NCBI GenBank assembly: GCA_019240525.1
Contig: JAFAYE010000001.1
Span: forward strand, 1,833,300 to 1,897,299
DNA: 64,000 nucleotides
Direction of reading: 5' to 3'
Origin: Candidatus Eremiobacterota bacterium
GTDB lineage: Bacteria; Vulcanimicrobiota; Vulcanimicrobiia; Vulcanimicrobiales; Vulcanimicrobiaceae
Both the position numbers and the translations under genes were made by a program. Of the stretch, positions 1 through 64,000 are shown one piece after another; positions within the stretch are counted from its first letter, which is position 1; every line of letters starts with the position of its first letter. Under the pieces are notes generated by a model that ran no database searches, was not told the origin of the DNA, and saw only the letters and a list, made by a program, of their open reading frames with translations.

Positions 1-1654
1 CATAGAGTTCTGCGAGTAGGGCGGTTCGGGCATCGATCAGCTGCCCCGACGTGGCGACGAGGCCGGCCTCGTTCGAGAGGTCGATCCCCAGAAATCGCCG
101 CTCCAGAGCTGCCGGAGTATCGTTGAATCCGTTCTCGAGCAGAGCGACATATCTATGCGAGAATGCCGGCCCGTCGCGTTGAAAGTCGACGAAATAATTT
201 AAGGCGAGGAGCCCCGCATAGAGATAGTTCACGTCGTACAGCGGGTCCGTAAAGAAGAGCCGGTCGCGGGCCCAATACAGAGCCGTCGCCGGATCTTTCG
301 TTGTCGACGGATCGTAGCGCGCAAAAACGGTCGCGGTGAGCGCATCGAAGTCGGTTGCAACCTTGAGCGTGCGGTCGTCAATTCCGCTATAGATCGCGCG
401 CTCCAGTTCGGTCTCTTCGGCCGAGCCGAATACCTGGAACGTCGCGTCGTCTAAGAAGTAGTTGAGGAAATATGCTCGCTGTTCGTCATTTGCGGCGGTT
501 TCGTAAAGATGATTGAGAAAGAGCAGCTCGTTAAAGATCGCAAAGGATTCAAACATAAAGCTTGGGCCGCGGTTGTAGGCGGCAATGGGCTGATGCCGGC
601 TCATGAATTCACGGTGCACGGCGTGGCCTGCCTCGTGAGCGAGTGCGCGCACCGCGTTGATAGTACCGGTATAGCCTCCGTAATACACTCCCGAGTCGAT
701 CCCGGCGAAACCGACGGAGAAGCCGTCGTCATCGCACGATGGCGCGGTGCAGAGTTCCAAGCGCCCGCTGAGCGGATTCAGGAGGTCGGCGTAAGCGCTT
801 TCGTACGCAACTCCCATCGGCCGTTCCGCGGCAAGAATCGCCACGATTGCGGGCCCGATGAGAGTGGGTGCGGGAGTGAACCCGGCCTTCGGCGCGAGAG
901 CCGAAATTTTTCGATAACGCGCGTACGCTGTTGACGCGTGAATCGCCTTCAGCGTGCGTTCCACCGATTCGGGGGATAGCGATCGATCAAAGTACGCTGC
1001 CTCCGCTGCGCCGGCAAAGCCCCGCAGTCGCGCGACGCCGTTGCGCGCCGCGCCGATCGAAACGAGCAATGCCGCGTAGGCATCTTGATGCATCGCGATC
1101 GGGGCGGACGCCTTGCGTAATGCCTTATAACTGCTCGCCGCTAGGTCGAGAACCGGAGTGGCGGTCAGTGCAACGGCCCGCGCATCGGCGCTGCTGAGCC
1201 GATGGGAACCGCGAACGAGTAAGTCTTCGAGCAAATAGCGATACGCTTGCAGCGGCGCAACTCGTGTCCAGCTTGCGATGCGCGACGCTCCCAGCTCCTG
1301 CGCGGCTCGAACGACACGGTCGGTAATCGCATCCTCTAGGGCACCCAGCGTTTCGTCGGCCCGCAGGTCGGCGGTATCGCTGTCATTTTCCTCCGACATC
1401 AAATAAACGTAGACATCGTGCCGCTCGAGGCTTTCGAGCAGATCATCGTAGCGCTGAAGCCAGCGCAGTAAGCCGCGCGGTGACGAGGGGGTTGCTGAGA
1501 CCGCGAAGACCCTCGCTTCGTCGCTGGTCGCCGCTCTGCTCTGAGCCTCCCCGGAAGGGCTCGAGAAATAACGTGTAAGGTCGATGTGGTATTGTTCGGC
1601 GGTCGTTGCGCCGAGCAAGAGAAGGCTCGCGACGGCGAAGGCTGCGTGCTTCAC
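1..1654 (-). CDS. Secreted M3-family (oligoendopeptidase F-like) metallopeptidase, 3' end cut by window
   Basis: The frame is open on the minus strand from a GTG at 1654 to the window edge (551 codons seen, no stop). The N-terminus has a short basic start and a hydrophobic run ending GATTA, a likely signal peptide, so the enzyme should act outside the cytoplasm. Around residue 340 is HEAGH, the zinc-binding motif, and 25 residues after its second His lies a Glu in MFESFA, the spacing expected for the third zinc ligand of M3 peptidases. The family cleaves oligopeptides. No ATG is available near the start, so GTG is chosen. The gene lies 93 bp downstream of the phosphoesterase on the same strand and may share its transcript. 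Confidence 0.85.
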   Translation of the reverse strand, partial: MKHAAFAVASLLLLGATTAEQYHIDLTRYFSSPSGEAQSRAATSDEARVFAVSATPSSPRGLLRWLQRYDDLLESLERHDVYVYLMSEENDSDTADLRADETLGALEDAITDRVVRAAQELGASRIASWTRVAPLQAYRYLLEDLLVRGSHRLSSADARAVALTATPVLDLAASSYKALRKASAPIAMHQDAYAALLVSIGAARNGVARLRGFAGAAEAAYFDRSLSPESVERTLKAIHASTAYARYRKISALAPKAGFTPAPTLIGPAIVAILAAERPMGVAYESAYADLLNPLSGRLELCTAPSCDDDGFSVGFAGIDSGVYYGGYTGTINAVRALAHEAGHAVHREFMSRHQPIAAYNRGPSFMFESFAIFNELLFLNHLYETAANDEQRAYFLNYFLDDATFQVFGSAEETELERAIYSGIDDRTLKVATDFDALTATVFARYDPSTTKDPATALYWARDRLFFTDPLYDVNYLYAGLLALNYFVDFQRDGPAFSHRYVALLENGFNDTPAALERRFLGIDLSNEAGLVATSGQLIDARTALLAELY

Positions 1655-1747
1655 CGAGTTAGAGTAGCGAATGGGCGGCCGGCGCGTCTAGAACGAACTT
1701 TCGATTCTGCGAGGCGCCGACCGCCTTGGGTTCAGGCTAACATGTTG

Positions 1748-3541
1748 TCAGTCTTGGCCGTTGCGTCTGCTCTCGATGCGCCGTGCGTCGGAGCCCTGTT
1801 CGATGATTTTGAGGGGATTGTAGTACGGGGGCTGCGTGGGAATCGTCACGGGACGAATATCGAGCGTCTTGCAATTCCACGGCGATGGGAACTTGTTGAC
1901 GACAATTCCTGGGATTTCGGCTAACTGTGCCGAGTTGGGTATCGAAGTTCCATCGAGCTTGGAGAGATCGAAGGCGCCGGCGAGGTCCGAGATCTCGTCG
2001 TTGGGATAATCGCGCGGCCCGTATGGAGCGACGATGGCCTCGTCGGGAAGCGAGGCCATCGTTGGAACGCCAAACGTCGCTTCAACGAACCTCGCGACGG
2101 AGACCGTATCGCTATAATCGGTCACGACGGCACCGGAGAGCGAATACGGCGACATGACGATGAACGGTATGCGCTGACCGTCGCCGCACGGGTAACCGTC
2201 GTTGCATTGTTCGAAGCTCTTGGGCGGAACGTGGTCGAAGAAACCGCCTCCGTCATCCCACGTAAGCAAAATCGCCGAATCTTTCCAATACTTGCTCTTC
2301 GCGATTGCGTTCACGTAGGTGGCGACGAATGCTTCGGCGATTTGCGCATCGGAGTTTCCCGGTCCCGGATGATCGTCGTCGCCCAAAAAGTCCTTTTGAA
2401 TCGTTGCGTTCTTGTTCGCCGGCGTCCAGCCGAAGTGGTTCTCTTTCGAGCCTTTGATGAAGAAAACGCCGCTATCGGGCAACGTTCCGGTTTGAATCTG
2501 CGTGAGCACCTGTTCCGTGGTGTTCACGTGCGACCAATAGACCTTATTATTTCGTACGTAATCGAAATACTGCGGAGCGTTATGGTGAGCGACGTAGCCC
2601 GGGTTCGCGCTGCTTGGCGAGCGGCTGTCGACGTAGCCTTCTTGCGACCACTGCCAACCGATTGGCGCGCGTCCCGACGCCGCGATGGTCTGAAGGTCTT
2701 TCTTCACGCTTCCGGGACGCGCGAGTGCCTTTTGCGCCGCATCGGCACCGCCGAGCGTCATTGCCAGCGTGGCGTAGCTTTGCTTGATCTGAACCGTGGT
2801 ATCGCTTCCCGAATAAGGCCCCGTAAACGGATCGAGATCGCCATTAATCGGAACGCCGGGCCCTTCGCTCGGGTTGGACGCCTCACTGGGAAAGCGCTTC
2901 TCCTGCGAAATGCCGGCCTGTCCCGCGAACATCGCTACGTTCCCCGGCGACGACGGGCCGGTCTCAGACTGAAAGTAATGGTCGAGCAGAGCAAAATTCT
3001 TCGCATACATCCAAAGGTACGGAATCGTATCGCAGTCGTAGATCGCCATGGTCGTCAATCCATACTGGCGCGCGACTTTTTTCGACGCTCCGTAGTTCTT
3101 GATGTTGTCGAGTTCCTCGCCGGCGAGGAAGTTATTCATCTTGCCGCCGTTAAATTTATCCTCGAGGACGTAGCGGTCTTGGTCGGGTCCAAGAACGGTG
3201 GGGTTGGTAATCTTGAAGACCGTTTGCATTCGCTTGGCGACGTAATCGTACTGAGAGTAGCCGTGAGACTTCGCGAGCTGGGTCTTGAGATTTTCCGACC
3301 CCGGATAGGTGCCAAAATAATTATCGAATGAGTGGTTCTCTTGAAAGATCACGAAGACGTGCTTAATCTTCGCGTGCAGCTCCTTTACGAGCAGGGCGTG
3401 AGTTTGGTACGACATTCGCGATTGTTCGGTGGTGCCGTATCGGGAGGCCGGCACCAGGGACGACGCGCCGTTGCATGCCGACAGACTCGGTGCGGCGAGC
3501 GCGGCGATCGCAAGTGACGAAGAGAGACGCCGAAGTATCAT
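1748..3541 (-). CDS. Lipoprotein phosphoesterase (PF04185 phospholipase C / acid phosphatase family)
   Basis: The protein has a lipoprotein signal ending LSAC (Cys about residue 23 from this start). It then carries the family signature VFVIFQENHSFDNYFGTYPG and, near the C-terminus, LTWDDGGGFFDHV, both part of the metal-binding active site of the alkaline-phosphatase-like PF04185 fold. Members hydrolyse phosphate esters such as phosphatidylcholine; the substrate here is unknown. An ATG at 3553 is also in frame, but the ATG at 3541 has GGAG six bases upstream and gives a cleaner lipoprotein signal. It is followed on the same strand by the M3 peptidase and preceded by the phosphate-type permease, which fits organic phosphate scavenging at the envelope. 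Confidence 0.88.
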   Translation of the reverse strand: MILRRLSSSLAIAALAAPSLSACNGASSLVPASRYGTTEQSRMSYQTHALLVKELHAKIKHVFVIFQENHSFDNYFGTYPGSENLKTQLAKSHGYSQYDYVAKRMQTVFKITNPTVLGPDQDRYVLEDKFNGGKMNNFLAGEELDNIKNYGASKKVARQYGLTTMAIYDCDTIPYLWMYAKNFALLDHYFQSETGPSSPGNVAMFAGQAGISQEKRFPSEASNPSEGPGVPINGDLDPFTGPYSGSDTTVQIKQSYATLAMTLGGADAAQKALARPGSVKKDLQTIAASGRAPIGWQWSQEGYVDSRSPSSANPGYVAHHNAPQYFDYVRNNKVYWSHVNTTEQVLTQIQTGTLPDSGVFFIKGSKENHFGWTPANKNATIQKDFLGDDDHPGPGNSDAQIAEAFVATYVNAIAKSKYWKDSAILLTWDDGGGFFDHVPPKSFEQCNDGYPCGDGQRIPFIVMSPYSLSGAVVTDYSDTVSVARFVEATFGVPTMASLPDEAIVAPYGPRDYPNDEISDLAGAFDLSKLDGTSIPNSAQLAEIPGIVVNKFPSPWNCKTLDIRPVTIPTQPPYYNPLKIIEQGSDARRIESRRNGQD

Positions 3542-3699
3542 CGTGTGCTCCATGCGGTCTTGCAGTGAGTGGAAGTAGCCTGCTGCAGTCGTTCGACGTC
3601 ACGGCAAGCGCGGCTCGTTAACGAATTCGTAAAATTGTAAAGCGCAGGTGTAGCTGCGTGGCAGGTTCTCCGCAGAACGAGGTGTGGCGCGCGCCCTAA

Positions 3700-5100
3700 C
3701 TATGCGTGCAAGAGGTTGTCGCGCGAAATTTCCTCGAGGCTCTCACCTTTCGGCTCGGGCAGAAATATCCAGGTAACGATGAGACCGAGGACCGCTACGA
3801 CAGAGACCGTTCCCATTGCGCCCGGGAGCCCGAACTTTGCCATCAGCAGCGGGAAGGCAAAAGTGCCGATGAAGGCCCCGACCTTGCCGGCCGTCGCCGC
3901 GATGCCGTGACTGGTGGTTCGAACGCGAGCCGGAAAAATTTCGGCAGGATAGACGAAGGTCGTCGTATTCGGGCCGAACTCGGCAAAGAAATAGCTGAGG
4001 CCATAGAGTAGAACGAACGGGACGACGGCTTGGGCGCCTCCCGGAAGCAGCGCGATGGCCGCAAACGCGATCGCCATGAAGAGAAAACCAACGCCCTGGA
4101 TGACCTTTCGACCAATGCGATCGATCGAGATCGCGGCTAGAAGATACCCGGGAAAGGCCGCAATGACGAAGATCGCCAGCGTGATCAGCGTGTTTTCAAT
4201 CAAACTCGCGTGAGGATTGATCGCCTTCACGACCAGCGGGCTCGACAATGTGTTGCCGTAATAGGCGATATCGAGCAAGAACCACGCGAGGCTCGCGCCG
4301 ATCAGCCAGCGTAGCAACGTGCGATCTTGCGCGTACAGAGCCAGCTCTTGCCAGAGGTGCTTTTTATGGTCGCGCCGAGGACCTTCACCCGACGAGAGAC
4401 CTTGCTTGGTTCCCAGCGCGTGCGCGGTCGCCGTGTTCGCCTCGTTCATCGCGCCGGCGAGTGCGGCGAACCGCGGTGTTTCATGCATGCGGCGGCGCAT
4501 ATAATAGACTGAAAGCGCGGGGATAGCGCCAACACCAAGCATCACGCGCCAGGCAATCTCATTCGGGACGCCGGCGGCAAGCAGCGCGATTGCAACCAGT
4601 GGGCCGACGATGAGGCCGACGCCTTGCATCGAAAAGACGAGCGAAATCAGCATTCCGCGAACGCGCTTTCCCGCGTACTCGCTCATAATTGTCGCACTGA
4701 CCGGGTAGTCACCGCCGATTCCCAATCCCATGATGAACCGGAAAATGACCAGCCACCAAAAGGACGGCGCGAACGCCGATGCGATGGCGCCGGCTGCCAG
4801 TACCAAGACCTCGAAACCGTAGATCCGTTTTCTGCCGAGCAGATCGGCGATGCGGCCGAAGGCAACCGCACCGAGCGCGGCGGCAAGCAGCGACGACGAT
4901 CCGAGTATAGAGACCTGGAACGTGGACAAATGCCAAATGGGCTTGAGTATGGTAAGCGCGACGCCGATAATAAACAGGTCGTAAGCATCGGTGAAAAAGC
5001 CCATGCCGGAGACGAGCATGATGGTCCAATGAAAACGAGTGATGCCGGATTCGTCGAGTTCGGCAAACATTGCGCGTCCGGCCGTAGTTTCGGCGCCCAT
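3700..5100 (-). CDS. MFS transporter, phosphate:H+ symporter-like (sugar/metabolite porter superfamily)
   Basis: This 466-residue integral membrane protein has about twelve hydrophobic segments. TM1 contains GFFTDAYDLFIIGVAL, typical of the PHS/metabolite:H+ symporter branch of the MFS. The loop 2-3 motif GRIADLLGRKR and its second-half counterpart DRIGRKV are both present. The start ATG has AAGGAGA five bases upstream. The neighbouring secreted phosphoesterase suggests uptake of liberated inorganic phosphate, but substrate cannot be fixed from sequence; related porters carry aromatic acids or other organic anions. Confidence 0.85.
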   Translation of the reverse strand: MGAETTAGRAMFAELDESGITRFHWTIMLVSGMGFFTDAYDLFIIGVALTILKPIWHLSTFQVSILGSSSLLAAALGAVAFGRIADLLGRKRIYGFEVLVLAAGAIASAFAPSFWWLVIFRFIMGLGIGGDYPVSATIMSEYAGKRVRGMLISLVFSMQGVGLIVGPLVAIALLAAGVPNEIAWRVMLGVGAIPALSVYYMRRRMHETPRFAALAGAMNEANTATAHALGTKQGLSSGEGPRRDHKKHLWQELALYAQDRTLLRWLIGASLAWFLLDIAYYGNTLSSPLVVKAINPHASLIENTLITLAIFVIAAFPGYLLAAISIDRIGRKVIQGVGFLFMAIAFAAIALLPGGAQAVVPFVLLYGLSYFFAEFGPNTTTFVYPAEIFPARVRTTSHGIAATAGKVGAFIGTFAFPLLMAKFGLPGAMGTVSVVAVLGLIVTWIFLPEPKGESLEEISRDNLLHA

Positions 5101-5129
5101 ACACTCTCCTTGTCGGTGGTTACGACTTT

Positions 5130-5152
5130 CTCCGCCGGTGTTTAAGGCGGAG
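5130..5152 (-). terminator. Hairpin between TonB receptor and MFS gene
   Basis: CTCCGCC at 5130-5136 pairs perfectly with GGCGGAG at 5146-5152 around a nine-base loop. It sits 20 bases after the receptor stop in the direction of transcription. No U-tract follows, so it may be a weak or attenuating terminator rather than an absolute one. Confidence 0.4.
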
Positions 5153-5172
5153 TGAAGACCAGATTAAGGCTC

Positions 5173-8004
5173 TTAATGCTTGGTGAGGACGAGCGTCCAG
5201 GTGGCCGGACCGAGCACGTTCCCTAATGTGGCGGCCGTGCCGCCATTCGCCAGCGGGATCGAAACGCCACCGCCATAGACTGGAATAACGCCGGGCCATG
5301 CATTGAAGATGTTATTACCGGAAATTTGCAGCGACAGTCTGGTTGTAAACGGATAACGCAGCGTAAAGTACCCATAGCCGAACGGTGGCTCATTGAGGGA
5401 GTTATTGTTGCCGTAGTAGGTCGTGCCGAAGAGAACGAACGCCCCCTGTTTGAACGTGTAGGAGAGCGCCGCGTTCCCTTGAGCGTACGGAATGCGTGTA
5501 TTCAGCGATCCGATCGTGCTGCCGAATCCAAAGTAAGGAGCGAACGACACGCCCCCAACGCCCTCGCCGTTGAGATTTTGATTAGCAATAATGTTGAGAT
5601 TCTGGTTATACTGACAGCGCGGGCCTGGATTGCTGCAATAAAAGTATGGCGGAAGGTTATAAACGTAGCCACGGAGCAGCGCGCCGCTGAACGTGAAGCC
5701 CCAGCCAACGGGGGGAAGGCGTTGGAGTTGAGCTTCAATTCCCTCGAAACGAAAGTTGCTGATATTCGTATTGAGCATGTAGTACACCGGCGTGCCCGGC
5801 GGGGCCATCTTGCCGCCCTGATTGATGCACGGATACGATACTTGCCCGCAGGTGAGTCCGCTGAACAGCGTCTCTCCAAAATAATGGTTAAACAGATTGT
5901 TTTGATAGATGTCGCCGGAAAGCACCGTCCAGCTATCTTTAAAGCGGTAATCCGTGCCGAGGTCAAACCCAAATGCCGTTTCCGGTAAGAGCTGCCCGCT
6001 GTTCTTCGTAAGCGTCGCAATGCGCGTCTGCCGATCCCAGCTCGCCGTCGGAGCGGTCACTTGACTCAGCAGATCTAAGTAGGGCGGCGCGATCGCGCTC
6101 CCAGCGGCAAGGCGAACGGCGAGATTCGAATGCGGTTGCCACACCAAGCCGGCGCGCGGGTCGTTATGCGCAGTGGTAGTCGTCGCGAAGTTTACGTTGC
6201 TGCCATCAATTGCGCAGTTCGAAAACCCGTACGAGTACGGGCAACTGGTGGCATACGTGCTTCGATAGATGTTTGCGTAGTCCGCAAGCATTGCCGTCAG
6301 GGTGGGTGCAAGCTGGAGATTTGCGTGCAACTGCAATGTGGTGAAGAGTTGCGACGACCCGCGCGGAATCGAAACGCTGGTAAAGGTCGAGTTTTCGTAC
6401 GCCGTCGCCTGCGTCGTACTTTGATCCGCGCTGAAACTGATCGTGTTGTCGCCGAACGGATGATCGTACTGGACGGACCAACCTCCGAGCTTGTCAAGTT
6501 CGCTTTCGTTGAAATAATCTTGGAAAAAAATCGGTGCGGCGAGGCCATTGAAGGGCTTCGAAACTCCACTCGAGGATCCGTAGAGCGTGAGCTGATACGG
6601 ATCGAAGATTCCAGGTCCGGAACCTTGCTGCGTTTCGCGGTAAAGAGTCGCATGATAGTAGCGCGCGAGCAACGTGTCGCTGCCGATCGCCGAGCTTATC
6701 TCCGCCTGGAATATCGGTTCGTTATTGACCTCGTTATTCGGTGCTCCGGCAAAGAGGTAGGCGACCTGCTGGGAACCCCGAGAAAGCGCTCCGGTATATC
6801 CGCTTCCTGGAAGAAATTGTGCGTTGGTCAGATTGCCGACGTTATCGTTCTGATCGGTGAAGGTCTGTCCGTCGAGATAGCTCACCGTCGCCACGGTTGA
6901 TGGCGAAAAGCGATAGCGCAGCTTCAAGAGTTCGGAGACGTTGTTATAGTCGCCCTCGAGCGTGTAGCAGCATGCCAGGAGCGAATATCCCGTCTGGATG
7001 TTACTTTCCGTAGTACCCACGTTCGAATAGGTGCCCGATCCGGAGAGTTGCTTGCCCGACTGACTGCCGAGATACCCGTTGCTAGGATCGATGAGTACGC
7101 GTTTTCCGTTCAGCGCGGATGGATCGTCGATCACCGAAACGTCGAAAACATATCCAAGGCGGCTATCCGTAGCGCTCAGGCCAAGGTTTGCAAAGGTTCC
7201 GCCGGTCGTGGTAAAGCCGACCTGATAATCGGCATTGGGTTGCGCGGTTGGATCTTTAGTGCGGAAGTTGACCGTGCCGTTAATCGCATTGTTGACCTCA
7301 ACGGCGCTCGCGCCTGGACCCTTCACGACCTCCACGCTGCCGAACATGAAGCTGCTGAGATAGCTCGTGATGTAATCGCCGTAGCTCGCGACCGCGAGCG
7401 GGTGCCCGTCGATGAGTGTCGCCGTTTCGTATGATGCCGCTCCTCGAATATTCGGAACGGTGACCGCTCCTGGGGCGGCGCCGTTGGCGGACCCGCCCGG
7501 CAGCGAGATCTGCACGCCCGGAACCTGGTTCAAAATCTGTGTGACCTGCGTCTGGGCTTGATTCTCAAAGTTCTGTTGCGTTACGATGTTCACGGCAGCG
7601 GGCGTCGTGTTGAAGTGCGCCCCTGCGCCGTTGCTTCTAACGTAAGCAATTGTTTGCAGCGTTGCCGTAAGCAGCGTGAGCGTAAGCGTGGTCACACGTC
7701 CCGCCGAAACCACGACGCCGCTCTCCGAAGCGGTCTGGAATCCACCTTTCGAAACGCGCAGCGTGTAGCTTCCCACGACGGCATCGGCAATAACGAAGGC
7801 GCCATGAGAGTCGGTCGTGGAGGTGTAATCGTGCGGGCCGGCGAGCGAAATCGAGGCTCCGGCAATAGGGTTTCGGCCGCTGTCCTCGATCGTACCCGCG
7901 AGGGTACCTGTCGCGGCGGTCTGCGCTTCAATCGGCAGCGTGGGAATGAGCGCGATGACGATAATGAAGGCTACCGTGGTTGAGAACTTGGCCGCGCCCT
8001 TCAC
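5173..8004 (-). CDS. TonB-dependent receptor with N-terminal carboxypeptidase-regulatory-like domain
   Basis: The 943-residue protein starts with a GTG and a signal peptide ending about IEA. Residues about 30-115 form a CarboxypepD_reg-like beta-sandwich (GTLAGTIEDSGRNPIAGASI). A plug domain follows at about 130-250 (ILNQVPGVQI, then IRGAASYETATLIDGHPL and VEVVKGPGA). The rest is an aromatic-rich outer-membrane barrel. Such receptors import large or scarce ligands using TonB energy. The C-terminus is TKH and lacks the usual terminal aromatic residue. Substrate is unknown; the downstream permease and phosphoesterase make a phosphorus compound one possibility. Confidence 0.92.
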   Translation of the reverse strand: MKGAAKFSTTVAFIIVIALIPTLPIEAQTAATGTLAGTIEDSGRNPIAGASISLAGPHDYTSTTDSHGAFVIADAVVGSYTLRVSKGGFQTASESGVVVSAGRVTTLTLTLLTATLQTIAYVRSNGAGAHFNTTPAAVNIVTQQNFENQAQTQVTQILNQVPGVQISLPGGSANGAAPGAVTVPNIRGAASYETATLIDGHPLAVASYGDYITSYLSSFMFGSVEVVKGPGASAVEVNNAINGTVNFRTKDPTAQPNADYQVGFTTTGGTFANLGLSATDSRLGYVFDVSVIDDPSALNGKRVLIDPSNGYLGSQSGKQLSGSGTYSNVGTTESNIQTGYSLLACCYTLEGDYNNVSELLKLRYRFSPSTVATVSYLDGQTFTDQNDNVGNLTNAQFLPGSGYTGALSRGSQQVAYLFAGAPNNEVNNEPIFQAEISSAIGSDTLLARYYHATLYRETQQGSGPGIFDPYQLTLYGSSSGVSKPFNGLAAPIFFQDYFNESELDKLGGWSVQYDHPFGDNTISFSADQSTTQATAYENSTFTSVSIPRGSSQLFTTLQLHANLQLAPTLTAMLADYANIYRSTYATSCPYSYGFSNCAIDGSNVNFATTTTAHNDPRAGLVWQPHSNLAVRLAAGSAIAPPYLDLLSQVTAPTASWDRQTRIATLTKNSGQLLPETAFGFDLGTDYRFKDSWTVLSGDIYQNNLFNHYFGETLFSGLTCGQVSYPCINQGGKMAPPGTPVYYMLNTNISNFRFEGIEAQLQRLPPVGWGFTFSGALLRGYVYNLPPYFYCSNPGPRCQYNQNLNIIANQNLNGEGVGGVSFAPYFGFGSTIGSLNTRIPYAQGNAALSYTFKQGAFVLFGTTYYGNNNSLNEPPFGYGYFTLRYPFTTRLSLQISGNNIFNAWPGVIPVYGGGVSIPLANGGTAATLGNVLGPATWTLVLTKH

Positions 8005-8111
8005 GCTATCAGGCTACGGTCTCGAGCGTTAAGGCGTCTTTAACTGGCTTGTTGACGTATCCGCTATCTCCGAAGCCGAACCTTTCGGATGGCGAATGGG
8101 TCTTGTCTGCC

Positions 8112-8807
8112 ATGAAGATTGGAATCATTGGCGCCGGAAACATCGGCGCAACCCTCACCCGGCGCCTGCGCCAACTCGGTCACGAAGTTACCGTTGCGAA
8201 CTCTCGCGGACCGCAATCGCTCGCCGATTTAGCGCGCGAAACCGGAGCGCGCGCGGCCGCTGCCGAGGAAGCCGCCCGCGGCAACGACGTCGTCATCGTT
8301 ACAATTCCGGAGAAAAACATTCCCGACTTGCCGCGCGATCTATTTACCGGCGTTCCCGAGAACGTCGTCATCGTCGATACCGGCAACTACTATCCGCGCC
8401 AACGCGACGGACGCATCGAAGGCCTCGAATCGGGTAAGACCGAGAGTCGCTGGGTCTCGGAGCAGATCGGCCGTCCGGTGATTAAGACGTTCAACAATAT
8501 CTATGCCGCGCACCTGATGAATGGTGGCAAACCTAAGGGTGCAAAGGACCGCATTGCATTGCCGGTCGCCGGCGACGACCCAACGGCGAAGGAGCTCGTC
8601 ATGCGCCTCGTCGACGAGCTCGGCTTCGATCCCGTTGACGCCGGCACCATCGATGATTCATGGCGTCAGCAGCCGGGGTCGCCGGTGTATACCGGTGATT
8701 ACGATGCGAGCGGCGTCCGCGATGCGCTGGGGCGAGCCCATCGCGAACGCGATTCGGCGTGGAGCGGTACTTCGCAAAGCCCGGGCGACTTTCAAAATCC
8801 GCGCTAA
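8112..8807 (+). CDS. NADPH-dependent F420 reductase-like oxidoreductase
   Basis: The 231-residue protein begins MKIGIIGAGNIGATLTRRL, a Rossmann dinucleotide-binding motif, and continues in the style of the F420-dependent NADP oxidoreductase family (NSRGPQSL for NADP phosphate recognition; VIKTFNNIYAAHL in the middle). Family members move hydride between F420 or a substrate and NADP(H) in the cytoplasm. The frame is open upstream to 7980, but the ATG at 8112 matches the family N-terminus exactly. No F420 biosynthesis gene is in view, so cofactor and substrate are uncertain. Confidence 0.85.
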   Translation: MKIGIIGAGNIGATLTRRLRQLGHEVTVANSRGPQSLADLARETGARAAAAEEAARGNDVVIVTIPEKNIPDLPRDLFTGVPENVVIVDTGNYYPRQRDGRIEGLESGKTESRWVSEQIGRPVIKTFNNIYAAHLMNGGKPKGAKDRIALPVAGDDPTAKELVMRLVDELGFDPVDAGTIDDSWRQQPGSPVYTGDYDASGVRDALGRAHRERDSAWSGTSQSPGDFQNPR

Positions 8808-8829
8808 GAGCTACGGTGAGCGCTGATCG

Positions 8830-9819
8830 ATGCTCGGATTAATCTCGTTCGTACTGGCTGTTGCCGCGCCCGCAACGGCCTCGACCGTGATCCCCTTTGC
8901 GTTGATCGACAATCGCATCGTCGTGCAGGCCCGCATTAATTCGGCCGGGCCCTTTGCAATGATTCTCGATACCGGTTCAGATGAAGTCGTCGTTACACCG
9001 GCCGCCGCTGGTCGCCTTAAGCTTCGAACGCAAGGCGTTGGCAACGTTGGAGGTGCCGGGAGTGGCCGCGTTGCGCTCGCGCGCTCGCGGATTGCAACCA
9101 TCAGCATCGGATCGACGACGGTTCGATCCCTACCGGTCGACGTCATCGATCTCGGCCCGGTGAAGCGCGCAATCGGCTTTCCCCGGCTCGACGGCGTTAT
9201 TGGATACAGCATGCTGCGAAATCTTCGCGTCTTCGTGAACGCCGATCGGCGCGAGCTTACGCTTTCGCGCGAGCCGCTGCAGGCGCCACCAAGGGCGCGC
9301 AGCACGACGTTCACGATCGCCGGGGCGTCGATTCACGTGCGAGCCGCAGTCGATGGCGTCCGCGACAGCTTTGTCGTCGACACCGGGGATCGATCCTCGT
9401 TGACGCTATTCCGCGGCTTTGCCCAGGCACACCACTTCTACGACCGTGCAAGCGTACGCGACGTCGTGACCGGCATCGGAATCGGCGGCCCGATCTACAG
9501 CGACTTGCTCCGGACCACCGTCACACTCTTTGGCAACACGATACCCTCGGTACTGACCCGTGCGGCGCGCGATCGGGGCGGTGCATTCGCGAGCGTCACC
9601 GAAGCCGGCAGCATCGGTTACGGTTTGCTCAAGCGGTTTAACGTCATCTTCGACTTTCCGCGCAGAACGATCATCTCATGGCGGAGCAATTCTTTTGCGA
9701 GCAGCGACCATTATGTGTCGCTGCAGCTGTCGCATAATGGCATTTTCCGCCGCAGCATCCCATCGCCCGATCCGACGCTCGTCACGAAGACTTCCGCGCC
9801 TCCTCGGCACGCGACCTAA
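8830..9819 (+). CDS. Exported retropepsin-like aspartyl protease with two DTG motifs
   Basis: After a short signal peptide (ending about APATAS) the 329-residue protein shows two aspartyl-protease half-sites: MILDTGSDEVV in the first lobe and FVVDTGDRSSLTLF in the second. This is the arrangement of the gag-polyprotein putative aspartyl protease family, where each lobe supplies one catalytic Asp. It starts 23 bases after the oxidoreductase stop, so co-transcription is likely. Targets are unknown. Two further proteins with paired DTG-type motifs occur in this window (24427-25485 and 46567-48429). Confidence 0.8.
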   Translation: MLGLISFVLAVAAPATASTVIPFALIDNRIVVQARINSAGPFAMILDTGSDEVVVTPAAAGRLKLRTQGVGNVGGAGSGRVALARSRIATISIGSTTVRSLPVDVIDLGPVKRAIGFPRLDGVIGYSMLRNLRVFVNADRRELTLSREPLQAPPRARSTTFTIAGASIHVRAAVDGVRDSFVVDTGDRSSLTLFRGFAQAHHFYDRASVRDVVTGIGIGGPIYSDLLRTTVTLFGNTIPSVLTRAARDRGGAFASVTEAGSIGYGLLKRFNVIFDFPRRTIISWRSNSFASSDHYVSLQLSHNGIFRRSIPSPDPTLVTKTSAPPRHAT

Positions 9820-9835
9820 AGGAAAGGAGAGCTCC

Positions 9836-10327
9836 ATGCCCAGCATCACGCCGTTCCTCTGGTTCACCGGTCAGGCCGAAGAGGCCGCAAAGTTTTACGT
9901 AGCCACCTTCAAAAACTCGAAGATCACCGAGGTCAGCCGTTACGGCGAAGGGGGGCCAGGGCCGATTGGATCGGTGATGACCGTCGAGTTCGAGCTCGAC
10001 GGGCAAACGCTCATGGCAATTAACGCGCCTCAGAAGGCGCCGGGGGCGCCGAGCGTCGAGTTCGAGCAAGGCAAGATCGCACTCTTCGTCAACTGCGAAA
10101 CGCAAGCGGATGTTGACCAGCTGTGGACCACGCTTTCCGAAGGCGGCGAGACGCTACCCTGCGGCTGGCTTCAAGATCGCTTCGGTTTCCACTGGAACAT
10201 CGTGCCGGCGGGGCTTCGCGAGATCCTGGGGGGCAGCGATCCCGAACGTTCGCAGCGTGCCATGCGCGCAATGCTCCAAATGAGCAAGCTCGATATTGAC
10301 GAGCTTCGTCGAGTCTACAACGCGTAA
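9836..10327 (+). CDS. VOC-superfamily protein, PhnB/3-demethylubiquinone methyltransferase-like (PF06983)
   Basis: The 163-residue protein starts MPSITPFLWFTGQAEEAAKF and has LPCGWLQDRFGFHWNIVP, features of the PhnB-like glyoxalase fold proteins. The fold is a dimeric metal-binding beta-alpha-beta module; members are usually of unknown substrate and are often wrongly named as methyltransferases. The ATG at 9836 has AAAGGAAAGGAG just upstream, better than any earlier start of the longer open frame. It sits between the protease and a DoxX-type protein on the same strand. Confidence 0.85.
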   Translation: MPSITPFLWFTGQAEEAAKFYVATFKNSKITEVSRYGEGGPGPIGSVMTVEFELDGQTLMAINAPQKAPGAPSVEFEQGKIALFVNCETQADVDQLWTTLSEGGETLPCGWLQDRFGFHWNIVPAGLREILGGSDPERSQRAMRAMLQMSKLDIDELRRVYNA

Positions 10328-10345
10328 AGAGAGAGGTTGAAGAGA

Positions 10346-10723
10346 ATGAGGATAGTTTCGCTGATTTCCCGCATCGTGCTGGGGCTGGCATTTGTGGTCG
10401 CCGGAACGTTCGGATTCGTGATGACGTTCGGCTCGGGCCCGCCCCCGACCCCGGGGCTTGCCGGCGAGTTTCAAAGCGTGATCTTTCAATCGCACTTCGT
10501 GCTCTTCGTCGACACGATTCAGTTGATCAGCGGCGTCGCATTCCTTGCCAACCGCTTCGTGCCGTTGGCGCTCGTTGCGTCGGCGGCGATCCTTGCCAAC
10601 ATTCTCGCATTTCATATAACGATGATGCCGATGGGAATCTTCCCGGGGCTCATTCTGACCGTGTGCTGGATTCTAGTCGCGCTCTCTATGCGCGATCGCC
10701 TAGCGCCGCTGCTATCGGCCTAA
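10346..10723 (+). CDS. DoxX-like four-helix membrane protein
   Basis: The 125-residue protein has four hydrophobic segments and the DoxX-family feel (ISRIVLGLAFVVAG at the start, LISGVAFLANRFVPLAL in the middle). The family comprises small inner-membrane proteins of poorly defined role, some linked to thiol or redox stress. A TTG at 10337 is in frame, but GAGAGG sits directly against it, whereas the same site is well spaced for the ATG at 10346. It follows the VOC gene by 18 bases. Confidence 0.75.
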   Translation: MRIVSLISRIVLGLAFVVAGTFGFVMTFGSGPPPTPGLAGEFQSVIFQSHFVLFVDTIQLISGVAFLANRFVPLALVASAAILANILAFHITMMPMGIFPGLILTVCWILVALSMRDRLAPLLSA

Positions 10724-10732
10724 TCCGGACGA

Positions 10733-11770
10733 TTAATCGCTCAGAGCGAGTTCCGACACGGGGCTTAATCCGGTCTTCGAGCCGCTAATGTCTTGGATCG
10801 GGGAGACGTTGCCGTTCGCTCGCGGCGCAAAAACCAGGATGCTGTTCACGCTCTCGTTCTGAACCGCAACAAAGATGGTGCCCTTGCGGTCTACGGCGAT
10901 GCCCGTTGCTCCCGCGTTGTTCAGTGGGAATCGCGTGTTGCTGCCGGCGATGACGCGTGCGGGCTTTGCGTTGCCGCTTGCCCCGGGGCCGAAGACGAGC
11001 ACGTTGCTGCTGTTGGCAACGTACATGTAGCCTTGGGAATCCACGGCGATTCCATCGGCATACTCCAGACCGGTGTTCGCTCCTTGAATCAGCGAGGTCG
11101 GAGCGACGTTCCCGTTATCTGCGACATGAAATATTCGTACGGAGTTGTCATTGGCAGTGTAAATCATGCCGCGCGCAATGGTGATACCGCCGGTCGCCGG
11201 AATGCCGGTCTTCGAGCCAAAGAGAATGTGCTTGCTTTGTATGCATCCGGATTGTTGGTCCGAACGGTAAACTTCGATCGCCTGGCTCGGCGCGCCGTGA
11301 TATAACGAGTAGATCACGTAGAGGCTACCGTGCGAATCGAATGCGATCTCGCCAGGATTTCCCGGGAAGTTCGGCGGACCGCCGCAGGTGATCGTCGCAA
11401 CGGGAGCGACGTTACCGGACGCGCCCGGAGTATATTCGCCGATCGCGTTGTTGGAATCTGCGATTGCGATTTTGCCCGTGCGATCGACCGCCAATCCCGG
11501 CGGTTCGTAGATCTGCGTTTGACCACCCGAAATGGTGAGCGTGGGAGCGACGTTTCCGTTGGCCGACTCGGGATATGCCGTAACCGAGTTCCCATACTCC
11601 TCAACTGCGTACACCATTGCGCCATGGGCGGTCGCCGAGCCGGCAGCGGACTCCATCGGCGGTATCGACGACGTTGGGGGCGGCGAAAACGCCGTGCCCG
11701 AGCATCCTGGCAGCAAGCAGAAAGCCGCGGCCGCGATACTCGGACTCAAAAGAGCGTGCAAGCGTGCCAT
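10733..11770 (-). CDS. Lipoprotein with NHL/SMP-30-type beta-propeller repeats
   Basis: From the ATG at 11770 (GAGGT five bases upstream) the protein has a lipoprotein signal ending LLPGC. About six repeats follow, of the form IAVDSQGYMYVANSSNVLVFGPGASGN, each giving a beta-propeller blade. The longer open frame to 11884 adds a non-signal-like extension and is rejected. Propellers of this kind are abundant in soil diderms; ligand and function are unknown. It resembles the lipoproteins at 35939 and 61850 in repeat wording (PGASGN/ANGN), suggesting paralogy. Confidence 0.82.
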   Translation of the reverse strand: MARLHALLSPSIAAAAFCLLPGCSGTAFSPPPTSSIPPMESAAGSATAHGAMVYAVEEYGNSVTAYPESANGNVAPTLTISGGQTQIYEPPGLAVDRTGKIAIADSNNAIGEYTPGASGNVAPVATITCGGPPNFPGNPGEIAFDSHGSLYVIYSLYHGAPSQAIEVYRSDQQSGCIQSKHILFGSKTGIPATGGITIARGMIYTANDNSVRIFHVADNGNVAPTSLIQGANTGLEYADGIAVDSQGYMYVANSSNVLVFGPGASGNAKPARVIAGSNTRFPLNNAGATGIAVDRKGTIFVAVQNESVNSILVFAPRANGNVSPIQDISGSKTGLSPVSELALSD

Positions 11771-11979
11771 CGTGACCTCATTCCAGCGGTGATCTGAGTG
11801 ACCTGAACGGTGAATGGATGCTAGGCTGAAGGTATGAAGAATTCGTAAAACGCCGTGCGGCAATGATAATTTGGTCGCAAACATGATCTTATCGTATCCG
11901 CAACGTCGACCACGCGGCTGCGTGCGCAGCGCAGTTGTGGTAAGGGTTTTCTAGGCGTTTAGCAAGAAACCGCTTGCCT

Positions 11980-12921
11980 ATGGAGTTGCGCCCGCTGGCC
12001 TTTGGCGAAATTTTCGATCGCGCCGTCACGCTCTACATTCGGAATTTCGTTCCTTTCGCGGCGATCGTGGGAGTGATGGTGGTGCCGCTCGGGATCCTGC
12101 AATACTTCGCCGACCTCAACGCGCAACCTCAGCTCGACGCTGCTTTTCGGATATTTACGCATCCGCAGACAGCACGGACCGAACCGATGCCGACGATGTT
12201 CGATTCGCCAACTTCAATCGCCGTTCTCGTCCTCTTGGCACTTGTGGCATATATTATTTGGCCATTTGCGCTCAATGCCGTCGCCGTCGGTGTTTCGCTG
12301 CTCTATCGAAATATGCGCGTCGATTTCCGCACTTGCTACAACGCCGTTTTTCGCCGCTGGCCGCAAATCGTGGGAATGATCTTTATCGCGCTGTTCGTCT
12401 TCCTCGGGTGGTACGTCGCGCTTTTCGCCGTTCTCATGGTCGTCGGCGGGCTCGTTGCGATGCTTGCCGTGATCGCCTCGGGGTTCGCGATTTTTCTCGG
12501 CATCACCATTGGAATCGTCAGCATCCTTGCATTCCTTCTCGGGTTTGCGTCGCTTATGATCGCCGTGACGTTTGCGATGTACGCCGTCGTCATCGAGGAG
12601 CGGCCGGCGATCGATTCACTGGCATTGGGTTTCAGCCGCGTTTTCAATCGTCGCGAGTTTTGGCGCGCGGTGCTCTTTTCACTCGCGGCGGGCGCCGTCG
12701 TTTTCGCAGGATCGGCGATGCTCGGATTCGTCAGCATCATGGCCGCTCTCGCTCATCTGCCGCTCTTGCAAGCCGTCATCGACACGGTCTCTCGAGCGGT
12801 CATTACGCCATTTGCCGCCGTTCTGCTGGCAATCTACTATTTCGACGTACGCATTCGTCATGAGGCGCTCGACCTGGAAACCAGCCTGGAGCGTCTGGTC
12901 GCGACGCAATCGGCAAGGTGA
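11980..12921 (+). CDS. Multi-pass membrane protein, first gene of MoxR/DUF58 cluster
   Basis: The 313-residue protein starts MELRPLAFGEIFDRAVTLY, a start seen in membrane proteins related to the glycerophosphodiester phosphodiesterase membrane-domain group. It has about six hydrophobic segments with glycine-rich helices in the middle. A TTG two codons earlier (11974) is possible. Its stop overlaps the next start in a GTGA junction, so it is translationally coupled to the DUF4129 gene. The family is commonly found beside MoxR/DUF58 modules; its biochemical role is not established. Confidence 0.75.
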   Translation: MELRPLAFGEIFDRAVTLYIRNFVPFAAIVGVMVVPLGILQYFADLNAQPQLDAAFRIFTHPQTARTEPMPTMFDSPTSIAVLVLLALVAYIIWPFALNAVAVGVSLLYRNMRVDFRTCYNAVFRRWPQIVGMIFIALFVFLGWYVALFAVLMVVGGLVAMLAVIASGFAIFLGITIGIVSILAFLLGFASLMIAVTFAMYAVVIEERPAIDSLALGFSRVFNRREFWRAVLFSLAAGAVVFAGSAMLGFVSIMAALAHLPLLQAVIDTVSRAVITPFAAVLLAIYYFDVRIRHEALDLETSLERLVATQSAR

Positions 12922-13688
12922 TCGCGGGCATCGCCGTCCTGTTCGCGCTCGCGACGCCCTCGCGCGACGCGCTGATCGAACGCTGGCTGCGCGCCGATCC
13001 GGCGCACTCGGCAGCGACACTGAGTTCCGCCCCCGCGGCGGCCGTCCGTTCGGGTGTGCCCAATCTCCACGCGCTGGCGACGCGTGAGTTGACGATTCCT
13101 GGACGTTATCAAATCGCGCTGCCACGGCCGCCACTCGCCTCTGAACCGTGGTGGCTGCGGGCCGGGCGTTGGATGTTCGACCGCTGGAAGAGCTTTTGGG
13201 ATGCAACCTTCGCGCGCTTTCATATCGGACGGCCGCAGGCTGCGGGCATCGGCGACGCTTTGCTCGCGCTCGTCGGGCTTGTGGTAATCTTCATCCTGAT
13301 TCGCCTTTTGCTTGGCGTGGCGCGCGCGAATTCGCAGCCTCCCGCCGGATCCGCGCCGCTCGAAGAATCGCCGCCTCCCCGAGCGCTCTACCGCTTAGCC
13401 TGCGACGCGGCCGACCGCGGCGACTACGCCACTGCCGCCCTGCGGCTCTTTGCGGCGACCGTCGCATTGCTCGAGCGGCGCGGCACTCTCCAGGGGGCGA
13501 CAAGCGCTACGGTTGGTGACGTGCGCCGCGTGGTGCGCGCACGCAATGCTGCATCGGTTGCTTCATTCGATGCAGTCGCATCGCCATTCGTGCAGACGGC
13601 CTACGCGGAACGCCCCATTGACGAAGCCCAGTGGCAGCGCGCTCGCGATGCCTTCAACGGCTTGCTCCAGCGCGGAACGCTGCCGTGA
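12918..13688 (+). CDS. DUF4129 membrane protein of MoxR cluster
   Basis: The 256-residue protein has an N-terminal signal or TM segment, a central TM helix (DALLALVGLVVIFILIRLLL, about 113-132) and a C-terminal DUF4129 region with RALYRLACDAADRGDYATAA and the ending DEAQWQRARDAFNGLL. DUF4129 is typically joined to transglutaminase-like proteins or found next to MoxR/DUF58; a role in envelope assembly is inferred. It starts with GTG overlapping the previous stop and ends overlapping the next start. Confidence 0.8.
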   Translation: MIAGIAVLFALATPSRDALIERWLRADPAHSAATLSSAPAAAVRSGVPNLHALATRELTIPGRYQIALPRPPLASEPWWLRAGRWMFDRWKSFWDATFARFHIGRPQAAGIGDALLALVGLVVIFILIRLLLGVARANSQPPAGSAPLEESPPPRALYRLACDAADRGDYATAALRLFAATVALLERRGTLQGATSATVGDVRRVVRARNAASVASFDAVASPFVQTAYAERPIDEAQWQRARDAFNGLLQRGTLP

Positions 13689-14647
13689 AGCGGCGGCTCG
13701 ACATCATCGTCCTCGTCGTCTGTTCGGCGCTCTTCGTCGCGCTCGCCTACGGACGATTCACGCTCGACCGAGAGCGCCGTCCTTCGGTTTACTCCACGTA
13801 CGATACCGGCCCGAACGGATATCGAGCGTTGTACGAGGTGCTCGGTGTCGCGGGGGTCCCGTTGCAACGATTCGAGCGTGTCCTGCCATCGCTCGTCCCA
13901 TCGATTCGGACGCTGGTCCTCACAGGTTATGAAGACGACCCGTCGGCCAAGCCGCTCGATCGGCGCGATGCCGAGTTTTTAAGCGCCTTCGTCAAGAAGG
14001 GCGGACGGCTCGTGGCGATCGATGCGGAGTTCGCGGGGCCCGTCGACGTAACGCCGGGAGTCGGCACGACGCTTCTCACCCCCGGTGGCGGCGACACGAT
14101 CCCGCTGGCGCGCGATGCCTACACACAGGGCGTCGAGCGGTTACGCGGCCCGGTCAACTGGATCTTTTCTTTCAAAGAACGCCACGGCATTCCACTGCTC
14201 GCCAACGCGCAGGGCATCGTTGCGTTCCGGTATCGTATCGGTCGCGGCGACGTTATCGCGATTAGTGCGCCGGCGCTCTTCGGTAATCAACGGCTGAACG
14301 ATGGCGACAATTTGCGCTTTGCTTATAACGTCATCGCGGGACACGGCGACGTCGCTTTTGACGAGTACGTCCACGGCTACAGCGAGGACGCCTCGTTGTG
14401 GGCGGTGCTTCCGCGATCCGCGCAGGCCGCGCTGTGGATCACCTTGGCGATCGTCATCCTCGCTTTGATCGGAGCGAACGTTCCGTTCGCGCCACCCTAT
14501 CTGCCGGTGGTCTCCGGCGAACGCACGACAGAAGATTACATCACGGCGGTCGCGCAGCTCATGCGCCGTTCGCGGCACCGCCCGCCTGACGACGACGTGC
14601 TCTGGCATGCGCAAACCGACTTCCAGCGGCGAAAGGGACACGCGTGA
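13685..14647 (+). CDS. DUF4350 membrane protein of MoxR cluster
   Basis: The 320-residue protein has an N-terminal TM (LDIIVLVVCSALFVALAYG) and a C-terminal TM (ALWITLAIVILALIGANV) enclosing an exported domain with STYDTGPNGYRALYEVL, a hallmark start of DUF4350. The middle (FVKKGGRLVAIDAEF) resembles a GATase-like or ThuA-like fold. The GTG at 13685 overlaps the preceding TGA, which decides the start over an upstream in-frame ATG at 13631. It is co-translated with MoxR. Confidence 0.82.
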   Translation: MKRRLDIIVLVVCSALFVALAYGRFTLDRERRPSVYSTYDTGPNGYRALYEVLGVAGVPLQRFERVLPSLVPSIRTLVLTGYEDDPSAKPLDRRDAEFLSAFVKKGGRLVAIDAEFAGPVDVTPGVGTTLLTPGGGDTIPLARDAYTQGVERLRGPVNWIFSFKERHGIPLLANAQGIVAFRYRIGRGDVIAISAPALFGNQRLNDGDNLRFAYNVIAGHGDVAFDEYVHGYSEDASLWAVLPRSAQAALWITLAIVILALIGANVPFAPPYLPVVSGERTTEDYITAVAQLMRRSRHRPPDDDVLWHAQTDFQRRKGHA

Positions 14648-15615
14648 ATATTTCCGTTCAAGAGATCGCCGGCCGTCTTGGCGCCGGAATGGAACGCATC
14701 TTGGTCGGAGCCGATCACATGACGCTTGGCCTCACCATCGCGTTGTTTGCGCGCGGTCATGTGTTGATCGAAGGCGTGCCCGGCACCGGAAAGACCCTCG
14801 CCGTGCGTGCCCTCGCACTCCTGCTTGGACTCGAGTTTCGCCGGATTGCTTTCACGCCCGACTTGATGCCGTCCGACGTCGTAGGCACGACGGTTTTCAA
14901 TCCGCAGACTGCGCAGTTCGCGACGCGCACCGGACCGATCGTCGCCAATATCGTTCTCGCCGATGAGGTAAACCGCACGCCCCCAAAGACGCAATCGGCA
15001 CTTCTCGAAGCGATGGAAGAAGGGCGCGTTACCATCGACGGGGTCTCCCATTCGCTGCCGCAACCGTTCTTGCTCTGTGCGACACAGAATCCGATCGAAT
15101 ACGAGGGGACATACCCTCTGCCTGAAGCGCAACTCGACCGTTTCATGGTGAAAGTCGAATCGTCTTATCCGCCGGAGGCGCAAGAGCTCGAGCTGCTCGC
15201 ACGCACGGCTGCGGGCTTCGACGCGCGAGCCTTGGAGACGTCGGCGATCGTGCCGGTAACCACCGCTGCCGAAGTGCTCGAATCGCGAGACGCCGTACGC
15301 CAAGTGCATCTCTCCGAAGGCGTGCGCGAGTACGCCTATCGAATCGTTGCGGCAACCCGGTCGCATTCGCGCATCACGCTCGGGGCCTCGCCGCGTGCCG
15401 GGGTGCATTTGCTCAACGCTGCACAAGCAGCGGCCGCGATCGAAGGCCGCGACTTCGCGACGCCGGACGACGTGAAGAGTATGGCGGCCTTCGTTATCCC
15501 CCACCGCTTGATCGTCGGGCCCGATGCGGAAATCGAAGGCGTCTCAGCGCACGATGTGTTGCGCGACGTGCTTGCGGTGGTCGCGGTTCCGCGCGGCGCG
15601 AACCTCTCACCTTGA
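14644..15615 (+). CDS. MoxR-family AAA+ ATPase
   Basis: The 323-residue protein has Walker A GVPGTGKT (about 44-51), Walker B VLADEVNR (about 106-113) and the family-typical LLEAMEEGRVTIDG and ATQNPIEYEGTYPLPEAQLDRF. MoxR ATPases act as chaperones for assembly or activation of protein complexes, usually with a DUF58/vWA partner, which is the next gene. GTG start overlaps the DUF4350 stop, and its own stop overlaps the TTG start of DUF58. The length is normal for the family. Confidence 0.95.
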   Translation: MNISVQEIAGRLGAGMERILVGADHMTLGLTIALFARGHVLIEGVPGTGKTLAVRALALLLGLEFRRIAFTPDLMPSDVVGTTVFNPQTAQFATRTGPIVANIVLADEVNRTPPKTQSALLEAMEEGRVTIDGVSHSLPQPFLLCATQNPIEYEGTYPLPEAQLDRFMVKVESSYPPEAQELELLARTAAGFDARALETSAIVPVTTAAEVLESRDAVRQVHLSEGVREYAYRIVAATRSHSRITLGASPRAGVHLLNAAQAAAAIEGRDFATPDDVKSMAAFVIPHRLIVGPDAEIEGVSAHDVLRDVLAVVAVPRGANLSP

Positions 15616-16943
15616 ATCGTCTCTGGCTTCCCGCCTGGGTCAGCGCGCGGTTTCTCTGGATTCTCGCGGGCGTCGCGCTCCTGCTCGCCTGCTCTCTGGG
15701 CGTTTCCGCTTTCGTCCCACTCGCAGTTGTGGTCGCTATCGCGCTCGCCATTGCCGCTATTGTCGATGCGATCGTTGGCCCGCGCCGCGCTGCACTGCGC
15801 ATCGTGCGTACGCCGTCGAACCACTTCGCACTCGGCCGAGCCGCGCAGCTTACGTACGCGATTGAAAACAGCTCGCCCGTTGCGGTGCGAATCGGGCTGA
15901 TCGAAACGCCCGTGAGAAGCCTGCGCTTCGAAATCGACGAACTGATCGCTATACTTGCGCCGCGGAGCCGCACCGTAATCGCCCGTCCCCTCGTACCGAT
16001 CTTTCGCGGCGCCGACGAGTTGCGCGCGTTATACGTTTGGTACGAAAGCCCGCTCGGGCTGATCCGGCGGCGCCTTCGCATTGACGCGCCCGAAGCAATC
16101 CGAATCTTTCCCGATCTGTCGGCCGTCGAGCGCTACGGGAAACTTCATTTGCGCAACCGTACGATCGAAGCGGGATTGCGTCGCATGAAGCTTCGTGGCG
16201 CTGGAACCGAGTTTGAGTCGCTGCGTGAGTGGGGCGACGGCGACGCATTTCGTGCGATCGACTGGAAGGCGACCGCGCGGCGCGGCAAACTCATGGTCGC
16301 GCAGCACGAAGTCGAGCGCAGTCAAAATGTAATGTTGCTACTCGATTGCGGTCGACTCATGACGCCGCGCATCGACACGTGCCGTAAATTGGACTATGCG
16401 GTCACGGCGGCCTTGTCTCTGGCCACCATCGCCGGGCTTGCGAGCGACCGGGTTGGCCTCGTCGCCTTTGCGCGCGACATTCTCGCGTCGAACGCGCCGC
16501 GTTCGACACGCTCTGGTGTTACGCGCCTTTCCAACGCCCTTTATGGCCTCGAGCCGCGCTTTGAAGAGTCGAACTACACTCGCGCCTTCGCCTATTTGCG
16601 CCATCATCTGCACAAGCGCTCCCTGATCGTCCTTTTGACCGACGTCATCGATCCGTTGGCGCAGGCGGCCGTCATGGCGGATGTCGGCTCGCTGGCAAAG
16701 CACCACTTGCTGGTCGGCGTCTTTATGAATGATGCCGCAATCGGTGCGGTGCTTTCGCAGGAACCCGAAACCGTGCGCGATGCTTACCGTGCGAACGTCG
16801 CGCTCGAGCTGACGCACGAGCGCGGCATCGCGAAGGCGATGCTGGAACGATCCGGGATGATCGTGATCGACGTGCCTGCGAAAAAGCTGAGTACAGCGCT
16901 GATTGACGAGTATCTTCGCGTCAAGCGCCGCGGTCTTTTGTAA
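15612..16943 (+). CDS. DUF58 (vWA-fold) partner of MoxR
   Basis: The 443-residue protein has two N-terminal hydrophobic segments (about 14-50), a middle domain, then the DUF58 signature GTEFESLREWGDGDAFRAID followed by WKATARRGKLMV. Next is a von Willebrand A-like part (LLLDCGRLM, a MIDAS-like DxxR variant, rather than the canonical DxSxS). These proteins bind MoxR and are thought to deliver it to envelope substrates. The TTG start overlaps the MoxR stop (TTGA). The 3' end overlaps the convergent SpoIIM gene by 23 bases. Confidence 0.92.
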   Translation: MNRLWLPAWVSARFLWILAGVALLLACSLGVSAFVPLAVVVAIALAIAAIVDAIVGPRRAALRIVRTPSNHFALGRAAQLTYAIENSSPVAVRIGLIETPVRSLRFEIDELIAILAPRSRTVIARPLVPIFRGADELRALYVWYESPLGLIRRRLRIDAPEAIRIFPDLSAVERYGKLHLRNRTIEAGLRRMKLRGAGTEFESLREWGDGDAFRAIDWKATARRGKLMVAQHEVERSQNVMLLLDCGRLMTPRIDTCRKLDYAVTAALSLATIAGLASDRVGLVAFARDILASNAPRSTRSGVTRLSNALYGLEPRFEESNYTRAFAYLRHHLHKRSLIVLLTDVIDPLAQAAVMADVGSLAKHHLLVGVFMNDAAIGAVLSQEPETVRDAYRANVALELTHERGIAKAMLERSGMIVIDVPAKKLSTALIDEYLRVKRRGLL

Positions 16944-17898
16944 CGCGTCCCGCCGCGCTGAAATACAGAATCAAAACAACGGCAGTGTACAAACCGATTG
17001 CTATGCGGACCGACGCCGGCCAGCGCTGGGGCGAGATGAACGCTTCGATAATGCCGGCGACGATCAGCATCGAGGCGACGCCAACGATCAGCGTCCCGGC
17101 GCGCCGCGCATTGACAACGAGCAGATCGCGCCGTCGCATCCGTCCGGGGCAGACGGCAGCGGCAGCAATCAGTAGCCCTGCCGCGCCGGCGATCTGGACC
17201 GCCGTGAGCTCGATAATGCCGTGCGGGGCGATCGTTGCCCAGTAATCGCTGCCAAACCCGGCGTTCGTGAAGAGGGCTCCCATTCCGCCGAGCATCAGGC
17301 CGTTGGTCGCGATGATATAGATCGTCAGCGCACCGAGCGTGATGGAGCCGGCGAAGGCGATGACTGACACTTTGATGTTGTTGGCGATGATCATCGCCGA
17401 CATTGCCGGCGCGAAGGCGGAATCGACGGCAAAGTTCGAGTCGTGCAGGCTCTTGCGGATCTTTTCCGAGACGAGGATCTTCGGCAGAAGCGCGTACGCG
17501 TCGAGCGGATGCGTACGGACGAGAACGTAGGCCACCACCGCGCAGGCCACCGTGACGCCAGTACAGATCGCAAAGAAGGAAAATGACCGGCGAAACTCTT
17601 GCGGAAACGTGCGTCCGTAAAAATCGCCGATCCGCTTGAGGTTGCTCTCGGGAACTCGGGCATAGACCTGCGCGTGGGCGCGCGCGACGCAGCGGTTCAA
17701 ATACTCGACCAGCGCGGGGTCGTACGCGCGTCCCTGCGCGTAGGCGAGGTCGCTCGTCATGGAACGGTAGAGACGACCCAGCTCGAAGATCTCTTCGGGC
17801 GAAAGCGCGCGCGCGCCGCGGCGCTCGACGTGCTTGAGCATCAGATCGAGACGCTGCCACGTGCCCGAGCGGCGCTCGACGAAAACGGCTTGCGTCAA
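16921..17898 (-). CDS. SpoIIM/DUF95 membrane protein, inverted within the MoxR cluster
   Basis: The protein has four or five C-terminal TM helices containing IANNIKVSVIAFAGSITLGA and PHGIIELTAVQIAGAAGLL, the signature of stage II sporulation protein M family. It is preceded by a soluble helical part starting FVERRSGTWQRLDLML. The long frame runs to 17985, but that would overlap the divergent RDD start and adds arginine-rich sequence; the TTG at 17898 gives the usual family start. Homologues occur in non-sporulators next to RDD, MoxR and DUF58 genes. Here it is transcribed against the rest of the cluster. Confidence 0.85.
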   Translation of the reverse strand: MTQAVFVERRSGTWQRLDLMLKHVERRGARALSPEEIFELGRLYRSMTSDLAYAQGRAYDPALVEYLNRCVARAHAQVYARVPESNLKRIGDFYGRTFPQEFRRSFSFFAICTGVTVACAVVAYVLVRTHPLDAYALLPKILVSEKIRKSLHDSNFAVDSAFAPAMSAMIIANNIKVSVIAFAGSITLGALTIYIIATNGLMLGGMGALFTNAGFGSDYWATIAPHGIIELTAVQIAGAAGLLIAAAAVCPGRMRRRDLLVVNARRAGTLIVGVASMLIVAGIIEAFISPQRWPASVRIAIGLYTAVVLILYFSAAGRVTKDRGA

Positions 17899-17947
17899 CG
17901 CTGCGGGAGTTGGCCGGCAACTACCGTCGAACCTAGCGGTTCTGACC

Positions 17948-18679
17948 GTGGATCGCACGCTTGAAGTCCGAACGCCCGAAAGCATCGCTTTTCACTACGA
18001 GCTTGCCGGTTTGGGGAGCCGCTTTCTCGCGGTCGCCGTCGATCAAGCGATCCAATTCGTCGTATTGCTTGCAATACTCGGCGGAATACTGCTGGCATTG
18101 TTTCGCATGGCCCCGCACGGGCCGCCGCCCGTCGCCGGTAAAGTTGCCGCCAGTCTCGCGGCCGCAGTATTAGTGCTGATAATTTTCTCGGTTTTCTTCA
18201 TCTATTTCATCCTCTTCGAGGCACTCTGGAACGGCCAGACGCCGGGAAAGAAACTCGTGGGGATTCGGGTGGTGCGCGACGGCGGCTACCCCATCGACTT
18301 CGGAGCCTCTCTGATTCGCAATCTCATTCGCGTTGGCGAAGAGCTCATCGGTTATTACTTGCTCTCGGCCATCAGCGCGCTGATCTCTCCGGAGAACAAG
18401 CGCTTGGGCGATCTCGCGGCCGGAACGATCGTCGTTCGCGACTCGCGTCTGGCCGCGCCGAGCCCTTTCGTGCGGCGAACCGACGAGCCGGTCTCTGCCG
18501 CAGCCGTTCACCTCGATGGCGAAGAGCGGGCGTTGATCAAACGGTTCCTCGAACGTCGCGAGGCGCTTTCCGAGGATCGGCGCCGCGAACTTGCAGCCAG
18601 ACTGTCCACGCGCGTCCGTAACCGGTTGCCGTTGGATCTGTCGCGCCTCGACGACGAATCGCTCCTCGAACGCCTCTAG
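17948..18679 (+). CDS. RDD-family membrane protein
   Basis: The 243-residue protein starts (GTG) with DRTLEVRTPESIAFHYELAG, the usual cytoplasmic lead of RDD proteins. TM segments follow (FVVLLAILGGILLALF; AAAVLVLIIFSVFFIYFILF) with GQTPGKKLVGIRVV after the second, a strong family marker. A soluble C-terminal tail of about 70 residues follows. RDD proteins are linked to ion transport or envelope stress; the role within MoxR/SpoIIM clusters is unknown. An upstream in-frame ATG (17834) lies inside the divergent SpoIIM gene and is rejected. Confidence 0.88.
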   Translation: MDRTLEVRTPESIAFHYELAGLGSRFLAVAVDQAIQFVVLLAILGGILLALFRMAPHGPPPVAGKVAASLAAAVLVLIIFSVFFIYFILFEALWNGQTPGKKLVGIRVVRDGGYPIDFGASLIRNLIRVGEELIGYYLLSAISALISPENKRLGDLAAGTIVVRDSRLAAPSPFVRRTDEPVSAAAVHLDGEERALIKRFLERREALSEDRRRELAARLSTRVRNRLPLDLSRLDDESLLERL

Positions 18680-18749
18680 CGCGTCATTCCGAGTACGTTT
18701 GCCCGAGCAAAGGTGGCGCTCGCTTGGTCAGCGAATTCTGTGGACCACT

Positions 18750-19835
18750 ATGAAACGTTACGCAATCTTTATTCTTGCGGTTCTTTCCCTATTGGCATGG
18801 CAGACGGCGCGAGCGTGTACCGGAATACGCTTGACTGCTAAGGATGGAAGCGTGGTCGTCGCTCGCACGCTTGAGTTCGGCGTCGATCTCGATTCGAAGA
18901 TCGGCATTTTCCCCGCGGGAACGTCTTTCGCGGGCACCCTACCGAACAATGCCACCGGGTTGCAGTTCAAAACGAAGTATGGAATGGTCGGAGCGAACGC
19001 CTTCGGGCTCGCGGCTCTCGTCGACGGAGTGAACGATCAGGGCCTCTACGTAGGGGAGTTCTTTTTCCCCGGCTCCGCGCAGTTCGGCGAGGTTACCTCT
19101 GACAATGCATCGCGAGCCATGGCCGGCTATCAATACTCGATGTGGATCCTCGGCAACTTCGCAACGGTCGCGGAAGTGAAAGCGGCCTACGATCGCGTGG
19201 TGCTAGCCGGAACCGTCGTTCCGGCGATGGGAATCGCGCCGCCGGTACATTTCCGCATCGTCGATAAGACGGGCGCGGCCGTCGTGGTCGAGCCGATCGG
19301 TGGCAAGCTCGTTATCTACGACGATCCGCTGGGCGTGCTCACCAACTCGCCGGCATTCAGCTGGCATATGACGAACTTGAATAACTATCTCGGGCTTTCG
19401 CCCGTCAATCGCGAGCCCGTGACCCTTCCAGGAGCAATCACGCTGAGCAGTTTCGGGCAAGGCTCGGGTTTTTACGGAATGCCGGGAGACTACACGTCGC
19501 CTTCGCGTTTCGTGCGAGCCGTCGCCTTTGAGACCACTGCGGCTCAGCCGGCGACGGGCGCCGATGCCGTGCAACAGGCGTTCCACATCCTCAACAATTT
19601 CGACATTCCGGTGGGCGCAGTTCGCGACGAAGTCAACGGCAAGAGCGTTGACGAGTGGACGCTCTGGACGACCGCCGTCGACCTCACGAACCTGCAGTTC
19701 AATTTTCGAACGTTCGACAATCAATCGCTGCGAAGTGTCGACGTCCGCAAAGTACTGGCTGCTGCCGGTTCGGATGTGAAATATGTGCCGATGGAATCGA
19801 CCGAACCAACGCCCGTAACTCCCGTTACGCTCTGA
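18750..19835 (+). CDS. Secreted linear-amide C-N hydrolase (choloylglycine/penicillin V acylase-like Ntn hydrolase)
   Basis: The 361-residue protein has a signal peptide ending TARA, directly followed by CTGIRLTAKDGSVVVARTLEF. Removal of the signal exposes Cys as the N-terminal nucleophile, as in Ntn hydrolases of the bile-salt hydrolase and penicillin V acylase family. Further family features are SKIGIFPAG and LVDGVNDQGLYVGEFFFPG. It should cleave an amide bond in the periplasm or outside the cell; substrate (acyl-homoserine lactone, penicillin V, N-acyl amino acids) is not determinable. The ATG at 18750 is used; the earlier ATG lies inside RDD. Confidence 0.88.
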   Translation: MKRYAIFILAVLSLLAWQTARACTGIRLTAKDGSVVVARTLEFGVDLDSKIGIFPAGTSFAGTLPNNATGLQFKTKYGMVGANAFGLAALVDGVNDQGLYVGEFFFPGSAQFGEVTSDNASRAMAGYQYSMWILGNFATVAEVKAAYDRVVLAGTVVPAMGIAPPVHFRIVDKTGAAVVVEPIGGKLVIYDDPLGVLTNSPAFSWHMTNLNNYLGLSPVNREPVTLPGAITLSSFGQGSGFYGMPGDYTSPSRFVRAVAFETTAAQPATGADAVQQAFHILNNFDIPVGAVRDEVNGKSVDEWTLWTTAVDLTNLQFNFRTFDNQSLRSVDVRKVLAAAGSDVKYVPMESTEPTPVTPVTL

Positions 19836-20224
19836 TAGTTCGCCGGATCGCCTTATCGCTGCTCGCCGTATTCTTTATTTTGGCGGGCACCAACCACTTT
19901 CTGCACCCAGCCTTCTATGTGCGCATCGTTCCACCGTGGCTGCCGGCGCACGCACGCTTAGTGCAAATCAGCGGCGCCTGCGAAGTTTTGGGTGGAATCG
20001 GCGTGCTCGTTCGATCCCTGCGCAGATTGGCTGGAATGGGTTTGATCGCGCTTTTGGTCGCGGTCTTTCCGGCAAACATCTTCATGGCGCAGCATCCCGA
20101 GCGCTACGCCGATCTCGCAGGTGCCGCGCTTTTGTATGCGCGTCTGCCGTTGCAGCTCGTTTTGATCGCATGGGTATGGTGGGCGTGTGGGCTCGGACAC
20201 TGCGAGGTAGAGGCGCGCCCCTGA
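19832..20224 (+). CDS. DoxX-family membrane protein with apparent CTG start
   Basis: The protein reads IVRRIALSLLAVFFILAGTNHFLHP and on through four TM helices, a clear DoxX-family protein of about 130 residues. No ATG, GTG or TTG lies near the expected N-terminus; the only in-frame ATG (19655) is far inside the Ntn hydrolase gene and would add an unrelated arginine-rich lead. A CTG at 19832 overlaps the upstream TGA as CTGA and gives exactly the family-length protein. I therefore infer a CTG start by translational coupling. Confidence 0.72.
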   Translation: MIVRRIALSLLAVFFILAGTNHFLHPAFYVRIVPPWLPAHARLVQISGACEVLGGIGVLVRSLRRLAGMGLIALLVAVFPANIFMAQHPERYADLAGAALLYARLPLQLVLIAWVWWACGLGHCEVEARP

Positions 20225-20246
20225 CCGCTATCCAATCGTAGGGGTG

Positions 20247-21143
20247 ATGAAGATATTCGACAACGCAATTTCCTCGATCACGCTTGCCGCGCTTGCGTTA
20301 AGCACGCTCGGAGCGACTCCGAGCGCGTCGTTTAATGCCGGTTCCGTTCACGTCGATCAGTACGGGAGCGGCGCTCCGGCGCTCGTTTTGATTCCAGGCC
20401 TTACCGATTCCGGTTCCGTATGGGATACGACGGTTGCGCGATACGAGTCCGCGCACACGATTTATGTTTTGACCTTGCCGGGATTTGGTGGGACTCCACC
20501 CGTCGCCGCGCCCGTGTTCGATACCGTCGACCGCGACATCGTCGCGTTTCTCCCGCGAGCGGGGAAGCCGGTGCTCATCGGTCACAGCCTCGGCGGTTTT
20601 CTGGCGATTCGCCTCGCCGAGGAGCATAGCGATTTGATCCGCGGCGTCATCGCCATCGATGGATTGCCCGTTTTTCCCGGTCTCGATACGCTGCCGGCCG
20701 ATAGGCGCGCGGCAATAGCATCGGCCGCCGGCAGCAGGCTTGCGAATCAATCGCAGGCTCAATTCGAGAGCGGAGAAGTCGCACAGCTCGGCTATATGAC
20801 AAAGCCTTCGAACGTTCAGACGGCGCGCACTTTTTCAAAGGGCGCAAACATTGCGGCGACCGCGGCGTACATTCAAGAAATGATGTCCGCAGATCTGCGC
20901 CCCGATCTGTCCAAGATCAGCGTTCCGTTTCTCGAAATCGGGCCGTTCGATGCGACCGTCGATCCCGACAATCCGTTCGTACCGATGAAGACGTTACAGG
21001 AAAAGCAAACTTACTATCAGAGTTTGGTTGCCGGCGACCCGACCGCAAAAGTTGTCATGGTCGACGATTCTCGGCACTTCATCATGCTCGACCAACCCGA
21101 AAAGCTCTTCGGCGCGGTCGATGCTTTCCTGACGAGCCTCTGA
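20247..21143 (+). CDS. Secreted alpha/beta hydrolase
   Basis: The 298-residue protein has a signal peptide (ending about LGATPSA), the oxyanion stretch VLIPGLTDSGSVWD, the nucleophile elbow GHSLGG, a possible acid in GPFDATVDP, and the catalytic His in DSRHFIML. The fold is well supported; substrate is not known. ATG at 20247 is preferred to the GTG one codon earlier, because AGGGG lies too close to the latter. It is followed 16 bases later by a second exported hydrolase. Confidence 0.85.
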   Translation: MKIFDNAISSITLAALALSTLGATPSASFNAGSVHVDQYGSGAPALVLIPGLTDSGSVWDTTVARYESAHTIYVLTLPGFGGTPPVAAPVFDTVDRDIVAFLPRAGKPVLIGHSLGGFLAIRLAEEHSDLIRGVIAIDGLPVFPGLDTLPADRRAAIASAAGSRLANQSQAQFESGEVAQLGYMTKPSNVQTARTFSKGANIAATAAYIQEMMSADLRPDLSKISVPFLEIGPFDATVDPDNPFVPMKTLQEKQTYYQSLVAGDPTAKVVMVDDSRHFIMLDQPEKLFGAVDAFLTSL

Positions 21144-21159
21144 CCGCTCGATCATTTTT

Positions 21160-22128
21160 GTGAATAAGGCCGCGGTTTTCTTCACTCTGGCAGTGACCTG
21201 TGCGGTCTTCTCGTGTGGAATCGGCTCGCGCGCGCAGGGCCTCGATGGAGCGCCGATCCTCCCTCCTGATAGGTCGCGCATTACGTATGACATCCCGCCT
21301 CAGGAAACCGATCCAAGCATTTCGCGCTATCTCGACGCCGACGTCGTCATCTATCGGCGGAGTGCGGCAGTAACGGCACCCTTGCTGGTATTCTTACCTG
21401 GAACCAATGGGCGCCCCACGAACGTTCGTCGTTTCTTAGATGCCGCGTCGATGGCCGGGTACCGTTCGATCGGACTGATGTATGACGACTCTCCGGCCGT
21501 CAACGTCGTCTGTCCGCGCGACCCAGATCCGCAGTGCAACGAGCATTTTCGGCAGAAGCGCATTTATGGCGACAATGTCACGGGTGTCATTGACGATTCG
21601 CCGGCGGAGTCGATCGTCAATCGCTTGACCAAGCTCTTGCAGTACCTAGCCATGCAACATCCGCACGAAGGCTGGGATGGTTACGTCGCAGGCGGTACAC
21701 TCGATTGGAGCCGTATCGCGGTAGCTGGCCATTCGCAAGGCGCGGGCATGGCGGCATTTATCGCTAAAGATCATGAGGTCTGTAGGGTTCTTCTCTTCTC
21801 TAGCCCGTGGGACTTTCACGCGCCGGACGAACAACTCGCGGCGTGGCTGAGCAAACCGTCGGCGACGCCGCTTGACCGATGGTACGCGGTGTATCACGCG
21901 CGCGAGCCGATGGCCGCACTCATTGCGCGAGCGTACGTGGCGCTCGGCATACTCCCGGCGCAGATTCGTGTGCTCAACCTCGATCCAAATCGAAGCACCA
22001 CCGTTTCGGCGCATGGAGACATGATCTATCACACCAGCGTTGTCGGGGATTTTACGACGCCGTTAACCGCAAGCGGTACTCCCGCGTACATGCCGGACTG
22101 GCTCTTTATGCTCGGGACGCCACGCTGA
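21160..22128 (+). CDS. Exported alpha/beta hydrolase (BPSS1187-like)
   Basis: The 322-residue protein starts with GTG and an exported N-terminus (a Cys at residue 19 sits in AVFSCG, not a perfect lipobox). It has LLVFLPGTNGRPTNVRRFL as oxyanion region and VAGHSQGAGMAAFIA as nucleophile elbow. Late AHGDMIYHTS may hold the catalytic His. These proteins are unassigned hydrolases. Its stop overlaps the rhodanese start as CTGA, so the two are probably coupled. Confidence 0.8.
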   Translation: MNKAAVFFTLAVTCAVFSCGIGSRAQGLDGAPILPPDRSRITYDIPPQETDPSISRYLDADVVIYRRSAAVTAPLLVFLPGTNGRPTNVRRFLDAASMAGYRSIGLMYDDSPAVNVVCPRDPDPQCNEHFRQKRIYGDNVTGVIDDSPAESIVNRLTKLLQYLAMQHPHEGWDGYVAGGTLDWSRIAVAGHSQGAGMAAFIAKDHEVCRVLLFSSPWDFHAPDEQLAAWLSKPSATPLDRWYAVYHAREPMAALIARAYVALGILPAQIRVLNLDPNRSTTVSAHGDMIYHTSVVGDFTTPLTASGTPAYMPDWLFMLGTPR

Positions 22129-22433
22129 AGTCGATATCGGTTGACGAGCTGGCGCGGCGCATCGAGGGTCGCGCAACGCCGTTTTTGCTCGACGTTCGGG
22201 AGACTTGGGAAATGGCCGACGGCGTTATTCCCGGTTCGGTCAATATTCCGATGGACGACGTCGAGCTTCGTCTCCGTGAGGTTCCAGCCGATCGCGACGT
22301 CGTCGTCTTCTGCCATCTCGGCGTTCGCAGCGCACACATCACAAAGAGGCTCAATGAGCTGGGCTACGATCGGGCAATGAACCTGCGCGGGGGCCTCGAC
22401 GCCTGGCTCCGAGCCTTTCCTGTGTCATCCTGA
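22125..22433 (+). CDS. Single-domain rhodanese with apparent CTG start
   Basis: The protein reads KSISVDELARRIEGRATPF and LLDVRETWE, then has the active-site loop FCHLGVRSA with the catalytic Cys, giving a typical 102-residue sulfurtransferase domain. The only AUG-type starts in this frame lie deep inside the preceding hydrolase gene. A CTG at 22125 overlapping the hydrolase TGA (CTGA) gives the standard family start. The last residues (VSS) and the stop codon are supplied by the REP-like repeat beginning at 22421, so the native C-terminus may have been slightly altered. Confidence 0.78.
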   Translation: MKSISVDELARRIEGRATPFLLDVRETWEMADGVIPGSVNIPMDDVELRLREVPADRDVVVFCHLGVRSAHITKRLNELGYDRAMNLRGGLDAWLRAFPVSS

Positions 22434-22532
22434 GCTTGTCGAAGGACGACCCTTCGACTCGCGCTGCGCGCTCGCTCAGGACTGCGCTTCGCGCAGGCAA
22501 AATTGTGTCATCCTGAGCCTGTCGAAGGATGG
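22421..22532. repeat. Composite REP-like palindromic repeat, copy 1
   Basis: The core TCCTGAGCTTGTCGAAGGA (from about 22428) is followed by an inverted unit CCTTCGACTCGCGCTGCGCG ending near 22481, then by TCCTGAGCCTGTCGAAGGAT (about 22511-22530). The same modules occur in the opposite order and strand at 35150-35264, and a single core lies at 34416. The sequence can form strong hairpins and lies between convergent genes, so it may work as a bidirectional terminator. It also provides the rhodanese stop codon. Confidence 0.85.
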
Positions 22533-22537
22533 GGTAA

Positions 22538-22786
22538 TCAGGGCTGACAGCCCTGCGTCTGCCACTGCCGAAAGCGTTCGCACATTTCCGACGTCCAACG
22601 AGCTTCGCCCAAGTTCGGCGGCGGCATCGTTCCGCTGCTGACGGTTTCGTAGATGACGTCGGCGTGTAGCTGAACGCTGGCGCGATCGGAGAGATCGATT
22701 CCGGCCGCTTGCATATGCTCCACGTCCATTTCGGTGAACATCGAACGAATGTCGGTGGCGAAACTCAGCGGAGCAATATCAGCCAT
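22538..22786 (-). CDS. Small conserved-looking protein, heme-less cytochrome-c-end-like
   Basis: The 82-residue cytosolic-looking protein has an excellent ribosome site (AGGAGG five bases before ATG). The C-terminal half reads SSGTMPPPNLGEARWTSEM then FRQWQTQG. This looks like the end of the small c-type cytochrome-like domains that occur near tyrosinases and oxidases, but no CxxCH heme motif is present. I do not recognise the family with certainty. It points toward copy 1 of the REP-like repeat and away from the YkvA gene. Confidence 0.7.
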   Translation of the reverse strand: MADIAPLSFATDIRSMFTEMDVEHMQAAGIDLSDRASVQLHADVIYETVSSGTMPPPNLGEARWTSEMCERFRQWQTQGCQP

Positions 22787-22923
22787 TTGTACCTCCTATG
22801 CAGGGCAACTCGATCGCGTTCGCCGTGGCCCAGGACGTCACCCTGAGGTCGAGATTCGGAATCTCTTGCGAACCGGCGCTCGGTCGTTGAAACCGGCGCG
22901 CCGCGCCGAGGTACTATGGCGTG

Positions 22924-23202
22924 ATGAGACTCATACGCTTATTTTTCGCCGCGAAAACGGCCATACTCCGGGCGGTGCCCCTAATGCGTGACGTGCGTGT
23001 GCCGGTTGCGCTCAAAGTAATCGCCGTGGTCATGGGCCTGCTGGTGATATCTCCGGTCGACATCTTGAGCGATATCCCGGTGCTCGGCGTGCTCGACGAT
23101 GCCGCACTCCTCACCTTGCTCTGCATGTGGTTCGTCAGCCAGGCCGCCAAACACGTCGAGCCTGCGCCGGCGCGCCCGATCGTCGCGCCGATGCTTCCCT
23201 AG
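22924..23202 (+). CDS. YkvA/DUF1232 small membrane protein
   Basis: The 92-residue protein contains ISPVDILSDIPVLGVLDDAA, the DUF1232 signature (SPID-x-IPD-x-IPVLGxLDD), in a hydrophobic helical context. Family function is unknown; many members are membrane-associated. GTG at 22921 is directly before the chosen ATG and gives only one more residue. A perfect hairpin follows the stop. It is divergent from the small protein at 22538, leaving 137 bases for regulation. Confidence 0.82.
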   Translation: MRLIRLFFAAKTAILRAVPLMRDVRVPVALKVIAVVMGLLVISPVDILSDIPVLGVLDDAALLTLLCMWFVSQAAKHVEPAPARPIVAPMLP

Positions 23203-23208
23203 ACGCAA

Positions 23209-23231
23209 TCGGGGCGCGTTACGCGCCCCGA
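23209..23231 (+). terminator. Perfect GC-rich hairpin after YkvA gene
   Basis: TCGGGGCGCG (23209-23218) and CGCGCCCCGA (23222-23231) form a ten-pair stem with a three-base loop, six bases after the YkvA stop. No T-run follows, as is common in GC-rich genomes. Confidence 0.6.
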
Positions 23232-23276
23232 AACGCATCCCCCTAGCGGCGCTTCTCCTGGGAGAGCCCGAAGGCG

Positions 23277-23420
23277 CAGAAGTTGCACCACAAGACCGTG
23301 GAGAAGCACCTCGGATCAGTCTACCAAAAGCTCCAGATTTCTTCGCGCGCGCAGCTTGGTGCTCGCATCGCGTGGCCGATCGTAGCGGCTTCACACAGCG
23401 CAACTAAGAACGGGGTGTAA
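23277..23420 (+). pseudogene. Remnant of a LuxR-type helix-turn-helix domain
   Basis: Read in the frame of 23277, the segment gives KTVEKHLGSVYQKLQISSRA followed by QLGARIA, which is the recognition helix and end of a LuxR/FixJ DNA-binding domain, ending at TAA 23418-23420. Upstream in the same frame the sequence stops resembling the domain after about six residues, and no start codon or receiver is present. I read it as the 3' scrap of a deleted response-regulator or LuxR gene. It is too short to be functional alone. Confidence 0.65.
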
Positions 23421-23429
23421 ACAGAGGTG

Positions 23430-24443
23430 ATGAAACTCATAGCGTCGGTATGGTGCAGCCTTTTTAGCGTGGGAATTTTGCTGTCAGGTTGCGGTGCAAA
23501 CGAGAGTGCTCTGATGGCACAGTCGGCTGCGCCGATGAGGCGCGAGCAAGGTACGTCGTGGATGCTGCCCGCAGCGGCGAACGCAAAATCGAAACTGCTG
23601 TATCTTTCGGAGTACTCGTCGAACGAAGTCGACGTGTATGACTACCCGCGGGGCAGACACATGGGAACGTTGACCGGATTTTCGTCGCCGGAGGGAGAGT
23701 GCGTAGACGCGAAGGGCGACGTTTACATCGCGAACTCCGGCAGCGGAATCGTCGATGAGTACGATCACGGCGGCAAGAAGCTGATCAAGACGTATACGAC
23801 GAGCGGAGACGCGTTCGGCTGTTCGGTCGACAAAGCTGGCGACGTCGCGGTCACCGATTTTCTGACCGTAAGTTACGGTCCCGGAAGCGTCACCGTTTTT
23901 GCGAAGGGATCCAGCACCGGTACTGTTTACAGCGATCCGACGAACTGTCACTACATATGGCCCGCAGGATACGACGCCAAGGGAAACCTCGTAATGGTCG
24001 CCGAGAATGCGTCGGAGGCCGTGACGTACTGCGCTGTTTTGAAAGGATCGAAGTCGCTAACGCTGCTCACGCCGAGCGGCTTCACGATCTATTCCCCCGC
24101 CTCCACGATGTGGGACGGCAAGTACATTGCCCTTGGCGATCAACAGGCCGGCGGAGGTCTTCAGTCGGGTATAGTCGAGGTAAGTCTCTCGGGCTCGGTG
24201 TTGACGTCGCACGGCGAATCGGTTTTGAGCGACACGTGCCAGGGGGGATACACCCACGTTGTTGCACCCTTCATCGTCGGCCACAAAAACACGCCGGTGA
24301 ACGACCGGCAAGCCAAGGTCGTCGTGGGCGCCAACGATGTTTGCAGCGGCGACCTTCGTTTTTGGCACTACCCGGGAGGCGGCGCACCGTTCAAATCGTT
24401 CACGTTCCCAGCAAGCGGCGAATCCGTCAGCATCGCGCCGTAA
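23430..24443 (+). CDS. Lipoprotein with propeller-like repeats (subfamily A)
   Basis: The protein begins MKLIASVWCSLFSVGILLSGC, a lipoprotein signal. It then reads LLYLSEYSSNEVDVYDYPRG, repeated motifs of the form GDVYIANSGSGIVDEYDHGG, and ends FWHYPGGGAPFKSFTFP. It is clearly related in sequence order to the lipoprotein at 29811-30854 (LLYASSYNTKRVLIFSYPQG; FWEYPKGGMPTKTL), so the two are paralogues. Function is unknown. GTG at 23427 is an alternative start. Its 3' end overlaps the convergent aspartyl-protease-like gene by 17 bases. Confidence 0.82.
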   Translation: MKLIASVWCSLFSVGILLSGCGANESALMAQSAAPMRREQGTSWMLPAAANAKSKLLYLSEYSSNEVDVYDYPRGRHMGTLTGFSSPEGECVDAKGDVYIANSGSGIVDEYDHGGKKLIKTYTTSGDAFGCSVDKAGDVAVTDFLTVSYGPGSVTVFAKGSSTGTVYSDPTNCHYIWPAGYDAKGNLVMVAENASEAVTYCAVLKGSKSLTLLTPSGFTIYSPASTMWDGKYIALGDQQAGGGLQSGIVEVSLSGSVLTSHGESVLSDTCQGGYTHVVAPFIVGHKNTPVNDRQAKVVVGANDVCSGDLRFWHYPGGGAPFKSFTFPASGESVSIAP

Positions 24444-25485
24444 CGTCGCACGCGAAATAGATGACGCCGCGTGCGGCGTCATAGGTAACGTCGTGATTGA
24501 AAAAGGCCTGAATGCTGGTGTTCGTCAGCGCTCGACCGCCGGGTATTTGGGTGATGTGGATCTCGTCGGCAAACGCTCTGCCGGCCACGACCGACGTCGC
24601 TTCCACGTCGCTTGGGTCAGGCCCAAATCCGATCTGAGTGCCCGGCCTTACGACGCCGTTTGATTGCGGGATGTGCCCGTCTGTCACGTTATGAATCCAT
24701 GGGACGCCGTTCCCGGTGTCGAACGAGATCAGTATACACGTCGCAATTGCATGCTGGTTGACGAATAAGCACGCGTTGCCGAGCGACCACGTTTCGCCAG
24801 GCACGGTCGTGACTCTGCTCAACGGAAACGCCGCTGCGTTTGGCGGACCCGAACCTCCGAGAATCAAGTCGCCACGTTCTGGTGTCAGCGCCAACGTATA
24901 CGTCTCGCCGTAACGGCCAGGCAGACGGAGAATCGGCGGCGGCGCATTGCCTTCTCCGGATATGAGGCCTGTTAGGCCGGCGCCAAAGACTCCATAACCG
25001 CCCATGGCCTTCGCGCTTCTGAGATCGGGTAGCTTGCAGTTTGGCAGATTCGGCGGACAGGATGCCTCGGTGAGGTAAGCAATAGGGACAGGCTGCGGCG
25101 TAGCGATTGTGCCCATCTGTAGCGTAGCGTAGCACATCACTCCACTCAGAATAATCCTCGGCGGGTTTCCGTAGACCACGCTGGTGGGTGTGCGCGAACA
25201 CCGCACGCCGCTGCCGCTCCTGTCGAGTTTGGCATCGGCAAACACGTGCAGCCCGGTCGAACCGGTATCAAAGCCAAACCGCAAAGGCGCTAAATTGCCG
25301 ACGCCAACGTCGATAGAGGCTTTGTACGTGCCCGCGATGGTGCGCTGCATCATTAACGGCACGTGGATCGGGTCGCGTTGATTTAGAGCTCCGGTATCGG
25401 CGCCCGCAGCGAGCGGAGTGCAACCGGAAAGAACCACCGTCGTGGCAAGGACGAACGACAGCGCCGCGCAGATCTGTTTAATCAC
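24427..25485 (-). CDS. Lipoprotein with pepsin-like/DUF3443-like aspartyl protease features
   Basis: The 352-residue protein starts at a GTG overlapping the OsmC stop region by eight bases. It has a lipobox VLSGC and two half-site motifs: RFGFDTGSTGLHVFAD and LISFDTGNGVPWIH. Several Cys residues (for example CPPNLPNC) suggest disulfides. The pattern LRFGFDTGSTGL recalls the DUF3443 family of exported proteins, themselves pepsin-like; whether it is catalytic is unknown. It is the last gene of a small minus-strand operon with OsmC and a broken ACT gene. Confidence 0.72.
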   Translation of the reverse strand: MIKQICAALSFVLATTVVLSGCTPLAAGADTGALNQRDPIHVPLMMQRTIAGTYKASIDVGVGNLAPLRFGFDTGSTGLHVFADAKLDRSGSGVRCSRTPTSVVYGNPPRIILSGVMCYATLQMGTIATPQPVPIAYLTEASCPPNLPNCKLPDLRSAKAMGGYGVFGAGLTGLISGEGNAPPPILRLPGRYGETYTLALTPERGDLILGGSGPPNAAAFPLSRVTTVPGETWSLGNACLFVNQHAIATCILISFDTGNGVPWIHNVTDGHIPQSNGVVRPGTQIGFGPDPSDVEATSVVAGRAFADEIHITQIPGGRALTNTSIQAFFNHDVTYDAARGVIYFACDVTARC

Positions 25486-25963
25486 CGATCACCGTGAGTT
25501 CGCGCGGCTTCACCTCAATCAGTACGTTAACGGATCGGGCGATGAAGCAGAGCTCGTGCGCCCGCTCGTGAAGTTCTAGGGCCTTTTCCGAGTCGCCGCG
25601 TCGAATGCCAACTGCCGGGTGTAGAGTGACGGTGACGAATCGGCCCGATCCGTCAGCGCTGGGTTCGAGCGTTCCGACGGCCTCGTCACGATAGTCAACG
25701 ACGACGATCCCATTGACCGAGCAGAGATGCAGGTACCACAACATGTGACATGCGGAAATGCTCGCGACGAACAGCTCTTCGGGGTTGTATCGTTCGGCAT
25801 CGCCGCGAAACGCCGGATCGCTGGACGCGGCGATCGGCGCTTTTCCTTCAACGCCGACCGTATGATTGCGGGAGTACGCACGATAGTTCGTTGTCCCGGG
25901 TCCGTCATCGGCAGACCAATGCACCGAGGTTCGATACTGATGCTGATTCTTGGCTTCAGGCAC
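25478..25963 (-). CDS. OsmC/Ohr-family peroxiredoxin-like protein
   Basis: The protein contains YNPEELFVASISACHMLWYL and later HERAHELCFIARSVNVLIEV; the two Cys (in SACHM and ELCF) match the paired catalytic cysteines of OsmC proteins, which reduce organic peroxides. The start is uncertain: GTG at 25963 gives PEAKNQHQYRTSVHW as N-terminus, close to the family, while TTG at 25996 adds eleven residues of what was probably the ACT gene. Its stop overlaps the next gene's start by eight bases, so the two are coupled. Confidence 0.85.
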   Translation of the reverse strand: MPEAKNQHQYRTSVHWSADDGPGTTNYRAYSRNHTVGVEGKAPIAASSDPAFRGDAERYNPEELFVASISACHMLWYLHLCSVNGIVVVDYRDEAVGTLEPSADGSGRFVTVTLHPAVGIRRGDSEKALELHERAHELCFIARSVNVLIEVKPRELTVIGD

Positions 25964-26188
25964 CGGCGTCGGCCATGTGACGCGCGGCGGTCCCAAGTTG
26001 CCCGGGCTTCGCTTGTTGCAAGCGCATGATCACGACGTCGCGCTGCTTTCCGATGCGAAAACCGGCCCATCAATCGTGAAGATGTCCCCGCCCTCGATGC
26101 TGATCCCGGCGCGCCCCAGGACTTCGCCCACTTCGGCCAGCGTGCCGGCGCGAGCGTCGAGCAAGATCTCCAGATCCCTCACGGACAT
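25956..26188 (-). pseudogene. ACT-domain protein disrupted by internal deletion/frameshift
   Basis: From ATG 26188 the frame reads MSVRDLEILLDARAGTLAEV and GEVLGRAGISIEGGDIFTID, a clear N-terminal ACT module, but it runs into a stop soon after. In another frame, downstream, it continues QRDVVIMRLQQAKPGQLGTA then ARHMADAGA, the start of the second ACT module found in such proteins, and ends at TGA 25956-25958 inside the OsmC start region. The middle piece usually joining the modules is missing, so I infer a deletion that also shifted the frame, and loss of the C-terminus. It was probably the first gene of the OsmC operon. Confidence 0.7.
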
Positions 26189-26219
26189 CGGCCATGTTTC
26201 AGTCGAGGCATTGGACGCG

Positions 26220-26225
26220 ATTATA
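26220..26225 (-). promoter_or_regulatory. Candidate -10 element (TATAAT) upstream of ACT pseudogene/OsmC operon
   Basis: A perfect TATAAT on the minus strand lies 32 bases before the ATG of the broken ACT gene. No convincing -35 hexamer is seen at 16-18 bases. The same eleven-base context TGCTATAATCG recurs at 35534-35544. Confidence 0.4.
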
Positions 26226-26298
26226 GCACCTCATGGCGTGGCCGCGACCGTAGGTTGACGCATTTGTTTCGGGAAAAGGTCATGCGAAAGGAGCGGCC

Positions 26299-27138
26299 GT
26301 GACACAGGGACTGCTACAGGCCAAACCGCTAACGCCCGCGATCGGCGCGATCGTCGAAGGGATCGACCTCAGCGCCCCCTTGGCGGATGAGGACATCGCT
26401 GCAATCCGCAAAGCTCTCGATGACCATCTCGTGTTGTTTTTCGAAAACCAATCGCTGACGCGCGTGCAGCAGCGCGATTTCGCTGCGCGGTTTGGCAAGC
26501 TCTACACTCATCCGTTTTACCCTGGACAGGACGACGCGCCGGAAGTTATGATCCTCGCTCATGACGCGACGCATCGAGCCAACAGCGACCGCTGGCATAA
26601 CGACGTAACCTATCTCACAACTCCACCGTTGGGTGCCGTTTTGTATGCCGAAGAAATTCCGGAGCTCGGAGGTGACACGCTCTGGGCCAATACGTATCTC
26701 GCCTACGAAACGCTATCCCATCCGCTCCAGCAGCTCGTCTCGGGTTTGCGCGCTACGCACTCGTTCGCGAAGAATTTTACGCCCGAGCGGTTTGCCGCAC
26801 TGGGAATCGAAGAGCGGCGCGAGCCGCTGTACGCCGCCCATCCACCGGTCTCGCACCCGGTTGCTCGCACGAATGCCGCGACCGGTCGGAAGGCACTTTT
26901 CGTCAATCAAGATTTTACCACGTGCATTGAGGGTGTTTCGGCGCGCGAGAGCGATGCGCTTCTGCGGTTTCTCTTCGACCACATGAGCCAACCCGAGTTT
27001 CAAGTGCGCTGGCGTTGGCGCGCCGGCACGGTCGCTTTTTGGGATAATCGCTGGACGCAGCACTGCGCACTTGCCGATTATTTCCCGTCGCGGCGCGTCG
27101 TTCGGCGCGCCACGATTCTCGGCGAGCGCCCGATTTGA
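26299..27138 (+). CDS. TauD/TfdA-family Fe(II)/2-oxoglutarate dioxygenase
   Basis: The 279-residue protein has the facial triad His100-x-Asp102 in DRWHNDVTYL and distal His255 in WDNRWTQHCALADY, with Arg residues after YFPSRR for 2-oxoglutarate binding. Length and order match TauD, which oxidises taurine or other sulfonates and related substrates; the family also includes 2,4-D and other dioxygenases, so substrate is open. The GTG start has AAAGGAG well placed. The stop overlaps the permease start (TTGA), which suggests a shared pathway with the amino-acid permease. Confidence 0.9.
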   Translation: MTQGLLQAKPLTPAIGAIVEGIDLSAPLADEDIAAIRKALDDHLVLFFENQSLTRVQQRDFAARFGKLYTHPFYPGQDDAPEVMILAHDATHRANSDRWHNDVTYLTTPPLGAVLYAEEIPELGGDTLWANTYLAYETLSHPLQQLVSGLRATHSFAKNFTPERFAALGIEERREPLYAAHPPVSHPVARTNAATGRKALFVNQDFTTCIEGVSARESDALLRFLFDHMSQPEFQVRWRWRAGTVAFWDNRWTQHCALADYFPSRRVVRRATILGERPI

Positions 27139-28487
27139 CGCTTTCGGGTGCCCGCCTCAAGCGCCGCCTCGGACGGTACGACGTCGCGCTCATCGTTATC
27201 GGCAGCGTGATCGGTTCTGGCATATTTCGAACGCCGGCCGTAGTAGCGCAGCGCGCGCACGTTCCGGCGATTGCCCTCGCGGCGTGGGTTGCCGGCGGCG
27301 TCGTCGCGCTCTGCGGCGCTTTCGTCCTCGGCGAGCTCGGCGCGCGTCGCCCCGGTGATTGCGGGGTGTATGCCCACCTGCGCGACGCCTTCCATCCCAT
27401 CGTCGGGTTTGCGTACGGGTGGGGCGCCTTGCTGGCCGCCCTTTCGGGCGGCTTAGCAGCCGCCGCGATTCTCTTCTCGGGATACGTCCTGTCGCTGACC
27501 GGGCTTGCGGTAGCACCCGGCGTGATTGCGGCGATCACGCTCGGTATTCTCGCGTTGGTCAACGCGCTTGGCGTACGACAGGGCGCCACCATACAAAATC
27601 TCCTGACGTTATTGAAGCTCGGTGCGCTCTTGGCGCTCGTCGTCGCCGGTTTGACCGCGCGCCCCGCGACCGTTGCGACGCTGCCGCCGTTTGCGGCTTC
27701 GTCTCTCGGCCCGGTGGGCGCCCTCGGCGCCTTCAGCGTTGCGATGATTCCCGTACTTTTTTCCTATTTGGGAGCGCAGGTCGCGAACTTCATGACGGCT
27801 GAGACAAAAGACGCCGCGCAGACGTTGCCACTCGGCCTTACCGTAGGAATGGTTGGGGTCGCAATCATTTACGTGCTCGTGAACGCCGCTTGCATTCGCG
27901 TGCTCGGCGTCGTTGGTTTGGCGCGCAGCGACGTGCCGGTCGCGGCGGTCCTCGCGCACGCCGCCGGGCCGCTCGCAACGCGTCTCACGGCCATCGCGAT
28001 CGCACTGACGACGCTCGGATTTATGAGCAATCGGATGCTGACCGTGCCCCGCCTTTATCACGCGATGGCTGCCGATGCACTCTTTTTTCGCGCTGTGGCA
28101 TGGGTTAATCCGCGCACGCACGTTCCGGTCGTTGCCGTCGCGTTGCAAGCCGTCGTGGCTATCGTCATCGCGCTTTCATCCGGCTACGCGCACATCCTCA
28201 ATTTCGTCGTTGCGATTTCCTACGCGTTCGGAGGATTGCTCGCGCTTGCACTCTTCATTTTTCGCGGGCGCGATACGAAGGCCGGCGCCCCGCGTTTCGA
28301 CGGCTTCCGCGCGCCTTGGCACCCCTACTCGACGGTTTTGTTCATGTTGGCGTCATGGAGTGTCGCGATTGCAACCTGCATCGCCTACCCGCGCGATGGA
28401 CTCACCGGAATTGCGGTGGTTCTAAGCTCGGTACCGGCTTATTTCATTTTCACACGCTTCGGTTTCGCGAAGCGAGTCGCTGCGTAG
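27135..28487 (+). CDS. APC-superfamily amino-acid permease
   Basis: The 450-residue membrane protein has about twelve TM helices. TM1 contains VIGSVIGSGIFRTPAVVAQ, the unwound helix that binds the substrate amine and carboxylate in APC transporters. The TTG start overlaps the dioxygenase stop. Family members import amino acids or exchange them. With the dioxygenase before it and a threonine-synthase-like enzyme after it, this looks like an amino-acid or amino-sulfonate use operon. Confidence 0.9.
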   Translation: MTLSGARLKRRLGRYDVALIVIGSVIGSGIFRTPAVVAQRAHVPAIALAAWVAGGVVALCGAFVLGELGARRPGDCGVYAHLRDAFHPIVGFAYGWGALLAALSGGLAAAAILFSGYVLSLTGLAVAPGVIAAITLGILALVNALGVRQGATIQNLLTLLKLGALLALVVAGLTARPATVATLPPFAASSLGPVGALGAFSVAMIPVLFSYLGAQVANFMTAETKDAAQTLPLGLTVGMVGVAIIYVLVNAACIRVLGVVGLARSDVPVAAVLAHAAGPLATRLTAIAIALTTLGFMSNRMLTVPRLYHAMAADALFFRAVAWVNPRTHVPVVAVALQAVVAIVIALSSGYAHILNFVVAISYAFGGLLALALFIFRGRDTKAGAPRFDGFRAPWHPYSTVLFMLASWSVAIATCIAYPRDGLTGIAVVLSSVPAYFIFTRFGFAKRVAA

Positions 28488-28488
28488 C

Positions 28489-29643
28489 GTGCTGCCCGAT
28501 CGCTTGGAGTGCTCGCGCGATCGAGCGCATCGATGCTCGCCGCAAACCTTGGCAACCGTCTGCCCGCACGACGGAGCGCCACTGCTCGTTCACTACGGCG
28601 ACGTCACGCTCTCGCGGGAAGCGGTGGCTGCGCGGCCGTGGACGATGTGGCGCTATCGCGAGATGCTGCCGATCGCCCATGACGAGGAGCCGATTTCGCT
28701 GGGTGAAGGCGCGACGCCGCTCGTTTCGCTCGCAAACTTGCGCAAGGATCTCAACCTCGATGCCATCTACGTCAAAGACGAAGCGCAGAATCCCACCGGG
28801 TCGTTCAAGTCACGCGGTATGTCGGTTGCGATAACGGTTGCCAAGCGTTTGGGGGCGCCCGAATTGGTCGCACCGAGCGCCGGAAATGCGGGCGGCGCCC
28901 TTGCAGCGTACGGCGCGCGCGCCAATCTTCGAGTGCGCGTGTACGTGCCGCGTGACACGCCGGAAATGCTCATCGAGGAGATGCGCGGTTATGGAGCCCA
29001 CATCGAGCTCGTCGACGGCTTGATCGACCACGCCGGCCGGGCAGCCGCGCAGTACGCGCAAGAAACGGGCGCTTTCAACGTTGCCACGTTTCGCGAGCCG
29101 TACCGCGTTGAAGGCAAGAAGACGATGGGATACGAGTTGATCGAACAGCTGGGTCGCGTTCCCGGCACGATCGTCTATCCAACGGGCGGCGGTACGGGGC
29201 TCGTTGGAATGTGGAAGGCCTTCAGCGAATTGGAGCGCGTCGGCTGGATCGGAAAAGAGTGGCCCACCATGATCTGCGTTCAAGCCGAGGGTTGCGCGCC
29301 GTTAGTGTCGGCCTTCCAACGCGGTGACGAGTTCGCGCGCGCAATCGAAGGCGGCCAGACGAAAATGTGGGGTTTGCGAGTTCCCGGTGGAATCGGCGAC
29401 CGTCTCCTGCTATGCGCGCTACGCGAATCCCGCGGCCACGCCGTTGCGGTATCCGACAAGCAGGCCGATGACGCGATGCGCGATCTTCACCAGCGCGAAG
29501 GTATTGACGCAACCGAAGAAGGCGGCGCGACGCTCGCCGCGGTTCGTCAGTTGCTCGCTGAGGACGTCGCGCTTCGCGAGCCAATCGTTCTCTTCAACAC
29601 CGCAACTTCGCTAAAGTACGGTTCCAGAAAAGCTTGGTATTAG
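28489..29643 (+). CDS. Threonine synthase-like PLP-dependent enzyme
   Basis: The 384-residue protein has NPTGSFKSRG with the PLP lysine at about residue 107, SAGNAGGALAAYGARANL, and the phosphate-binding YPTGGGTGLVGMWKAF. These place it in fold type II, nearest threonine synthase (O-phosphohomoserine to threonine). The N-terminus LECSRDRAHRCS...VCPHDGAPLLVHY resembles the small zinc-finger-like lead of such enzymes, but its Cys pairs are incomplete. GTG start lies two bases after the permease stop. Diaminopropionate or cysteate-type lyases cannot be excluded. Confidence 0.85.
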   Translation: MLPDRLECSRDRAHRCSPQTLATVCPHDGAPLLVHYGDVTLSREAVAARPWTMWRYREMLPIAHDEEPISLGEGATPLVSLANLRKDLNLDAIYVKDEAQNPTGSFKSRGMSVAITVAKRLGAPELVAPSAGNAGGALAAYGARANLRVRVYVPRDTPEMLIEEMRGYGAHIELVDGLIDHAGRAAAQYAQETGAFNVATFREPYRVEGKKTMGYELIEQLGRVPGTIVYPTGGGTGLVGMWKAFSELERVGWIGKEWPTMICVQAEGCAPLVSAFQRGDEFARAIEGGQTKMWGLRVPGGIGDRLLLCALRESRGHAVAVSDKQADDAMRDLHQREGIDATEEGGATLAAVRQLLAEDVALREPIVLFNTATSLKYGSRKAWY

Positions 29644-29781
29644 AACGATCGCGCCGTTGGGATTACGGCTAGCCTGAGCGGCAGCAATTGCTGCTTGCAA
29701 TGTGGCGAAGTTGTCAGCGCTCGAGGTGCTAACTTCATGATCAAGTGCGTTAACAATTCCTGGTTGCGAAAAGTCAGGCAT
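29611..29781 (-). pseudogene. Short pectate-lyase-like N-terminal fragment
   Basis: A 56-residue frame opens at ATG 29781 and ends at TAG 29611-29613 inside the 3' end of the threonine-synthase-like gene. It reads DNFATLQAAIAAAQASRNPN then GAIVLIPSFSGTVL, which recalls the first turn of pectate_lyase_3 beta-helix proteins (AIQAAIDAA...GGTVxIPxGTY). No signal peptide or further coils follow. It may be a remnant of an exported beta-helix protein or a small real gene; I favour a remnant. Confidence 0.4.
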
Positions 29782-29810
29782 GGAAGACACCTATTGCTGA
29801 GGATGTGGAC

Positions 29811-30854
29811 CTACTCACGGGGCGAAACTCCACCGTCGCCTACGCTAACGGTAACGCCATAGAATGAGGACCGGCCGCGAGGTACGAGCGTTTTCGTCGG
29901 CATACCACCTTTCGGATATTCCCAGAAGTATAGCAAACCGTTTGATTCGCGTCGGTGACCAGAACCTGGAGCGATGGCCGTGCTGCCCTGCAACCAGACC
30001 TGAACCTCGCCTTGTGCTGACTTATTTTTAGGCGTCGATAGAGTAGTAGACCTATTCACCCTTCCGATGCTCCCGGAAACCTTCACTCCGTAGATTACTT
30101 GTGGTTGATTCTTTTCGGCGCGCCCGCTCGCAATGGCGAGTTGCTTGCGCGCCCAACTAATACTGGCGGGATTGATGGATTTGGACAACGTTATCTCTAA
30201 TAGATCATTACTATCCGAAGGAAGCTCATCGACGATATTACTGGGCGAACCACCATCGGCAAAAAGGTTACCTCGATCGTCATAGGTACACCAAAGAAAA
30301 ATGCCAACATTCGGATCCGTATATATGGTAGGTGGACTTGACATGCTTTGATAGACGGCAATGTCTCCATTGGCGCCCCCTGGGCCGTTGTTGTTCGCGA
30401 TAGCAATATGTCCCGTCAGCGAATCAACCGCGCATCCGTTGGCGAGTCCCGGATCAGTAAGCATTGCTGTCGGCGTCGTTTCCCCATGCGCGTACTTATA
30501 GACGTAGCTCTCGTTTAAACTTTCACCGTTGCCCTGTGTGGTCACGTAAACGTTACCGGAAGGATCCGAGCACAGCCCGGCTAGAGCAGCTGGAAAGCCT
30601 GTTAGTTGCCCAACCTGCTTGCCTTGTGGATATGAAAAAATTAGAACTCTCTTCGTATTGTACGACGACGCATACAGCAAATCGCCGCTGATCCCGGTCG
30701 ACGCTGCTTCCAGAGACTTTCGTCCGAGAAACTGCGCAGTCGGATTTGCACCCACCACAACATGACTGGGAGCACCGAAAGATCCACTCTCACACCCGCT
30801 CACGACGGCCATCGTGCAAAACGGTATCAACACGGTAAAAACCCAGAATCTCAT
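29811..30854 (-). CDS. Lipoprotein with propeller-like repeats (subfamily A), AT-richer than neighbours
   Basis: From ATG 30854 (GAGGA nine bases upstream) the protein has a signal ending VVSGC and then LLYASSYNTKRVLIFSYPQG, CSDPSGNVYVTTQGNGES and a C-terminal FWEYPKGGMPTKTLVPRG. It is a paralogue of the lipoprotein at 23430-24443. The frame is open to 31007, but the extra 51 residues lack a signal and are rejected. Codons are visibly more A/T-rich than in surrounding genes, a possible sign of separate origin. Function unknown. Confidence 0.8.
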   Translation of the reverse strand: MRFWVFTVLIPFCTMAVVSGCESGSFGAPSHVVVGANPTAQFLGRKSLEAASTGISGDLLYASSYNTKRVLIFSYPQGKQVGQLTGFPAALAGLCSDPSGNVYVTTQGNGESLNESYVYKYAHGETTPTAMLTDPGLANGCAVDSLTGHIAIANNNGPGGANGDIAVYQSMSSPPTIYTDPNVGIFLWCTYDDRGNLFADGGSPSNIVDELPSDSNDLLEITLSKSINPASISWARKQLAIASGRAEKNQPQVIYGVKVSGSIGRVNRSTTLSTPKNKSAQGEVQVWLQGSTAIAPGSGHRRESNGLLYFWEYPKGGMPTKTLVPRGRSSFYGVTVSVGDGGVSPRE

Positions 30855-31174
30855 TCTTTCATTCCTCGCAAAAGCTTTACGATCTACATTGATCCTACGG
30901 AGTTCGTGAACCGCTGCGTTTAAAGCCCAACCCGCCGCGCGAGCTTCGAGCAAGAGCATTGTGTCCTGGGTTATCGGCGTCGACTGGGCGAGACTGAAGT
31001 GCCACACGACAGTTACAAGGAAAAGGCGTTAGTTCGCTCACATAGGCAAGGTTTGATTTGCCCTAAATCTTGATCGTTATCTATTTGTGAGTTCGGCGCG
31101 GTTCCCCGTATGCCACGACCTCCCCAAAAATGGCGTGGTTTCAGCACCGCAACGTCGTTGAAGTATGCTCCACG
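30855..31174. other. Intergenic region, 320 bases, no gene seen
   Basis: This stretch is moderately AT-rich and has only short frames without signal or motif. It must hold the promoter of the lipoprotein at 29811, but I see no clear -35/-10 pair. A weak inverted repeat, GCCACG...CGTGGT, lies at about 31111-31140. Confidence 0.5.
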
Positions 31175-31192
31175 CCGTCGCTAAGGCGACGG
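31175..31192 (-). terminator. Hairpin after histidine phosphatase pseudogene
   Basis: CCGTCGC (31175-31181) pairs with GCGACGG (31186-31192) around a four-base loop, directly after the stop of the minus-strand phosphatase at 31196. No T-run. Confidence 0.5.
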
Positions 31193-31195
31193 TTG

Positions 31196-31779
31196 TCACG
31201 ACGAGCCGCTCGATCCGGCGGCAAGATCCCCGCTGAGCAGCGATTGCGCTACGTGCGCAAAAGCGTACGTGCCGTCAGGCGATCGCGTGAACACCCACAC
31301 GTCGTCGAACCGCGAGCCTGGCCAGGTCGCCGGCGCTTCGCTCGAAAAAGCCTTCGCGATATCCGGAATATGGTTGTGCTCCCACGCAACGAGCACGACG
31401 CCGCTTTCGGTCGCCTCGAGCGTTTGAACGAGTTCGGACTCTGCGCCGACGGCGTACGGCGTCTGAAGCCCCCTTCCCGGAAGGAGCGCGTCGACCAGCG
31501 GGGTTACCGTTTGTTGCGGCCGCAGACTCTGCGAGATGTCGTGACCCTCAGCGATAACTTCCGTATCGCCAACCTTCGAGGCATAAACCGCGTCGGGCGT
31601 TTCAATCTGCGCAGCCCAGGCTTGGCGAAAAAACGGAACGAGGGCTCCTGCGCGTTGCCACCCGCGGGGGCTCAGCGAATGCACGTCCTGCACGCCGTCC
31701 GCGTTCACGCCGTGCGGCGGAGGCCCGATATCGGCTGCTTTTCTCCGTGGCGGATTATCATGAGCTTTCGCGGCGGCAC
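31196..31779 (-). pseudogene. Histidine phosphatase (SixA/phosphoglycerate-mutase-like) split by a one-base frameshift
   Basis: On the minus strand, the frame from GTG 31779 or ATG 31761 reads MIIRHGEK, the RHG catalytic motif, then goes out of frame and stops. In another frame the protein continues ADIGPPPHGVNADGVQDVHS then LSPRGWQRAGALVPFF and on to VAWEHNHIPDIAKAF (second catalytic His) and TWPGSRFDDVWVF. Adding one C to AAGCAGCC at about 31735-31740 would restore EKPADIGPPPHGV, the expected sequence. So one base was lost just after the active-site motif, by mutation or sequencing error. The remaining frame, 31196-31708, cannot be active alone. Confidence 0.8.
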
Positions 31780-31789
31780 GGAAGTTGAG

Positions 31790-32887
31790 TTAACGAACGC
31801 GCTTCTCAACCCCTGGATTGAGCGGACGGCGTTGCGAACTGAGGGTCGCGTCCAAGAAGTTCAGCGCCGCGCGATATGCGAGCGGCGCGTGTAACCCGAA
31901 CGGGACGTCTTCGAAGGCGTGCTCCGTCCACGGCAGTTGCAAAAACGTAACATCCGTTCCCGCGGCGCGGAGAGCATCGCGGAATTTCCAAGCATAGCGG
32001 ATGTCGACGACGTGATCGCGTGAGCCATATATCAAAAGAACTGGTGGTATGCCGCGATGGACGTGATCGAGCGGGGTCGCGGCGCGATACCGGTCGGGCG
32101 CCCCCGCAGGCGTGTCGCCGATGTAGTTTTGAATGACGGCGCGGACGCCAATCGGGTCTGGAACGGGTGGATACTTCCACCCCATCGCAAGATCGACGGC
32201 GCCCGAGTAACTGATCAGCGCGCCGACGCGGGAACCCGGTTCGAACGCAATCAGCTCGGCGAGCTCGCCGCCGGACGAATGCCCGAGCAAGGCAGTGCGC
32301 TCCGGATCTACGTTGTACCGCGCCGAGTTTCTTTGGATAAGCCCAATCTCGGAGCGCACGTCGTCGAGGGCTGCCGGAAAGCGATATTTCGGTGCATGCC
32401 GGTAGTCGACGGCAAAGACAGCATAACCTTGATGTGCGAAGGCTCGATTGAGCGCGGCGTCGCTCCTTGGCGTCCCGTTCCGCCAGGCGCCGCCGTAGAC
32501 GGCGAAGATCGCGGGCGTGGGCCGCGACGTAACGGGCAAGTATGCGTGAATGCTCGCGGGCTGTCGTCCCAACATCACTCCGATACTGCGTTCGACAATG
32601 GGAACGTTAGCGTTGCGGTGGGAAATCGAACCGACGCCGTTGCTGCCGCCGAGAGCAAGCGACGGTAACGCGCAGACGATGCAGTTGGCGGTGAAGATCC
32701 CCATAACAAGGGCCCGTATGCGCCGAGCCTTCCAAGACGCTAGAGCGAGCAACAGCAGATTGACGGCCAACAGATAAACGCTGAGTTCGATTGAGGCGAC
32801 CGCCAGAATTATCGTTATTCCGCTAAACGGCGGAATGACGATCCAAATGCAAAGCAGCGCTAGAAGAATTGCGAGAATTAGGAACAA
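31790..32887 (-). CDS. Membrane-anchored alpha/beta hydrolase (BD-FAE/esterase-like)
   Basis: The 365-residue protein has three hydrophobic N-terminal segments (about 1-75), then a hydrolase domain with IFAVYGGAWRNG (oxyanion region; Tyr replaces the usual His of HGG), LLGHSSGGELAEL (nucleophile), YGSRDHVVDI (Asp) and TEHAFEDV (His). Such enzymes hydrolyse esters of small acids or act in lipid turnover. A TTG start is the only available one near the first helix. It lies upstream of the broken phosphatase on the same strand with an 10-base gap. Confidence 0.82.
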   Translation of the reverse strand: MFLILAILLALLCIWIVIPPFSGITIILAVASIELSVYLLAVNLLLLALASWKARRIRALVMGIFTANCIVCALPSLALGGSNGVGSISHRNANVPIVERSIGVMLGRQPASIHAYLPVTSRPTPAIFAVYGGAWRNGTPRSDAALNRAFAHQGYAVFAVDYRHAPKYRFPAALDDVRSEIGLIQRNSARYNVDPERTALLGHSSGGELAELIAFEPGSRVGALISYSGAVDLAMGWKYPPVPDPIGVRAVIQNYIGDTPAGAPDRYRAATPLDHVHRGIPPVLLIYGSRDHVVDIRYAWKFRDALRAAGTDVTFLQLPWTEHAFEDVPFGLHAPLAYRAALNFLDATLSSQRRPLNPGVEKRVR

Positions 32888-33007
32888 GGACTCAAACCGG
32901 CAACCTCCATCGAGGGCGCGAGCCCCTTCCCAGCCTTAGGCTTCACCGAAGGGCGAAATCCTGCTCGCGCACAGGGTTACTCACGTATCGGAGCGCATTT
33001 CGCGCAC

Positions 33008-35173
33008 GTGGCGCGCATGCTTCAATTCGGTGTCGCAACGGCCGACCATCAATGCGAAGCCTATGACGGGCGCGACGAGATTCGCGACGTTTGGGAGCGA
33101 GTACGCGGGCTTGTCGCCCGTGGCAAGGCCACCGACTTTTGGAACCGCTATCCTGAAGACATCGAACTGGCGCGCGGGCTCGGCTGCACGATGTTCAGAC
33201 TTTCGCTTTCGTGGGCTCGGCTCGAGCCCGAACCCGGCGAGTGGAACGACGAAGCGTTCGCGCATTATCGCGACGTGTTGCAAGCAATTCGCGACGCGGA
33301 GATGTCGGCGATCGTCACGCTCGTGCACAACACCTGGCCACTCCACGTCCAGGCCGCCGGTCGTGGCGCCGGGCTGCTCGATCCGGGCTTTCCGGATCGT
33401 CTTGCGAGCTTCGCCGATGAAGTCGCAAAGCGGCTCGGCGATCTCATCGCCGACTATGTAACACTCAACGAGCCCGATCAACTCGTCTACGGCTGGATCA
33501 AAGGCTTCTGGATGCGTACCTACGCGATGCCGCCTGGGCAGCCGCCCTATGCCACCGGCGACGAACAGATGGACGACGTGCTCACGCTCATTCCAAATCT
33601 GTTCCGTGCCCATGCCAAAGCTCGTGACGCGATTCGCCGCAGTCGCCCGAACGCACGAGTAGGCACGAACCCACTTGTCTTGGGCCTTCCTCGATGGCTG
33701 CAGCGTTTGATCGACCGCAACGCAACGCAGCTGCAATCGCCCGCGGCCGCAAAGCGGCAAGTGGCCCGCTTTGCGACAGCAGCGATCGTCGAGGGCGGTC
33801 GGGTCGATTGCTCGATCGCGCAGCTCACCATGACCTTGGATCGCCAAGAGCACTCGTTTTTTTCAGAGCCGTACTACTGCACGCCGCTTGCCGCTCTGCA
33901 CGCGAGCACCACTGCTCTTCCCAGCGAGCCCTTGACCTGGCGCGGAAGGATCGCGGTTGTTGCCGCCACGCTGCCGGCGAGCAGCGTCGGGGGCTGGTTT
34001 CCGGCGGCAACGATCGCTTACTTCGATGCGATGCCGGATGCAGTCGCAGCGCTGCGCCACGGCGACGTTGATGCGGTCTTCGACGACGAGGTAACGCTGC
34101 GGGAATATGCCGGCGACGCGTTTGCGCTCACGCCGCTTCCGCGTTCCACGCAGTATTTTGCGGTCGCGATGGCCTTGGGCAGTCGCACGCTGCTCAACAT
34201 CGTCGATCGCGCCATTCGCGATCTGCGACGTCACCATCCGGAGATGCCGATCGCCGACAATCGGAAGACGATCGCGCACATCGGTCGCGAAGAAGCTGCC
34301 GCCGATTCGCACGAGCGGGTTCCCGACATGGATCCCGCAATCGCGCGCATTCGCAAACGCGGCGTGCTGCGCGTCGGCATCCATTCGCACGTGCCGGGCT
34401 TGTGCACGGAACGCACCCTTCGACAGGCTCAGGGTGACAAGAAGGGAGCGCGCTACGAAGGGCTGGAGCCCGATATCGCAAGGCGGGTGGCGCAACTGAT
34501 TTTCAATGATTCAACGCGCGTTGAGTTCGTACCACTGCGCGGCGAGCGCCGTCTGAACGCGACTCGATCGTCGTGGCTGCACGCGCTCTTTACTCTACGC
34601 AAGGCGTTCGGAATCTTTACGACGTTGTTGGGCACCAATTGGTGGAATCTCGGTTTGGCCGGAAAACTGCCGGAGTTTCTCTGTCCGCGCGAATGCGTCG
34701 GGGCGCTCGACTACGTCGGTCTCGACTACTATTGGGGGGTTCCGTCGTTTTGGCCGCGCGAGCTGCACCGGCTCGACGCCGCATCCGACTTTAACTATGC
34801 TAACGCCCCCGTCTGGCCCGATGCGCTCGACCTTATCATCCGCGAAGCCGAGCAAGACTTTCCCGGCAAGCCCATCATCATCATCGAGAACGGCTGCGTC
34901 GCCCGCGTGCCGGGCTTCACTCGCGCGGACTATCTTCGGGCTCACGTTAACGAAGTGCGCAAGGCGTTCGAGCGCGGCGCCCCCGTCGAGGCCTATCTCT
35001 GCTGGAGTATCACGTCGAACCGCGAGTGGGGATTGCGGTTCGACGACGGCAGCGATTTCGGTCTCTACCACATCGATCTCGACACCGATCCGGCCCTGCA
35101 GCGAAAGCCGACCGAATCGAGTAGCGCGTATGCTCAACTCATTGCCGCTCGTCCTTCGACAAGCTCAGGATGA
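33008..35173 (+). CDS. GH1 beta-glycosidase with an inserted, order-reversed solute-binding-protein domain
   Basis: Residues 1-240 are a family 1 glycosidase start (FGVATADHQCEAYDG; acid/base Glu155 in VTLNEPDQ). Residues about 520-705 are its end (LDYVGLDYYWG; nucleophile Glu627 in IIIIENGC; YLCWSITSNREWGLRF). Between them sits an SBP_bac_3-like module in two pieces. About 258-409 is the later part of a solute-binding protein (GGRVDCSIAQLTMTLDR, FFSEPYY, ALRHGDVDAVFDD). About 443-518 is the early part (IARIRKRGVLRVGIHSHVPG, ARYEGLEPDIARRVAQLIF, VEFVPLRGERRL). Normal order is the reverse. No signal peptide is seen, so it appears cytoplasmic. A REP-like core lies in frame at 34416, and the final residues and stop come from another repeat. 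ATG 33017 is an alternative start. Confidence 0.8.
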   Translation: MARMLQFGVATADHQCEAYDGRDEIRDVWERVRGLVARGKATDFWNRYPEDIELARGLGCTMFRLSLSWARLEPEPGEWNDEAFAHYRDVLQAIRDAEMSAIVTLVHNTWPLHVQAAGRGAGLLDPGFPDRLASFADEVAKRLGDLIADYVTLNEPDQLVYGWIKGFWMRTYAMPPGQPPYATGDEQMDDVLTLIPNLFRAHAKARDAIRRSRPNARVGTNPLVLGLPRWLQRLIDRNATQLQSPAAAKRQVARFATAAIVEGGRVDCSIAQLTMTLDRQEHSFFSEPYYCTPLAALHASTTALPSEPLTWRGRIAVVAATLPASSVGGWFPAATIAYFDAMPDAVAALRHGDVDAVFDDEVTLREYAGDAFALTPLPRSTQYFAVAMALGSRTLLNIVDRAIRDLRRHHPEMPIADNRKTIAHIGREEAAADSHERVPDMDPAIARIRKRGVLRVGIHSHVPGLCTERTLRQAQGDKKGARYEGLEPDIARRVAQLIFNDSTRVEFVPLRGERRLNATRSSWLHALFTLRKAFGIFTTLLGTNWWNLGLAGKLPEFLCPRECVGALDYVGLDYYWGVPSFWPRELHRLDAASDFNYANAPVWPDALDLIIREAEQDFPGKPIIIIENGCVARVPGFTRADYLRAHVNEVRKAFERGAPVEAYLCWSITSNREWGLRFDDGSDFGLYHIDLDTDPALQRKPTESSSAYAQLIAARPSTSSG
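34416..34439. repeat. Single REP-like core inside the GH1/SBP gene
   Basis: CCCTTCGACAGGCTCAGGGT followed by GACA matches the core of the repeats at 22421 and 35150. It is read in frame as TLRQAQGDK, placed between the first strand and first helix of the binding-protein half, where such proteins tolerate a loop. Confidence 0.75.
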
Positions 35174-35264
35174 CACAATTGTGCCTGCGCCCTTCGACGG
35201 GCTCAGGATAAACTAGGGCAGTCCTGAGCGAGCGCGCAGCGCGAGTCGAAGGGTCAGGATGACA
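35150..35264. repeat. Composite REP-like palindromic repeat, copy 2 (inverted relative to copy 1)
   Basis: Modules in order: TCCTTCGACAAGCTCAGGAT (about 35152-35171), CACAATTGTGCCTGCGC, CCCTTCGACGGGCTCAGGAT (about 35190-35209), then TCCTGAGCGAGCGCGCAGCG with GCGAGTCGAAGGGTC. Copy 1 at 22421-22532 contains the same modules on the other strand. The first module supplies the last residues (PSTSSG) and the TGA of the GH1/SBP gene. Confidence 0.85.
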
Positions 35265-35382
35265 CGAGGGGCGACGAAAGTCGTACGCGATGCATAAAAC
35301 GAAACTTTTGCAACTTTTGCGCGTAAATCCGGTGTCTTAGGTGACGTGAAACAATATGAGAAAGGAGGAAATGAAGTAGAAA

Positions 35383-35541
35383 ATGCGCTTCTATAATGGA
35401 GTGCCGATCATGGTGGTCGGCGAACTGCAGACGATGGCGACACTAAAGGAATCTACGTCACGGCGGCGGGCCGCGGAAGAGACGCGCCTCGAGACGGTAG
35501 GTTGCAGCAAGCCAACCGTTCTGCGCAAAAAAATGCTATAA
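35383..35541 (+). CDS. Possible small protein of 52 residues
   Basis: A frame from ATG 35383 to TAA 35539-35541 reads MRFYNGVPIMVVGELQTMAT and then a basic stretch (SRRRAAEE). A strong AAAGGAGG lies about 15 bases upstream, but in front of a seven-codon mini-frame (MRKEEMK) that ends just before this ATG. It may be a leader peptide arrangement or chance. I do not recognise it. Confidence 0.25.
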   Translation: MRFYNGVPIMVVGELQTMATLKESTSRRRAAEETRLETVGCSKPTVLRKKML

Positions 35542-35542
35542 T
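35537..35542 (+). promoter_or_regulatory. Candidate -10 element TATAAT
   Basis: A perfect TATAAT in the context AAAAATGCTATAATCG precedes the hairpin and small gene at 35614. The -35 position shows only a poor match. The same TGCTATAATCG string occurs on the minus strand upstream of the ACT/OsmC operon. Confidence 0.4.
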
Positions 35543-35556
35543 CGTTCATAAGGTCT

Positions 35557-35577
35557 GCAGCCCGTAACGAGGGCTGC
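35557..35577 (+). promoter_or_regulatory. Leader hairpin upstream of the 35614 gene
   Basis: GCAGCCC (35557-35563) and GGGCTGC (35571-35577) form a seven-pair stem with loop GTAACGA. It lies between the candidate promoter and the coding region, in the probable 5' leader, so it could stabilise or regulate the transcript. It could equally be a terminator of the small frame before it. Confidence 0.4.
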
Positions 35578-35613
35578 GGAAATTTGACCTACCGAAAAAC
35601 GTCGAAAGAGGAA

Positions 35614-35832
35614 ATGGCTGGAATAAATCGCGTTTGGAACCGCATCAAGGGCTCTGCCGAAAGGCACGCCCGTAAGAGTGGGGTTCCTTCGATTCGAGAG
35701 GCGAAGCTCGAAGTTGCCAAACTTTGTCAGAGCGAAAAAACGGAGCAGCCGCCCGACGACGCGCTCGAGTATCTAGCGCGCGAATTGGTTCGTCTCACCC
35801 TTGAAGGCCGAAATTCTCGCCTAGCCTCGTAA
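35614..35832 (+). CDS. Small basic protein, unknown function
   Basis: From ATG 35614 the 72-residue protein reads MAGINRVWNRIKGSAERHAR, with helical, charged sequence and no signal or known motif. AAAGAGG lies close before the ATG. A TTG at 35584 would add ten residues. Codon use is intermediate between the AT-rich leader and typical genes here. I do not recognise the family. Confidence 0.5.
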   Translation: MAGINRVWNRIKGSAERHARKSGVPSIREAKLEVAKLCQSEKTEQPPDDALEYLARELVRLTLEGRNSRLAS

Positions 35833-35938
35833 ACCGCGGGCCGCTTTCGGCTTGCGAGACCGCTCAACCGGGCACCCGGTTCCAAGGGGACCCGTTCAAA
35901 ACCTGAAAGAGGACCGTTGCCTCGATCGGAGTTGAGCA

Positions 35939-36943
35939 ATGTTCGAATCACGCTTTTTCCACAGTAGCCTGGCCGCAATAGCGCTTTCGTCACTGGCGCT
36001 TTCGAGTTGTAGCGGCGCAGCAACGGTTCCGGCGTCGTCTACGGCGCTCCAGCAACACATTCAGGGGCAGTCCACCCAGATTGGCTCGGCTGCACGCGGG
36101 AGAAATCCGGCCGCGCTCTACGTTAGCGACTTTTATGGGAAGTCGGTTTTTCGCTATGTGCGAAACCCCGGAGGCTCGCTGCAGACGCCGGCCGGGTCGT
36201 CGCTGGTCCTCTCGTACAATCCCGGCCCGATCGCGATCGGCTCCGGCGGCGACCTTTACGTGACCGACGAGGAAAACGAATCGGTCGAAGTCTATCGCAA
36301 AGGCGCCACGGGTTACGAGCAGCCTATTCGGACGCTGCTGCTGCCGTTCGTTCCAAGCTCCGTCGCGGTCAATCGCGCGGGCAACGAGTTCGTCGGCGGC
36401 TTCACCAACGGCTACGTCGCGGTCTACGCGCCCGGTGCCAGCGGATCCGCGAATACTATTCAACGCATCGCGCTGCCGGATCGGCACCCGGATATCAACG
36501 GCGTTGCCGTTGACTCGTCGGGCGATCTCTACGTTTCCGATTCGAACGAAGTCAGCGAGTTCTCAACGCCGACGACCAGCCCGACGCTCGAGCGCGCAAT
36601 CGTCGGATCCGGCCAGCAAAACTCGCCGACCGGACTGGCGCCGAACGATGCGACGGGCGAACTGTACGTTGCCAATGCCGGCGATAATAACATTCTTGCG
36701 TACTCGCCAAGCGCGAACGGCACCAGCGGGCCCGACCGCACGATCTCGTCGCAAAACCCTCCGCTGATCGGCCCGGTCGCCGTCGCGGTACACGGATCGG
36801 TCCTCTACTCAACGAGTGGAAATAGTTTCAAAGGCCCTGCGTCGGTCTTCGTGCTCGACGCAGCGAAGGCGCGACAAAAACCGGCTCAGGTCGTGAGCGG
36901 CCCCTATCTGGCCGACCCGATCGGTCTGGCGCTCGGCCCATAA
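35939..36943 (+). CDS. Lipoprotein with NHL-type beta-propeller repeats (subfamily B)
   Basis: The 334-residue protein has a signal ending ALSSC and blades such as GVAVDSSGDLYVSDSNEVSE and NDATGELYVANAGDNNILAY. It resembles the lipoproteins at 10733 and 61850 (PGASGSANTIQRI; SPSANGTSGPDRTI). It is convergent with glutamate decarboxylase, with one base between the stops. Envelope location is likely; function unknown. Confidence 0.83.
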   Translation: MFESRFFHSSLAAIALSSLALSSCSGAATVPASSTALQQHIQGQSTQIGSAARGRNPAALYVSDFYGKSVFRYVRNPGGSLQTPAGSSLVLSYNPGPIAIGSGGDLYVTDEENESVEVYRKGATGYEQPIRTLLLPFVPSSVAVNRAGNEFVGGFTNGYVAVYAPGASGSANTIQRIALPDRHPDINGVAVDSSGDLYVSDSNEVSEFSTPTTSPTLERAIVGSGQQNSPTGLAPNDATGELYVANAGDNNILAYSPSANGTSGPDRTISSQNPPLIGPVAVAVHGSVLYSTSGNSFKGPASVFVLDAAKARQKPAQVVSGPYLADPIGLALGP

Positions 36944-36944
36944 G

Positions 36945-38360
36945 CTAGGCTTTGACCCGGGCGTCATGACTGTGGGTGGCGCCCTCCGCCGCGGTCATGG
37001 GCTTGGGCAGTGGATGCGTCTTGAAATACTCCAGCGACCGGCGGATGTCGTCGAGCAATGCGTCGGCAAAGTCGAGGCTGAAGCCGTGTCGCACGAGGAC
37101 GCGCATGACGGCCACGTCGGCAATGTTGGGAACCATCGAGTAGGCCGCCACTTGCCAGCCGCGCGCGCGTAAGCGATCGGACAGATCGAAGAGCGAGTAT
37201 CCCGCGCGCGAATCTTCTCGCATCGTCCACGATACCGCTGGGATTCCGTTGCCGCTATCGCCGTCAAAGAGGACCTCGAAGTGGCCCAGCGCCGCAATGC
37301 GGCGAGCGATATGCCGAGCCACGTCGTAACAATTGCGATGAATGCGGCGGTAGCCGTCCATGCCGAGGCGCAGCATCAAATAGTATTGGCAAACAACCTG
37401 CCCCCCCGGACGGGAGAAGTTAAGGGCAAACGTGGGCATGTCGCCGCCTAAGTAGTTGACGTGGAAGACGAGTCCCTCGGGCAGATCGCTTGCGTCACGC
37501 CAGATCACCCATCCCACGCCGAGCGGCGCCAAACCGAATTTGTGCCCCGACGTATTGATCGAACGCACGCGCGGCAAGCGAAAATCCCAGACGATCTCGG
37601 GCTGCGCGAAGGGCGCGATGAATCCGCCGGAGGCCGCATCGACGTGAATGGGAATGTCGAGCCCGGTTTCGCGTTGGAGGTTGTCGAGGCTCTCGGCAAT
37701 TTGCGCGACCGGCTCGTAATGGCCGGTAAACGTGACGCCGAAGGTCGGCACGACACCGATCGAGTTTTCATCGACGCGTGCGAGGACTTCCTCGGGCGTC
37801 ATGATTAGGCGATCCCGCTCGAGCGGAACTTCGCGCAGCTCAACGTCGAAATAGCGGGCGAACTTGTGCCAACAGACCTGCACCGGCCCGGTAACGATGT
37901 TCGGGCGATCGCTCGATTTTCCGAGCTGTGCGCACCGCTCGCGCCATTTCCATTTGAGGGCCAGTCCGCCGAGCATCGCGGCTTCGCTCGAACCGGTGGT
38001 CGAGCATCCGATCGTCGTCGCGGCGGCTGGTGAGTTCCAAAGATGAGCGAGCAGTCGCACGCAGCGACTCTCGATTTCAGCCGTCGCCGGATACTCGTCC
38101 TTGTCGATCATGTTTTTGTCGATGCTCAGGTCCATCAATTTGTGGATTCCGTCGTCGAACCAAGTCTGACAAAAGGTTGCCAGATTTTGCCGGGCATTGC
38201 CGTCGAGCATGAGCTCGTCTTCCACCAACTGCAGAGCCACGTCGGGGCGCAGGCCGTCGGCCGGTATGCGATGTTTGGGAATGGTCGTTTCCATGGCTCG
38301 CGTCGCGTAGACGTCGCAACCATCGCTATCGGGCCGTCGTTTTTGGCGGTGCAGAGGCAC
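36945..38360 (-). CDS. gadB: Glutamate decarboxylase (PLP-dependent)
   Basis: The 471-residue protein follows bacterial GAD from the first residues ([42 protein letters not shown]) to the PLP lysine in [20 protein letters not shown]. It also has [20 protein letters not shown] and [13 protein letters not shown], with the Asp that pairs with the PLP ring. It converts glutamate to GABA, consuming a proton, and often serves acid resistance. AAAGGAG overlapping the upstream stop is its ribosome site. It ends a three-gene operon; no GABA antiporter is next to it. Confidence 0.95.
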
Positions 38361-38366
38361 GATCGC

Positions 38367-39488
38367 TCACTCCTTTACATTCTGACGAAAGAGCGCCGCG
38401 TGCGCGGCGATTATACGTGCTTGCGTCGCGAGATCGATGTTAGTCGACCAGTTGCCGCGTTCGAAAGTTCCACCGAGAACGATTCCGTCGTTGCGGGGAA
38501 ACATGTAGAGCGCTCCGGTTAAATAGGTGTAGTTGATCTCCGGCTGCGGTTCGAGAATCGAAAGCTGACCGCGAACCGGCTCGAGCGCCGAGTCATTGAA
38601 GAGCGCCCGCGATCCTAAGCCGGTGCAGTTGAAGACGATCGGCTCGCGGAGCGACGTAATTTCCGTCGAGCTGTTGAATCTGCGCACGACAATCCGGCCT
38701 CCTTGGAGGAGAAAGTCACGCTCGACTGCCGGCAGAAACGTGTTTGGTTCGATCAGCATTGTGCCGAACCGCCAAACTTCTTTGAAGCCGGCAAACGGCA
38801 GCGATGTCGCGTCTACCTGTTCGACATCGGTATAGAGATCGTCGATGCCGACTCGGCGTGCGTAATCGAGTTCCGGAATCGTCGAATCGGGGCTGCCAGG
38901 TTTGAGCGCGTAGTTGTCGATCCAGCCGACACCGTAGGCGCCCCCAACCATCAGCTGAAACGCGCGATTCGCGATTCGCGCCGCCTTGCGGAACGTGTCG
39001 AGAAATGCGGGGGTCGCGCCGTCGCTGGTAAAGACCGTCGTCGGGGTCCATTGCGCGCCGGCGACGTTCGAGGTGGTTGCCGGCGGCAGATCGGAGGCAT
39101 AGATGGTCACCTGCCATCCACGGTTTTGCAGAATGCGCGCGGTCGTCAAGCCGATCACCCCGCATCCGAGCACCGCCGCTCGTGACGGAGAACGGTGCGC
39201 CGCCAAGTCGGCCGCTAACGTTGCGCACCCCCACGAGAGACTAAAGCCACCGCCGCCATGACCGTAGTTGTGCACCAGCATCTTCGAGCCAAAGGGCTCG
39301 GCGCGAAGCACGAAGCCCGCGGCGCGAAACGGCCGCAGGCCGACGACGGTGCGAATTAGGCGTCCGGCGTCGATCTGCACCGGAACGATCGCTGCGGCGG
39401 CGCGCGCTTTAGACCGGATGCCCGCTGCCGCTAAGGCGGAAAATCCAAGCGACGACCCGATGAAAGCCCCGCGCGATAAGCTCGTCAC
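38367..39488 (-). CDS. D-amino-acid-oxidase-like FAD protein with circularly permuted domain order
   Basis: From GTG 39488 (AGGA five bases upstream) the 373-residue protein has a hydrophobic exported-looking lead (SLSRGAFIGSSLGFSALAAA). Next come RTVVGLRPFRAAGFVLRAEP and MLVHNYGHGGGGFSLSWGCA, which in D-amino-acid oxidases form the C-terminal end. Only then comes the FAD-binding AAVLGCGVIGLTTARILQ with TTSNVAGAQWTP, normally N-terminal. It ends LGGTFERGNW, where ordinary members still have about 60 residues. So the order is permuted. It should oxidise an amine or D-amino acid with FAD, probably outside the cytoplasm. The longer start at 39611 overlaps the upstream gene. Confidence 0.8.
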   Translation of the reverse strand: MTSLSRGAFIGSSLGFSALAAAGIRSKARAAAAIVPVQIDAGRLIRTVVGLRPFRAAGFVLRAEPFGSKMLVHNYGHGGGGFSLSWGCATLAADLAAHRSPSRAAVLGCGVIGLTTARILQNRGWQVTIYASDLPPATTSNVAGAQWTPTTVFTSDGATPAFLDTFRKAARIANRAFQLMVGGAYGVGWIDNYALKPGSPDSTIPELDYARRVGIDDLYTDVEQVDATSLPFAGFKEVWRFGTMLIEPNTFLPAVERDFLLQGGRIVVRRFNSSTEITSLREPIVFNCTGLGSRALFNDSALEPVRGQLSILEPQPEINYTYLTGALYMFPRNDGIVLGGTFERGNWSTNIDLATQARIIAAHAALFRQNVKE

Positions 39489-39511
39489 GTGCGTCCTGCT
39501 TCGCTCGCGGT

Positions 39512-40027
39512 TCAAGATTTTCGGGATATGCCGGATGCCATCAGCGTCCAGTGCGCGCCGCCATCGGTCGAATACTCCGTCCGCCATTTGTAGGTGTTCG
39601 CGTTCTCCCAAACGTTGAGCGTTCGGATTGTTACGTTCTTGCCGTGATCGGTAAAACTGAAAGGATAGACGATCCTATTGCCATCGATCGTGATCGTGGC
39701 CGAAGTGGACTGCGCGGGCCGCACGTTGTAAAAGCGATATGCGCTCTGCGTGGGGTCGTACGTGTAAACCGCGACGTCGGCGTCGGGCTTGCCATTGAGT
39801 AGGACGCGTTGCTGGCATATCATGAACGTCCGGTCGACCGACCAGGCGCAGACCGTCGTCGCGCTCGTCGAGCCGGGATCGCTATAGGGAGTATCGAGGA
39901 AGGTCCCCTCACTCTGCCAGGTCCCGGCGAAGCGGTCCAGCGCATCGAGCGGGGCGGCGAGTACAGCACCCGAACTCGCGCCTACCAAAACGAACGCTGC
40001 CAGGATAGAGCGCCTGAACGTTTTCAT
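39512..40027 (-). CDS. Secreted DUF1579-like protein
   Basis: The 171-residue protein has a signal peptide (ending VLAA) and then LDRFAGTWQSEGTFLDTPYS, CAWSVDRTFMICQQ and YKWRTEYSTDGGAHWTLMAS. This is the lipocalin-like pattern of the DUF1579 family, whose role is unknown. ATG 40027 begins the signal peptide; the much longer open frame upstream is antisense to the sedolisin gene. It is first gene of the operon with the flavoprotein (23-base gap) and glutamate decarboxylase (6-base gap). Confidence 0.78.
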   Translation of the reverse strand: MKTFRRSILAAFVLVGASSGAVLAAPLDALDRFAGTWQSEGTFLDTPYSDPGSTSATTVCAWSVDRTFMICQQRVLLNGKPDADVAVYTYDPTQSAYRFYNVRPAQSTSATITIDGNRIVYPFSFTDHGKNVTIRTLNVWENANTYKWRTEYSTDGGAHWTLMASGISRKS

Positions 40028-40140
40028 GCCGCCAACTCTATCACATATCGTCCGCAGCAGAAACAGGTGGCGATTGCGATGACGGCACAGAACCCGTGTA
40101 TGGAAAAGTCTGCGCGCTGCGCGGAGCTGCGCGAGGCAAT

Positions 40141-41658
40141 GTGAATCTCGTTCCGATCCCACAGACGCATCGGAGCATGTGGCCCGCGGCATCGCCGGTC
40201 GCAGACTTGCACGACGGCGACGTGCTCGCCACCGCGTGGCTGCGCCCCCGTCGCGGCGGCGCGCTTGACCTCGACCGGGCGTTGGCTCTCGGGTCGAGTG
40301 TCCCCGACCAACGAACGTACGCGCTGCGCGACGATCTCGCCGCACAAACCGGCGCCGATTCCGCCGACGTCGAGCTGCTGAAACGCTATTGCGCGCGATT
40401 TGGGATCGACGTTGTCGCGACGCACTGGCGCACGGTAACGTTGACGGGTCCGATTCAAAAGATCGTCAAAGCCTTCGGAGCGACCGCCGCAATCTATGAG
40501 CTCGAAGACAAGCGGCGCTTTCGGCATCGGTCGGAATCGTTATATGCGCCCCCGGAGATCGCCGAAATTCTCCAAAGCGTTTTCGGAATCCACCAATGGC
40601 CGCGCTCGCACGCCGTGGGCCAACTGCAACCGGGCGTGGCTCCTCCCTCTGCCCGCGACATTGCTGCGCGCTATCAATTTCCCAGCGGCGACGGCGCGGG
40701 TCAAACCGTTGCTATCCTTCAGTTGCGCGGGGAGTTCAGGCCCGACGACTTCACTGCGTGCATGCAGCGGCAGGGCGTTGCAGCGACCACACCCATCGTC
40801 AAGCGCGTCGATAACGCCGAGCTCGTTCACGACGTCGAAACCGCGAAAGACATCGAGTCGGCCATCGACACGCAGATCGTCGGCGCGCTCGCGCCCGGAG
40901 CGCAGATCGTCGTCTACGCTGCGCCCGACGACGAACGAGGCGTGCTCGACGCCATTCGCACCGCGCTGTTCGACGACCAGCACCGCCCCTCGATTCTCTC
41001 GATCAGTTTCGGATTTCCCGAATACCTTTGGACTCCGGTTGCGCTGACGATTCTCGACGAATTATTTGTCGTCGCGGCGCTCCTTGGAGTGAGCGTTTTT
41101 TGCGCGTCCGGCGACCACGGTGCCGAGATCGACGCCGACGGAAACCCTCACGTGCTCGCACCGGCATCGAGCCCGTTCGCCCATGCTTGCGGCGGAACGC
41201 GGCTTTCGCCGAGCGCCGGCGACCAAGCCGAAATCGTTTGGTCGCAGACGGGCGGCGGGTTTAGCCAGCGCTTCGCGGTCCCGCCGTGGCAAAGCGAAGC
41301 GGCCGCGGTTGCCGCTGCTTACAACGACAAAGCCGGACGCGGCCTGCCGGATTTCGTCGCCGAGGCATGGCCGGGGGCGTGCGTCGTGTTTGACGGTACG
41401 ACGTTTGCAATGGGGGGCACAAGTGCCGTTGCTCCGCTCTTTGCTGCGCTCGCCGCGCGGATCGGGCAACACACCGGTCACGCGCTGGGATTTTTCGCCT
41501 CGCTGGCCTACGGCGCGTCGGGACGCAGTTGCTTCCGCGCGATCGCGTCGGGGAGCAACGATCGTTACCGCACCGCAACGGGCTGGAATCCCTGCACTGG
41601 GTTAGGCGCACCGATAGGGACGGCGCTCCAAGCGGCCCTTCAAAAGGAGAACGTATGA
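40141..41658 (+). CDS. S53 sedolisin/kumamolisin-type serine-carboxyl peptidase
   Basis: The protein carries a pro-domain (about 1-150) and a catalytic domain. Triad residues are Glu and Asp in DIESAIDTQ and Ser in MGGTSAVAPL; the oxyanion Asp is in CASGDHGAE. The C-terminal calcium loop GWNPCTGLG has Asn where Asp is usual. Sedolisins are acid-active endopeptidases. No signal peptide is visible, as in kumamolisins that are still exported by other means. GTG 40141 has GAGG four bases upstream; ATG 40096 is possible. The stop overlaps the next ATG (ATGA). Confidence 0.88.
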   Translation: MNLVPIPQTHRSMWPAASPVADLHDGDVLATAWLRPRRGGALDLDRALALGSSVPDQRTYALRDDLAAQTGADSADVELLKRYCARFGIDVVATHWRTVTLTGPIQKIVKAFGATAAIYELEDKRRFRHRSESLYAPPEIAEILQSVFGIHQWPRSHAVGQLQPGVAPPSARDIAARYQFPSGDGAGQTVAILQLRGEFRPDDFTACMQRQGVAATTPIVKRVDNAELVHDVETAKDIESAIDTQIVGALAPGAQIVVYAAPDDERGVLDAIRTALFDDQHRPSILSISFGFPEYLWTPVALTILDELFVVAALLGVSVFCASGDHGAEIDADGNPHVLAPASSPFAHACGGTRLSPSAGDQAEIVWSQTGGGFSQRFAVPPWQSEAAAVAAAYNDKAGRGLPDFVAEAWPGACVVFDGTTFAMGGTSAVAPLFAALAARIGQHTGHALGFFASLAYGASGRSCFRAIASGSNDRYRTATGWNPCTGLGAPIGTALQAALQKENV

Positions 41659-43643
41659 ATCGCATTCTGCCCCTCGTTCTTGTGTTGGCGCTCGTGGAAG
41701 CAGCGCTGTCGCCGATCTCCTCTGCCGCGCAAGGCGCAATGGCGGATACTCCCGCGACAACCGCGGCGGGCGTTGCTTACATCATTCCGAAGGGCTGGTC
41801 CGCCAGTACGCACGGCAAGGTCGTCGTGGTGAGCCCGCCCGAAGGTGACGCGCACATCGCCATCGTCGACGTCGGCGCTGCGGCCAACGCCGATGCAGCC
41901 GTTGCCGCTGCATGGAAGCTGTACGACCCGTCGATGCATCGTAACCTCGAAATCGCCCAGACTTCACCGAGTCAAAACGGTTGGGACGCCGAACGCGAGT
42001 ATCAGTATACGACATCCCCTAACGAACACGTGATGGTCGTCGCAGTGGTGGTTCGCCATGGCGCGCATTGGAGCGCACTGATTTTGGAAGGCTCGCAGGC
42101 GACGTTCGAAAAGCGCGGCGGACAGGCCAGCGTTCTCGCCGAGAGCGTGCATCCCGCGAGTTACACGAAAGAGTCGTTCGCAGGGCGAACCGCTCACCGC
42201 CTGGACGAGACGCGCATCGCGGAAATAGCGTCGTTTGTAAAGACGGGCATGGCGGAACTCGATCTTCCCGGGGTGGCAATCGCACTCGTCGATCACGGCA
42301 GAGTGGTCTACGAGGGCGGATTCGGCGTACGCCGGCTCGGCGATTCGGCGCCGGTCGATGCGCGAACGCTCTTTATGATCGCCTCGAATACGAAGGGACT
42401 GACCACATTGCTTCTCGCGCGGCTGGTAGATCAAGGGAAGCTGCAGTGGGACGAGCCGGTGACCCAGGCGTATTCCTCCTTCCGGCTCGGAAGTGACGCG
42501 ACGACGCAGGCAGTGGAGATTCGCCATTTGGTTTGCGCGTGCACGGGCGTGCCGCGAAAAGACCTCGATTGGCTCTTCAACTCGAACGCGCAAACGCCGG
42601 CATCGTCGACGTTCGTTCAATTGGCGAACACGGTGCCGACCAGCAAATTCGGCGAAGTCTTTCAGTACAGCAACCTGATGGCCTCAGGCGCCGGGTACAT
42701 CGCGGGGCACATCGAGTATCCTGACGAGGAGCTTGGGCATGCCTACGATCGGGCGATGCAGCAGCTGATTTTCGATCCGTTGGGCATGAACGATACGACC
42801 TTCGACATGCGTAAGGCGCTCGCAGGCAATCACGCGAGCCCCCATGGGAACGGCTCCGACGGCTCACTGGCGGTGGTCGATATGGGCCTCAATAGCCTGG
42901 CGATCCCATTCCGCCCAGCCGGAGAAGCGTGGTCGTCGGCGCACGATTTAATCAAATACGTCGAAGACGAACTGACCGAGGGCGTATTGCCCGATGGTCA
43001 GCGCTTCATCTCGGAAAAGAACGTGCTCGCGCGCCGAGTCCATAACGTGCAGGTGAGCAAAGATTTGTACTACGGCATGGGTTTGATGGATGACCGAACC
43101 TACGGTGTGTCGGTTATCCATCACGGCGGCGACCTCTTCGGCTATCACAGCGACATCGTGGCGATACCGTCGGCGCAGGTTGGTGCCGTTATTCTGACCA
43201 ATTCCGATCTGGGCAGCGACCTACGCGACACCTTTCCGCGGCGATTGCTCGAAGTGCTCTACGACGGAAAACCGCTGGCAGCAGCAGAGCTTGCCGCGGC
43301 AGCAACGAACGACAAGGCCGCGATCGCCAAGGAACTCAAACTCATGACGATCCCTGCGGATCCGGCCGTGGTCGCGCAACTCGCGCATCGGTACACGAGC
43401 CCCGAGCTGGGTCACATTGACGTGAGCAGCGATGCACAAGGTCTCGTCTTCGACTTCGGTGCTTGGAAGAGCCACATAGCATCGCGAAAGAATCCCGACG
43501 GGACCATCTCGCTCTTTACCGTCGATGCGGGCGCTAGCGGAGCCGAGTTTGTAATGACGACAAGCGGCGGCCGGCGGGGCCTAACGATCCGCGACGGCCA
43601 GCACGCCTATCACTATATGGAGACATCGGCCCAGGGTCAGTGA
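41655..43643 (+). CDS. Exported beta-lactamase-family serine hydrolase with N-terminal extra domain
   Basis: The 662-residue protein has a signal peptide (ending SSAAQG), an N-terminal domain of about 150 residues with PKGWSASTHGKVVVVSPPEG, then a class C beta-lactamase/PBP4-like domain with SNTK in MIASNTKGLTTLLLARL, a YSN motif in FQYSNLMA and HHGGDLFGYHS late. A C-terminal lipocalin-like extension follows (about 560-662). Probable peptidase or esterase in the periplasm. GGAG six bases upstream and the ATGA overlap with the sedolisin point to coupled synthesis of two proteolytic enzymes. Confidence 0.88.
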   Translation: MNRILPLVLVLALVEAALSPISSAAQGAMADTPATTAAGVAYIIPKGWSASTHGKVVVVSPPEGDAHIAIVDVGAAANADAAVAAAWKLYDPSMHRNLEIAQTSPSQNGWDAEREYQYTTSPNEHVMVVAVVVRHGAHWSALILEGSQATFEKRGGQASVLAESVHPASYTKESFAGRTAHRLDETRIAEIASFVKTGMAELDLPGVAIALVDHGRVVYEGGFGVRRLGDSAPVDARTLFMIASNTKGLTTLLLARLVDQGKLQWDEPVTQAYSSFRLGSDATTQAVEIRHLVCACTGVPRKDLDWLFNSNAQTPASSTFVQLANTVPTSKFGEVFQYSNLMASGAGYIAGHIEYPDEELGHAYDRAMQQLIFDPLGMNDTTFDMRKALAGNHASPHGNGSDGSLAVVDMGLNSLAIPFRPAGEAWSSAHDLIKYVEDELTEGVLPDGQRFISEKNVLARRVHNVQVSKDLYYGMGLMDDRTYGVSVIHHGGDLFGYHSDIVAIPSAQVGAVILTNSDLGSDLRDTFPRRLLEVLYDGKPLAAAELAAAATNDKAAIAKELKLMTIPADPAVVAQLAHRYTSPELGHIDVSSDAQGLVFDFGAWKSHIASRKNPDGTISLFTVDAGASGAEFVMTTSGGRRGLTIRDGQHAYHYMETSAQGQ

Positions 43644-43822
43644 CTGACGCATTCAAGAGCATCGTCTTGAAAGGCCTGATGGGCCGCTTTATATTTGCCG
43701 ACGGCTTGCGCGAGTCGCTCTTTCGCGCATCCAGGCATCGCAGCTAGTTTCGCGTGGAGATCGTCGATCGAGCGTCCATGCGCATCGATCGCCTGGGCGG
43801 CATCCGTTTTTGAATCTGACAT
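43637..43822 (-). CDS. Small helical protein, 61 residues
   Basis: The frame starts one base after the cyclase-STAND stop and reads MSDSKTDAAQAIDAHGRSID, then DLHAKLAAMPGCAKERLAQA, ending with CVSH. It is predicted soluble and alpha-helical with two Cys. The 3' end overlaps the convergent hydrolase by seven bases. I do not recognise it; position directly behind the regulator gene suggests co-expression. Confidence 0.5.
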   Translation of the reverse strand: MSDSKTDAAQAIDAHGRSIDDLHAKLAAMPGCAKERLAQAVGKYKAAHQAFQDDALECVSH

Positions 43823-43823
43823 A

Positions 43824-46523
43824 CTACTCGTGTATCGCCGCAGCGTGCGCGAGCGCCTGCTCGCCGGTCAAGCGAGCGCCATCGTTCATTCGCCGGCGAA
43901 GCTCGTCGGCGGCGTAGACCTCGGCCAGCAGCGCCATTAACGTCGCGTAGCCGTGGCGTTCGGTGTGTTGGCGCACTTCGCCGCGCGCTACGTATTCCGC
44001 ATCGGTGAAACCCAAGAGCGCTACCGCCCGTTCGTGATCGCGCAGGAGCGCCGCTAGCAGCGCGTGGTTTTCCAGCACGTTCCGCAGCCAACCCGAGCCG
44101 GTCTTCCTCTGAACGTGCAGCGCCTCGCGAAGATTGGCCCGCGCATCGTCGAGATCGCCGGCGGCAAGTGCATAAGCCGCCAAATTCGAAAGCAGGAGCA
44201 CGAGATAGACCGATTGGAGGCGCGTGTAAATTTCTTTTGCCTGGCGCGCAGCCACGCGGGCAGCCGCAAATTCGCCGACGGCAAAGTCGAGTTCGGCAAG
44301 GTTGAGCAACGCACTCGCGTGTGCTTCGCTGCCCTCCCGTTCCAAGGGCACGAGCTCGGTGAATTTTCGGCGCGCGGAATCGATCTCGCCCTGCTGGAGA
44401 TCCAGCACGGCCCCCACTCGCAACAGCATCTTGGTCGCGGCTTGCGAAAGCGGCTCCGGCGTTTCCCAGGCCTCCTTCAGCGCGCGCTGTGCCTCATCGA
44501 AGTGTCCGGCTCGCTGGTAGCGACCCGCGAGATTGGCAAGCGCGCGAGCGATTTCATTTGTATCGTTGCTCGAGCGGGCGACCTCGACCGAGCGCAACGC
44601 TACGTCTTCGCCTTCGGCGAGCGGACGTCCGGCCCGATACTCGAGCAACACCAAATGGCGCAGCAGACGCGCGTGGACCAGCGCGCTCGGCATGGCGCCG
44701 GCAAGTTCTGCCGCAGTCTGGTACCAACGCAGCGCTTCTTGCACGGTGGTTATGAGTTCGGCCCATTCGAGATCGGCGAGTAACGAAAGCCCAACCTGGG
44801 GCTCATGACCTTGGAAGATCGTCGATTCGACCGCCGCGCGAATGTTGTCGAGCTCGATGCCAACGAGCGTTCGCCATCGCTCTTCTTCGAGCGCATCGAC
44901 GAGATGGAAGAGGCTCGACGCGAACCGCGCATAGTAGCGCGAGTGACGCTCGGCGACAACTCGCTCTTCACCGGCTTCGCGCAATTTTTCCAGGCCGTAC
45001 TCGCGCATGGACTGCAGCAGACGATAGCGTCGCTCCTCGCCCTGCGGTTCGACGACGACCAGCGATTTATCCACCAGCGCGGTGACGGAATCCAGCACGC
45101 TCCATTCGTCCATTTCCCCCTGGATCGTGCAAACGTCGGTCGCCGCCGTGAGGCCGAAATCCCCGGCAAAGACCGCAAGCCGTCGGAAAAGCTCGCGCTC
45201 GCCGTTCTCCAGCAACTCGTAGCTCCAATCGATGGCGGCACGCAGGGTTTGCCGGCGCGGCAGCGCGCTACGATCGCCCCCGGTCAGTATCCGGAAGCGG
45301 TCGTCGAGGCGCTGCGCGATCTGTGCAGGGGAGAGCACGCGGATGCGCGCGGCGGCGAGTTCGAGTGCGAGCGGCATACCGTCCAATCGCGTTGCAATCG
45401 CCGCGACTGATTCGGCGTTCTCGTCGGTGAGGGCGAAGCGCGAATCGGCGGCGAGTGCGCGATCGAGGAAGAGTCCAACCGAAGCGTCGACGCTGAGCGA
45501 CGGCAGGCGAAAAACGTACTCGCCACCAACGTTGAGCGGTTCGCGGCTCGTCGCTAAGACGCGAATCTCGGAGCAGCGGCGTAAGAGCTCCGCGGTTACG
45601 GTGCGCACTTCGGCGATCAGATGTTCGCAGTTGTCGAGAATCAACAGTAGGCTCTGCGAAGAGAGATACTCGACGAGCGTTTCCAAGAGCGGGCGATTCG
45701 GGACTTCGCGCAGCGCGAGCGTTCGAGCGATGGTTCCTGCTACCAGCGAAGCGTTGGAAATCGGCGCAAGATCGATCAGCCACACGCCGCCCGGCAAGCC
45801 GCTCAGCATCTCTGCTCCCACAGCAATTGCACATCGCGTTTTGCCCGCACCGCCCGGCCCCGTTACCGTAACGAGCGAACCGCGCTTCAACAGCGCGTCG
45901 ATTTCTGCAACTTCCTGCTCGCGTCCGACCAGTGACGTGAGCTGCGCCGGCAGATTATTAGGAAGGCGATCGAGCGACCGCAACGCCGGAAAGACGTCGT
46001 GAAGCTCCGGCGCGAGGAGCTGATAAACGTGCTCGGAACTCTCCAGGTCTCTCAGGCCGTGGAAACCGAGATCGAGTAATCCAAGATCGCCCGGAAGCTG
46101 GTCGTGCAGCAGATCCGCCGTCGTACCGGAGACGAGTACTTGACCGCCGTGTCCGACCCCGAGCAGGCGCGCGACGCGATTAACGGCGCGGCCGAAATAA
46201 TCGCCGCCGCGTTCCTGCGCTTCGCCCGTATGAAGCGCCATGCGTACCCGCAAATCGTTGACGCTCGAAAAATCGGCGGCCATCAGGTCCCGTTGTGCGT
46301 GCACCGCGGCCGCCAGCGCGCTGGGTGCGGTTGCAAATGCGGCACAAAATGCATCGCCGACGACTTTGAAAACGAAACCGCCGTGTGCCTCGATCGCATG
46401 GCGCACCAGCTCGTCGTGGCGCGTCAACGCTTCCGACATCGCAGCCGAATCGCGTTCCCATCGTTGCGTGCTACCTTCGATGTCGGAGAACAGAAACGTT
46501 ACCGTTCCGCTCGGGCGGCCCAC
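43824..46523 (-). CDS. Class III adenylate/guanylate cyclase-STAND ATPase-TPR regulator
   Basis: The 899-residue protein starts (GTG) with a cyclase domain: VTFLFSDIEGST (metal Asp14), VFKVVGDAFC (Lys53, metal Asp57) and GRAVNRVARL (Asn115, Arg119), so the catalytic set looks complete. A STAND/NB-ARC ATPase follows with Walker A GPGGAGKT (about 222-229), SLLLILDNCEHL and VLATSREPL. The C-terminal 400 residues are TPR-like helices. Such proteins couple an ATP-driven switch to cyclic nucleotide production, mostly with unknown signals. No LuxR HTH end is present. Confidence 0.88.
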   Translation of the reverse strand: MGRPSGTVTFLFSDIEGSTQRWERDSAAMSEALTRHDELVRHAIEAHGGFVFKVVGDAFCAAFATAPSALAAAVHAQRDLMAADFSSVNDLRVRMALHTGEAQERGGDYFGRAVNRVARLLGVGHGGQVLVSGTTADLLHDQLPGDLGLLDLGFHGLRDLESSEHVYQLLAPELHDVFPALRSLDRLPNNLPAQLTSLVGREQEVAEIDALLKRGSLVTVTGPGGAGKTRCAIAVGAEMLSGLPGGVWLIDLAPISNASLVAGTIARTLALREVPNRPLLETLVEYLSSQSLLLILDNCEHLIAEVRTVTAELLRRCSEIRVLATSREPLNVGGEYVFRLPSLSVDASVGLFLDRALAADSRFALTDENAESVAAIATRLDGMPLALELAAARIRVLSPAQIAQRLDDRFRILTGGDRSALPRRQTLRAAIDWSYELLENGERELFRRLAVFAGDFGLTAATDVCTIQGEMDEWSVLDSVTALVDKSLVVVEPQGEERRYRLLQSMREYGLEKLREAGEERVVAERHSRYYARFASSLFHLVDALEEERWRTLVGIELDNIRAAVESTIFQGHEPQVGLSLLADLEWAELITTVQEALRWYQTAAELAGAMPSALVHARLLRHLVLLEYRAGRPLAEGEDVALRSVEVARSSNDTNEIARALANLAGRYQRAGHFDEAQRALKEAWETPEPLSQAATKMLLRVGAVLDLQQGEIDSARRKFTELVPLEREGSEAHASALLNLAELDFAVGEFAAARVAARQAKEIYTRLQSVYLVLLLSNLAAYALAAGDLDDARANLREALHVQRKTGSGWLRNVLENHALLAALLRDHERAVALLGFTDAEYVARGEVRQHTERHGYATLMALLAEVYAADELRRRMNDGARLTGEQALAHAAAIHE

Positions 46524-46566
46524 CTTGCCGTTTTCGCCGGATGCCGGCGATTCCCCCGACTGCTAC

Positions 46567-48429
46567 TTACACGTAGTCGCGTAAGGTGACCTTAACGGTA
46601 CGCTTCGTTCCATCTTTTCCCGTAAGCTGCAAGGTCACGACGGTTCCCGCCGGTTGAGCGAAGAGGTTGCGGATATCAGAGAGCTGCATGGCGCTCGCGG
46701 GTGAGCCGTTGACCGCATCGATCGTATCGCCTCGCACGATTCCCGCCGCCGCTGCCGGCGTGCCGGGGCGCGAATCGAGCACCATCACACCGTTCGCCCG
46801 TTTGATGAGAAAGAGGCCCGAGCGCTCGTAGGCATCCGCTTGGGCAAAGTCGGCGTTCGGAACGAGCGTCATGGTTTCGCGGCCGTAGTCGAAGGTTACG
46901 GTGAAGCGCCGCAACAGATTCCCGCCGATGTTGGCGGCGACGAAAGGCGCGGCGAACGCACCCGCGGTTTGCGTCGAGTAGTCCGCAATCAAGCCGTTCA
47001 ACTGCAGATCGTCAATCCCGATGGTTTGCACCCGCCCGAGCTTGCCGATGGATGGGCCGCCGATACCGAACCCATTGATGCCGGCCGCCGTAACCGTCGC
47101 CGGCATAATCTGAGGATTCGCGGTGACGAACGGCGTCATGAAGCTGATCGTATTGCGCGCTCCGGTATCGATCGTGCACTCGGCAGGAATGCCGTCGACG
47201 GTGCATGCGACTTGCGGTTGGGTGCCGTCAAGCACGAATGGTACCACGTGCCCGTTCGGGGGCCCTTGCGCCGTTCCGGGCATGCTCAACACCACTTGTC
47301 GATTCGCGTAGTCGAACGTCGTAATGTATCGCGCGAGAACTTCCCAGCCGATCAATCCGTCGACCGGCCGTCCCGCCGAAACTCCGAAGCCCATGCGCGT
47401 CGGTACCACCCCAAAAAATTGATCGGTGAGCGTTGCGTCTCCGACTTGAAGTTTTGAAACGTGGGCGAAGCTGAACGATTCGGTTTGCGAGCCTACGCCA
47501 CTGCCCTGCGCCGAGCCACTGCCCACCGCGCCGATCTCTTTGGCCACCGCCGGATCGACGATGTTCGCTCCGCCGGTATCGAAGATAAAACGATACGGCC
47601 CTTTACCGTTGAGCATGACGTTGAGATATACGTGATTATCTTCCAGCTCGATCGGGATCGTCGTCGATGCCTTGCCGTTCTCCATGGAAAAGTCGGTCGG
47701 ATGCGTTTGAGGCCGCGCCAATGCGACTTGCGCACCCGGCGGATCGAACGTGACGCGGGTGATTGCCGTATCGGCATTGTTGCCGTCGCTCGAATCGACG
47801 TGCACGGCATAAGCGACGTTGAGTCCGTTCGTGCGTCGATACTGCGAGAACGTCAAAGTTGACGTCGTGAAACCGTTGACGAAGTTTGCTCGCGCCGGCA
47901 AGTGGGTCGTTCGATCGAACCAGAGCTCGAAGGGTACCTTCGACCCGACCGGCGTGATGCTCAGGGCATCGTAACTGCGGCCGCCGGCACTCTTGGTGCC
48001 CAGCCATGCGACTGCTGCACCGCTGGCCTGCGGCTTCCACAGTGCATAGCTGAGGAGGTATGCCTGATTGATCTCCGAGGCGCGGTCGCTGTCGCCGCCG
48101 GCGTTCCAGACCAGATGCGTGCCGTCACCGCTCCAAGCGACGCGTCCGTCGTAGCCATCGAGTTGAATGAACGACCCCAGGTCGGTCGATTCGGCGAACC
48201 GCCCATTGCGGAGGTCGAGGTACTGGGTTGTCCGCCCGTGCAGCCCGACCGCGGAAACCGTGGCATCGAAACGCAGCGTGCTCACCGATGCAAGCGATGA
48301 GATCCCAAGGGCCTGTCCGGAGGCTGCGACGAGTTGCGCGACGCGCATGTCCGAGTCGGCCCGCGCGATGGCCGTACCAGTCAGCACCGCAAGGGCGAGA
48401 GCGCCGACCGCAAAACGCAAGAAGTTCAT
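46567..48429 (-). CDS. Exported aspartyl protease with LolA-like N-domain and C-terminal PDZ
   Basis: The 620-residue protein has a signal peptide (ending AIARA) and an N-terminal outer-membrane lipoprotein-sorting-like domain (about 30-230). Two retropepsin half-sites follow, RFIFDTGGANIVDP and ECTIDTGARNTISF, and a PDZ domain near the end has GVMVLDSRPGTPAAAAGIVR then GDTIDAVNG. The order protease-PDZ is a known exported family of unknown substrate. Both Asp are present. It lies 43 bases from the cyclase-STAND gene, upstream of it on the same strand. Confidence 0.85.
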   Translation of the reverse strand: MNFLRFAVGALALAVLTGTAIARADSDMRVAQLVAASGQALGISSLASVSTLRFDATVSAVGLHGRTTQYLDLRNGRFAESTDLGSFIQLDGYDGRVAWSGDGTHLVWNAGGDSDRASEINQAYLLSYALWKPQASGAAVAWLGTKSAGGRSYDALSITPVGSKVPFELWFDRTTHLPARANFVNGFTTSTLTFSQYRRTNGLNVAYAVHVDSSDGNNADTAITRVTFDPPGAQVALARPQTHPTDFSMENGKASTTIPIELEDNHVYLNVMLNGKGPYRFIFDTGGANIVDPAVAKEIGAVGSGSAQGSGVGSQTESFSFAHVSKLQVGDATLTDQFFGVVPTRMGFGVSAGRPVDGLIGWEVLARYITTFDYANRQVVLSMPGTAQGPPNGHVVPFVLDGTQPQVACTVDGIPAECTIDTGARNTISFMTPFVTANPQIMPATVTAAGINGFGIGGPSIGKLGRVQTIGIDDLQLNGLIADYSTQTAGAFAAPFVAANIGGNLLRRFTVTFDYGRETMTLVPNADFAQADAYERSGLFLIKRANGVMVLDSRPGTPAAAAGIVRGDTIDAVNGSPASAMQLSDIRNLFAQPAGTVVTLQLTGKDGTKRTVKVTLRDYV

Positions 48430-48491
48430 GCGCCAGGTACCGGGATCTCGCTTGCGATGTTTCGCTCTCGGCCCAGCCGAACCGAAAAGCG

Positions 48492-49688
48492 CTACAGCTC
48501 TCCTGCTGCGTGCAGCGATTCGTAAATCGACATCATGAGCTTCCCGGAGTGGTCTTCCTTTGAGTCGGGTTGGCTATTCAGGCCAAAGGCGATCACGGCA
48601 TCCTGCCGCGGAAGATAGACGTGTAGCATGCGAAACCCGAGGGTTTCGCCTTCATAGAACCAGACGGTTCCGATCCGCGGCATGGTCATCTGAGCCACGC
48701 CAAGGCCGAAGCCCCGCGGGTCGCCAGGGCTCGTCGTGCCGATCGGTCTGCCATTTCTTGTTGAAACGATGCTAAGAAGCTCGGTGCGTTGCTTGGGCGC
48801 GAGCATCGGGCCGGAGTAGAGAGCGCGCGCCCAACGCGTGACATCTTCGGGCGTCGAGACGATACCGCCGGCGCCTTGCATCCACGAGACGCTGTCGGCG
48901 CTCACGTCTTTGCCCAGCAGCGGCGCGAGCGGCGCGTCGTCCGCGTCGTGATTGTAAAAATAGCCCGAAACCATACGAGCGAGCACGTCGCTGCCGTATT
49001 CTGCGTCCGAATAATAGGTGCTCGTCAAGCCAATTTTCGAATGCAAGAATCTTCGTTCGATCTCACTCGCGTAACTCTGCCCCGTCGCGCGCTCGATGAT
49101 GAGCTGAGCGAGAATGTAATTCGTATTGGAATAGGCGTAGCCGATCGTGGGCTTGGGCGCCTGCGGGTTGTTGGCGGGGTAGACGTATGCGATGAGCTCC
49201 GCGGGAGCGAAATGGCGTTGCGGATTCTTGGCATATGCGGCCAGCATCGCCGGAACGTTGTCGTAACCGGGGATGCCGCTCGTCATGTCGAGCAGCCGGC
49301 GAATGGTGACATTCTTCCACGCCGGATATTGCGGCAGCCACCGCCCGACGGTTTGATCGATCGTTAGTTTCCCTTCAGCTTCGAGCTGAAGAATTGCCGT
49401 AGCCGTAAACGCCTTCGTGTTGCTGCCGATTTGCCAGAGATTCTCCGGCGAAACCGAAGCATCGTCGCCGTATCGGACGCGGCCCGCGGTGAAATCGATG
49501 TTCTCGGTTTGTCCGTGCAGGCTGATGCTCAGCGAAATTGCCGAAATGTGCTCGATCTTCGAGCGCGAACTCAAATACTGATCGAGATCGCGCTGGATCG
49601 AAGCCCGCAGACCCGCATCCGGCGTCGCACCCGATGCCGCAGCGCTCAGCCACACTGCGGCGACGAGAGAGCCAAAGCATCGCCACAC
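48492..49688 (-). CDS. Exported beta-lactamase-family serine hydrolase
   Basis: The 398-residue protein has a signal peptide (ending AAASG), the nucleophile motif SNTK in WQIGSNTKAFTATAIL, YSN in YAYSNTNYILAQLI and a late GTVWFYEGETLGFR in place of the usual HxG motif. It is a PBP4/esterase-like enzyme of class C fold, substrate unknown. It is divergent from the SEFIR protein gene, with 69 bases between the chosen starts. Confidence 0.87.
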   Translation of the reverse strand: MWRCFGSLVAAVWLSAAASGATPDAGLRASIQRDLDQYLSSRSKIEHISAISLSISLHGQTENIDFTAGRVRYGDDASVSPENLWQIGSNTKAFTATAILQLEAEGKLTIDQTVGRWLPQYPAWKNVTIRRLLDMTSGIPGYDNVPAMLAAYAKNPQRHFAPAELIAYVYPANNPQAPKPTIGYAYSNTNYILAQLIIERATGQSYASEIERRFLHSKIGLTSTYYSDAEYGSDVLARMVSGYFYNHDADDAPLAPLLGKDVSADSVSWMQGAGGIVSTPEDVTRWARALYSGPMLAPKQRTELLSIVSTRNGRPIGTTSPGDPRGFGLGVAQMTMPRIGTVWFYEGETLGFRMLHVYLPRQDAVIAFGLNSQPDSKEDHSGKLMMSIYESLHAAGEL

Positions 49689-49757
49689 GCGATAACTCTA
49701 CCACGCGCAAGCTTCCGGGGGAAGGGAAAACGCTCGGGCGCGGCCGACCTGTCAGGG

Positions 49758-52532
49758 GTGGGGGAGCGCGAGCGTGTCGCGGAGACGAACGAACGCAAGA
49801 GTCCCAGCGTGCTGATCAGCTACAGTCACGACTCGCCGGACCACGAACGCGCGGTTCTTGCACTATGCAATCGGTTGCGTGCGAGCGGCATCGATACGTT
49901 CATCGACCAATTTCTCCCTGGCGCTCCGAGCGAAGGCTGGCCTTTGTGGATGGAACGCCAGATCGAGAAATGCGATTTTACGCTGATGGTATGCACCGAG
50001 CCGTATCTTCGGCGCTTCATGGAGATCGAAACGCGTGGCATTGGCCGCGGCGTCGTGTGGGAGGCGAGAATTCTCCGGAACCTCATGTACGAGGATGCGG
50101 AGTGGCACGGCCGGATCATTCCGCTCCTGCTGACGCCGGATGCCGCGCCCTTCGTTCCGACGGTATTTCGAGGGCACGTTTACGACGTCAACGACGACCG
50201 AGGTTTTCAAGACCTGCTGCGTCACTTGCTACAAGAACCCGGTGCCGAACCGGGAGCATTGGGATCGCTGAACCGCGAGGGCGGCCGCCCAATCGCTTTC
50301 GAGCCTCCGTGGATGGTTCCCGATGCGATGCGTACGCGTTACTTCACCGGACGTGGAGACTTGCTCGCGCGACTTCGTGGGCAACTCGTGGAGCGTCGGC
50401 GCGCGGCGTTGAGCGGTTTGGGCGGCATCGGCAAGACACAAACCGCGATCGAGTATGCGGCGCGCCATCGCGCAGAGTACCCGGATGGCGTCTTCTGGGT
50501 GAACGCCGAGACGATCTCGGCGCTAACGAGCGGGTTCGTTGCCATGGCCGCCGCTTTACGCCTTTCCGCGGCGACATCCAACGATCAAGACTACATCCTC
50601 CGAGCGGTTCTGGAGTGGCTGAACGGTGCCGGTGGCTGGCTTCTGATACTCGACAACGTCGAGAAGCGCGAAGATGTCGCGCCATTCTTGCCATCTCGCA
50701 GCGACGGGCACGTCCTCGTCACCTCGCGCGAAACGGTCTTTCAGGAGTGGGGAATCGCACGCGGGCTGGAGGTTCCCGACTTCGATCTTGAGGAGGGCGT
50801 GCGATTTCTCCTCACGAGAACCGGCCGCGAAGAAGTCGATCCTCAAGAGCAGACCGCCGCAAGCGATCTAGCGTCGGAACTCGGTAATCTTCCACTCGCA
50901 CTCGAACAAGCTGCCGCCTACATCGCGGAGACAAACGCGGCCTTCTCCGCCTATCTCATCGCATTTCGTAAGCGGCGCGTCGCACTGCTGCAAAAATCCG
51001 AAGCCTTGATTGCGCGCGACACCGTTGCCGCAACCTGGGCGGCGAATTTCGACGCCGTACAGCAGGCATCGCCGGCGGCAGCCGACATTCTCAACGTCGC
51101 GGCATTGCTTGCGGCCGACGCCATTCCGTTCGAACTCTTTCTCGACGGTGCAAGCGTCTTGGGTGATGCGATCGCGCAGGCGTTTGTTGACCCCGACGAC
51201 CTCGCGATGGTCGAGGTGTTGCGGCCGCTCGCGCGATATTCACTCATTCGATTCGATGCCGCCATGCGCGTCTTTAGCGTGCATCGCCTGGTGCAAGAGA
51301 TCGTTCGGACGGCCCTATCCGGCGAAAAGTCGGGCGCGATCGTCGCGCAGACGGTCGCTGCTCTGGACGCGGCGTTTCCCGAGGTCGAATTCGCCCGATG
51401 GCCGCAGTGCGAGCGGCTCGTGCCGCACGTCGCGGCGATTGCACGCTGGCTCAGCGCCGACGAGGTGCAGCCCGAGGCGGCGGGCCGACTTCTGAACCGA
51501 ACGGGGCGCTATCTTTGGGAACGAGGACGTTATGCCGAGGCCTACGCGCTGCACGAGCGCGCGCTGGCTATTCGAGAGCGATCGCTCGGGCCCGAGCACC
51601 CCGACGTCGCCATCAGCCTCAACAACCTCGCAAACGTCCATTACGGTCAGGGGCGATACGCCGAGGCTCGGGCACTCCATGAACGCGCGCTTGCAATTCG
51701 AGAGCAGGCGCTCGGACCATACGACGCGCACGTAGCGATCAGTCTCAATAATTTGGCGAACGTCCATTACGATCAGGGCCGATATAGTGAGGCGCAGGAG
51801 TTGTACGAACGCGCACTCGCCATCCGCGAACGACTGCTCACGTCCGATCATCCCGATGTCGCGACGAGCCTGAGCAATCTGGCGAGCGTGCATTTCGATC
51901 AAGGTCAGTATGACGGAGCGCGGGCGCTCTACGAGCGCGCCCTGGCGATTACCGAACGCGTGCTCGGCGCCGATCATCCCTTCGTCGCGCGCGGCCTCAA
52001 CAACATCGCGAACGTCGATTGGCACCAGGGTCGTTATGATGAGGCCCAAGCGCTTTACGAGCGCGCGCTCGCTATCGGTGAGAGCGCGGTGGGCCCGGAT
52101 CATCCGGACGTGGCATACAGTCTCGACGGCATTGCGAAAATCTATGCGAGGCTCGGAGAGTACGCCCACGCGCAAGCGCTGCACCAACGCGCGCTGACGA
52201 TTCGGGAGCGCGCCCTGGGCCCCGATCATCCGGTCGTTGCGCCGAGTCTCGCCGGCCTGGGGAGAATCCATGCCGAACAAGGTCAATACGCTCAAGCAGA
52301 GACCTTGCACGAACGTGCGCTCGGAATTCTGGAGCGCGCCCGCGGCCCCGATCACGTCGATTTGGCCGAAACGCTCGTCGGCTTAGCGGCGGTCCGTACG
52401 GGACAAGGCCGGAACGGCGAAGCGCTCGCGCTCTACGAGCGTGCTCGGGCGATCATCGAACGCACGTTTACCGCGGACCATCCGGAGTTGCAAGAAATCC
52501 GGCGCCATATCGACGCCATCCGCTCGGCGTGA
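49758..52532 (+). CDS. SEFIR-NB-ARC(STAND)-TPR protein
   Basis: From GTG 49758 (924 residues) the N-terminus is a SEFIR domain (TIR relative): VLISYSHDSPDHERAVLALC, then IDTFIDQFLPGAPSEGW, CDFTLMVCTEPYLRR and RIIPLLL. An NB-ARC/STAND ATPase follows with GLGGIGKT (about 220-227), WLLILDNV and VLVTSRE. At the end are eight TPRs of kinesin light-chain type. This layout is that of plant-NLR-like bacterial sensors: TPRs sense, the STAND oligomerises, SEFIR signals or acts. The frame is open upstream to 49431, inside the divergent hydrolase, and no ATG lies near; GTG 49758 is the best compromise. Confidence 0.87.
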   Translation: MGERERVAETNERKSPSVLISYSHDSPDHERAVLALCNRLRASGIDTFIDQFLPGAPSEGWPLWMERQIEKCDFTLMVCTEPYLRRFMEIETRGIGRGVVWEARILRNLMYEDAEWHGRIIPLLLTPDAAPFVPTVFRGHVYDVNDDRGFQDLLRHLLQEPGAEPGALGSLNREGGRPIAFEPPWMVPDAMRTRYFTGRGDLLARLRGQLVERRRAALSGLGGIGKTQTAIEYAARHRAEYPDGVFWVNAETISALTSGFVAMAAALRLSAATSNDQDYILRAVLEWLNGAGGWLLILDNVEKREDVAPFLPSRSDGHVLVTSRETVFQEWGIARGLEVPDFDLEEGVRFLLTRTGREEVDPQEQTAASDLASELGNLPLALEQAAAYIAETNAAFSAYLIAFRKRRVALLQKSEALIARDTVAATWAANFDAVQQASPAAADILNVAALLAADAIPFELFLDGASVLGDAIAQAFVDPDDLAMVEVLRPLARYSLIRFDAAMRVFSVHRLVQEIVRTALSGEKSGAIVAQTVAALDAAFPEVEFARWPQCERLVPHVAAIARWLSADEVQPEAAGRLLNRTGRYLWERGRYAEAYALHERALAIRERSLGPEHPDVAISLNNLANVHYGQGRYAEARALHERALAIREQALGPYDAHVAISLNNLANVHYDQGRYSEAQELYERALAIRERLLTSDHPDVATSLSNLASVHFDQGQYDGARALYERALAITERVLGADHPFVARGLNNIANVDWHQGRYDEAQALYERALAIGESAVGPDHPDVAYSLDGIAKIYARLGEYAHAQALHQRALTIRERALGPDHPVVAPSLAGLGRIHAEQGQYAQAETLHERALGILERARGPDHVDLAETLVGLAAVRTGQGRNGEALALYERARAIIERTFTADHPELQEIRRHIDAIRSA
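51531..52529 (+). repeat. Eight in-frame 126-bp (42-residue) TPR repeats
   Basis: Each unit follows YAEAxALHERALAIRExxLG then PDHPDVAxSLNNLANVHYxQ, with the last unit slightly short. The units remain similar in DNA as well as protein, which suggests recent duplication and possible copy-number change in the sensor part of the SEFIR-STAND gene. Confidence 0.85.
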
Positions 52533-52627
52533 AGCGCGACGGAGTGGCTCGCAGGGAAAGCCGGATAGCACGTTCAATTTCACCGATCTATCCGTAGGCT
52601 CGAGTAACGGTGCTCTTGGAGGTTCCT

Positions 52628-53209
52628 ATGAGAAAACGCGTAGCATTCTCTGTGGCGCTGATGGCCGCATTAGCCAGCGCTTGTGCCGGCCACGCCGGCA
52701 GCAACGGGGTCACAAATGCCACGACTTTTACGGTTCCCGGAATGCCCGACCTGACATTCACAGCGAAGGCTCCGAGCGGCGCGACGATCGCCGTCGAGCT
52801 GCCCGCCGACGGCCTGGGAACCATCAAGGACAACTACTGGCACCGCACGTTCGGGCACTTTTCCCAACAGCAGTATTCACAAGCGCTGGGCTTTCCGCCG
52901 CTCACGCAGCTGAACATCCAAAACATTGACAGCGTCGAGCACACGTTCAACGTCGTGCGCAAGATTCAGGGGCCGCCGGCGAACTTTCCGCGTAACCCTA
53001 ACCTGTCATTCAATCCATCGGGGGGCCCACTCGGGAAAGGCTATGCCAGCGGAATCATCTATCCCGGGAAGTCGGTCCCGGTCACGTTGGGAAAGAAAGG
53101 AATCTTCCTCATCGGCTGCGCCTTCCATTACCTGGACGGCATGAGAGACCTCATCGTGGTTGAACCCGGCGCTACTCCCGGACCCCAGGGAACCGCACCA
53201 CCGAGGTGA
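52628..53209 (+). CDS. Cupredoxin-like (plastocyanin-type) lipoprotein
   Basis: The 193-residue protein has a lipobox-like ALASAC and a beta-rich domain in which IDSVEHTFNVV (first His) and FLIGCAFHYLDGMRDLIVVE (Cys, His, Met) supply the four ligands of a type 1 copper site. GGAGG lies five bases before ATG. It should carry electrons or bind copper at the envelope. It stands between two signalling/immune-type genes on the same strand, with spacing of 95 and 42 bases; whether it belongs with them is unclear. Confidence 0.8.
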   Translation: MRKRVAFSVALMAALASACAGHAGSNGVTNATTFTVPGMPDLTFTAKAPSGATIAVELPADGLGTIKDNYWHRTFGHFSQQQYSQALGFPPLTQLNIQNIDSVEHTFNVVRKIQGPPANFPRNPNLSFNPSGGPLGKGYASGIIYPGKSVPVTLGKKGIFLIGCAFHYLDGMRDLIVVEPGATPGPQGTAPPR

Positions 53210-53251
53210 CGCGCGGCGTCTCCAGGTAGCCTTGGTTACGGCCCGGTTCCG

Positions 53252-54862
53252 CTGAACGTCGGCGTTGCCGGTCACCGGGATCTTTGCACGGAACAAATCC
53301 CCGCTCTCGAATCCGCCGTTCGCGGCGCGATCGCCGCAATGAAGCGCGATTACCCCTTCACATGCATCGTGGTATGGTCGCCCCTCGCCGAAGGCGCGGA
53401 TCGCCTGGTGGCCCGCGAAGCGCTCGAACTCGGCTGTCGCCTCGTCGTCCCAATGCCGTTCGAACAAACCGAGTACGAGTCGGATTTCGAAAGCTCTGAA
53501 TCGGTCGATGAGTTTCGCGCGCTGCTGGCGCGCGCCGACCGAGCGTTCGTCGTGCCGCACGATGGCGGCCAAAACGAAGACCGTTCGAGCATCTACGCGC
53601 GCTGCGCCGCCTACGTCGTGAAGCATTGCGTCGAGCTGATCGCCTTGTGGGATGGACGAGTGAATGGGCGTGTCGGTGGCGCGGCAGATTCCGTCGCCTT
53701 CAAACTCGAGGGAATTCCGACGCCATACGTTCCGGAGTCCAACGCGTTCGATATGGCCTTCGCCGGGCCGGTGCTGCACGTCCAAACGCAACGTGCCAAG
53801 AAATCCACGCATGATGCGCCGCCGACCACCTCGGTTTCGACGCGCTTGCTCTATCCGCCAATGCTTTTGGAAGCCGAAGCAAGGAACGCCTTCGACAAAG
53901 TCAAGCGGAATATCGATCAGTTCAATCGCGACGTTCTACGCCTCGCGGGCGACAACGCTCACGAACAGGCTACAGATACACGCATACAGGTGGAGCTCGT
54001 TGCCGGACGGTATCAGCGACGCGTCGGGCGATCGCTCATTGCGATTTTCCTCCTGATCTTTTTCGCGGCGGTGGGATTTAACGTCTATCTCTACCTTGCT
54101 CACCATCCATTGGTCATACTACTGGCTTATCTGACGTTTAGCGGCGCAGCGTCGGCGATTTATTTCGTGACGCGTAACGGGGCCTGGCAAGAACGATATC
54201 AGGATTCCCGAGCGCTTGCCGAAGCGCTGCGAGTCGCCGAGTACTGGCGTTTGGCAAACGTGAACGAATCCGTCGCGAATTGTATCGCGCGGGCGCAGCA
54301 CGCCGAAGTCGACTGGCTACCCGTCGCGGTTCGCGCACTTACGGAACCCGTGGGAGAGCTGACCCCACGCGAGGATTCCGAGACCGTAAACCGGCTTCGC
54401 GTCGTTGACGATCGATGGATCGTCGATCAGCAAGAGTACTTTGCTCGGATCGCGGGAGGTCGCGAGCACAGGCACGAGCGCATCGCCGCGACGATAGCAA
54501 TGGCTGGTATCGTACTTTCGGTCGCCATTTCAATCGTTGTCGGGTTGCTATCCCGCGTCGGCTACACCAGCGAAGCGATCGCCCTCGTAGCCACGAACTG
54601 CGCGCTGGCTGCGGCGCTGATTCGCGGATACGCCGACAAGCGCGGATGGAGCGAACACGCGAGGCGGTACGATCGAATGGCGTTGCTCTTTGCTCGCGCG
54701 CACGTTGCTCTCGCCGAAGTGCTCGACGCCGGTACTCCGAATCCTCGCGAGTACGTGCGCGCGCGCGTCATTCTGCGGCGGTTGGGCGAGGAGGCAATTC
54801 GCGAGAACGTGTCGTGGTTAACGCTTCACCGCACGCGTCCCATCGAGGTACCCCATACGTGA
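53252..54862 (+). CDS. SLOG-domain protein with two 2-TM (SLATT/DUF4231-like) modules; apparent CTG start
   Basis: From CTG 53252 the protein reads NVGVAGHRDLCTEQIPALES and later SPLAEGADRLVAREALELG and LVVPMPFEQTEY, a SLOG nucleotide-binding domain. ATG 53339 would remove its first strand and the GHRD motif, and no ATG, GTG or TTG lies between the preceding stop and that ATG in this frame. Two TM pairs follow: RSLIAIFLLIFFAAVGFNVY with VILLAYLTFSGAASAIYFV, and IAATIAMAGIVLSVAISIVV with AIALVATNCALAAALI. After each come helices like SLATT effectors (WQERYQDSRALAEALRVAEY; WSEHARRYDRM). SLOG senses or makes a nucleotide signal and SLATT may form a pore, by published family models. Confidence 0.78.
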   Translation: MNVGVAGHRDLCTEQIPALESAVRGAIAAMKRDYPFTCIVVWSPLAEGADRLVAREALELGCRLVVPMPFEQTEYESDFESSESVDEFRALLARADRAFVVPHDGGQNEDRSSIYARCAAYVVKHCVELIALWDGRVNGRVGGAADSVAFKLEGIPTPYVPESNAFDMAFAGPVLHVQTQRAKKSTHDAPPTTSVSTRLLYPPMLLEAEARNAFDKVKRNIDQFNRDVLRLAGDNAHEQATDTRIQVELVAGRYQRRVGRSLIAIFLLIFFAAVGFNVYLYLAHHPLVILLAYLTFSGAASAIYFVTRNGAWQERYQDSRALAEALRVAEYWRLANVNESVANCIARAQHAEVDWLPVAVRALTEPVGELTPREDSETVNRLRVVDDRWIVDQQEYFARIAGGREHRHERIAATIAMAGIVLSVAISIVVGLLSRVGYTSEAIALVATNCALAAALIRGYADKRGWSEHARRYDRMALLFARAHVALAEVLDAGTPNPREYVRARVILRRLGEEAIRENVSWLTLHRTRPIEVPHT

Positions 54863-54875
54863 AGGCGAGCGGCTG

Positions 54876-56270
54876 CTACGAGTAGCAATACGAATCCGAC
54901 GATGCATCGCCGCCTTGCAGGCGGACTTGATGCACGCGTCGCGAGGGATCGAACTCGACAAAGAAGTTCGAGTCGAAGGCCATCGCGCCGTCGCCGGCGA
55001 CGTCCAGCTTCACCATCCAGCTATTTACGCCGTCGGGATAAAATTGGTCGTCCCACGCGCGATAGAGCGAGTTGGTAAAGTAAACTCGGCGTCCGTCGCG
55101 GCTTATCTCGACCATTTGCGGTCCGCCGGCGAGCGCCTTGGACGGGTACGCCGGGTGCGGCGTTCGCTTCGCAATGCCGCCGATCCGAACCGTGCCGACG
55201 AGTTTGGGATTGAAGGGATCGCTGACATCGTATTGGCGCATCTCGCCGGTTCCCCAACACGATGCGTAGAGGTAGCGGTCGTCGAGCGATAGGTCAATGT
55301 CGCTGAGCAGCGGGGGCACCGCCGAGAAACCTTTGAGCAGGTCGGGCAGCTGATCGGGAGTGGCCGGTTCGGCCGGAATTTCGATTACCTTGGTGACGTC
55401 CCACGCGCCGTTCTTCCGATGCCAGAGCCAAATGGAGCTCGACAAATCTTTGAGCGAGATCACCACGCCGACAAAGCCGTAGGTGTTTTCCGGATTGTGC
55501 GAAGGGCGTAATTCCAGGGCCATCTGCTGCTCCGCGCCGAGATCGATGCTTTGCACGTGGCGGCGCCGGCGAAGGTCCCAAAAGTGAAGGTGATGACCGT
55601 ACTTGCCGGCGAGCAGAAGATTTGGATCGAGGCCGCCCTCGATCATGTTGGGGGTGCCCCATTCGCTGGTGATCATCACGTCATGCGTGAGATGCCACCA
55701 AAAATCGTAGGCAAGATATTGCGGACCCCGCTCCGCCTCCCACGGTCCGATGACGTCGAACGTGTCGCAATCCAGCATGAAGATACCGCCGGGGCCGTCG
55801 CCGTCGGCATTGCCCAGCGCGCTCACATAAATGGCGTCGGGGCCGCAGTGCACCGTGTGCGGACGCGTGTAGCCGGTGCGTTCGACGATTTCTTCGGGCT
55901 CGATCACGCGCACGATGCGCGGCTGCGCCGGATTGGGCTTGGTATCGATGACGTGAATACGCGACGAACGAAGGCCAGGCACGATCAGATAGCGGCGCTC
56001 GACGTGAGGATGCGGTGCGAATGGGCAGAGCGCGGCGCTGCATGCGTTCCAGCCGAAGTGATGGAGTTCGTCGCCGGTATTCGGAAGGTCGACGCCGCCG
56101 ATTTCCGTCGCGTACGATGTCGACGACTCGTTTGCATCGACCACCGCAAGCCGATCGGGAACCCCGTTGCCGTTCGCACTCAAAAGCGCGACGTATGCAA
56201 GTGTTTCGGGCGGCGCTTTCATCGCATCTTTCGCCGAAGCGTAGAACGTGGGATCGGGTTTGAGCTGCAC
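54876..56270 (-). CDS. Selenium-binding protein 1-like methanethiol oxidase
   Basis: The 464-residue protein matches SELENBP1/MTO throughout: DELHHFGWNACSAALC, VPGLRSSRIHVIDTKPNP, GYTRPHTVHCGP, EWGTPNMIEGGLDPNLLLAG, KYGHHLHFWDLRRR, LLSDIDLSLDDRYLYASCWG. The enzyme is a copper-dependent beta-propeller that converts methanethiol to formaldehyde, sulfide and peroxide. The motif with Cys that binds selenium in the human protein is kept. GTG start. It faces the SLOG gene tail to tail with 13 bases between. Confidence 0.93.
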   Translation of the reverse strand: MQLKPDPTFYASAKDAMKAPPETLAYVALLSANGNGVPDRLAVVDANESSTSYATEIGGVDLPNTGDELHHFGWNACSAALCPFAPHPHVERRYLIVPGLRSSRIHVIDTKPNPAQPRIVRVIEPEEIVERTGYTRPHTVHCGPDAIYVSALGNADGDGPGGIFMLDCDTFDVIGPWEAERGPQYLAYDFWWHLTHDVMITSEWGTPNMIEGGLDPNLLLAGKYGHHLHFWDLRRRRHVQSIDLGAEQQMALELRPSHNPENTYGFVGVVISLKDLSSSIWLWHRKNGAWDVTKVIEIPAEPATPDQLPDLLKGFSAVPPLLSDIDLSLDDRYLYASCWGTGEMRQYDVSDPFNPKLVGTVRIGGIAKRTPHPAYPSKALAGGPQMVEISRDGRRVYFTNSLYRAWDDQFYPDGVNSWMVKLDVAGDGAMAFDSNFFVEFDPSRRVHQVRLQGGDASSDSYCYS

Positions 56271-56304
56271 TGCCTTTACCTTTCCTTCGACCGGGGCCGA
56301 TGGA

Positions 56305-56949
56305 TTAGCTAATCAGCGCGACGATCCCCGTTACGATCAGCGCGATGGCCCAAAAGAGGTCGACGTTCAGCCAACCGCTGCGCAAGAAGCGAACGCCGAC
56401 CTTTGCATAGACGACCCATGCCACCGCCGTCAGCGTCGCGAGGTACCCAAACGTATGTACGGCGACCATCAGCCATCCGGTAAGGTAGCGGTGCGCAAGT
56501 GAGGTCGCGCCCGGCATCGGCATCACCATCGGCGCGTGCCTCGCACCTTCCCCGGCGATGACGAAGGGAAGAAGCATCAGGCCCGCGCCATGCGCAGTCG
56601 ACATGAGAAATCCCCAGAGAATAAGGCCCCAAAATCCAACGCGCATGCCCACCCATCGCACGTGCCGCGTCCGCACCAAACGATAGATACCGAAGCAAAT
56701 AAGGACGGCGCCGGCAAAAAAATGCACGGCGCGGTTGGGAAGAACAAATGCGGCACTCGTGGCCAGGAGAACCACGATCGCAACCGAGCCGATGTGCCCG
56801 AGCGCAAGCGGCGGGATGGCGCGCAAGACCGCTGCCGTTCGGCGTTCTTGAAATCCCAACGCGACGGCGAAGAGCCATCCCATGCCGGGATTGATGCCGT
56901 GATAACAGCCGAGGAAGAAGAGCGCGAACCAGACGAATCGCTCGTTCAG
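56305..56949 (-). CDS. Six-TM membrane protein of GntR operon; apparent CTG start
   Basis: From CTG 56949 the protein reads NERFVWFALFFLGCYHGINP, then GMGWLFAVALGFQERR and about five more TM helices with STAHGAGLMLLPFV. ATG 56883 would cut off the first helix and the CYHG motif. The CTG overlaps the GntR stop as CTGA. His-containing helices recall metal or small-ligand transporters, but I cannot name the family. As last gene of the operon it is under the same operator. Confidence 0.72.
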   Translation of the reverse strand: MNERFVWFALFFLGCYHGINPGMGWLFAVALGFQERRTAAVLRAIPPLALGHIGSVAIVVLLATSAAFVLPNRAVHFFAGAVLICFGIYRLVRTRHVRWVGMRVGFWGLILWGFLMSTAHGAGLMLLPFVIAGEGARHAPMVMPMPGATSLAHRYLTGWLMVAVHTFGYLATLTAVAWVVYAKVGVRFLRSGWLNVDLFWAIALIVTGIVALIS

Positions 56950-57326
56950 GGCACTACGGCGCGCATGACTTCCGCAACGATCTCCGCTTGGGTGAAGCCG
57001 CGCGTTTGCAACAATGCGTAAAATCGCTCGACCGCTTCACGCAAGCTGCGCGCGCGCGCGTGCCGATCGCGATTGGGAATTCGCGCCGCGATTCGCGTTC
57101 CGCGTCGCCCTTCGCCGATCAGCCACCCTTCCGACTGCAGCTCGGCATAGGCGCGAGCGACGGTGTTCGGCGCGACGCCGAGGTCGCCCGCGAGCTGTCG
57201 CACGGGCGGCAGCGGCATTTGCGGCCGCAGCTCCCCGCGCTCGATTGCCGCGCGCAACTGGTCCACAATCTGTCGGTACGGCGGAGAGTCGGCCGTTTCA
57301 TCGACGATAAGGAACGAGCCGTTCAC
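56946..57326 (-). CDS. GntR-family regulator, YtrA subfamily
   Basis: The 126-residue protein has an N-terminal winged helix (PPYRQIVDQLRAAIERGEL; LAGDLGVAPNTVARAYAELQ; EGWLIGEGRRGTRIA) and only a short helical tail (ERFYALLQTRGFTQAEIVAE), the YtrA type. These regulators usually repress their own transporter operon. Start GTG overlaps the stop of the upstream membrane gene (GTGA), and its stop overlaps the downstream CTG. Half-sites TTGTAT upstream of the operon are its likely target. Confidence 0.92.
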   Translation of the reverse strand: MNGSFLIVDETADSPPYRQIVDQLRAAIERGELRPQMPLPPVRQLAGDLGVAPNTVARAYAELQSEGWLIGEGRRGTRIAARIPNRDRHARARSLREAVERFYALLQTRGFTQAEIVAEVMRAVVP

Positions 57327-58147
57327 GCGAGCCCGATGCGTTTGCGCATTGGATTGAGATTCATGACCATAACCGCAACGAACGCGAGTGCCACGATCAA
57401 CATTACGCCGTCAAAGAAGTGCGCATTTGAGGGCAGCGTCGCCCATGCCAGCGCGACGAGAACGGTTGGCGGCGCGCACGCCTGTGCGACCAGGCCCATG
57501 ACTCGGCAGTACCGGACGTGCTCGTCGACGAGATACTCGAGCTGCGCATCGTCGCCTAAGAGCAGCGCCGGCGCGAGCGCGACGCGCCACGCAACGGCAA
57601 CCAGCGCAATCGTCGATATGACCACGATCGCGCTGCCGACGCGAAACTGCGGATAGATGGCGAACGCAGCCGAGCCGAGCGCACAGATTGCCGTTGCGGC
57701 CATGGCGATGGGCGGCAGCGATTGCCACGGGCTGCGGCGGACAAGTGGCGCTACTCGCCGCGCCGTCGCGCGCCGGAAGTGAAGGTACGACGTCAGAACG
57801 GATGCCGCCATTGCTAAGCAGCTCAGCGCGTACGGCAGCACATAGGGAATAGCAGGAAACAGTGCCACGGCAGCCATCATGATGGTAAATGCGCCCACGT
57901 ACCTCATTCGCGCCTCGGCATCGCCTTCGGCGAGCTCCCGTGCCGCAAGAACGCGCGTGAGGCGTTCGCGTTGGGAGACGTCCAACGCCCTGCGCGCCCC
58001 GATCGACAGACCCCACGCTCCTTTGAAGTACATCGAAAGTCCCCAGAAGCAGCGTGGGGCGACAATCTGGAAGATCCCTAGAAAGAGGAGCATCGCAGCG
58101 GTAAGAATTCTGGCAAGCGCCGCGTGGCTATAATGTTCGAGCAGCAT
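57323..58147 (-). CDS. Membrane protein, first gene of GntR operon
   Basis: The 274-residue protein starts MLLEHYSHAALARILTAAML and has about six hydrophobic segments with a basic central loop (HFRRATARRVAPLVRRSPW). I do not recognise the family. The ATG directly touches the operator half-site, so the mRNA is probably leaderless or nearly so, if the promoter below is correct. Its stop overlaps the GntR start. Confidence 0.72.
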   Translation of the reverse strand: MLLEHYSHAALARILTAAMLLFLGIFQIVAPRCFWGLSMYFKGAWGLSIGARRALDVSQRERLTRVLAARELAEGDAEARMRYVGAFTIMMAAVALFPAIPYVLPYALSCLAMAASVLTSYLHFRRATARRVAPLVRRSPWQSLPPIAMAATAICALGSAAFAIYPQFRVGSAIVVISTIALVAVAWRVALAPALLLGDDAQLEYLVDEHVRYCRVMGLVAQACAPPTVLVALAWATLPSNAHFFDGVMLIVALAFVAVMVMNLNPMRKRIGLA

Positions 58148-58200
58148 TGTATCAGGAGCTTAATACAAACCGTACCTTTGTGTCAAGGCCTCAATACAAA
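58148..58200 (-). promoter_or_regulatory. Promoter with TTGTAT/ATACAA operator half-sites for GntR operon
   Basis: On the plus strand, TTGTAT at 58148-58153 and ATACAA at 58164-58169 form an inverted repeat with ten bases between; a third half-site ATACAA is at 58195-58200. On the minus strand a perfect -35 TTGACA lies at 58187-58182, with TATTAA at 58166-58161 as a possible -10 (15-base spacer, short). The operator covers the -10 and reaches the start codon at 58147, ideal for autorepression by the YtrA-type protein. Confidence 0.6.
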
Positions 58201-58251
58201 CCAGCCGTGCCGACGGGTATCGAGCGTGTAAGGCCGAAGAAAGCATCGCTT

Positions 58252-59007
58252 ATGATTGGGCTTTTCTTGGCGCGCACCGCGCTCGCCGCATGCGCCGTTG
58301 TTGCGGTGTTTACTGCGGCGCAAGCGTCTCCCGCGAGCGTCCCGACGATCGTTCGCCGCGCCTCGACCGTCTACGCTGCAGAGATGCGCGGCTTCGTCGG
58401 CTTGGAACGCCACTTCACGACGCAACTGCACGGTGGCCCCTTCCAACACGGCGAGCAGAGTGACAGCGGTCAGTTATTTCAGGACGGGAAATTCGTACAG
58501 GTTTCTTACTATCGCGTCGTACGCGACGGGCGCCAGTTTTCGCCATCACAGATTGCGCAACGCAACGACCAGACCAACAAAGATTGGGCCGCCGGAAGAG
58601 TCTTTTTCAAGGAGCCATACGATCCGCGGTACGTGGGCGATTACACCTTTGCGCAAGCGGCGTGCTCGGGGTGCGCGGCCGGCTCGCAGCGCATTGCGTT
58701 TACGAGCACCATCCGCGACGCGCAGCACGGCGACGGCGCAATGGATATCGACGTCGCGACGGGGCACATTCTCCGATTGACCTATGTTCCAAACGCGCTT
58801 CCGCCGCACGCGACCTCGGGTTCGGTGACCGAAACCGGAGGCGAGGTGCTGCCGCATCTGTGGTACGTTGCTCGGATCAGTCAGACTTTTTCCGGCCGCG
58901 CGTTCTTGCTGAGCGGTACCGGGACGTTCACCGGTGTCTTCGATCACTTCCGCCGATTGCCCAGCCTTCTCGCCGGGCAGACCGCCTTAGCGAATCAGAC
59001 CATCTGA
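58252..59007 (+). CDS. Exported protein of unknown function
   Basis: The 251-residue protein from ATG 58252 has a signal peptide (ending AAQA), then VPTIVRRASTVYAAEMRGFV, a Cys pair in ACSGCAAG, and AMDIDVATGHILRLTYVPNA. It resembles the general outer-membrane lipoprotein-sorting style of exported beta proteins, but I do not recognise a family. The longer frame to 58147 reads through the operator region and is rejected. It is divergent from the GntR operon and may share its regulation. Confidence 0.7.
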   Translation: MIGLFLARTALAACAVVAVFTAAQASPASVPTIVRRASTVYAAEMRGFVGLERHFTTQLHGGPFQHGEQSDSGQLFQDGKFVQVSYYRVVRDGRQFSPSQIAQRNDQTNKDWAAGRVFFKEPYDPRYVGDYTFAQAACSGCAAGSQRIAFTSTIRDAQHGDGAMDIDVATGHILRLTYVPNALPPHATSGSVTETGGEVLPHLWYVARISQTFSGRAFLLSGTGTFTGVFDHFRRLPSLLAGQTALANQTI

Positions 59008-59074
59008 CGCAATTGTCCGCAAGCGGCCGCCTCAAACGTCTTTAGGTCATCAACACGACGACAAGGAGGCAACC

Positions 59075-59416
59075 ATGGCAGAATTTCTTTATCTCTATCG
59101 GGGTGGCCAGCGCGGCTGGAGCGCGGAAGATTCGCAGCAAATCATGCAAAAGTGGATGACCTGGTTCAAGGAGTTGGGAGCAAGCGGCAACCTCAAGGAT
59201 GGGGGGCAACCGTTGGAGGCGGAAGGCAAAGTCGTCAACGGCAAGTCGGGCTCGGTTACCGACGGGCCGTACGCCGAAAGCAAAGATCTCGTCGGCGGCT
59301 ACACGCTTATCGAGGCCGATACTCTGGCGCGCGCCGCCGAGCTCGCGAAGGGGTGTCCGATCCTCGAGCGCGGCGGTCTGGTCGAAGTGCGACCGGTCAT
59401 GAAACTGGACATGTAA
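59075..59416 (+). CDS. YCII/DGPF-domain protein, partner of ECF42 sigma factor
   Basis: The 113-residue protein contains VTDGPYAESKDLVGGYTLIE, the DGPF signature, in a ferredoxin-like small domain (GRGLVEVRPV-type end: GGLVEVRPVMKLDM). AAGGAGG is well placed before ATG. DGPF proteins are the standard neighbours of ECF42 sigma factor genes; their activity is unknown. The sigma gene starts two bases after its stop. Confidence 0.92.
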   Translation: MAEFLYLYRGGQRGWSAEDSQQIMQKWMTWFKELGASGNLKDGGQPLEAEGKVVNGKSGSVTDGPYAESKDLVGGYTLIEADTLARAAELAKGCPILERGGLVEVRPVMKLDM

Positions 59417-59417
59417 C

Positions 59418-60713
59418 GTGGAGCCGAGCGACCATCTCTTCCGTCATCAGGCGGGCCGGATGGTCGCCGCGCTCACGCGCGTCTTCGGCCTTCATAATCT
59501 CGAACTGGCAGAAGACGTCGTGCAAGACGCCTTCTGCCGCGCGCTCGAAGTCTGGAAGATCCGCGGCGTACCCGACAATCCTTCGGCGTGGCTGATGAAG
59601 GCGGCGCGAAATCGCGCGCTCGACGTCGTGCGACGCGAACGCACTGCCCGTACTTTTGCGCCGGAGTACGCGCGTCTGCTCGAATCGGAGTGGACGCTTG
59701 CCAATGCCGTGCAAGAAGTTTTCGAAGCCACCGATCTGCGCGACGATCGGTTGCGCATGATGTTTTCGTGCTGCCGGCACGATTTGCCCGAGACCGCGCA
59801 AGTGATGCTGGTGCTCGCGCTTGCCGGCGGTTTCGGCGTGCGCGAAATCGCGGCAGCCTTCGTCAGTAAGCCGGCGGCGGTAGAGAAACGTTTGACCCGC
59901 GCGAAGCAGAAGCTCAAAGAATCCGGCGCGCTCTTCGACATCGCCGACGATACCGATTTTTTGCAACGCCTTCCTACGGTGCAGCGCGCCCTCTATCTCA
60001 TCTTTAGCGAGGGCTATCACGGCGCGTCGGCAAAGGCGGTCGTGCGCGCCGATCTCTGCCACGAAGCGATTCGGCTCACGCGCCTTCTCGCCGAGCATCC
60101 ATTGGCAACGCCTTCGACACGCGCGTTGCTTGCATTGATGTACCTCGGCGCGGCACGCCTTCCGGCTCGGCTCGATGCCGGCGGAAACCTCATGGCGCTA
60201 TTCGATCAGGACCGCTCGCGCTGGAATCGCAAGTTCATCAATGAGGGTATCGAGTGGCTCGAGCGCTCGACGACAGGCCCGCGCATGAGCCGCTACCATA
60301 TCGAGGCCGCGCTCGCCGCGGTGCACGCGCAAGCGCCGTGCACCGAGGAGACGGATTGGAAGGCAATCGTCGCGCTGTACGACGATCTGATGCAGCTGGA
60401 ACCGTCGCCGGTCGTCGCGCTCAACCGCGCAATCGCGCTCGGACAGCGCGACGGACCCCAAGCAGGTTTAGCCGCAATCGAGGCGATCGAGCATCGCGAA
60501 CGCTTGCAAACGTATCCGTTTTATCACGCGGCGCAAGCCGAATTCGAGTTGCGGCGCGATAAACCCGAGAATGCGCGCGCGCATTTCGAAGCTGCGCTCG
60601 CGCTAGCGCGCAATGCCGAGGAGCGGAATTTCTATAACGGGAGACTCGGCAGCGTGCCTGGCGCTAGCAGCGCGGCCAGCGACGCAAAGATGGCTTCACT
60701 CGCGTTCTTATAG
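59418..60713 (+). CDS. ECF42-type sigma factor with C-terminal TPR-like extension
   Basis: The 431-residue protein has sigma region 2 (LAEDVVQDAFCRALEVW; PSAWLMKAARNRALDVVRRE) and region 4 (GFGVREIAAAFVSKPAAVEK RLTRAKQKL). A long C-terminal part follows, including FSEGYHGASAKAVVRADLCH, and ends in TPR-like helices (PVVALNRAIALGQRDGPQAG). This is the ECF42 layout, where the extension replaces an anti-sigma factor. The last about 18 residues run into the convergent gene by 82 bases and are not family-like, suggesting loss of the original stop. GTG start. Confidence 0.9.
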   Translation: MEPSDHLFRHQAGRMVAALTRVFGLHNLELAEDVVQDAFCRALEVWKIRGVPDNPSAWLMKAARNRALDVVRRERTARTFAPEYARLLESEWTLANAVQEVFEATDLRDDRLRMMFSCCRHDLPETAQVMLVLALAGGFGVREIAAAFVSKPAAVEKRLTRAKQKLKESGALFDIADDTDFLQRLPTVQRALYLIFSEGYHGASAKAVVRADLCHEAIRLTRLLAEHPLATPSTRALLALMYLGAARLPARLDAGGNLMALFDQDRSRWNRKFINEGIEWLERSTTGPRMSRYHIEAALAAVHAQAPCTEETDWKAIVALYDDLMQLEPSPVVALNRAIALGQRDGPQAGLAAIEAIEHRERLQTYPFYHAAQAEFELRRDKPENARAHFEAALALARNAEERNFYNGRLGSVPGASSAASDAKMASLAFL

Positions 60714-61843
60714 TTGCCCTCGCCATCGAAGGCCGCTGGAGCGTAGGTTGTCACCACGGAGATGGCGAGCTTTCGGGAAGGAAGATAGCCCGCGGTACCG
60801 CCGCAACCCGCGAAATTCTTGGTCTGTGTGATCCAAGGCCCCACATTAACAACGCCAAGGCCGTAGTTCATCCCATCGCGAGTATTTTGGCGACAAACGG
60901 GGCACTTTGGATCGCGGTGGCCGAAGCCGGCAAGATTCGCGCCAACTTCGGCAGCATGCGCCGCCGCGGAGAGCAGCGACCCCTCACCAACGATTTCCAT
61001 CGATCGCGTCATGTCCGCGATGTCGGTTACCTCGACGGCGCCCGTTGCGGTCGTCCACGACGGATCCCAGAAGGTTGATTCCTCGTAGAGCGGCAGAGGC
61101 GCCGGAATGCGCAGTTGCTCGCGGCGCTCGGAGCTGTAGCTGTGCAGCACCGGAGCGGGAATTTGCGGCGTGTCGAAACCGAATGTTTGCGTCAGTCCCA
61201 TCGGACCAAAGACGTACCGTTGCATCGCCCGGTCGAGCGGCATTCCCGCAATCTTTTCGAGCACGCGCCCCAAAATTACATAATTGGTGTGCGAATAGCC
61301 CCAGTTCGTACCGGGGGCGAACATCAGCGGTTTCGAGACGCCGATCTTGATCAGCTGGTCGGAACTCCAGTGGCGAAACGGATCGAGTGTGATGCCGTCG
61401 AGCACTTCGGGTTGATAAACGTAGTCGGCATAGCCTGATGTCATGTTCGCAAGGTTCTTGAGCGTGATCCGATCGGCAAATGGCAACGTTGGGAAAAACG
61501 TCGAGAGTCTTTCGTCGAGCTTCACCTTCTTGAGGTCCACGAACTCCATCAACATGAACCCCATATACGTGAACGCCATTGCGCCGTTGCGGAAGTGCAT
61601 TTGCGGACTCGCCGGCACGCCGTTCATTGAATCGCCGAGGGCGCCGGTGTAAAGGTTGCGCCCGTTAGACGTGACGCGCACGACGATCGCCTTGAGATGG
61701 TAGCGCGTCATCGCGGCTCGCGCTGCAGTTGCAACGATTGCGCCGCGCTCTTGCCCACGTGCAGCTGCCGTGCCGCGGGCTGCCGGCAGTGCCGCGGCGA
61801 CCATCATCGCTGCGAGCATTACCGGCAGTCTGCGCGTCATCAT
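60632..61843 (-). CDS. Beta-lactamase-fold exported protein lacking catalytic residues
   Basis: The 403-residue protein has a signal peptide and the overall class C beta-lactamase/PBP-like order (ITLKNLANMTSGYADYVYQP; WGYSHTNYVILGRVLEKIAG). At the nucleophile position, where SxxK is expected, it reads RNGAMAFTY, so Ser is Ala and Lys is Phe. The second motif reads YSH rather than YxN, and the third CGG instead of HxG. It is therefore probably a binding or structural protein, not a hydrolase. ATG 61840 is also possible. It follows the propeller lipoprotein by six bases, likely one operon. Confidence 0.82.
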   Translation of the reverse strand: MMTRRLPVMLAAMMVAAALPAARGTAAARGQERGAIVATAARAAMTRYHLKAIVVRVTSNGRNLYTGALGDSMNGVPASPQMHFRNGAMAFTYMGFMLMEFVDLKKVKLDERLSTFFPTLPFADRITLKNLANMTSGYADYVYQPEVLDGITLDPFRHWSSDQLIKIGVSKPLMFAPGTNWGYSHTNYVILGRVLEKIAGMPLDRAMQRYVFGPMGLTQTFGFDTPQIPAPVLHSYSSERREQLRIPAPLPLYEESTFWDPSWTTATGAVEVTDIADMTRSMEIVGEGSLLSAAAHAAEVGANLAGFGHRDPKCPVCRQNTRDGMNYGLGVVNVGPWITQTKNFAGCGGTAGYLPSRKLAISVVTTYAPAAFDGEGNYKNASEAIFASLAALLAPGTLPSLPL

Positions 61844-61849
61844 TCCGTC

Positions 61850-62857
61850 TTACTTCTTGACGAGCGGTGACGAAGCGATGCCGAGCGGCGCGGTATCGGC
61901 AAGCGTCGAGAATGGCGATGTTTGGCCCTTCTTAAAGCCAACGATATTGCTGTCTTGATTCGACTGGAAGAACAGGCCTTTTTTCGTAACTCCGTTCAGC
62001 GTTGGGCCCGTGATGTCCGTCGTGATCGTCGTCGACGGGGTCGTCGAGCCGTAGGCGTAGATGTTCACGTTCGTGGTCGAGAAATTCGATACGTAGATCG
62101 TGTCTTTCTGACCGAACGAGACGCCGATCGGTCCGGCGAGGTCCGTTAGGCCGGAATTGTTCACGGTCGTCGTGCCTGCCGGAATCTCGAAAACGGCGTT
62201 GGTCGTGTCGCATGCGACCCAGACGTTGTTCTTGCCGTCGGTGCCGACGCCGACCGGCTGACCGTAGGGACTGAAATTGATGGTTGCATAGGGCGAAGTG
62301 GCACCGGCCTTATATGCGGTGAGCGTGTTGTTATCGAGGTTACTGACGAAAACGTTCCCCTTGGAATCAACGCCGACCCCATACGGCCCGGAAATGCCGC
62401 TGCTGATTGTCAGGCTCGGCGAGCTCTGTCCTTTCGGGTAGACCGCGATCGTGTTGTTTCCATCGTTGGCGACGTATAGCGTTCCGGTCTTGTCGACTGC
62501 GAGCCCAGCGGGAACGTCAACGCCCGTCGTGATCGATCCGGTTGGCGCGCTATTCGGTTTGTTCGGATCGTACATCAGGACGGCACTCGTGGATTCATCG
62601 GAGGCGAAGAGAATCGAAGCCTGTTTCTTCTTCGCCGGCCATCCGGCGGGTGCGTTCACTTTGAGCGGCGCAAGCGGCGCAAAGACCGGACCGGCGACGG
62701 TTGGACCCGGCAGCGCGCGCATCGCCTGCGAACCGCGGCCCGCGCTCTGATTGGTCGACGAAGACTGGTTGGGCGTCAGCGCGTTGCCCGAGCAGCCGGC
62801 CGCCAACGCGAGTGCCGTGGCGGCAACCAACGCACGGTGAGAGAAAGTCTGCAGCAT
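61850..62857 (-). CDS. Lipoprotein with NHL-type beta-propeller repeats (subfamily B)
   Basis: The 335-residue protein has a lipobox LAAGC and six or so blades such as GLAVDKTGTLYVANDGNNTI and GVGVDSKGNVFVSNLDNNTL. AGGAG lies seven bases before ATG. It belongs with the lipoproteins at 10733 and 35939. It is transcribed just before the beta-lactamase-fold pseudoenzyme, so the pair may act together at the envelope. Confidence 0.85.
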   Translation of the reverse strand: MLQTFSHRALVAATALALAAGCSGNALTPNQSSSTNQSAGRGSQAMRALPGPTVAGPVFAPLAPLKVNAPAGWPAKKKQASILFASDESTSAVLMYDPNKPNSAPTGSITTGVDVPAGLAVDKTGTLYVANDGNNTIAVYPKGQSSPSLTISSGISGPYGVGVDSKGNVFVSNLDNNTLTAYKAGATSPYATINFSPYGQPVGVGTDGKNNVWVACDTTNAVFEIPAGTTTVNNSGLTDLAGPIGVSFGQKDTIYVSNFSTTNVNIYAYGSTTPSTTITTDITGPTLNGVTKKGLFFQSNQDSNIVGFKKGQTSPFSTLADTAPLGIASSPLVKK

Positions 62858-62969
62858 TGGTGAACTCCTTAAGAGAGGGGGGCGCTACATGTTTGTGGTT
62901 CGGATGCCGGCGCCTGCCGCGTGCCGTGCCGTTCGCAACCTTTAGCATTGAAAACGCCTTGTTGCGGGC

Positions 62970-63611
62970 ATGCAAACGAGCCAAGAACTAACGCGCCGGC
63001 CCTCACCGGCGCCGCGCCCCCACCCACTCGCGTACGTGCGCGATCTCCTTTGGATCGGATCTTGGGAGACCGATCGTCTCTACGCGCTCGATCCGGAGAG
63101 CTGGAACGTGCGCCAAGAAATCGAGGCGCCCGGTCGCCCGTACGGTATTACCGCGATGGGCGACGAGCTGCGCGTCGTCATCGCGCACGAGGAAGACAAT
63201 CGCTACCTCTATCGCGTCAATCCAACGCGCGGCTTCGATCTCGCCAGCAAGACGCCATGTCCGGATTTCACCGGTTCGTTCCTCGCTGCCGACGGTTCGG
63301 CGCTGTACCTCGGGCAGATGTCGTACCAGCGTCTGCTCGTTCTCAATGGCGCTATGAGCGTGGAGCGTGAAATTGCGCTGCCGACGCGTTGTGCCGGCTT
63401 TGCCTTCGCATCGGACGATCGTCTCTATATGATCTCCGGCGACGACGAGCTCGAGAACTTGCAGTTCGGTCGGCTCGACCTTTCGGGCGAGGAGCCGCGC
63501 TTCGACGCTATTCGCGCGCTGCCCGACGAGGCGCGGTCGCTCGCGTACGATGGCGCTCGCTGGTGGACGTGCTTGCGGGACGCGAATGAAATCGCGTCGT
63601 TTACGGAATAG
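62970..63611 (+). CDS. Soluble beta-propeller-like protein
   Basis: The 213-residue protein has no signal peptide and shows blades such as WIGSWETDRLYALDPESWNV and SALYLGQMSYQRLLVLNGAM, like glutamine-cyclotransferase or YncE-type propellers but shorter, with about four or five blades. A full propeller may need a dimer. Function unknown. Its 3' end overlaps rpiA by eleven bases (convergent). Confidence 0.7.
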   Translation: MQTSQELTRRPSPAPRPHPLAYVRDLLWIGSWETDRLYALDPESWNVRQEIEAPGRPYGITAMGDELRVVIAHEEDNRYLYRVNPTRGFDLASKTPCPDFTGSFLAADGSALYLGQMSYQRLLVLNGAMSVEREIALPTRCAGFAFASDDRLYMISGDDELENLQFGRLDLSGEEPRFDAIRALPDEARSLAYDGARWWTCLRDANEIASFTE

Positions 63612-64000
63612 AGCGCACTTCTCCGTTAGCTTCGCCGACGAGCACTTCGCTGACCATCCCGTAAAAGAGTCCCGTCGCGACGACGCCATGGATGGCGCGA
63701 AGTGCTTCGTCGAGTCCGGCCGGGTGATGAATCTCGCCGAATCTGCAATCGAATATCCAGTTGCCGTTATCGGTGACGAAGGGCTCTCCCGGCGTACCAC
63801 GGCGAGCGATTTCGGCTCCGGGAAAGCGCGCGCTGAGTTCCCGGCGCACGTACGGTGCCGCGAACGGCACGATCTCTACGGGCGTCGGAAATCGACCAAG
63901 CAGCGGAACGAGTTTCGCCTCGGTCACGACCACGACGTACTTTTCGGCGGCCAATGCAACCGCTTTCTCTCGAAAAAGCGCCCCACCGCCGCCTTTCGTG
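63601..64000 (-). CDS. rpiA: Ribose-5-phosphate isomerase A, 5' part outside window
   Basis: The minus-strand frame, open to the right edge, starts within TKGGGGALFREKAVALAAEK and continues VVVVTEAKLVPLLGRFPTPV, RRGTPGEPFVTDNGNWIFDC and GVVATGLFYGMVSEVLVGEA. These are the KGGGGAL catalytic stretch, the Lys in TEAK, the DNGN motif and the C-terminal GLF of RpiA. It interconverts ribose-5-phosphate and ribulose-5-phosphate in the pentose phosphate pathway. The stop at 63601 overlaps the convergent propeller gene. Confidence 0.93.
   Translation of the reverse strand, partial: TKGGGGALFREKAVALAAEKYVVVVTEAKLVPLLGRFPTPVEIVPFAAPYVRRELSARFPGAEIARRGTPGEPFVTDNGNWIFDCRFGEIHHPAGLDEALRAIHGVVATGLFYGMVSEVLVGEANGEVRSIP

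What the first reader, a model, noticed from the sequence alone, without database searches (positions are those of the whole stretch)
33008..35173. GH1 glycosidase with a solute-binding domain inserted in reversed half-order
One uninterrupted 721-codon frame contains both catalytic glutamates of a family 1 glycosidase (Glu155 in LNEP, Glu627 in IENG). They are separated by about 280 residues that read as the second half (about 258-409) and then the first half (about 443-518) of an SBP_bac_3 binding protein. An insertion whose ends are near each other would need exactly such a circular permutation. This suggests a cytoplasmic glycosidase gated by binding of an amino acid or similar ligand: an allosteric enzyme made by domain insertion.
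Basis: partly seen in the sequence, partly recalled or inferred. Interest (0 to 1): 0.8.

Follow-up and report, generated by a model that had tools for sequence, protein, structure and literature searches.

The report
Sugar-cleaving enzyme with built-in sensor
A bacterial sugar-cleaving enzyme (glycoside hydrolase family 1) carries, inside its barrel, a re-ordered amino-acid-binding domain; three bacterial lineages keep this arrangement, which looks like a natural version of the sensor-enzyme hybrids that protein engineers build, though whether binding controls the enzyme is untested.

Summary
The 721-codon frame is a GH1 glycosidase with both catalytic glutamates (E155, E627), and residues about 258-518 are a circularly permuted SBP_bac_3 domain (C-terminal part, linker, N-terminal part). 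Putting the halves back in normal order raises the SBP_bac_3 match; in a cyanobacterial relative it gives one match over nearly the whole profile (E 3e-30). Full-length colinear relatives occur in many Eremiobacterota, in cyanobacteria (mostly Nostocales) and in a few Chloroflexota, all with the same permutation point. AlphaFold2 closes the barrel around the insert (pTM 0.86). The insert sits in the beta5-alpha5 connection. Several members have no room for a signal peptide. Some Chloroflexota relatives lack the insert. In Eremiobacterota, lobe 2 of the binding domain was deleted hinge to hinge at least four separate times, the catalytic residues staying in all but one sequence. So the architecture is confirmed and conserved, but gating by an amino acid is inference: likely where both lobes and ligand residues persist (cyanobacteria, Chloroflexota), less certain in the window's lineage, where lobe 2 evolves faster, and impossible as a closing cleft in lobe-2-less members. 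I found no published natural precedent; engineered enzyme/binding-protein switches are the closest analogues.

The parts
33008..35173 (+). whole gene: GH1 glycosidase with inserted, circularly permuted SBP_bac_3 domain (721 aa; ATG alternative start at 33017)
33008..33778 (+). GH1 N-terminal part (residues 1-257): barrel strands beta1-beta5 and two extra helices (229-240, 245-256) of the beta5-alpha5 connection
   Evidence: Pfam 7-221; secondary structure; fold match
33470..33472 (+). codon of catalytic acid/base Glu155 (LNEP)
   Evidence: invariant in A2
33779..33901 (+). SBP lobe 1 segment (258-298): GRVD...TxTxxR...FSEPYY up to hinge 1; ligand-contact Arg279
33902..34156 (+). SBP lobe 2 (299-383), with Asp360; cleanly absent in nine sampled relatives (at least four independent losses)
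34157..34240 (+). SBP lobe 1 return strand and helix after hinge 2 (384-411), the natural C-terminal end of the binding protein
34241..34327 (+). linker joining the natural C- and N-termini of the binding protein (412-440)
   Evidence: low model confidence around 431-440
34328..34561 (+). SBP lobe 1 N-terminal half (441-518), placed after the C-terminal half
34419..34437 (+). interspersed repeat element inside the coding sequence, giving an extra loop (about 471-477) of low model confidence
34568..35173 (+). GH1 C-terminal part (521-721 and stop): helix alpha5, beta6-beta8
34886..34888 (+). codon of catalytic nucleophile Glu627 (IENG)
   Evidence: invariant in A2

Best explanation
This is a cytoplasmic GH1 beta-glycosidase into whose beta5-alpha5 connection, on the active-site face of the barrel, a polar-amino-acid-binding protein (SBP_bac_3) was inserted. 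Its natural ends are joined by a linker and it is opened anew in the lobe-1 helix that precedes the ligand-binding strand (shown: sequence, predicted structure, colinear conservation, same permutation point across phyla). Most likely mechanism (inferred): an acidic amino acid or similar small ligand closes the two lobes; the movement passes through the two junctions, which lie a few residues from the ligand-binding TxTxxR strand on one side and run into helix alpha5 on the other, and changes the shape of the beta5-alpha5 loop at the aglycone side of the active site, so hydrolysis responds to the cell's amino-acid level. In cyanobacteria and Chloroflexota the sensor looks intact. In Eremiobacterota, including the window, it is diverging, and several lineages have deleted lobe 2, leaving a single-lobe remnant and presumably an ungated enzyme.
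For: Two-part GH1 match with an SBP_bac_3 match between. Reordering restores a nearly complete SBP_bac_3 match and a full-length match to solved glutamate/glutamine-type binding proteins (5eyf E 1.8e-43; AncQR; M. tuberculosis GlnH) in L052. Free-standing paralogues have the opposite order. Model pLDDT 84.5, pTM 0.86; barrel matches solved GH1s over model 1-715, Z 36.0, 381 of 438 residues, rmsd 3.1. Colinear relatives in Eremiobacterota, cyanobacteria and Chloroflexota. Inserted SBPs fall on one side of a branch from free ones (91/84). GH1 residues Q15, H107, N154, E155, E627, W666, E673, W674 invariant in two-lobe members; R279 in 49/49, D360 in 44/49. Purifying selection on barrel, lobe 1 and lobe 2. 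No room for a signal peptide: in L007, L008 and L070 the frame opens only 0-9 codons before the GH1 start.
Against: No ligand, substrate or activity is known. Lobe 2 was lost at least four times with the enzyme kept (single loss rejected, p-AU 1e-15), so binding is dispensable in some hosts. Lobe 2 evolves faster than the barrel in Eremiobacterota (dN/dS 0.12-0.39 against 0.05-0.12). The Thr at position 322, present in 14/14 cyanobacterial/Chloroflexota sequences, is mostly not kept there.
Confidence: 0.55

Rival explanations
1. The inserted domain is structural or vestigial: it shapes or caps the beta5-alpha5 region or mediates assembly, and ligand binding is not used. The ancestral sensor role, if any, is being lost in Eremiobacterota.
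For: Four or more independent, hinge-to-hinge deletions of lobe 2 with lobe 1 kept under purifying selection (lobe 1 dN/dS 0.09-0.18 in the two lobe-2-less pairs). Position 274, Thr in most two-lobe members, is replaced in 9/9 lobe-2-less sequences. The lobe-2-less protein is predicted to fold well.
Against: Two-lobe members keep Arg279 (49/49) and Asp360 (44/49); cyanobacterial inserts keep a near-complete SBP profile and a constrained lobe 2 (dN/dS 0.06-0.22), more than a mere scaffold would need.
Confidence: 0.28
2. Substrate-capture module: the binding domain holds the aglycone or product (an amino-acid-bearing glycoside) next to the active site rather than acting as a remote allosteric switch.
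For: The insert lies in the beta5-alpha5 connection on the catalytic face, a region that in GH1 enzymes helps to form aglycone subsites (established knowledge).
Against: Insert-less and lobe-2-less relatives keep the same barrel residues. In cyanobacteria the neighbours are lipid/terpenoid-type enzymes, which does not point to amino-acid glycosides. Not tested directly.
Confidence: 0.12
3. Assembly artefact, frameshifted pseudogene or chance resemblance.
For: None beyond the initial oddity; a few copies are split or fragmentary (G010/L020, L078).
Against: Same order in dozens of independent assemblies from three phyla, including cyanobacterial isolates, and purifying selection in every part.
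Confidence: 0.01

Closest known systems
GH1 beta-glucosidases / beta-glycosidases (Pfam PF00232; e.g. 4r27, 1vff, 5ns6)
   Same: TIM barrel, catalytic NEP and ENG glutamates, glycone-site residues kept
   Different: about 260-residue binding domain in the beta5-alpha5 connection; own subfamily motifs such as ATADHQCEAYD, NWWxLGMAGKLPxFLC, SNREWG
Amino-acid ABC transporter binding proteins, SBP_bac_3 (PF00497; 5eyf glutamate, M. tuberculosis GlnH 6h1u, 2v25)
   Same: two-lobe binding protein by sequence, TxTxxR and Asp ligand residues
   Different: circularly permuted, inserted in an enzyme, no signal peptide, not a transporter subunit
Engineered switches: xylanase XynA in xylose-binding protein (PMC4896006), beta-lactamase in maltose-binding protein (reviewed in PMC6335823)
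   Same: binding protein and hydrolase joined by domain insertion, in some cases with circular permutation, so that ligand tunes catalysis
   Different: man-made; there the enzyme is inserted in the binding protein, here a permuted binding protein is inserted in the enzyme; effect of ligand untested here
Heme-modulated ancestral GH1 glycosidase (PMC7810902; 6z1h/6z1m)
   Same: a GH1 barrel with reported allosteric modulation by a bound small molecule
   Different: reconstructed protein, heme bound to the barrel itself, no extra domain
MltF-type lytic transglycosylases and ionotropic glutamate receptors (from memory)
   Same: SBP_bac_3-like domain coupled to another activity
   Different: MltF is a tandem fusion; receptors have a channel inserted in an unpermuted binding domain; neither is a glycosidase barrel with a permuted insert

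Membership tests
GH1 glycoside hydrolase | match to the GH1 profile over both halves of the barrel | tested here: met
   PF00232 E 5.6e-40, two stretches, above the curated cut-off
GH1 glycoside hydrolase | catalytic acid/base (NEP) and nucleophile (ENG) glutamates and glycone-site residues | tested here: met
   E155, E627, Q15, H107, N154, W666, E673, W674 present and invariant in two-lobe members
GH1 glycoside hydrolase | closed (beta/alpha)8 barrel | tested here: met
   AlphaFold2 model aligned with solved GH1s, Z 36.0, 381 of 438 residues, rmsd 3.1
GH1 glycoside hydrolase | hydrolysis of beta-glycosides | not testable with these tools
   needs an enzyme assay
SBP_bac_3 amino-acid-binding domain | match to both halves of the profile | tested here: met
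   window: reordered insert 43.6 bits over profile 16-118; relative L052: profile 1-130, E 3e-30
SBP_bac_3 amino-acid-binding domain | ligand-contact Arg (lobe 1) and Asp (lobe 2) | tested here: met
   R279 49/49 and D360 44/49 of two-lobe members, both present in the window protein; their role is taken from known family members
SBP_bac_3 amino-acid-binding domain | canonical N-to-C order | tested here: not met
   C-part precedes N-part; free-standing paralogues have the opposite order
SBP_bac_3 amino-acid-binding domain | two-lobe fold in the structure | tested here: inconclusive
   insert predicted with good confidence, but the structure searches were filled by GH1 chains and the insert was not folded alone
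SBP_bac_3 amino-acid-binding domain | export signal / ABC transporter context | tested here: not met
   frame opens 0-9 codons before the GH1 start in L007, L008, L070; no transporter genes among the neighbour families examined
Ligand-gated allosteric enzyme | activity changes on ligand binding | not testable with these tools
   needs purified protein

The most novel reading that the evidence does not exclude
A naturally evolved ligand-gated glycosidase: one ancient insertion of a circularly permuted amino-acid-binding protein into a GH1 barrel made hydrolysis of a cytoplasmic glycoside respond to amino-acid (nitrogen) status; the gate was later dismantled repeatedly by deleting one lobe.
Probability: 0.45. 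Interest if true: 0.85.

Novelty: new variant of a known kind. Interest (0 to 1): 0.72.

Why it matters
Engineers make ligand-switchable enzymes by joining binding proteins and hydrolases with domain insertion and circular permutation. This family is a natural version with two-lobe, single-lobe and insert-less members on one tree, so it allows direct tests of how such a switch arises, works and decays. It would also add a possible amino-acid-controlled glycoside metabolism in cyanobacteria and Eremiobacterota.

Tried and rejected
Artefact or pseudogene: rejected by colinear relatives in three phyla and by purifying selection. The weak haloacid-dehalogenase match (370-497, E 0.00043, below its cut-off) spans the permutation linker and was treated as chance. 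Finding the N-terminal SBP half in the window protein alone failed (no Pfam family); family-level evidence was used instead. The Foldseek/VIA lists were filled by GH1 chains, so the SBP fold of the insert was not confirmed by structure search; no further prediction job was available to fold the insert alone. L099 was first scored as lobe-1-only by a column count; reading its sequence shows no SBP insert and it was re-labelled. Whether the three insert-less sequences L081-L083 are ancestral or revertants is unresolved (all insert-bearing rows as one clade not rejected, p-AU 0.29). In one search some minus-strand loci were translated on the wrong strand; that alignment was discarded and replaced. 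A first phylum search failed on the server and was repeated with fewer genomes. Literature searches for a natural precedent returned nothing relevant, but the library lacks most subscription papers.

Full report
Observation. The frame 33008-35173(+) encodes 721 residues without interruption. Pfam reports Glyco_hydro_1 in two separated stretches (E 5.6e-40) with SBP_bac_3 between them on residues 261-408, profile positions 54-118 (E 7.8e-8). The catalytic glutamates are E155 (LNEP) and E627 (IENG).

Permutation test. In the window protein the second stretch (about 441-518) alone gives no Pfam match. Joined in normal order with the stretch from about 262 to 413 it raises the SBP_bac_3 score from 36.1 (insert alone, native order) to 43.6 bits and extends the match back to profile position 16. 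In the cyanobacterial relative L052 the N-half alone matches profile 1-56 (E 7.6e-9) and the reordered insert matches profile 1-130 of 132 (E 3e-30). The reordered L052 insert aligns over nearly its whole length with solved amino-acid-binding proteins: 5eyf, a glutamate transporter binding protein (E 1.8e-43), the reconstructed ancestor AncQR, and M. tuberculosis GlnH. In the genome of Chlorogloeopsis (G061) a free-standing 269-residue frame aligns first with L052 residues 462-529 and then with 258-410, the opposite order. This is a genuine circular permutation.

Distribution. Full-length colinear relatives occur in Eremiobacterota (52 of 149 genomes of the phylum have a strong match), in cyanobacteria (17 loci, mostly Nostocales, including isolates such as Fischerella PCC 9431 and Chlorogloeopsis PCC 6912; only 2 of 292 drawn cyanobacterial genomes) and in a few Chloroflexota (L065, L097). 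L072 is titled Proteobacteria at NCBI, but its genome was drawn in the same phylum as the Chloroflexi genome G065. All share the permutation point. In a tree of reordered inserts and free-standing binding proteins the inserts lie on one side of a branch (91/84, not a starred branch), consistent with one origin.

Architectural states. (1) Two-lobe insert: the window and most relatives. (2) Lobe-2-less insert: nine sampled Eremiobacterota sequences lack query residues of about 299-383, i.e. the part between the two hinges, and read on in frame. (3) No insert: L081-L083 (50-53% identity) and L099. On a tree of the GH1 part alone, lobe-2 loss needs four changes; holding the lobe-2-less rows as one clade is rejected (p-AU 1e-15), and the hinge junctions differ between lineages. 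Presence or absence of the insert needs two changes, and one clade of all insert-bearing rows is not rejected (p-AU 0.29), so a single gain is possible but not shown.

Structure. AlphaFold2 with an alignment of 40 sequences gives mean pLDDT 84.5 and pTM 0.86. The barrel strands are 6-10, 62-66, 100-106, 149-154, 217-221, 570-573, 623-627 and 660-666; the insert enters after two extra helices following beta5 and leaves into helix alpha5 (522-537). VIA-align matches the model to solved GH1s across residues 1-715 (5ns6, Z 36.0, rmsd 3.1, 381 of 438 residues), so the barrel closes around the insert. The lobe-2-less protein L075 is also predicted with confidence (pLDDT 83.7) and matches GH1s with Z up to 39.7. 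The listed matches in both searches are GH1s, so the SBP fold rests on sequence and on the predicted secondary structure, not on a structure search.

Location. In L007, L008 and L070 the stop-to-stop frame begins 0-9 codons before the conserved GH1 start, which leaves no room for a signal peptide there; a cytoplasmic place for the family is inferred.

Ligand site and selection. Arg279 is kept in 49/49 two-lobe members and Asp360 in 44/49; position 274 is Thr or Ser in all 14 cyanobacterial/Chloroflexota sequences, Thr in 26 of 35 two-lobe Eremiobacterota and Thr in none of the nine lobe-2-less sequences. The roles of these residues are taken from known family members, not tested. Pairwise dN/dS is 0.05-0.12 in the barrel, 0.07-0.18 in lobe 1 and 0.06-0.39 in lobe 2, with the highest lobe-2 values in Eremiobacterota (0.39 for the window against L004). 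So every part is under purifying selection, and lobe 2 is looser in the window's phylum.

Neighbours. In cyanobacteria the gene follows conserved genes for a GMC oxidoreductase, an epimerase/3-beta-HSD-like protein, an alpha/beta hydrolase, an acetoacetate-decarboxylase-like protein and a patatin, or for a P450, a RoxA-like cytochrome and a metallo-beta-lactamase-fold protein. This suggests a lipid or terpenoid glycoside as substrate (inference). In Eremiobacterota no neighbourhood shared by all was seen; short-chain dehydrogenases lie next to the gene in some loci. In the window the gene is divergent from an alpha/beta hydrolase and is followed by an NHL-repeat protein.

Mechanism. Shown: architecture, its conservation, intact catalytic residues, kept ligand residues, repeated lobe-2 loss. 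Inferred: binding of an acidic amino acid or similar ligand closes the cleft and alters the beta5-alpha5 loop and alpha5, changing activity. The junctions lie in the lobe-1 helix just before the strand that ends in the TxTxxR ligand motif, which gives a short path for coupling. The repeated lobe-2 losses show that gating, if present, is dispensable in some lineages.

Relation to known systems. Engineered hybrids of a binding protein and a hydrolase show that such coupling can work: a xylanase inserted in the xylose-binding protein is stimulated by xylose (PMC4896006), and beta-lactamase/maltose-binding-protein switches use circular permutation (PMC6335823). A reconstructed GH1 ancestor is modulated by heme (PMC7810902). 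I found no report of a natural GH1 enzyme with an inserted binding protein, within the limits of the library. It is a member of GH1 with a permuted SBP_bac_3 insert: a new variant built from known families.

Noticed in passing
window 34419-34437 and 35155-35173; also 22425-22443 and 22508-22526 (-): Interspersed repeat TTCGACAAGCTCAGGGTGA (4 copies, 0 expected). One copy lies inside the SBP insert and adds a low-confidence loop; another ends in the gene's own TGA stop codon. Relatives L003/L030 show extra residues at the same loop.
   Followed up: partly
L076:5752-7482: Lobe-2-less copy with NAP in place of NEP (acid/base Glu replaced by Ala) and a run of unknown residues; possibly inactive or a sequencing problem.
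   Followed up: no
L052-L063, L069, L077, L079 upstream regions: Conserved cyanobacterial gene cluster (GMC oxidoreductase, patatin, acetoacetate decarboxylase-like, P450, RoxA-like cytochrome, metallo-beta-lactamase fold); by eye the GMC, hydrolase and patatin proteins share a similar accessory segment (...NDPGFDxWxDxTT...).
   Followed up: partly
G003:C3:75088-77244 (L025): One genome of the window's genus carries a second, more distant full-length copy (55% identity) besides the close one (77%).
   Followed up: no
L099 (G164:C99): Insert-less early-branching relative with an unrelated segment of about 90 residues between beta5 and alpha5.
   Followed up: partly

Follow-up and report, generated by a model that had tools for sequence, protein, structure and literature searches.

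A short palindromic repeat is read in frame within a conserved enzyme gene of this Candidatus Eremiobacterota genome, and we think it probable that a CGTC/TGTC-tagged element of this kind entered a loop of the host gene without breaking its frame and has persisted there as tolerated selfish DNA. Within the 64,000-nucleotide stretch that was analysed (the window), the sequence CCCTTCGACAGGCTCAGGGT lies at 34416–34435 (+) with zero mismatches and extends as GACA up to 34439, the complete core CCCTTCGACAGGCTCAGGGTGACA (34416–34439, +) having hairpin arms ACCCT and AGGGT as judged from the exact match and from arm covariation over the genomic copies. The codons at 34415–34441 (+) encode TLRQAQGDK (residues 470–478), flanked by GLCTER and KGARYEGLEP in the translation of frame 33008–35173 (+), which is open throughout, and the in-frame reading put forward in the original prediction is therefore correct. 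With up to three mismatches to the 20-base core there are five copies in the window (shuffle mean 0.01, maximum 1). The second copy (35152–35175, +) encodes the C-terminal PSTSSG of the same protein and the stop TGA (35171–35173), made up of the T of this copy and the next GA, so that the stop codon is also repeat-derived, again as had been proposed. A third copy (35190–35213, +) is intergenic and lies shortly 3′ of the host gene, and two more, likewise identified by sequence match, are found on the minus strand at the end of an ORF at 21879–22433 (22427–22446) and about 80 bases past that end (22510–22529). Also 3′ of the host gene, at 35222–35253, lies a longer form of the element whose middle is palindromic (TCCTGAGCGAGCGCGCAGCGCGAGTCGAAGGG).

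The host gene (33008–35173, +) encodes a 721-residue GH1 glycosidase with a family-3 solute-binding-protein domain inside it (Pfam GH1, E 5.4e-40; SBP_bac_3, E 7.8e-8; PDB matches). The repeat had been placed in the binding-protein half of the gene, and such a domain is indeed present; the protein as a whole, however, is no plain binding protein but a glycosidase interrupted by that domain. The NEP and ENG motifs, which we take to carry the GH1 acid/base and nucleophile, are invariant in the 34 aligned homologues of the host protein, and GH1 beta-glucosidases are the top PDB matches of its AlphaFold model (mean pLDDT 86). The binding-protein insert (about residues 245–520; 33740–34567, +) has its C-terminal part encoded ahead of its N-terminal part, with SBP_bac_3 profile positions 54–118 preceding positions 16–55 in the Pfam match. 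When the pieces were rejoined in the usual order the binding domain gave one continuous match of 37.4 bits, against 12.6 and 28.0 bits for the separate pieces, and the domain thus appears to be circularly permuted. The GH1 glycosidase with the apparently permuted domain is conserved across Eremiobacterota (L099–L142), and a cyanobacterial relative (L142) has a motif order identical to that of the window protein; a protein labelled as Chloroflexi (L176) seems to have no binding-domain insert, and in four others (L021, L022, L023 and L024) the binding segment is without about 80–90 residues (query residues 293–382, approximately), the flanking matches almost adjoining. In the AlphaFold model the repeat peptide forms the turn between strands 466–469 and 482–484 with a local pLDDT of 55, which agrees, at this low confidence, with the loop position assigned to it beforehand.

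The loop was compared between GLC and Y-x-GLEP in 22 homologues from the search for relatives and in two more (L015 and L019), the latter being read separately, outside alignment A1. This stretch is short in the majority of the 24. Among the homologues compared, the core occurs in the host-gene loop only in the window species and in two others, L017 (genome G013), where there is an additional, extended element, and L018 (G004), where there are more variants. Counting the 11 homologues from the genus, three have the core, three (L002, L003 and L020) have an eroded form (TCGAAGGGTCAGGGTGACACG in L002) and five (L004, L005, L006, L007 and L009) are without the repeat, their loops being 3–10 residues shorter. 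Loop length is thus lineage-specific, and the extra residues are absent where the repeat is absent, as would be expected if they came with it. No compared homologue outside the genus has a repeat in this loop and none of the distant ones shares the same residues; in a second collection of 80 loci the readable loops were repeat-free except, again, in species of the same genus. No copy at this site disrupts the frame, and each of the three forward frames is represented there. Ancient conserved residues can therefore be ruled out, given the repeat-free homologues within the genus and the lack of a repeat in any compared homologue outside it, and the comparison identifies TLRQAQGDK as an insertion. 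In a gene tree built after the loop had been removed by a text rule (checked in part of the rows) and columns less than 30% filled had also been removed, the repeat-bearing species fall at four places with repeat-free sisters between them, and four gains cost the same as one gain followed by three losses. The loops of L017 and L018 also have in common an 18-residue segment, LATMRATRRIGRAGL(I/V)M, in which the DNA differences are mostly synonymous, suggesting an old, partly constrained long loop rather than pure junk; a search of five genomes gave no convincing source for this segment (E 0.33 for the best other match).

Beyond the window the element belongs to a large family. The pattern CTTCGACNNGCTCAGG, allowing at most one mismatch, occurs at 213 places in the window genome (G000) compared with four for a reversed control pattern. 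When 60 genomes were scanned all 18 of the genus carried the repeat (8 to 213 copies each), as did a few from other genera of the family (151 copies in G025, 32 in G019 and 24 in G021), and in most of the rest it was near background. Outside the phylum the exact core was present in two of 12 genomes, with one copy each, and 83 plasmid records matched a 40-base query containing the core (E up to 10), so the core is not confined to Eremiobacterota. Of 169 distinct copies, 128 have complementary bases at all three arm pairs beside the constant middle (mean 47 and maximum 66 in 1000 shuffles), a count made over all copies, most of them without demonstrated coding status; the arms swap C-G for G-C at one pair and T-A for C-G at the next, and vice versa. 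The layout is TGTC, an ATCCT-type arm, the constant middle and a matching AGGAT arm, giving a conserved unit of about 27 nt. Read in reverse orientation the element starts with TGTC in 147 of 181 copies in G000 and 69 of 105 in genome G003, while in the sister genus (G025) the tag is CGTC in 32 of 67 copies and TGTC in 15 of 67. The outer five pairs of the stem form in most copies, with A-T or G-T foremost, and if the stem is taken as 8 bp it has two internal mismatches. The triplets that most often follow the stem are GAG, GAC and TGT in G000, GAC in G003, and CGC and AGC in G025. Neighbours less than 120 nt apart in G000 comprise 28 inverted and 103 same-strand pairs, and seven of ten neighbour pairs in G025 are of the ‘−+’ type, in a sample that omitted most paired places. 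The strand bias in G000 (157 versus 56 copies) is stronger than in most relatives and is partly due to arrays, such as one of 23 core copies (L082; 1902486–1903134 of contig C1), 22 of them in the same orientation, with a largely 25-base period. In its small hairpins, some of them in inverted pairs about 30 nt apart, the element resembles REPINs. A Y1_Tnp gene, the one transposase family looked for, was found in none of the 18 genus genomes, the same search being positive in five of 14 controls. The label ‘REP-like’ in the original prediction hence holds for a CGTC/TGTC-tagged hairpin but not for a transposase-linked GTAG REP.

The original prediction concerned a single gene, and in-frame loop copies turn out to occur in many genes of the genus. 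Copies read in frame are found in IleRS, PGK, PurA, AlaRS, TrmFO and lipoprotein linkers, and in IleRS, PGK and PurA the loop is filled in some species of the genus and empty in others. The inserts measure 72 residues in IleRS (three copies inside one insert in G000), 27 in PGK and 44 in TrmFO, compared with 9, 3 and 11, respectively, in solved structures. The IleRS loop has the core in five of 14 readable genus genomes (G000, G014, G003, G010 and G017), and in G004 and G009 it is core-free but otherwise hairpin-like or lengthened; in three IleRS loci (L196, L198 and L182, from G018, G022 and G004) it is occupied by a hairpin-like sequence (CATCCCGAGCG... or CATCCTGAGCGGAGCGAA) that is related to the element but distinct from it. 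The IleRS element of G014 is GTCATGCTTCGACAGGCTCAGCATGAC and that of its sisters G003 and G010 is its reverse complement apart from one or two bases, the arms being preserved, so that the peptide reads VMLRQAQHD in G014 and VMLSLSKHD in the other two; either an inversion in place or two insertions could account for such a flip. For PGK, 16 genomes were readable, of which G003 and G014 have the core, 11 have a plain loop and three (G006, G009 and G010) have a loop that by eye looks repeat-derived. The PurA loop was unreadable in G013, G005, G007, G004 and G002, making the nine readable genomes a lower bound; among these the core is present in G003 and G014, a form that by eye appears related is present in G016, and six, including G010, are without it, although the PurA of G003 shares 92% identity with that of G010 and 93% with that of G014.

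ORF lists alone overstate the number of intragenic copies in these GC-rich genomes. In G003, where 95 of the 126 exact core places were examined and 30 host ORFs were put through Pfam, 12 of the 95 copies could be placed by Pfam, PDB or homologue alignment inside a matched domain or between two such domains, in 11 genes: AlaRS, IleRS (two copies), PurA, PGK, TrmFO (GidA by Pfam, TrmFO by PDB match), a Rieske oxygenase, an ArsP permease, a transglycosylase/transpeptidase, a GH35-like ORF, an alpha-2-macroglobulin and a BNR-repeat protein. In G000 domain-level placement is firm only for the window gene and IleRS (four core copies), and the majority of the 181 copies read there sit at gene ends, frequently overlapping the stop codon, or outside any long ORF. 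For G025 the ORF list alone, which overstates such counts, places 45 of 57 copies in ORFs of at least 180 residues. The repeat peptide also follows, within a few residues, a cysteine that by eye is lipobox-like in ten ORFs (four in G000 and six in G003), three of which score above the Pfam cut-off; all three are phosphoesterases and two of them are G000 paralogues. A codon-usage score for separating real genes from chance ORFs was tried and dropped, its sensitivity being 0.10–0.50 at 5% false positives; this weak score called as internal none of 152 copies in G000, four of 95 in G003 and none of 57 in G025, far below the support from family matches.

Repeats of this kind are already known, as intragenic REPs and Rickettsia palindromic elements (RPEs) are in print (PMC3733652, PMC2229807, PMC10969869). 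The CGTC-tagged REPs, in the parts of the published account drawn on here, have the tag CGTC or one of its accepted variants (TGTC and CCTC), an 8–9 bp stem with AT at the first and second position and a short unpaired tail that is mostly CCA; inverted dimers predominate, there is no dedicated transposase, and copies occur within genes and at gene ends (PMC3733652). The present element is like them in its TGTC/CGTC tag, its short hairpin, the occurrence of inverted pairs, its intragenic copies (tRNA synthetases included) and the copies that abut or supply stop codons. It is unlike them, as so described, in that the CCA tail was not seen, the stem, if read as 8 bp, has two internal mismatches, and in G000 inverted dimers are not predominant and head-to-tail neighbours are common; Eremiobacterota also lies outside the five phyla given for CGTC-tagged REPs (PMC3733652). 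With reservations, then, we regard the element as a relative of the CGTC type, which works like one and departs from the description in two features. From what the same source says of GTAG REPs, the element shares with them small hairpins and some inverted pairs about 30 nt apart, but unlike those with a RAYT it has no GTAG tag and no accompanying Y1_Tnp gene in the 18 genus genomes (PMC3733652). The RPEs are described as palindromic repeats that have become in-frame parts of conserved housekeeping genes in Rickettsia (PMC2229807, PMC10969869), and RPE-4 and RPE-6 have been equated with CGTC-type repeats (PMC3733652). In the sections of these reports that bear on the matter, the likeness lies in the in-frame fusion within conserved protein genes and the lack of the element in homologues; the RPEs are however about 105–150 bp long, as against units of about 25–30 bp here, often several per loop, and their host is an intracellular alphaproteobacterium rather than uncultured bacteria of another phylum (PMC2229807, PMC10969869). 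No title or abstract among those listed in the literature searches describes such repeats in Eremiobacterota, and searches with the core and its peptides gave no papers; as far as these searches go, what is new is this member, its occurrence in this phylum and, in three housekeeping enzymes, a clear turnover at one and the same loop.

The course of events that we favour is that a short CGTC/TGTC-tagged palindrome multiplied within this genus, moved presumably by an enzyme acting in trans or by hairpin-mediated copying, and that one copy entered the codons for the beta-hairpin turn in the binding-protein insert of the GH1 enzyme. Because stops are absent from four of the core's six frames and the net insert is divisible by three, the gene would have survived, its product longer by about nine hydrophilic residues; the four stop-free frames likewise make survival within genes likely. 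Selection would then retain only copies that are tolerated, in loops, at termini and in linkers behind lipoprotein cysteines, the present loop probably being solvent-exposed and the effect of its lengthening nearly neutral. As the analysis identified no mobile enzyme and, at 75–80% identity, could read no target-site duplication, insertion as a discrete event is something that we infer.

Two possible roles for the intragenic copies deserve consideration, and we hold each to be rather improbable. The repeat peptide might be kept or reshuffled by selection because it is useful as a flexible, hydrophilic spacer, both within loops and after the cysteines of lipoproteins, which would fit the ten lipoprotein-like ORFs, the repeated filling of identical loops and the apparent preponderance, by eye, of LRQAQGD-type frames among coding copies; many species, however, do without the repeat in the same loop, and several frames and orientations are used at one site. 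To much the same low degree, the copies might act as nucleic acid (an mRNA hairpin, a protein-binding site or a recombination site), the peptide then being a by-product: the covariation of the stem is maintained while the arm sequences vary, and both arms of the IleRS element are intact in sister species that carry it in opposite orientation, but the covariation spans copies that mostly have no demonstrated coding role and the eroded copies of L002, L003 and L020 persist without an intact core. A function for the loop peptide or for an mRNA hairpin is possible. Misjoining of repeats into genes during assembly is very improbable: most of the named relatives are metagenome assemblies, but the window genome is in five contigs, one of 2.79 Mb, and in-frame copies are found at the same loops across many separate assemblies. 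That an ordinary variable loop should resemble the repeat by chance is least credible, and we have rejected it, since although such loops vary freely in the family only 0.01 matches are expected in the window and other species of the genus have copies at the corresponding loop.

A bolder reading, which we consider unlikely but worth stating, is that in this lineage the repeat, once an intergenic element, has come to serve as a constant source of exchangeable peptide inserts, with fixed tolerant loops (IleRS, PGK, PurA and the GH1 binding insert) and lipoprotein linkers being repeatedly filled, emptied and flipped, and some inserts being selected as linkers. Were this true, the essential enzymes of neighbouring species would differ largely by repeat-coded loops. 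The filled and empty loops in PurA proteins of 92–93% identity amount to a natural experiment on the effects of inserts in enzymes. Protein-coding palindromes are best known from Rickettsia, where they may easily be explained by weak selection in an intracellular parasite; the same habit in an uncultured soil and peat phylum, where it affects enzymes of glycolysis, purine synthesis and tRNA charging, points to the repeat and the loop, rather than to such a lifestyle, as the cause.
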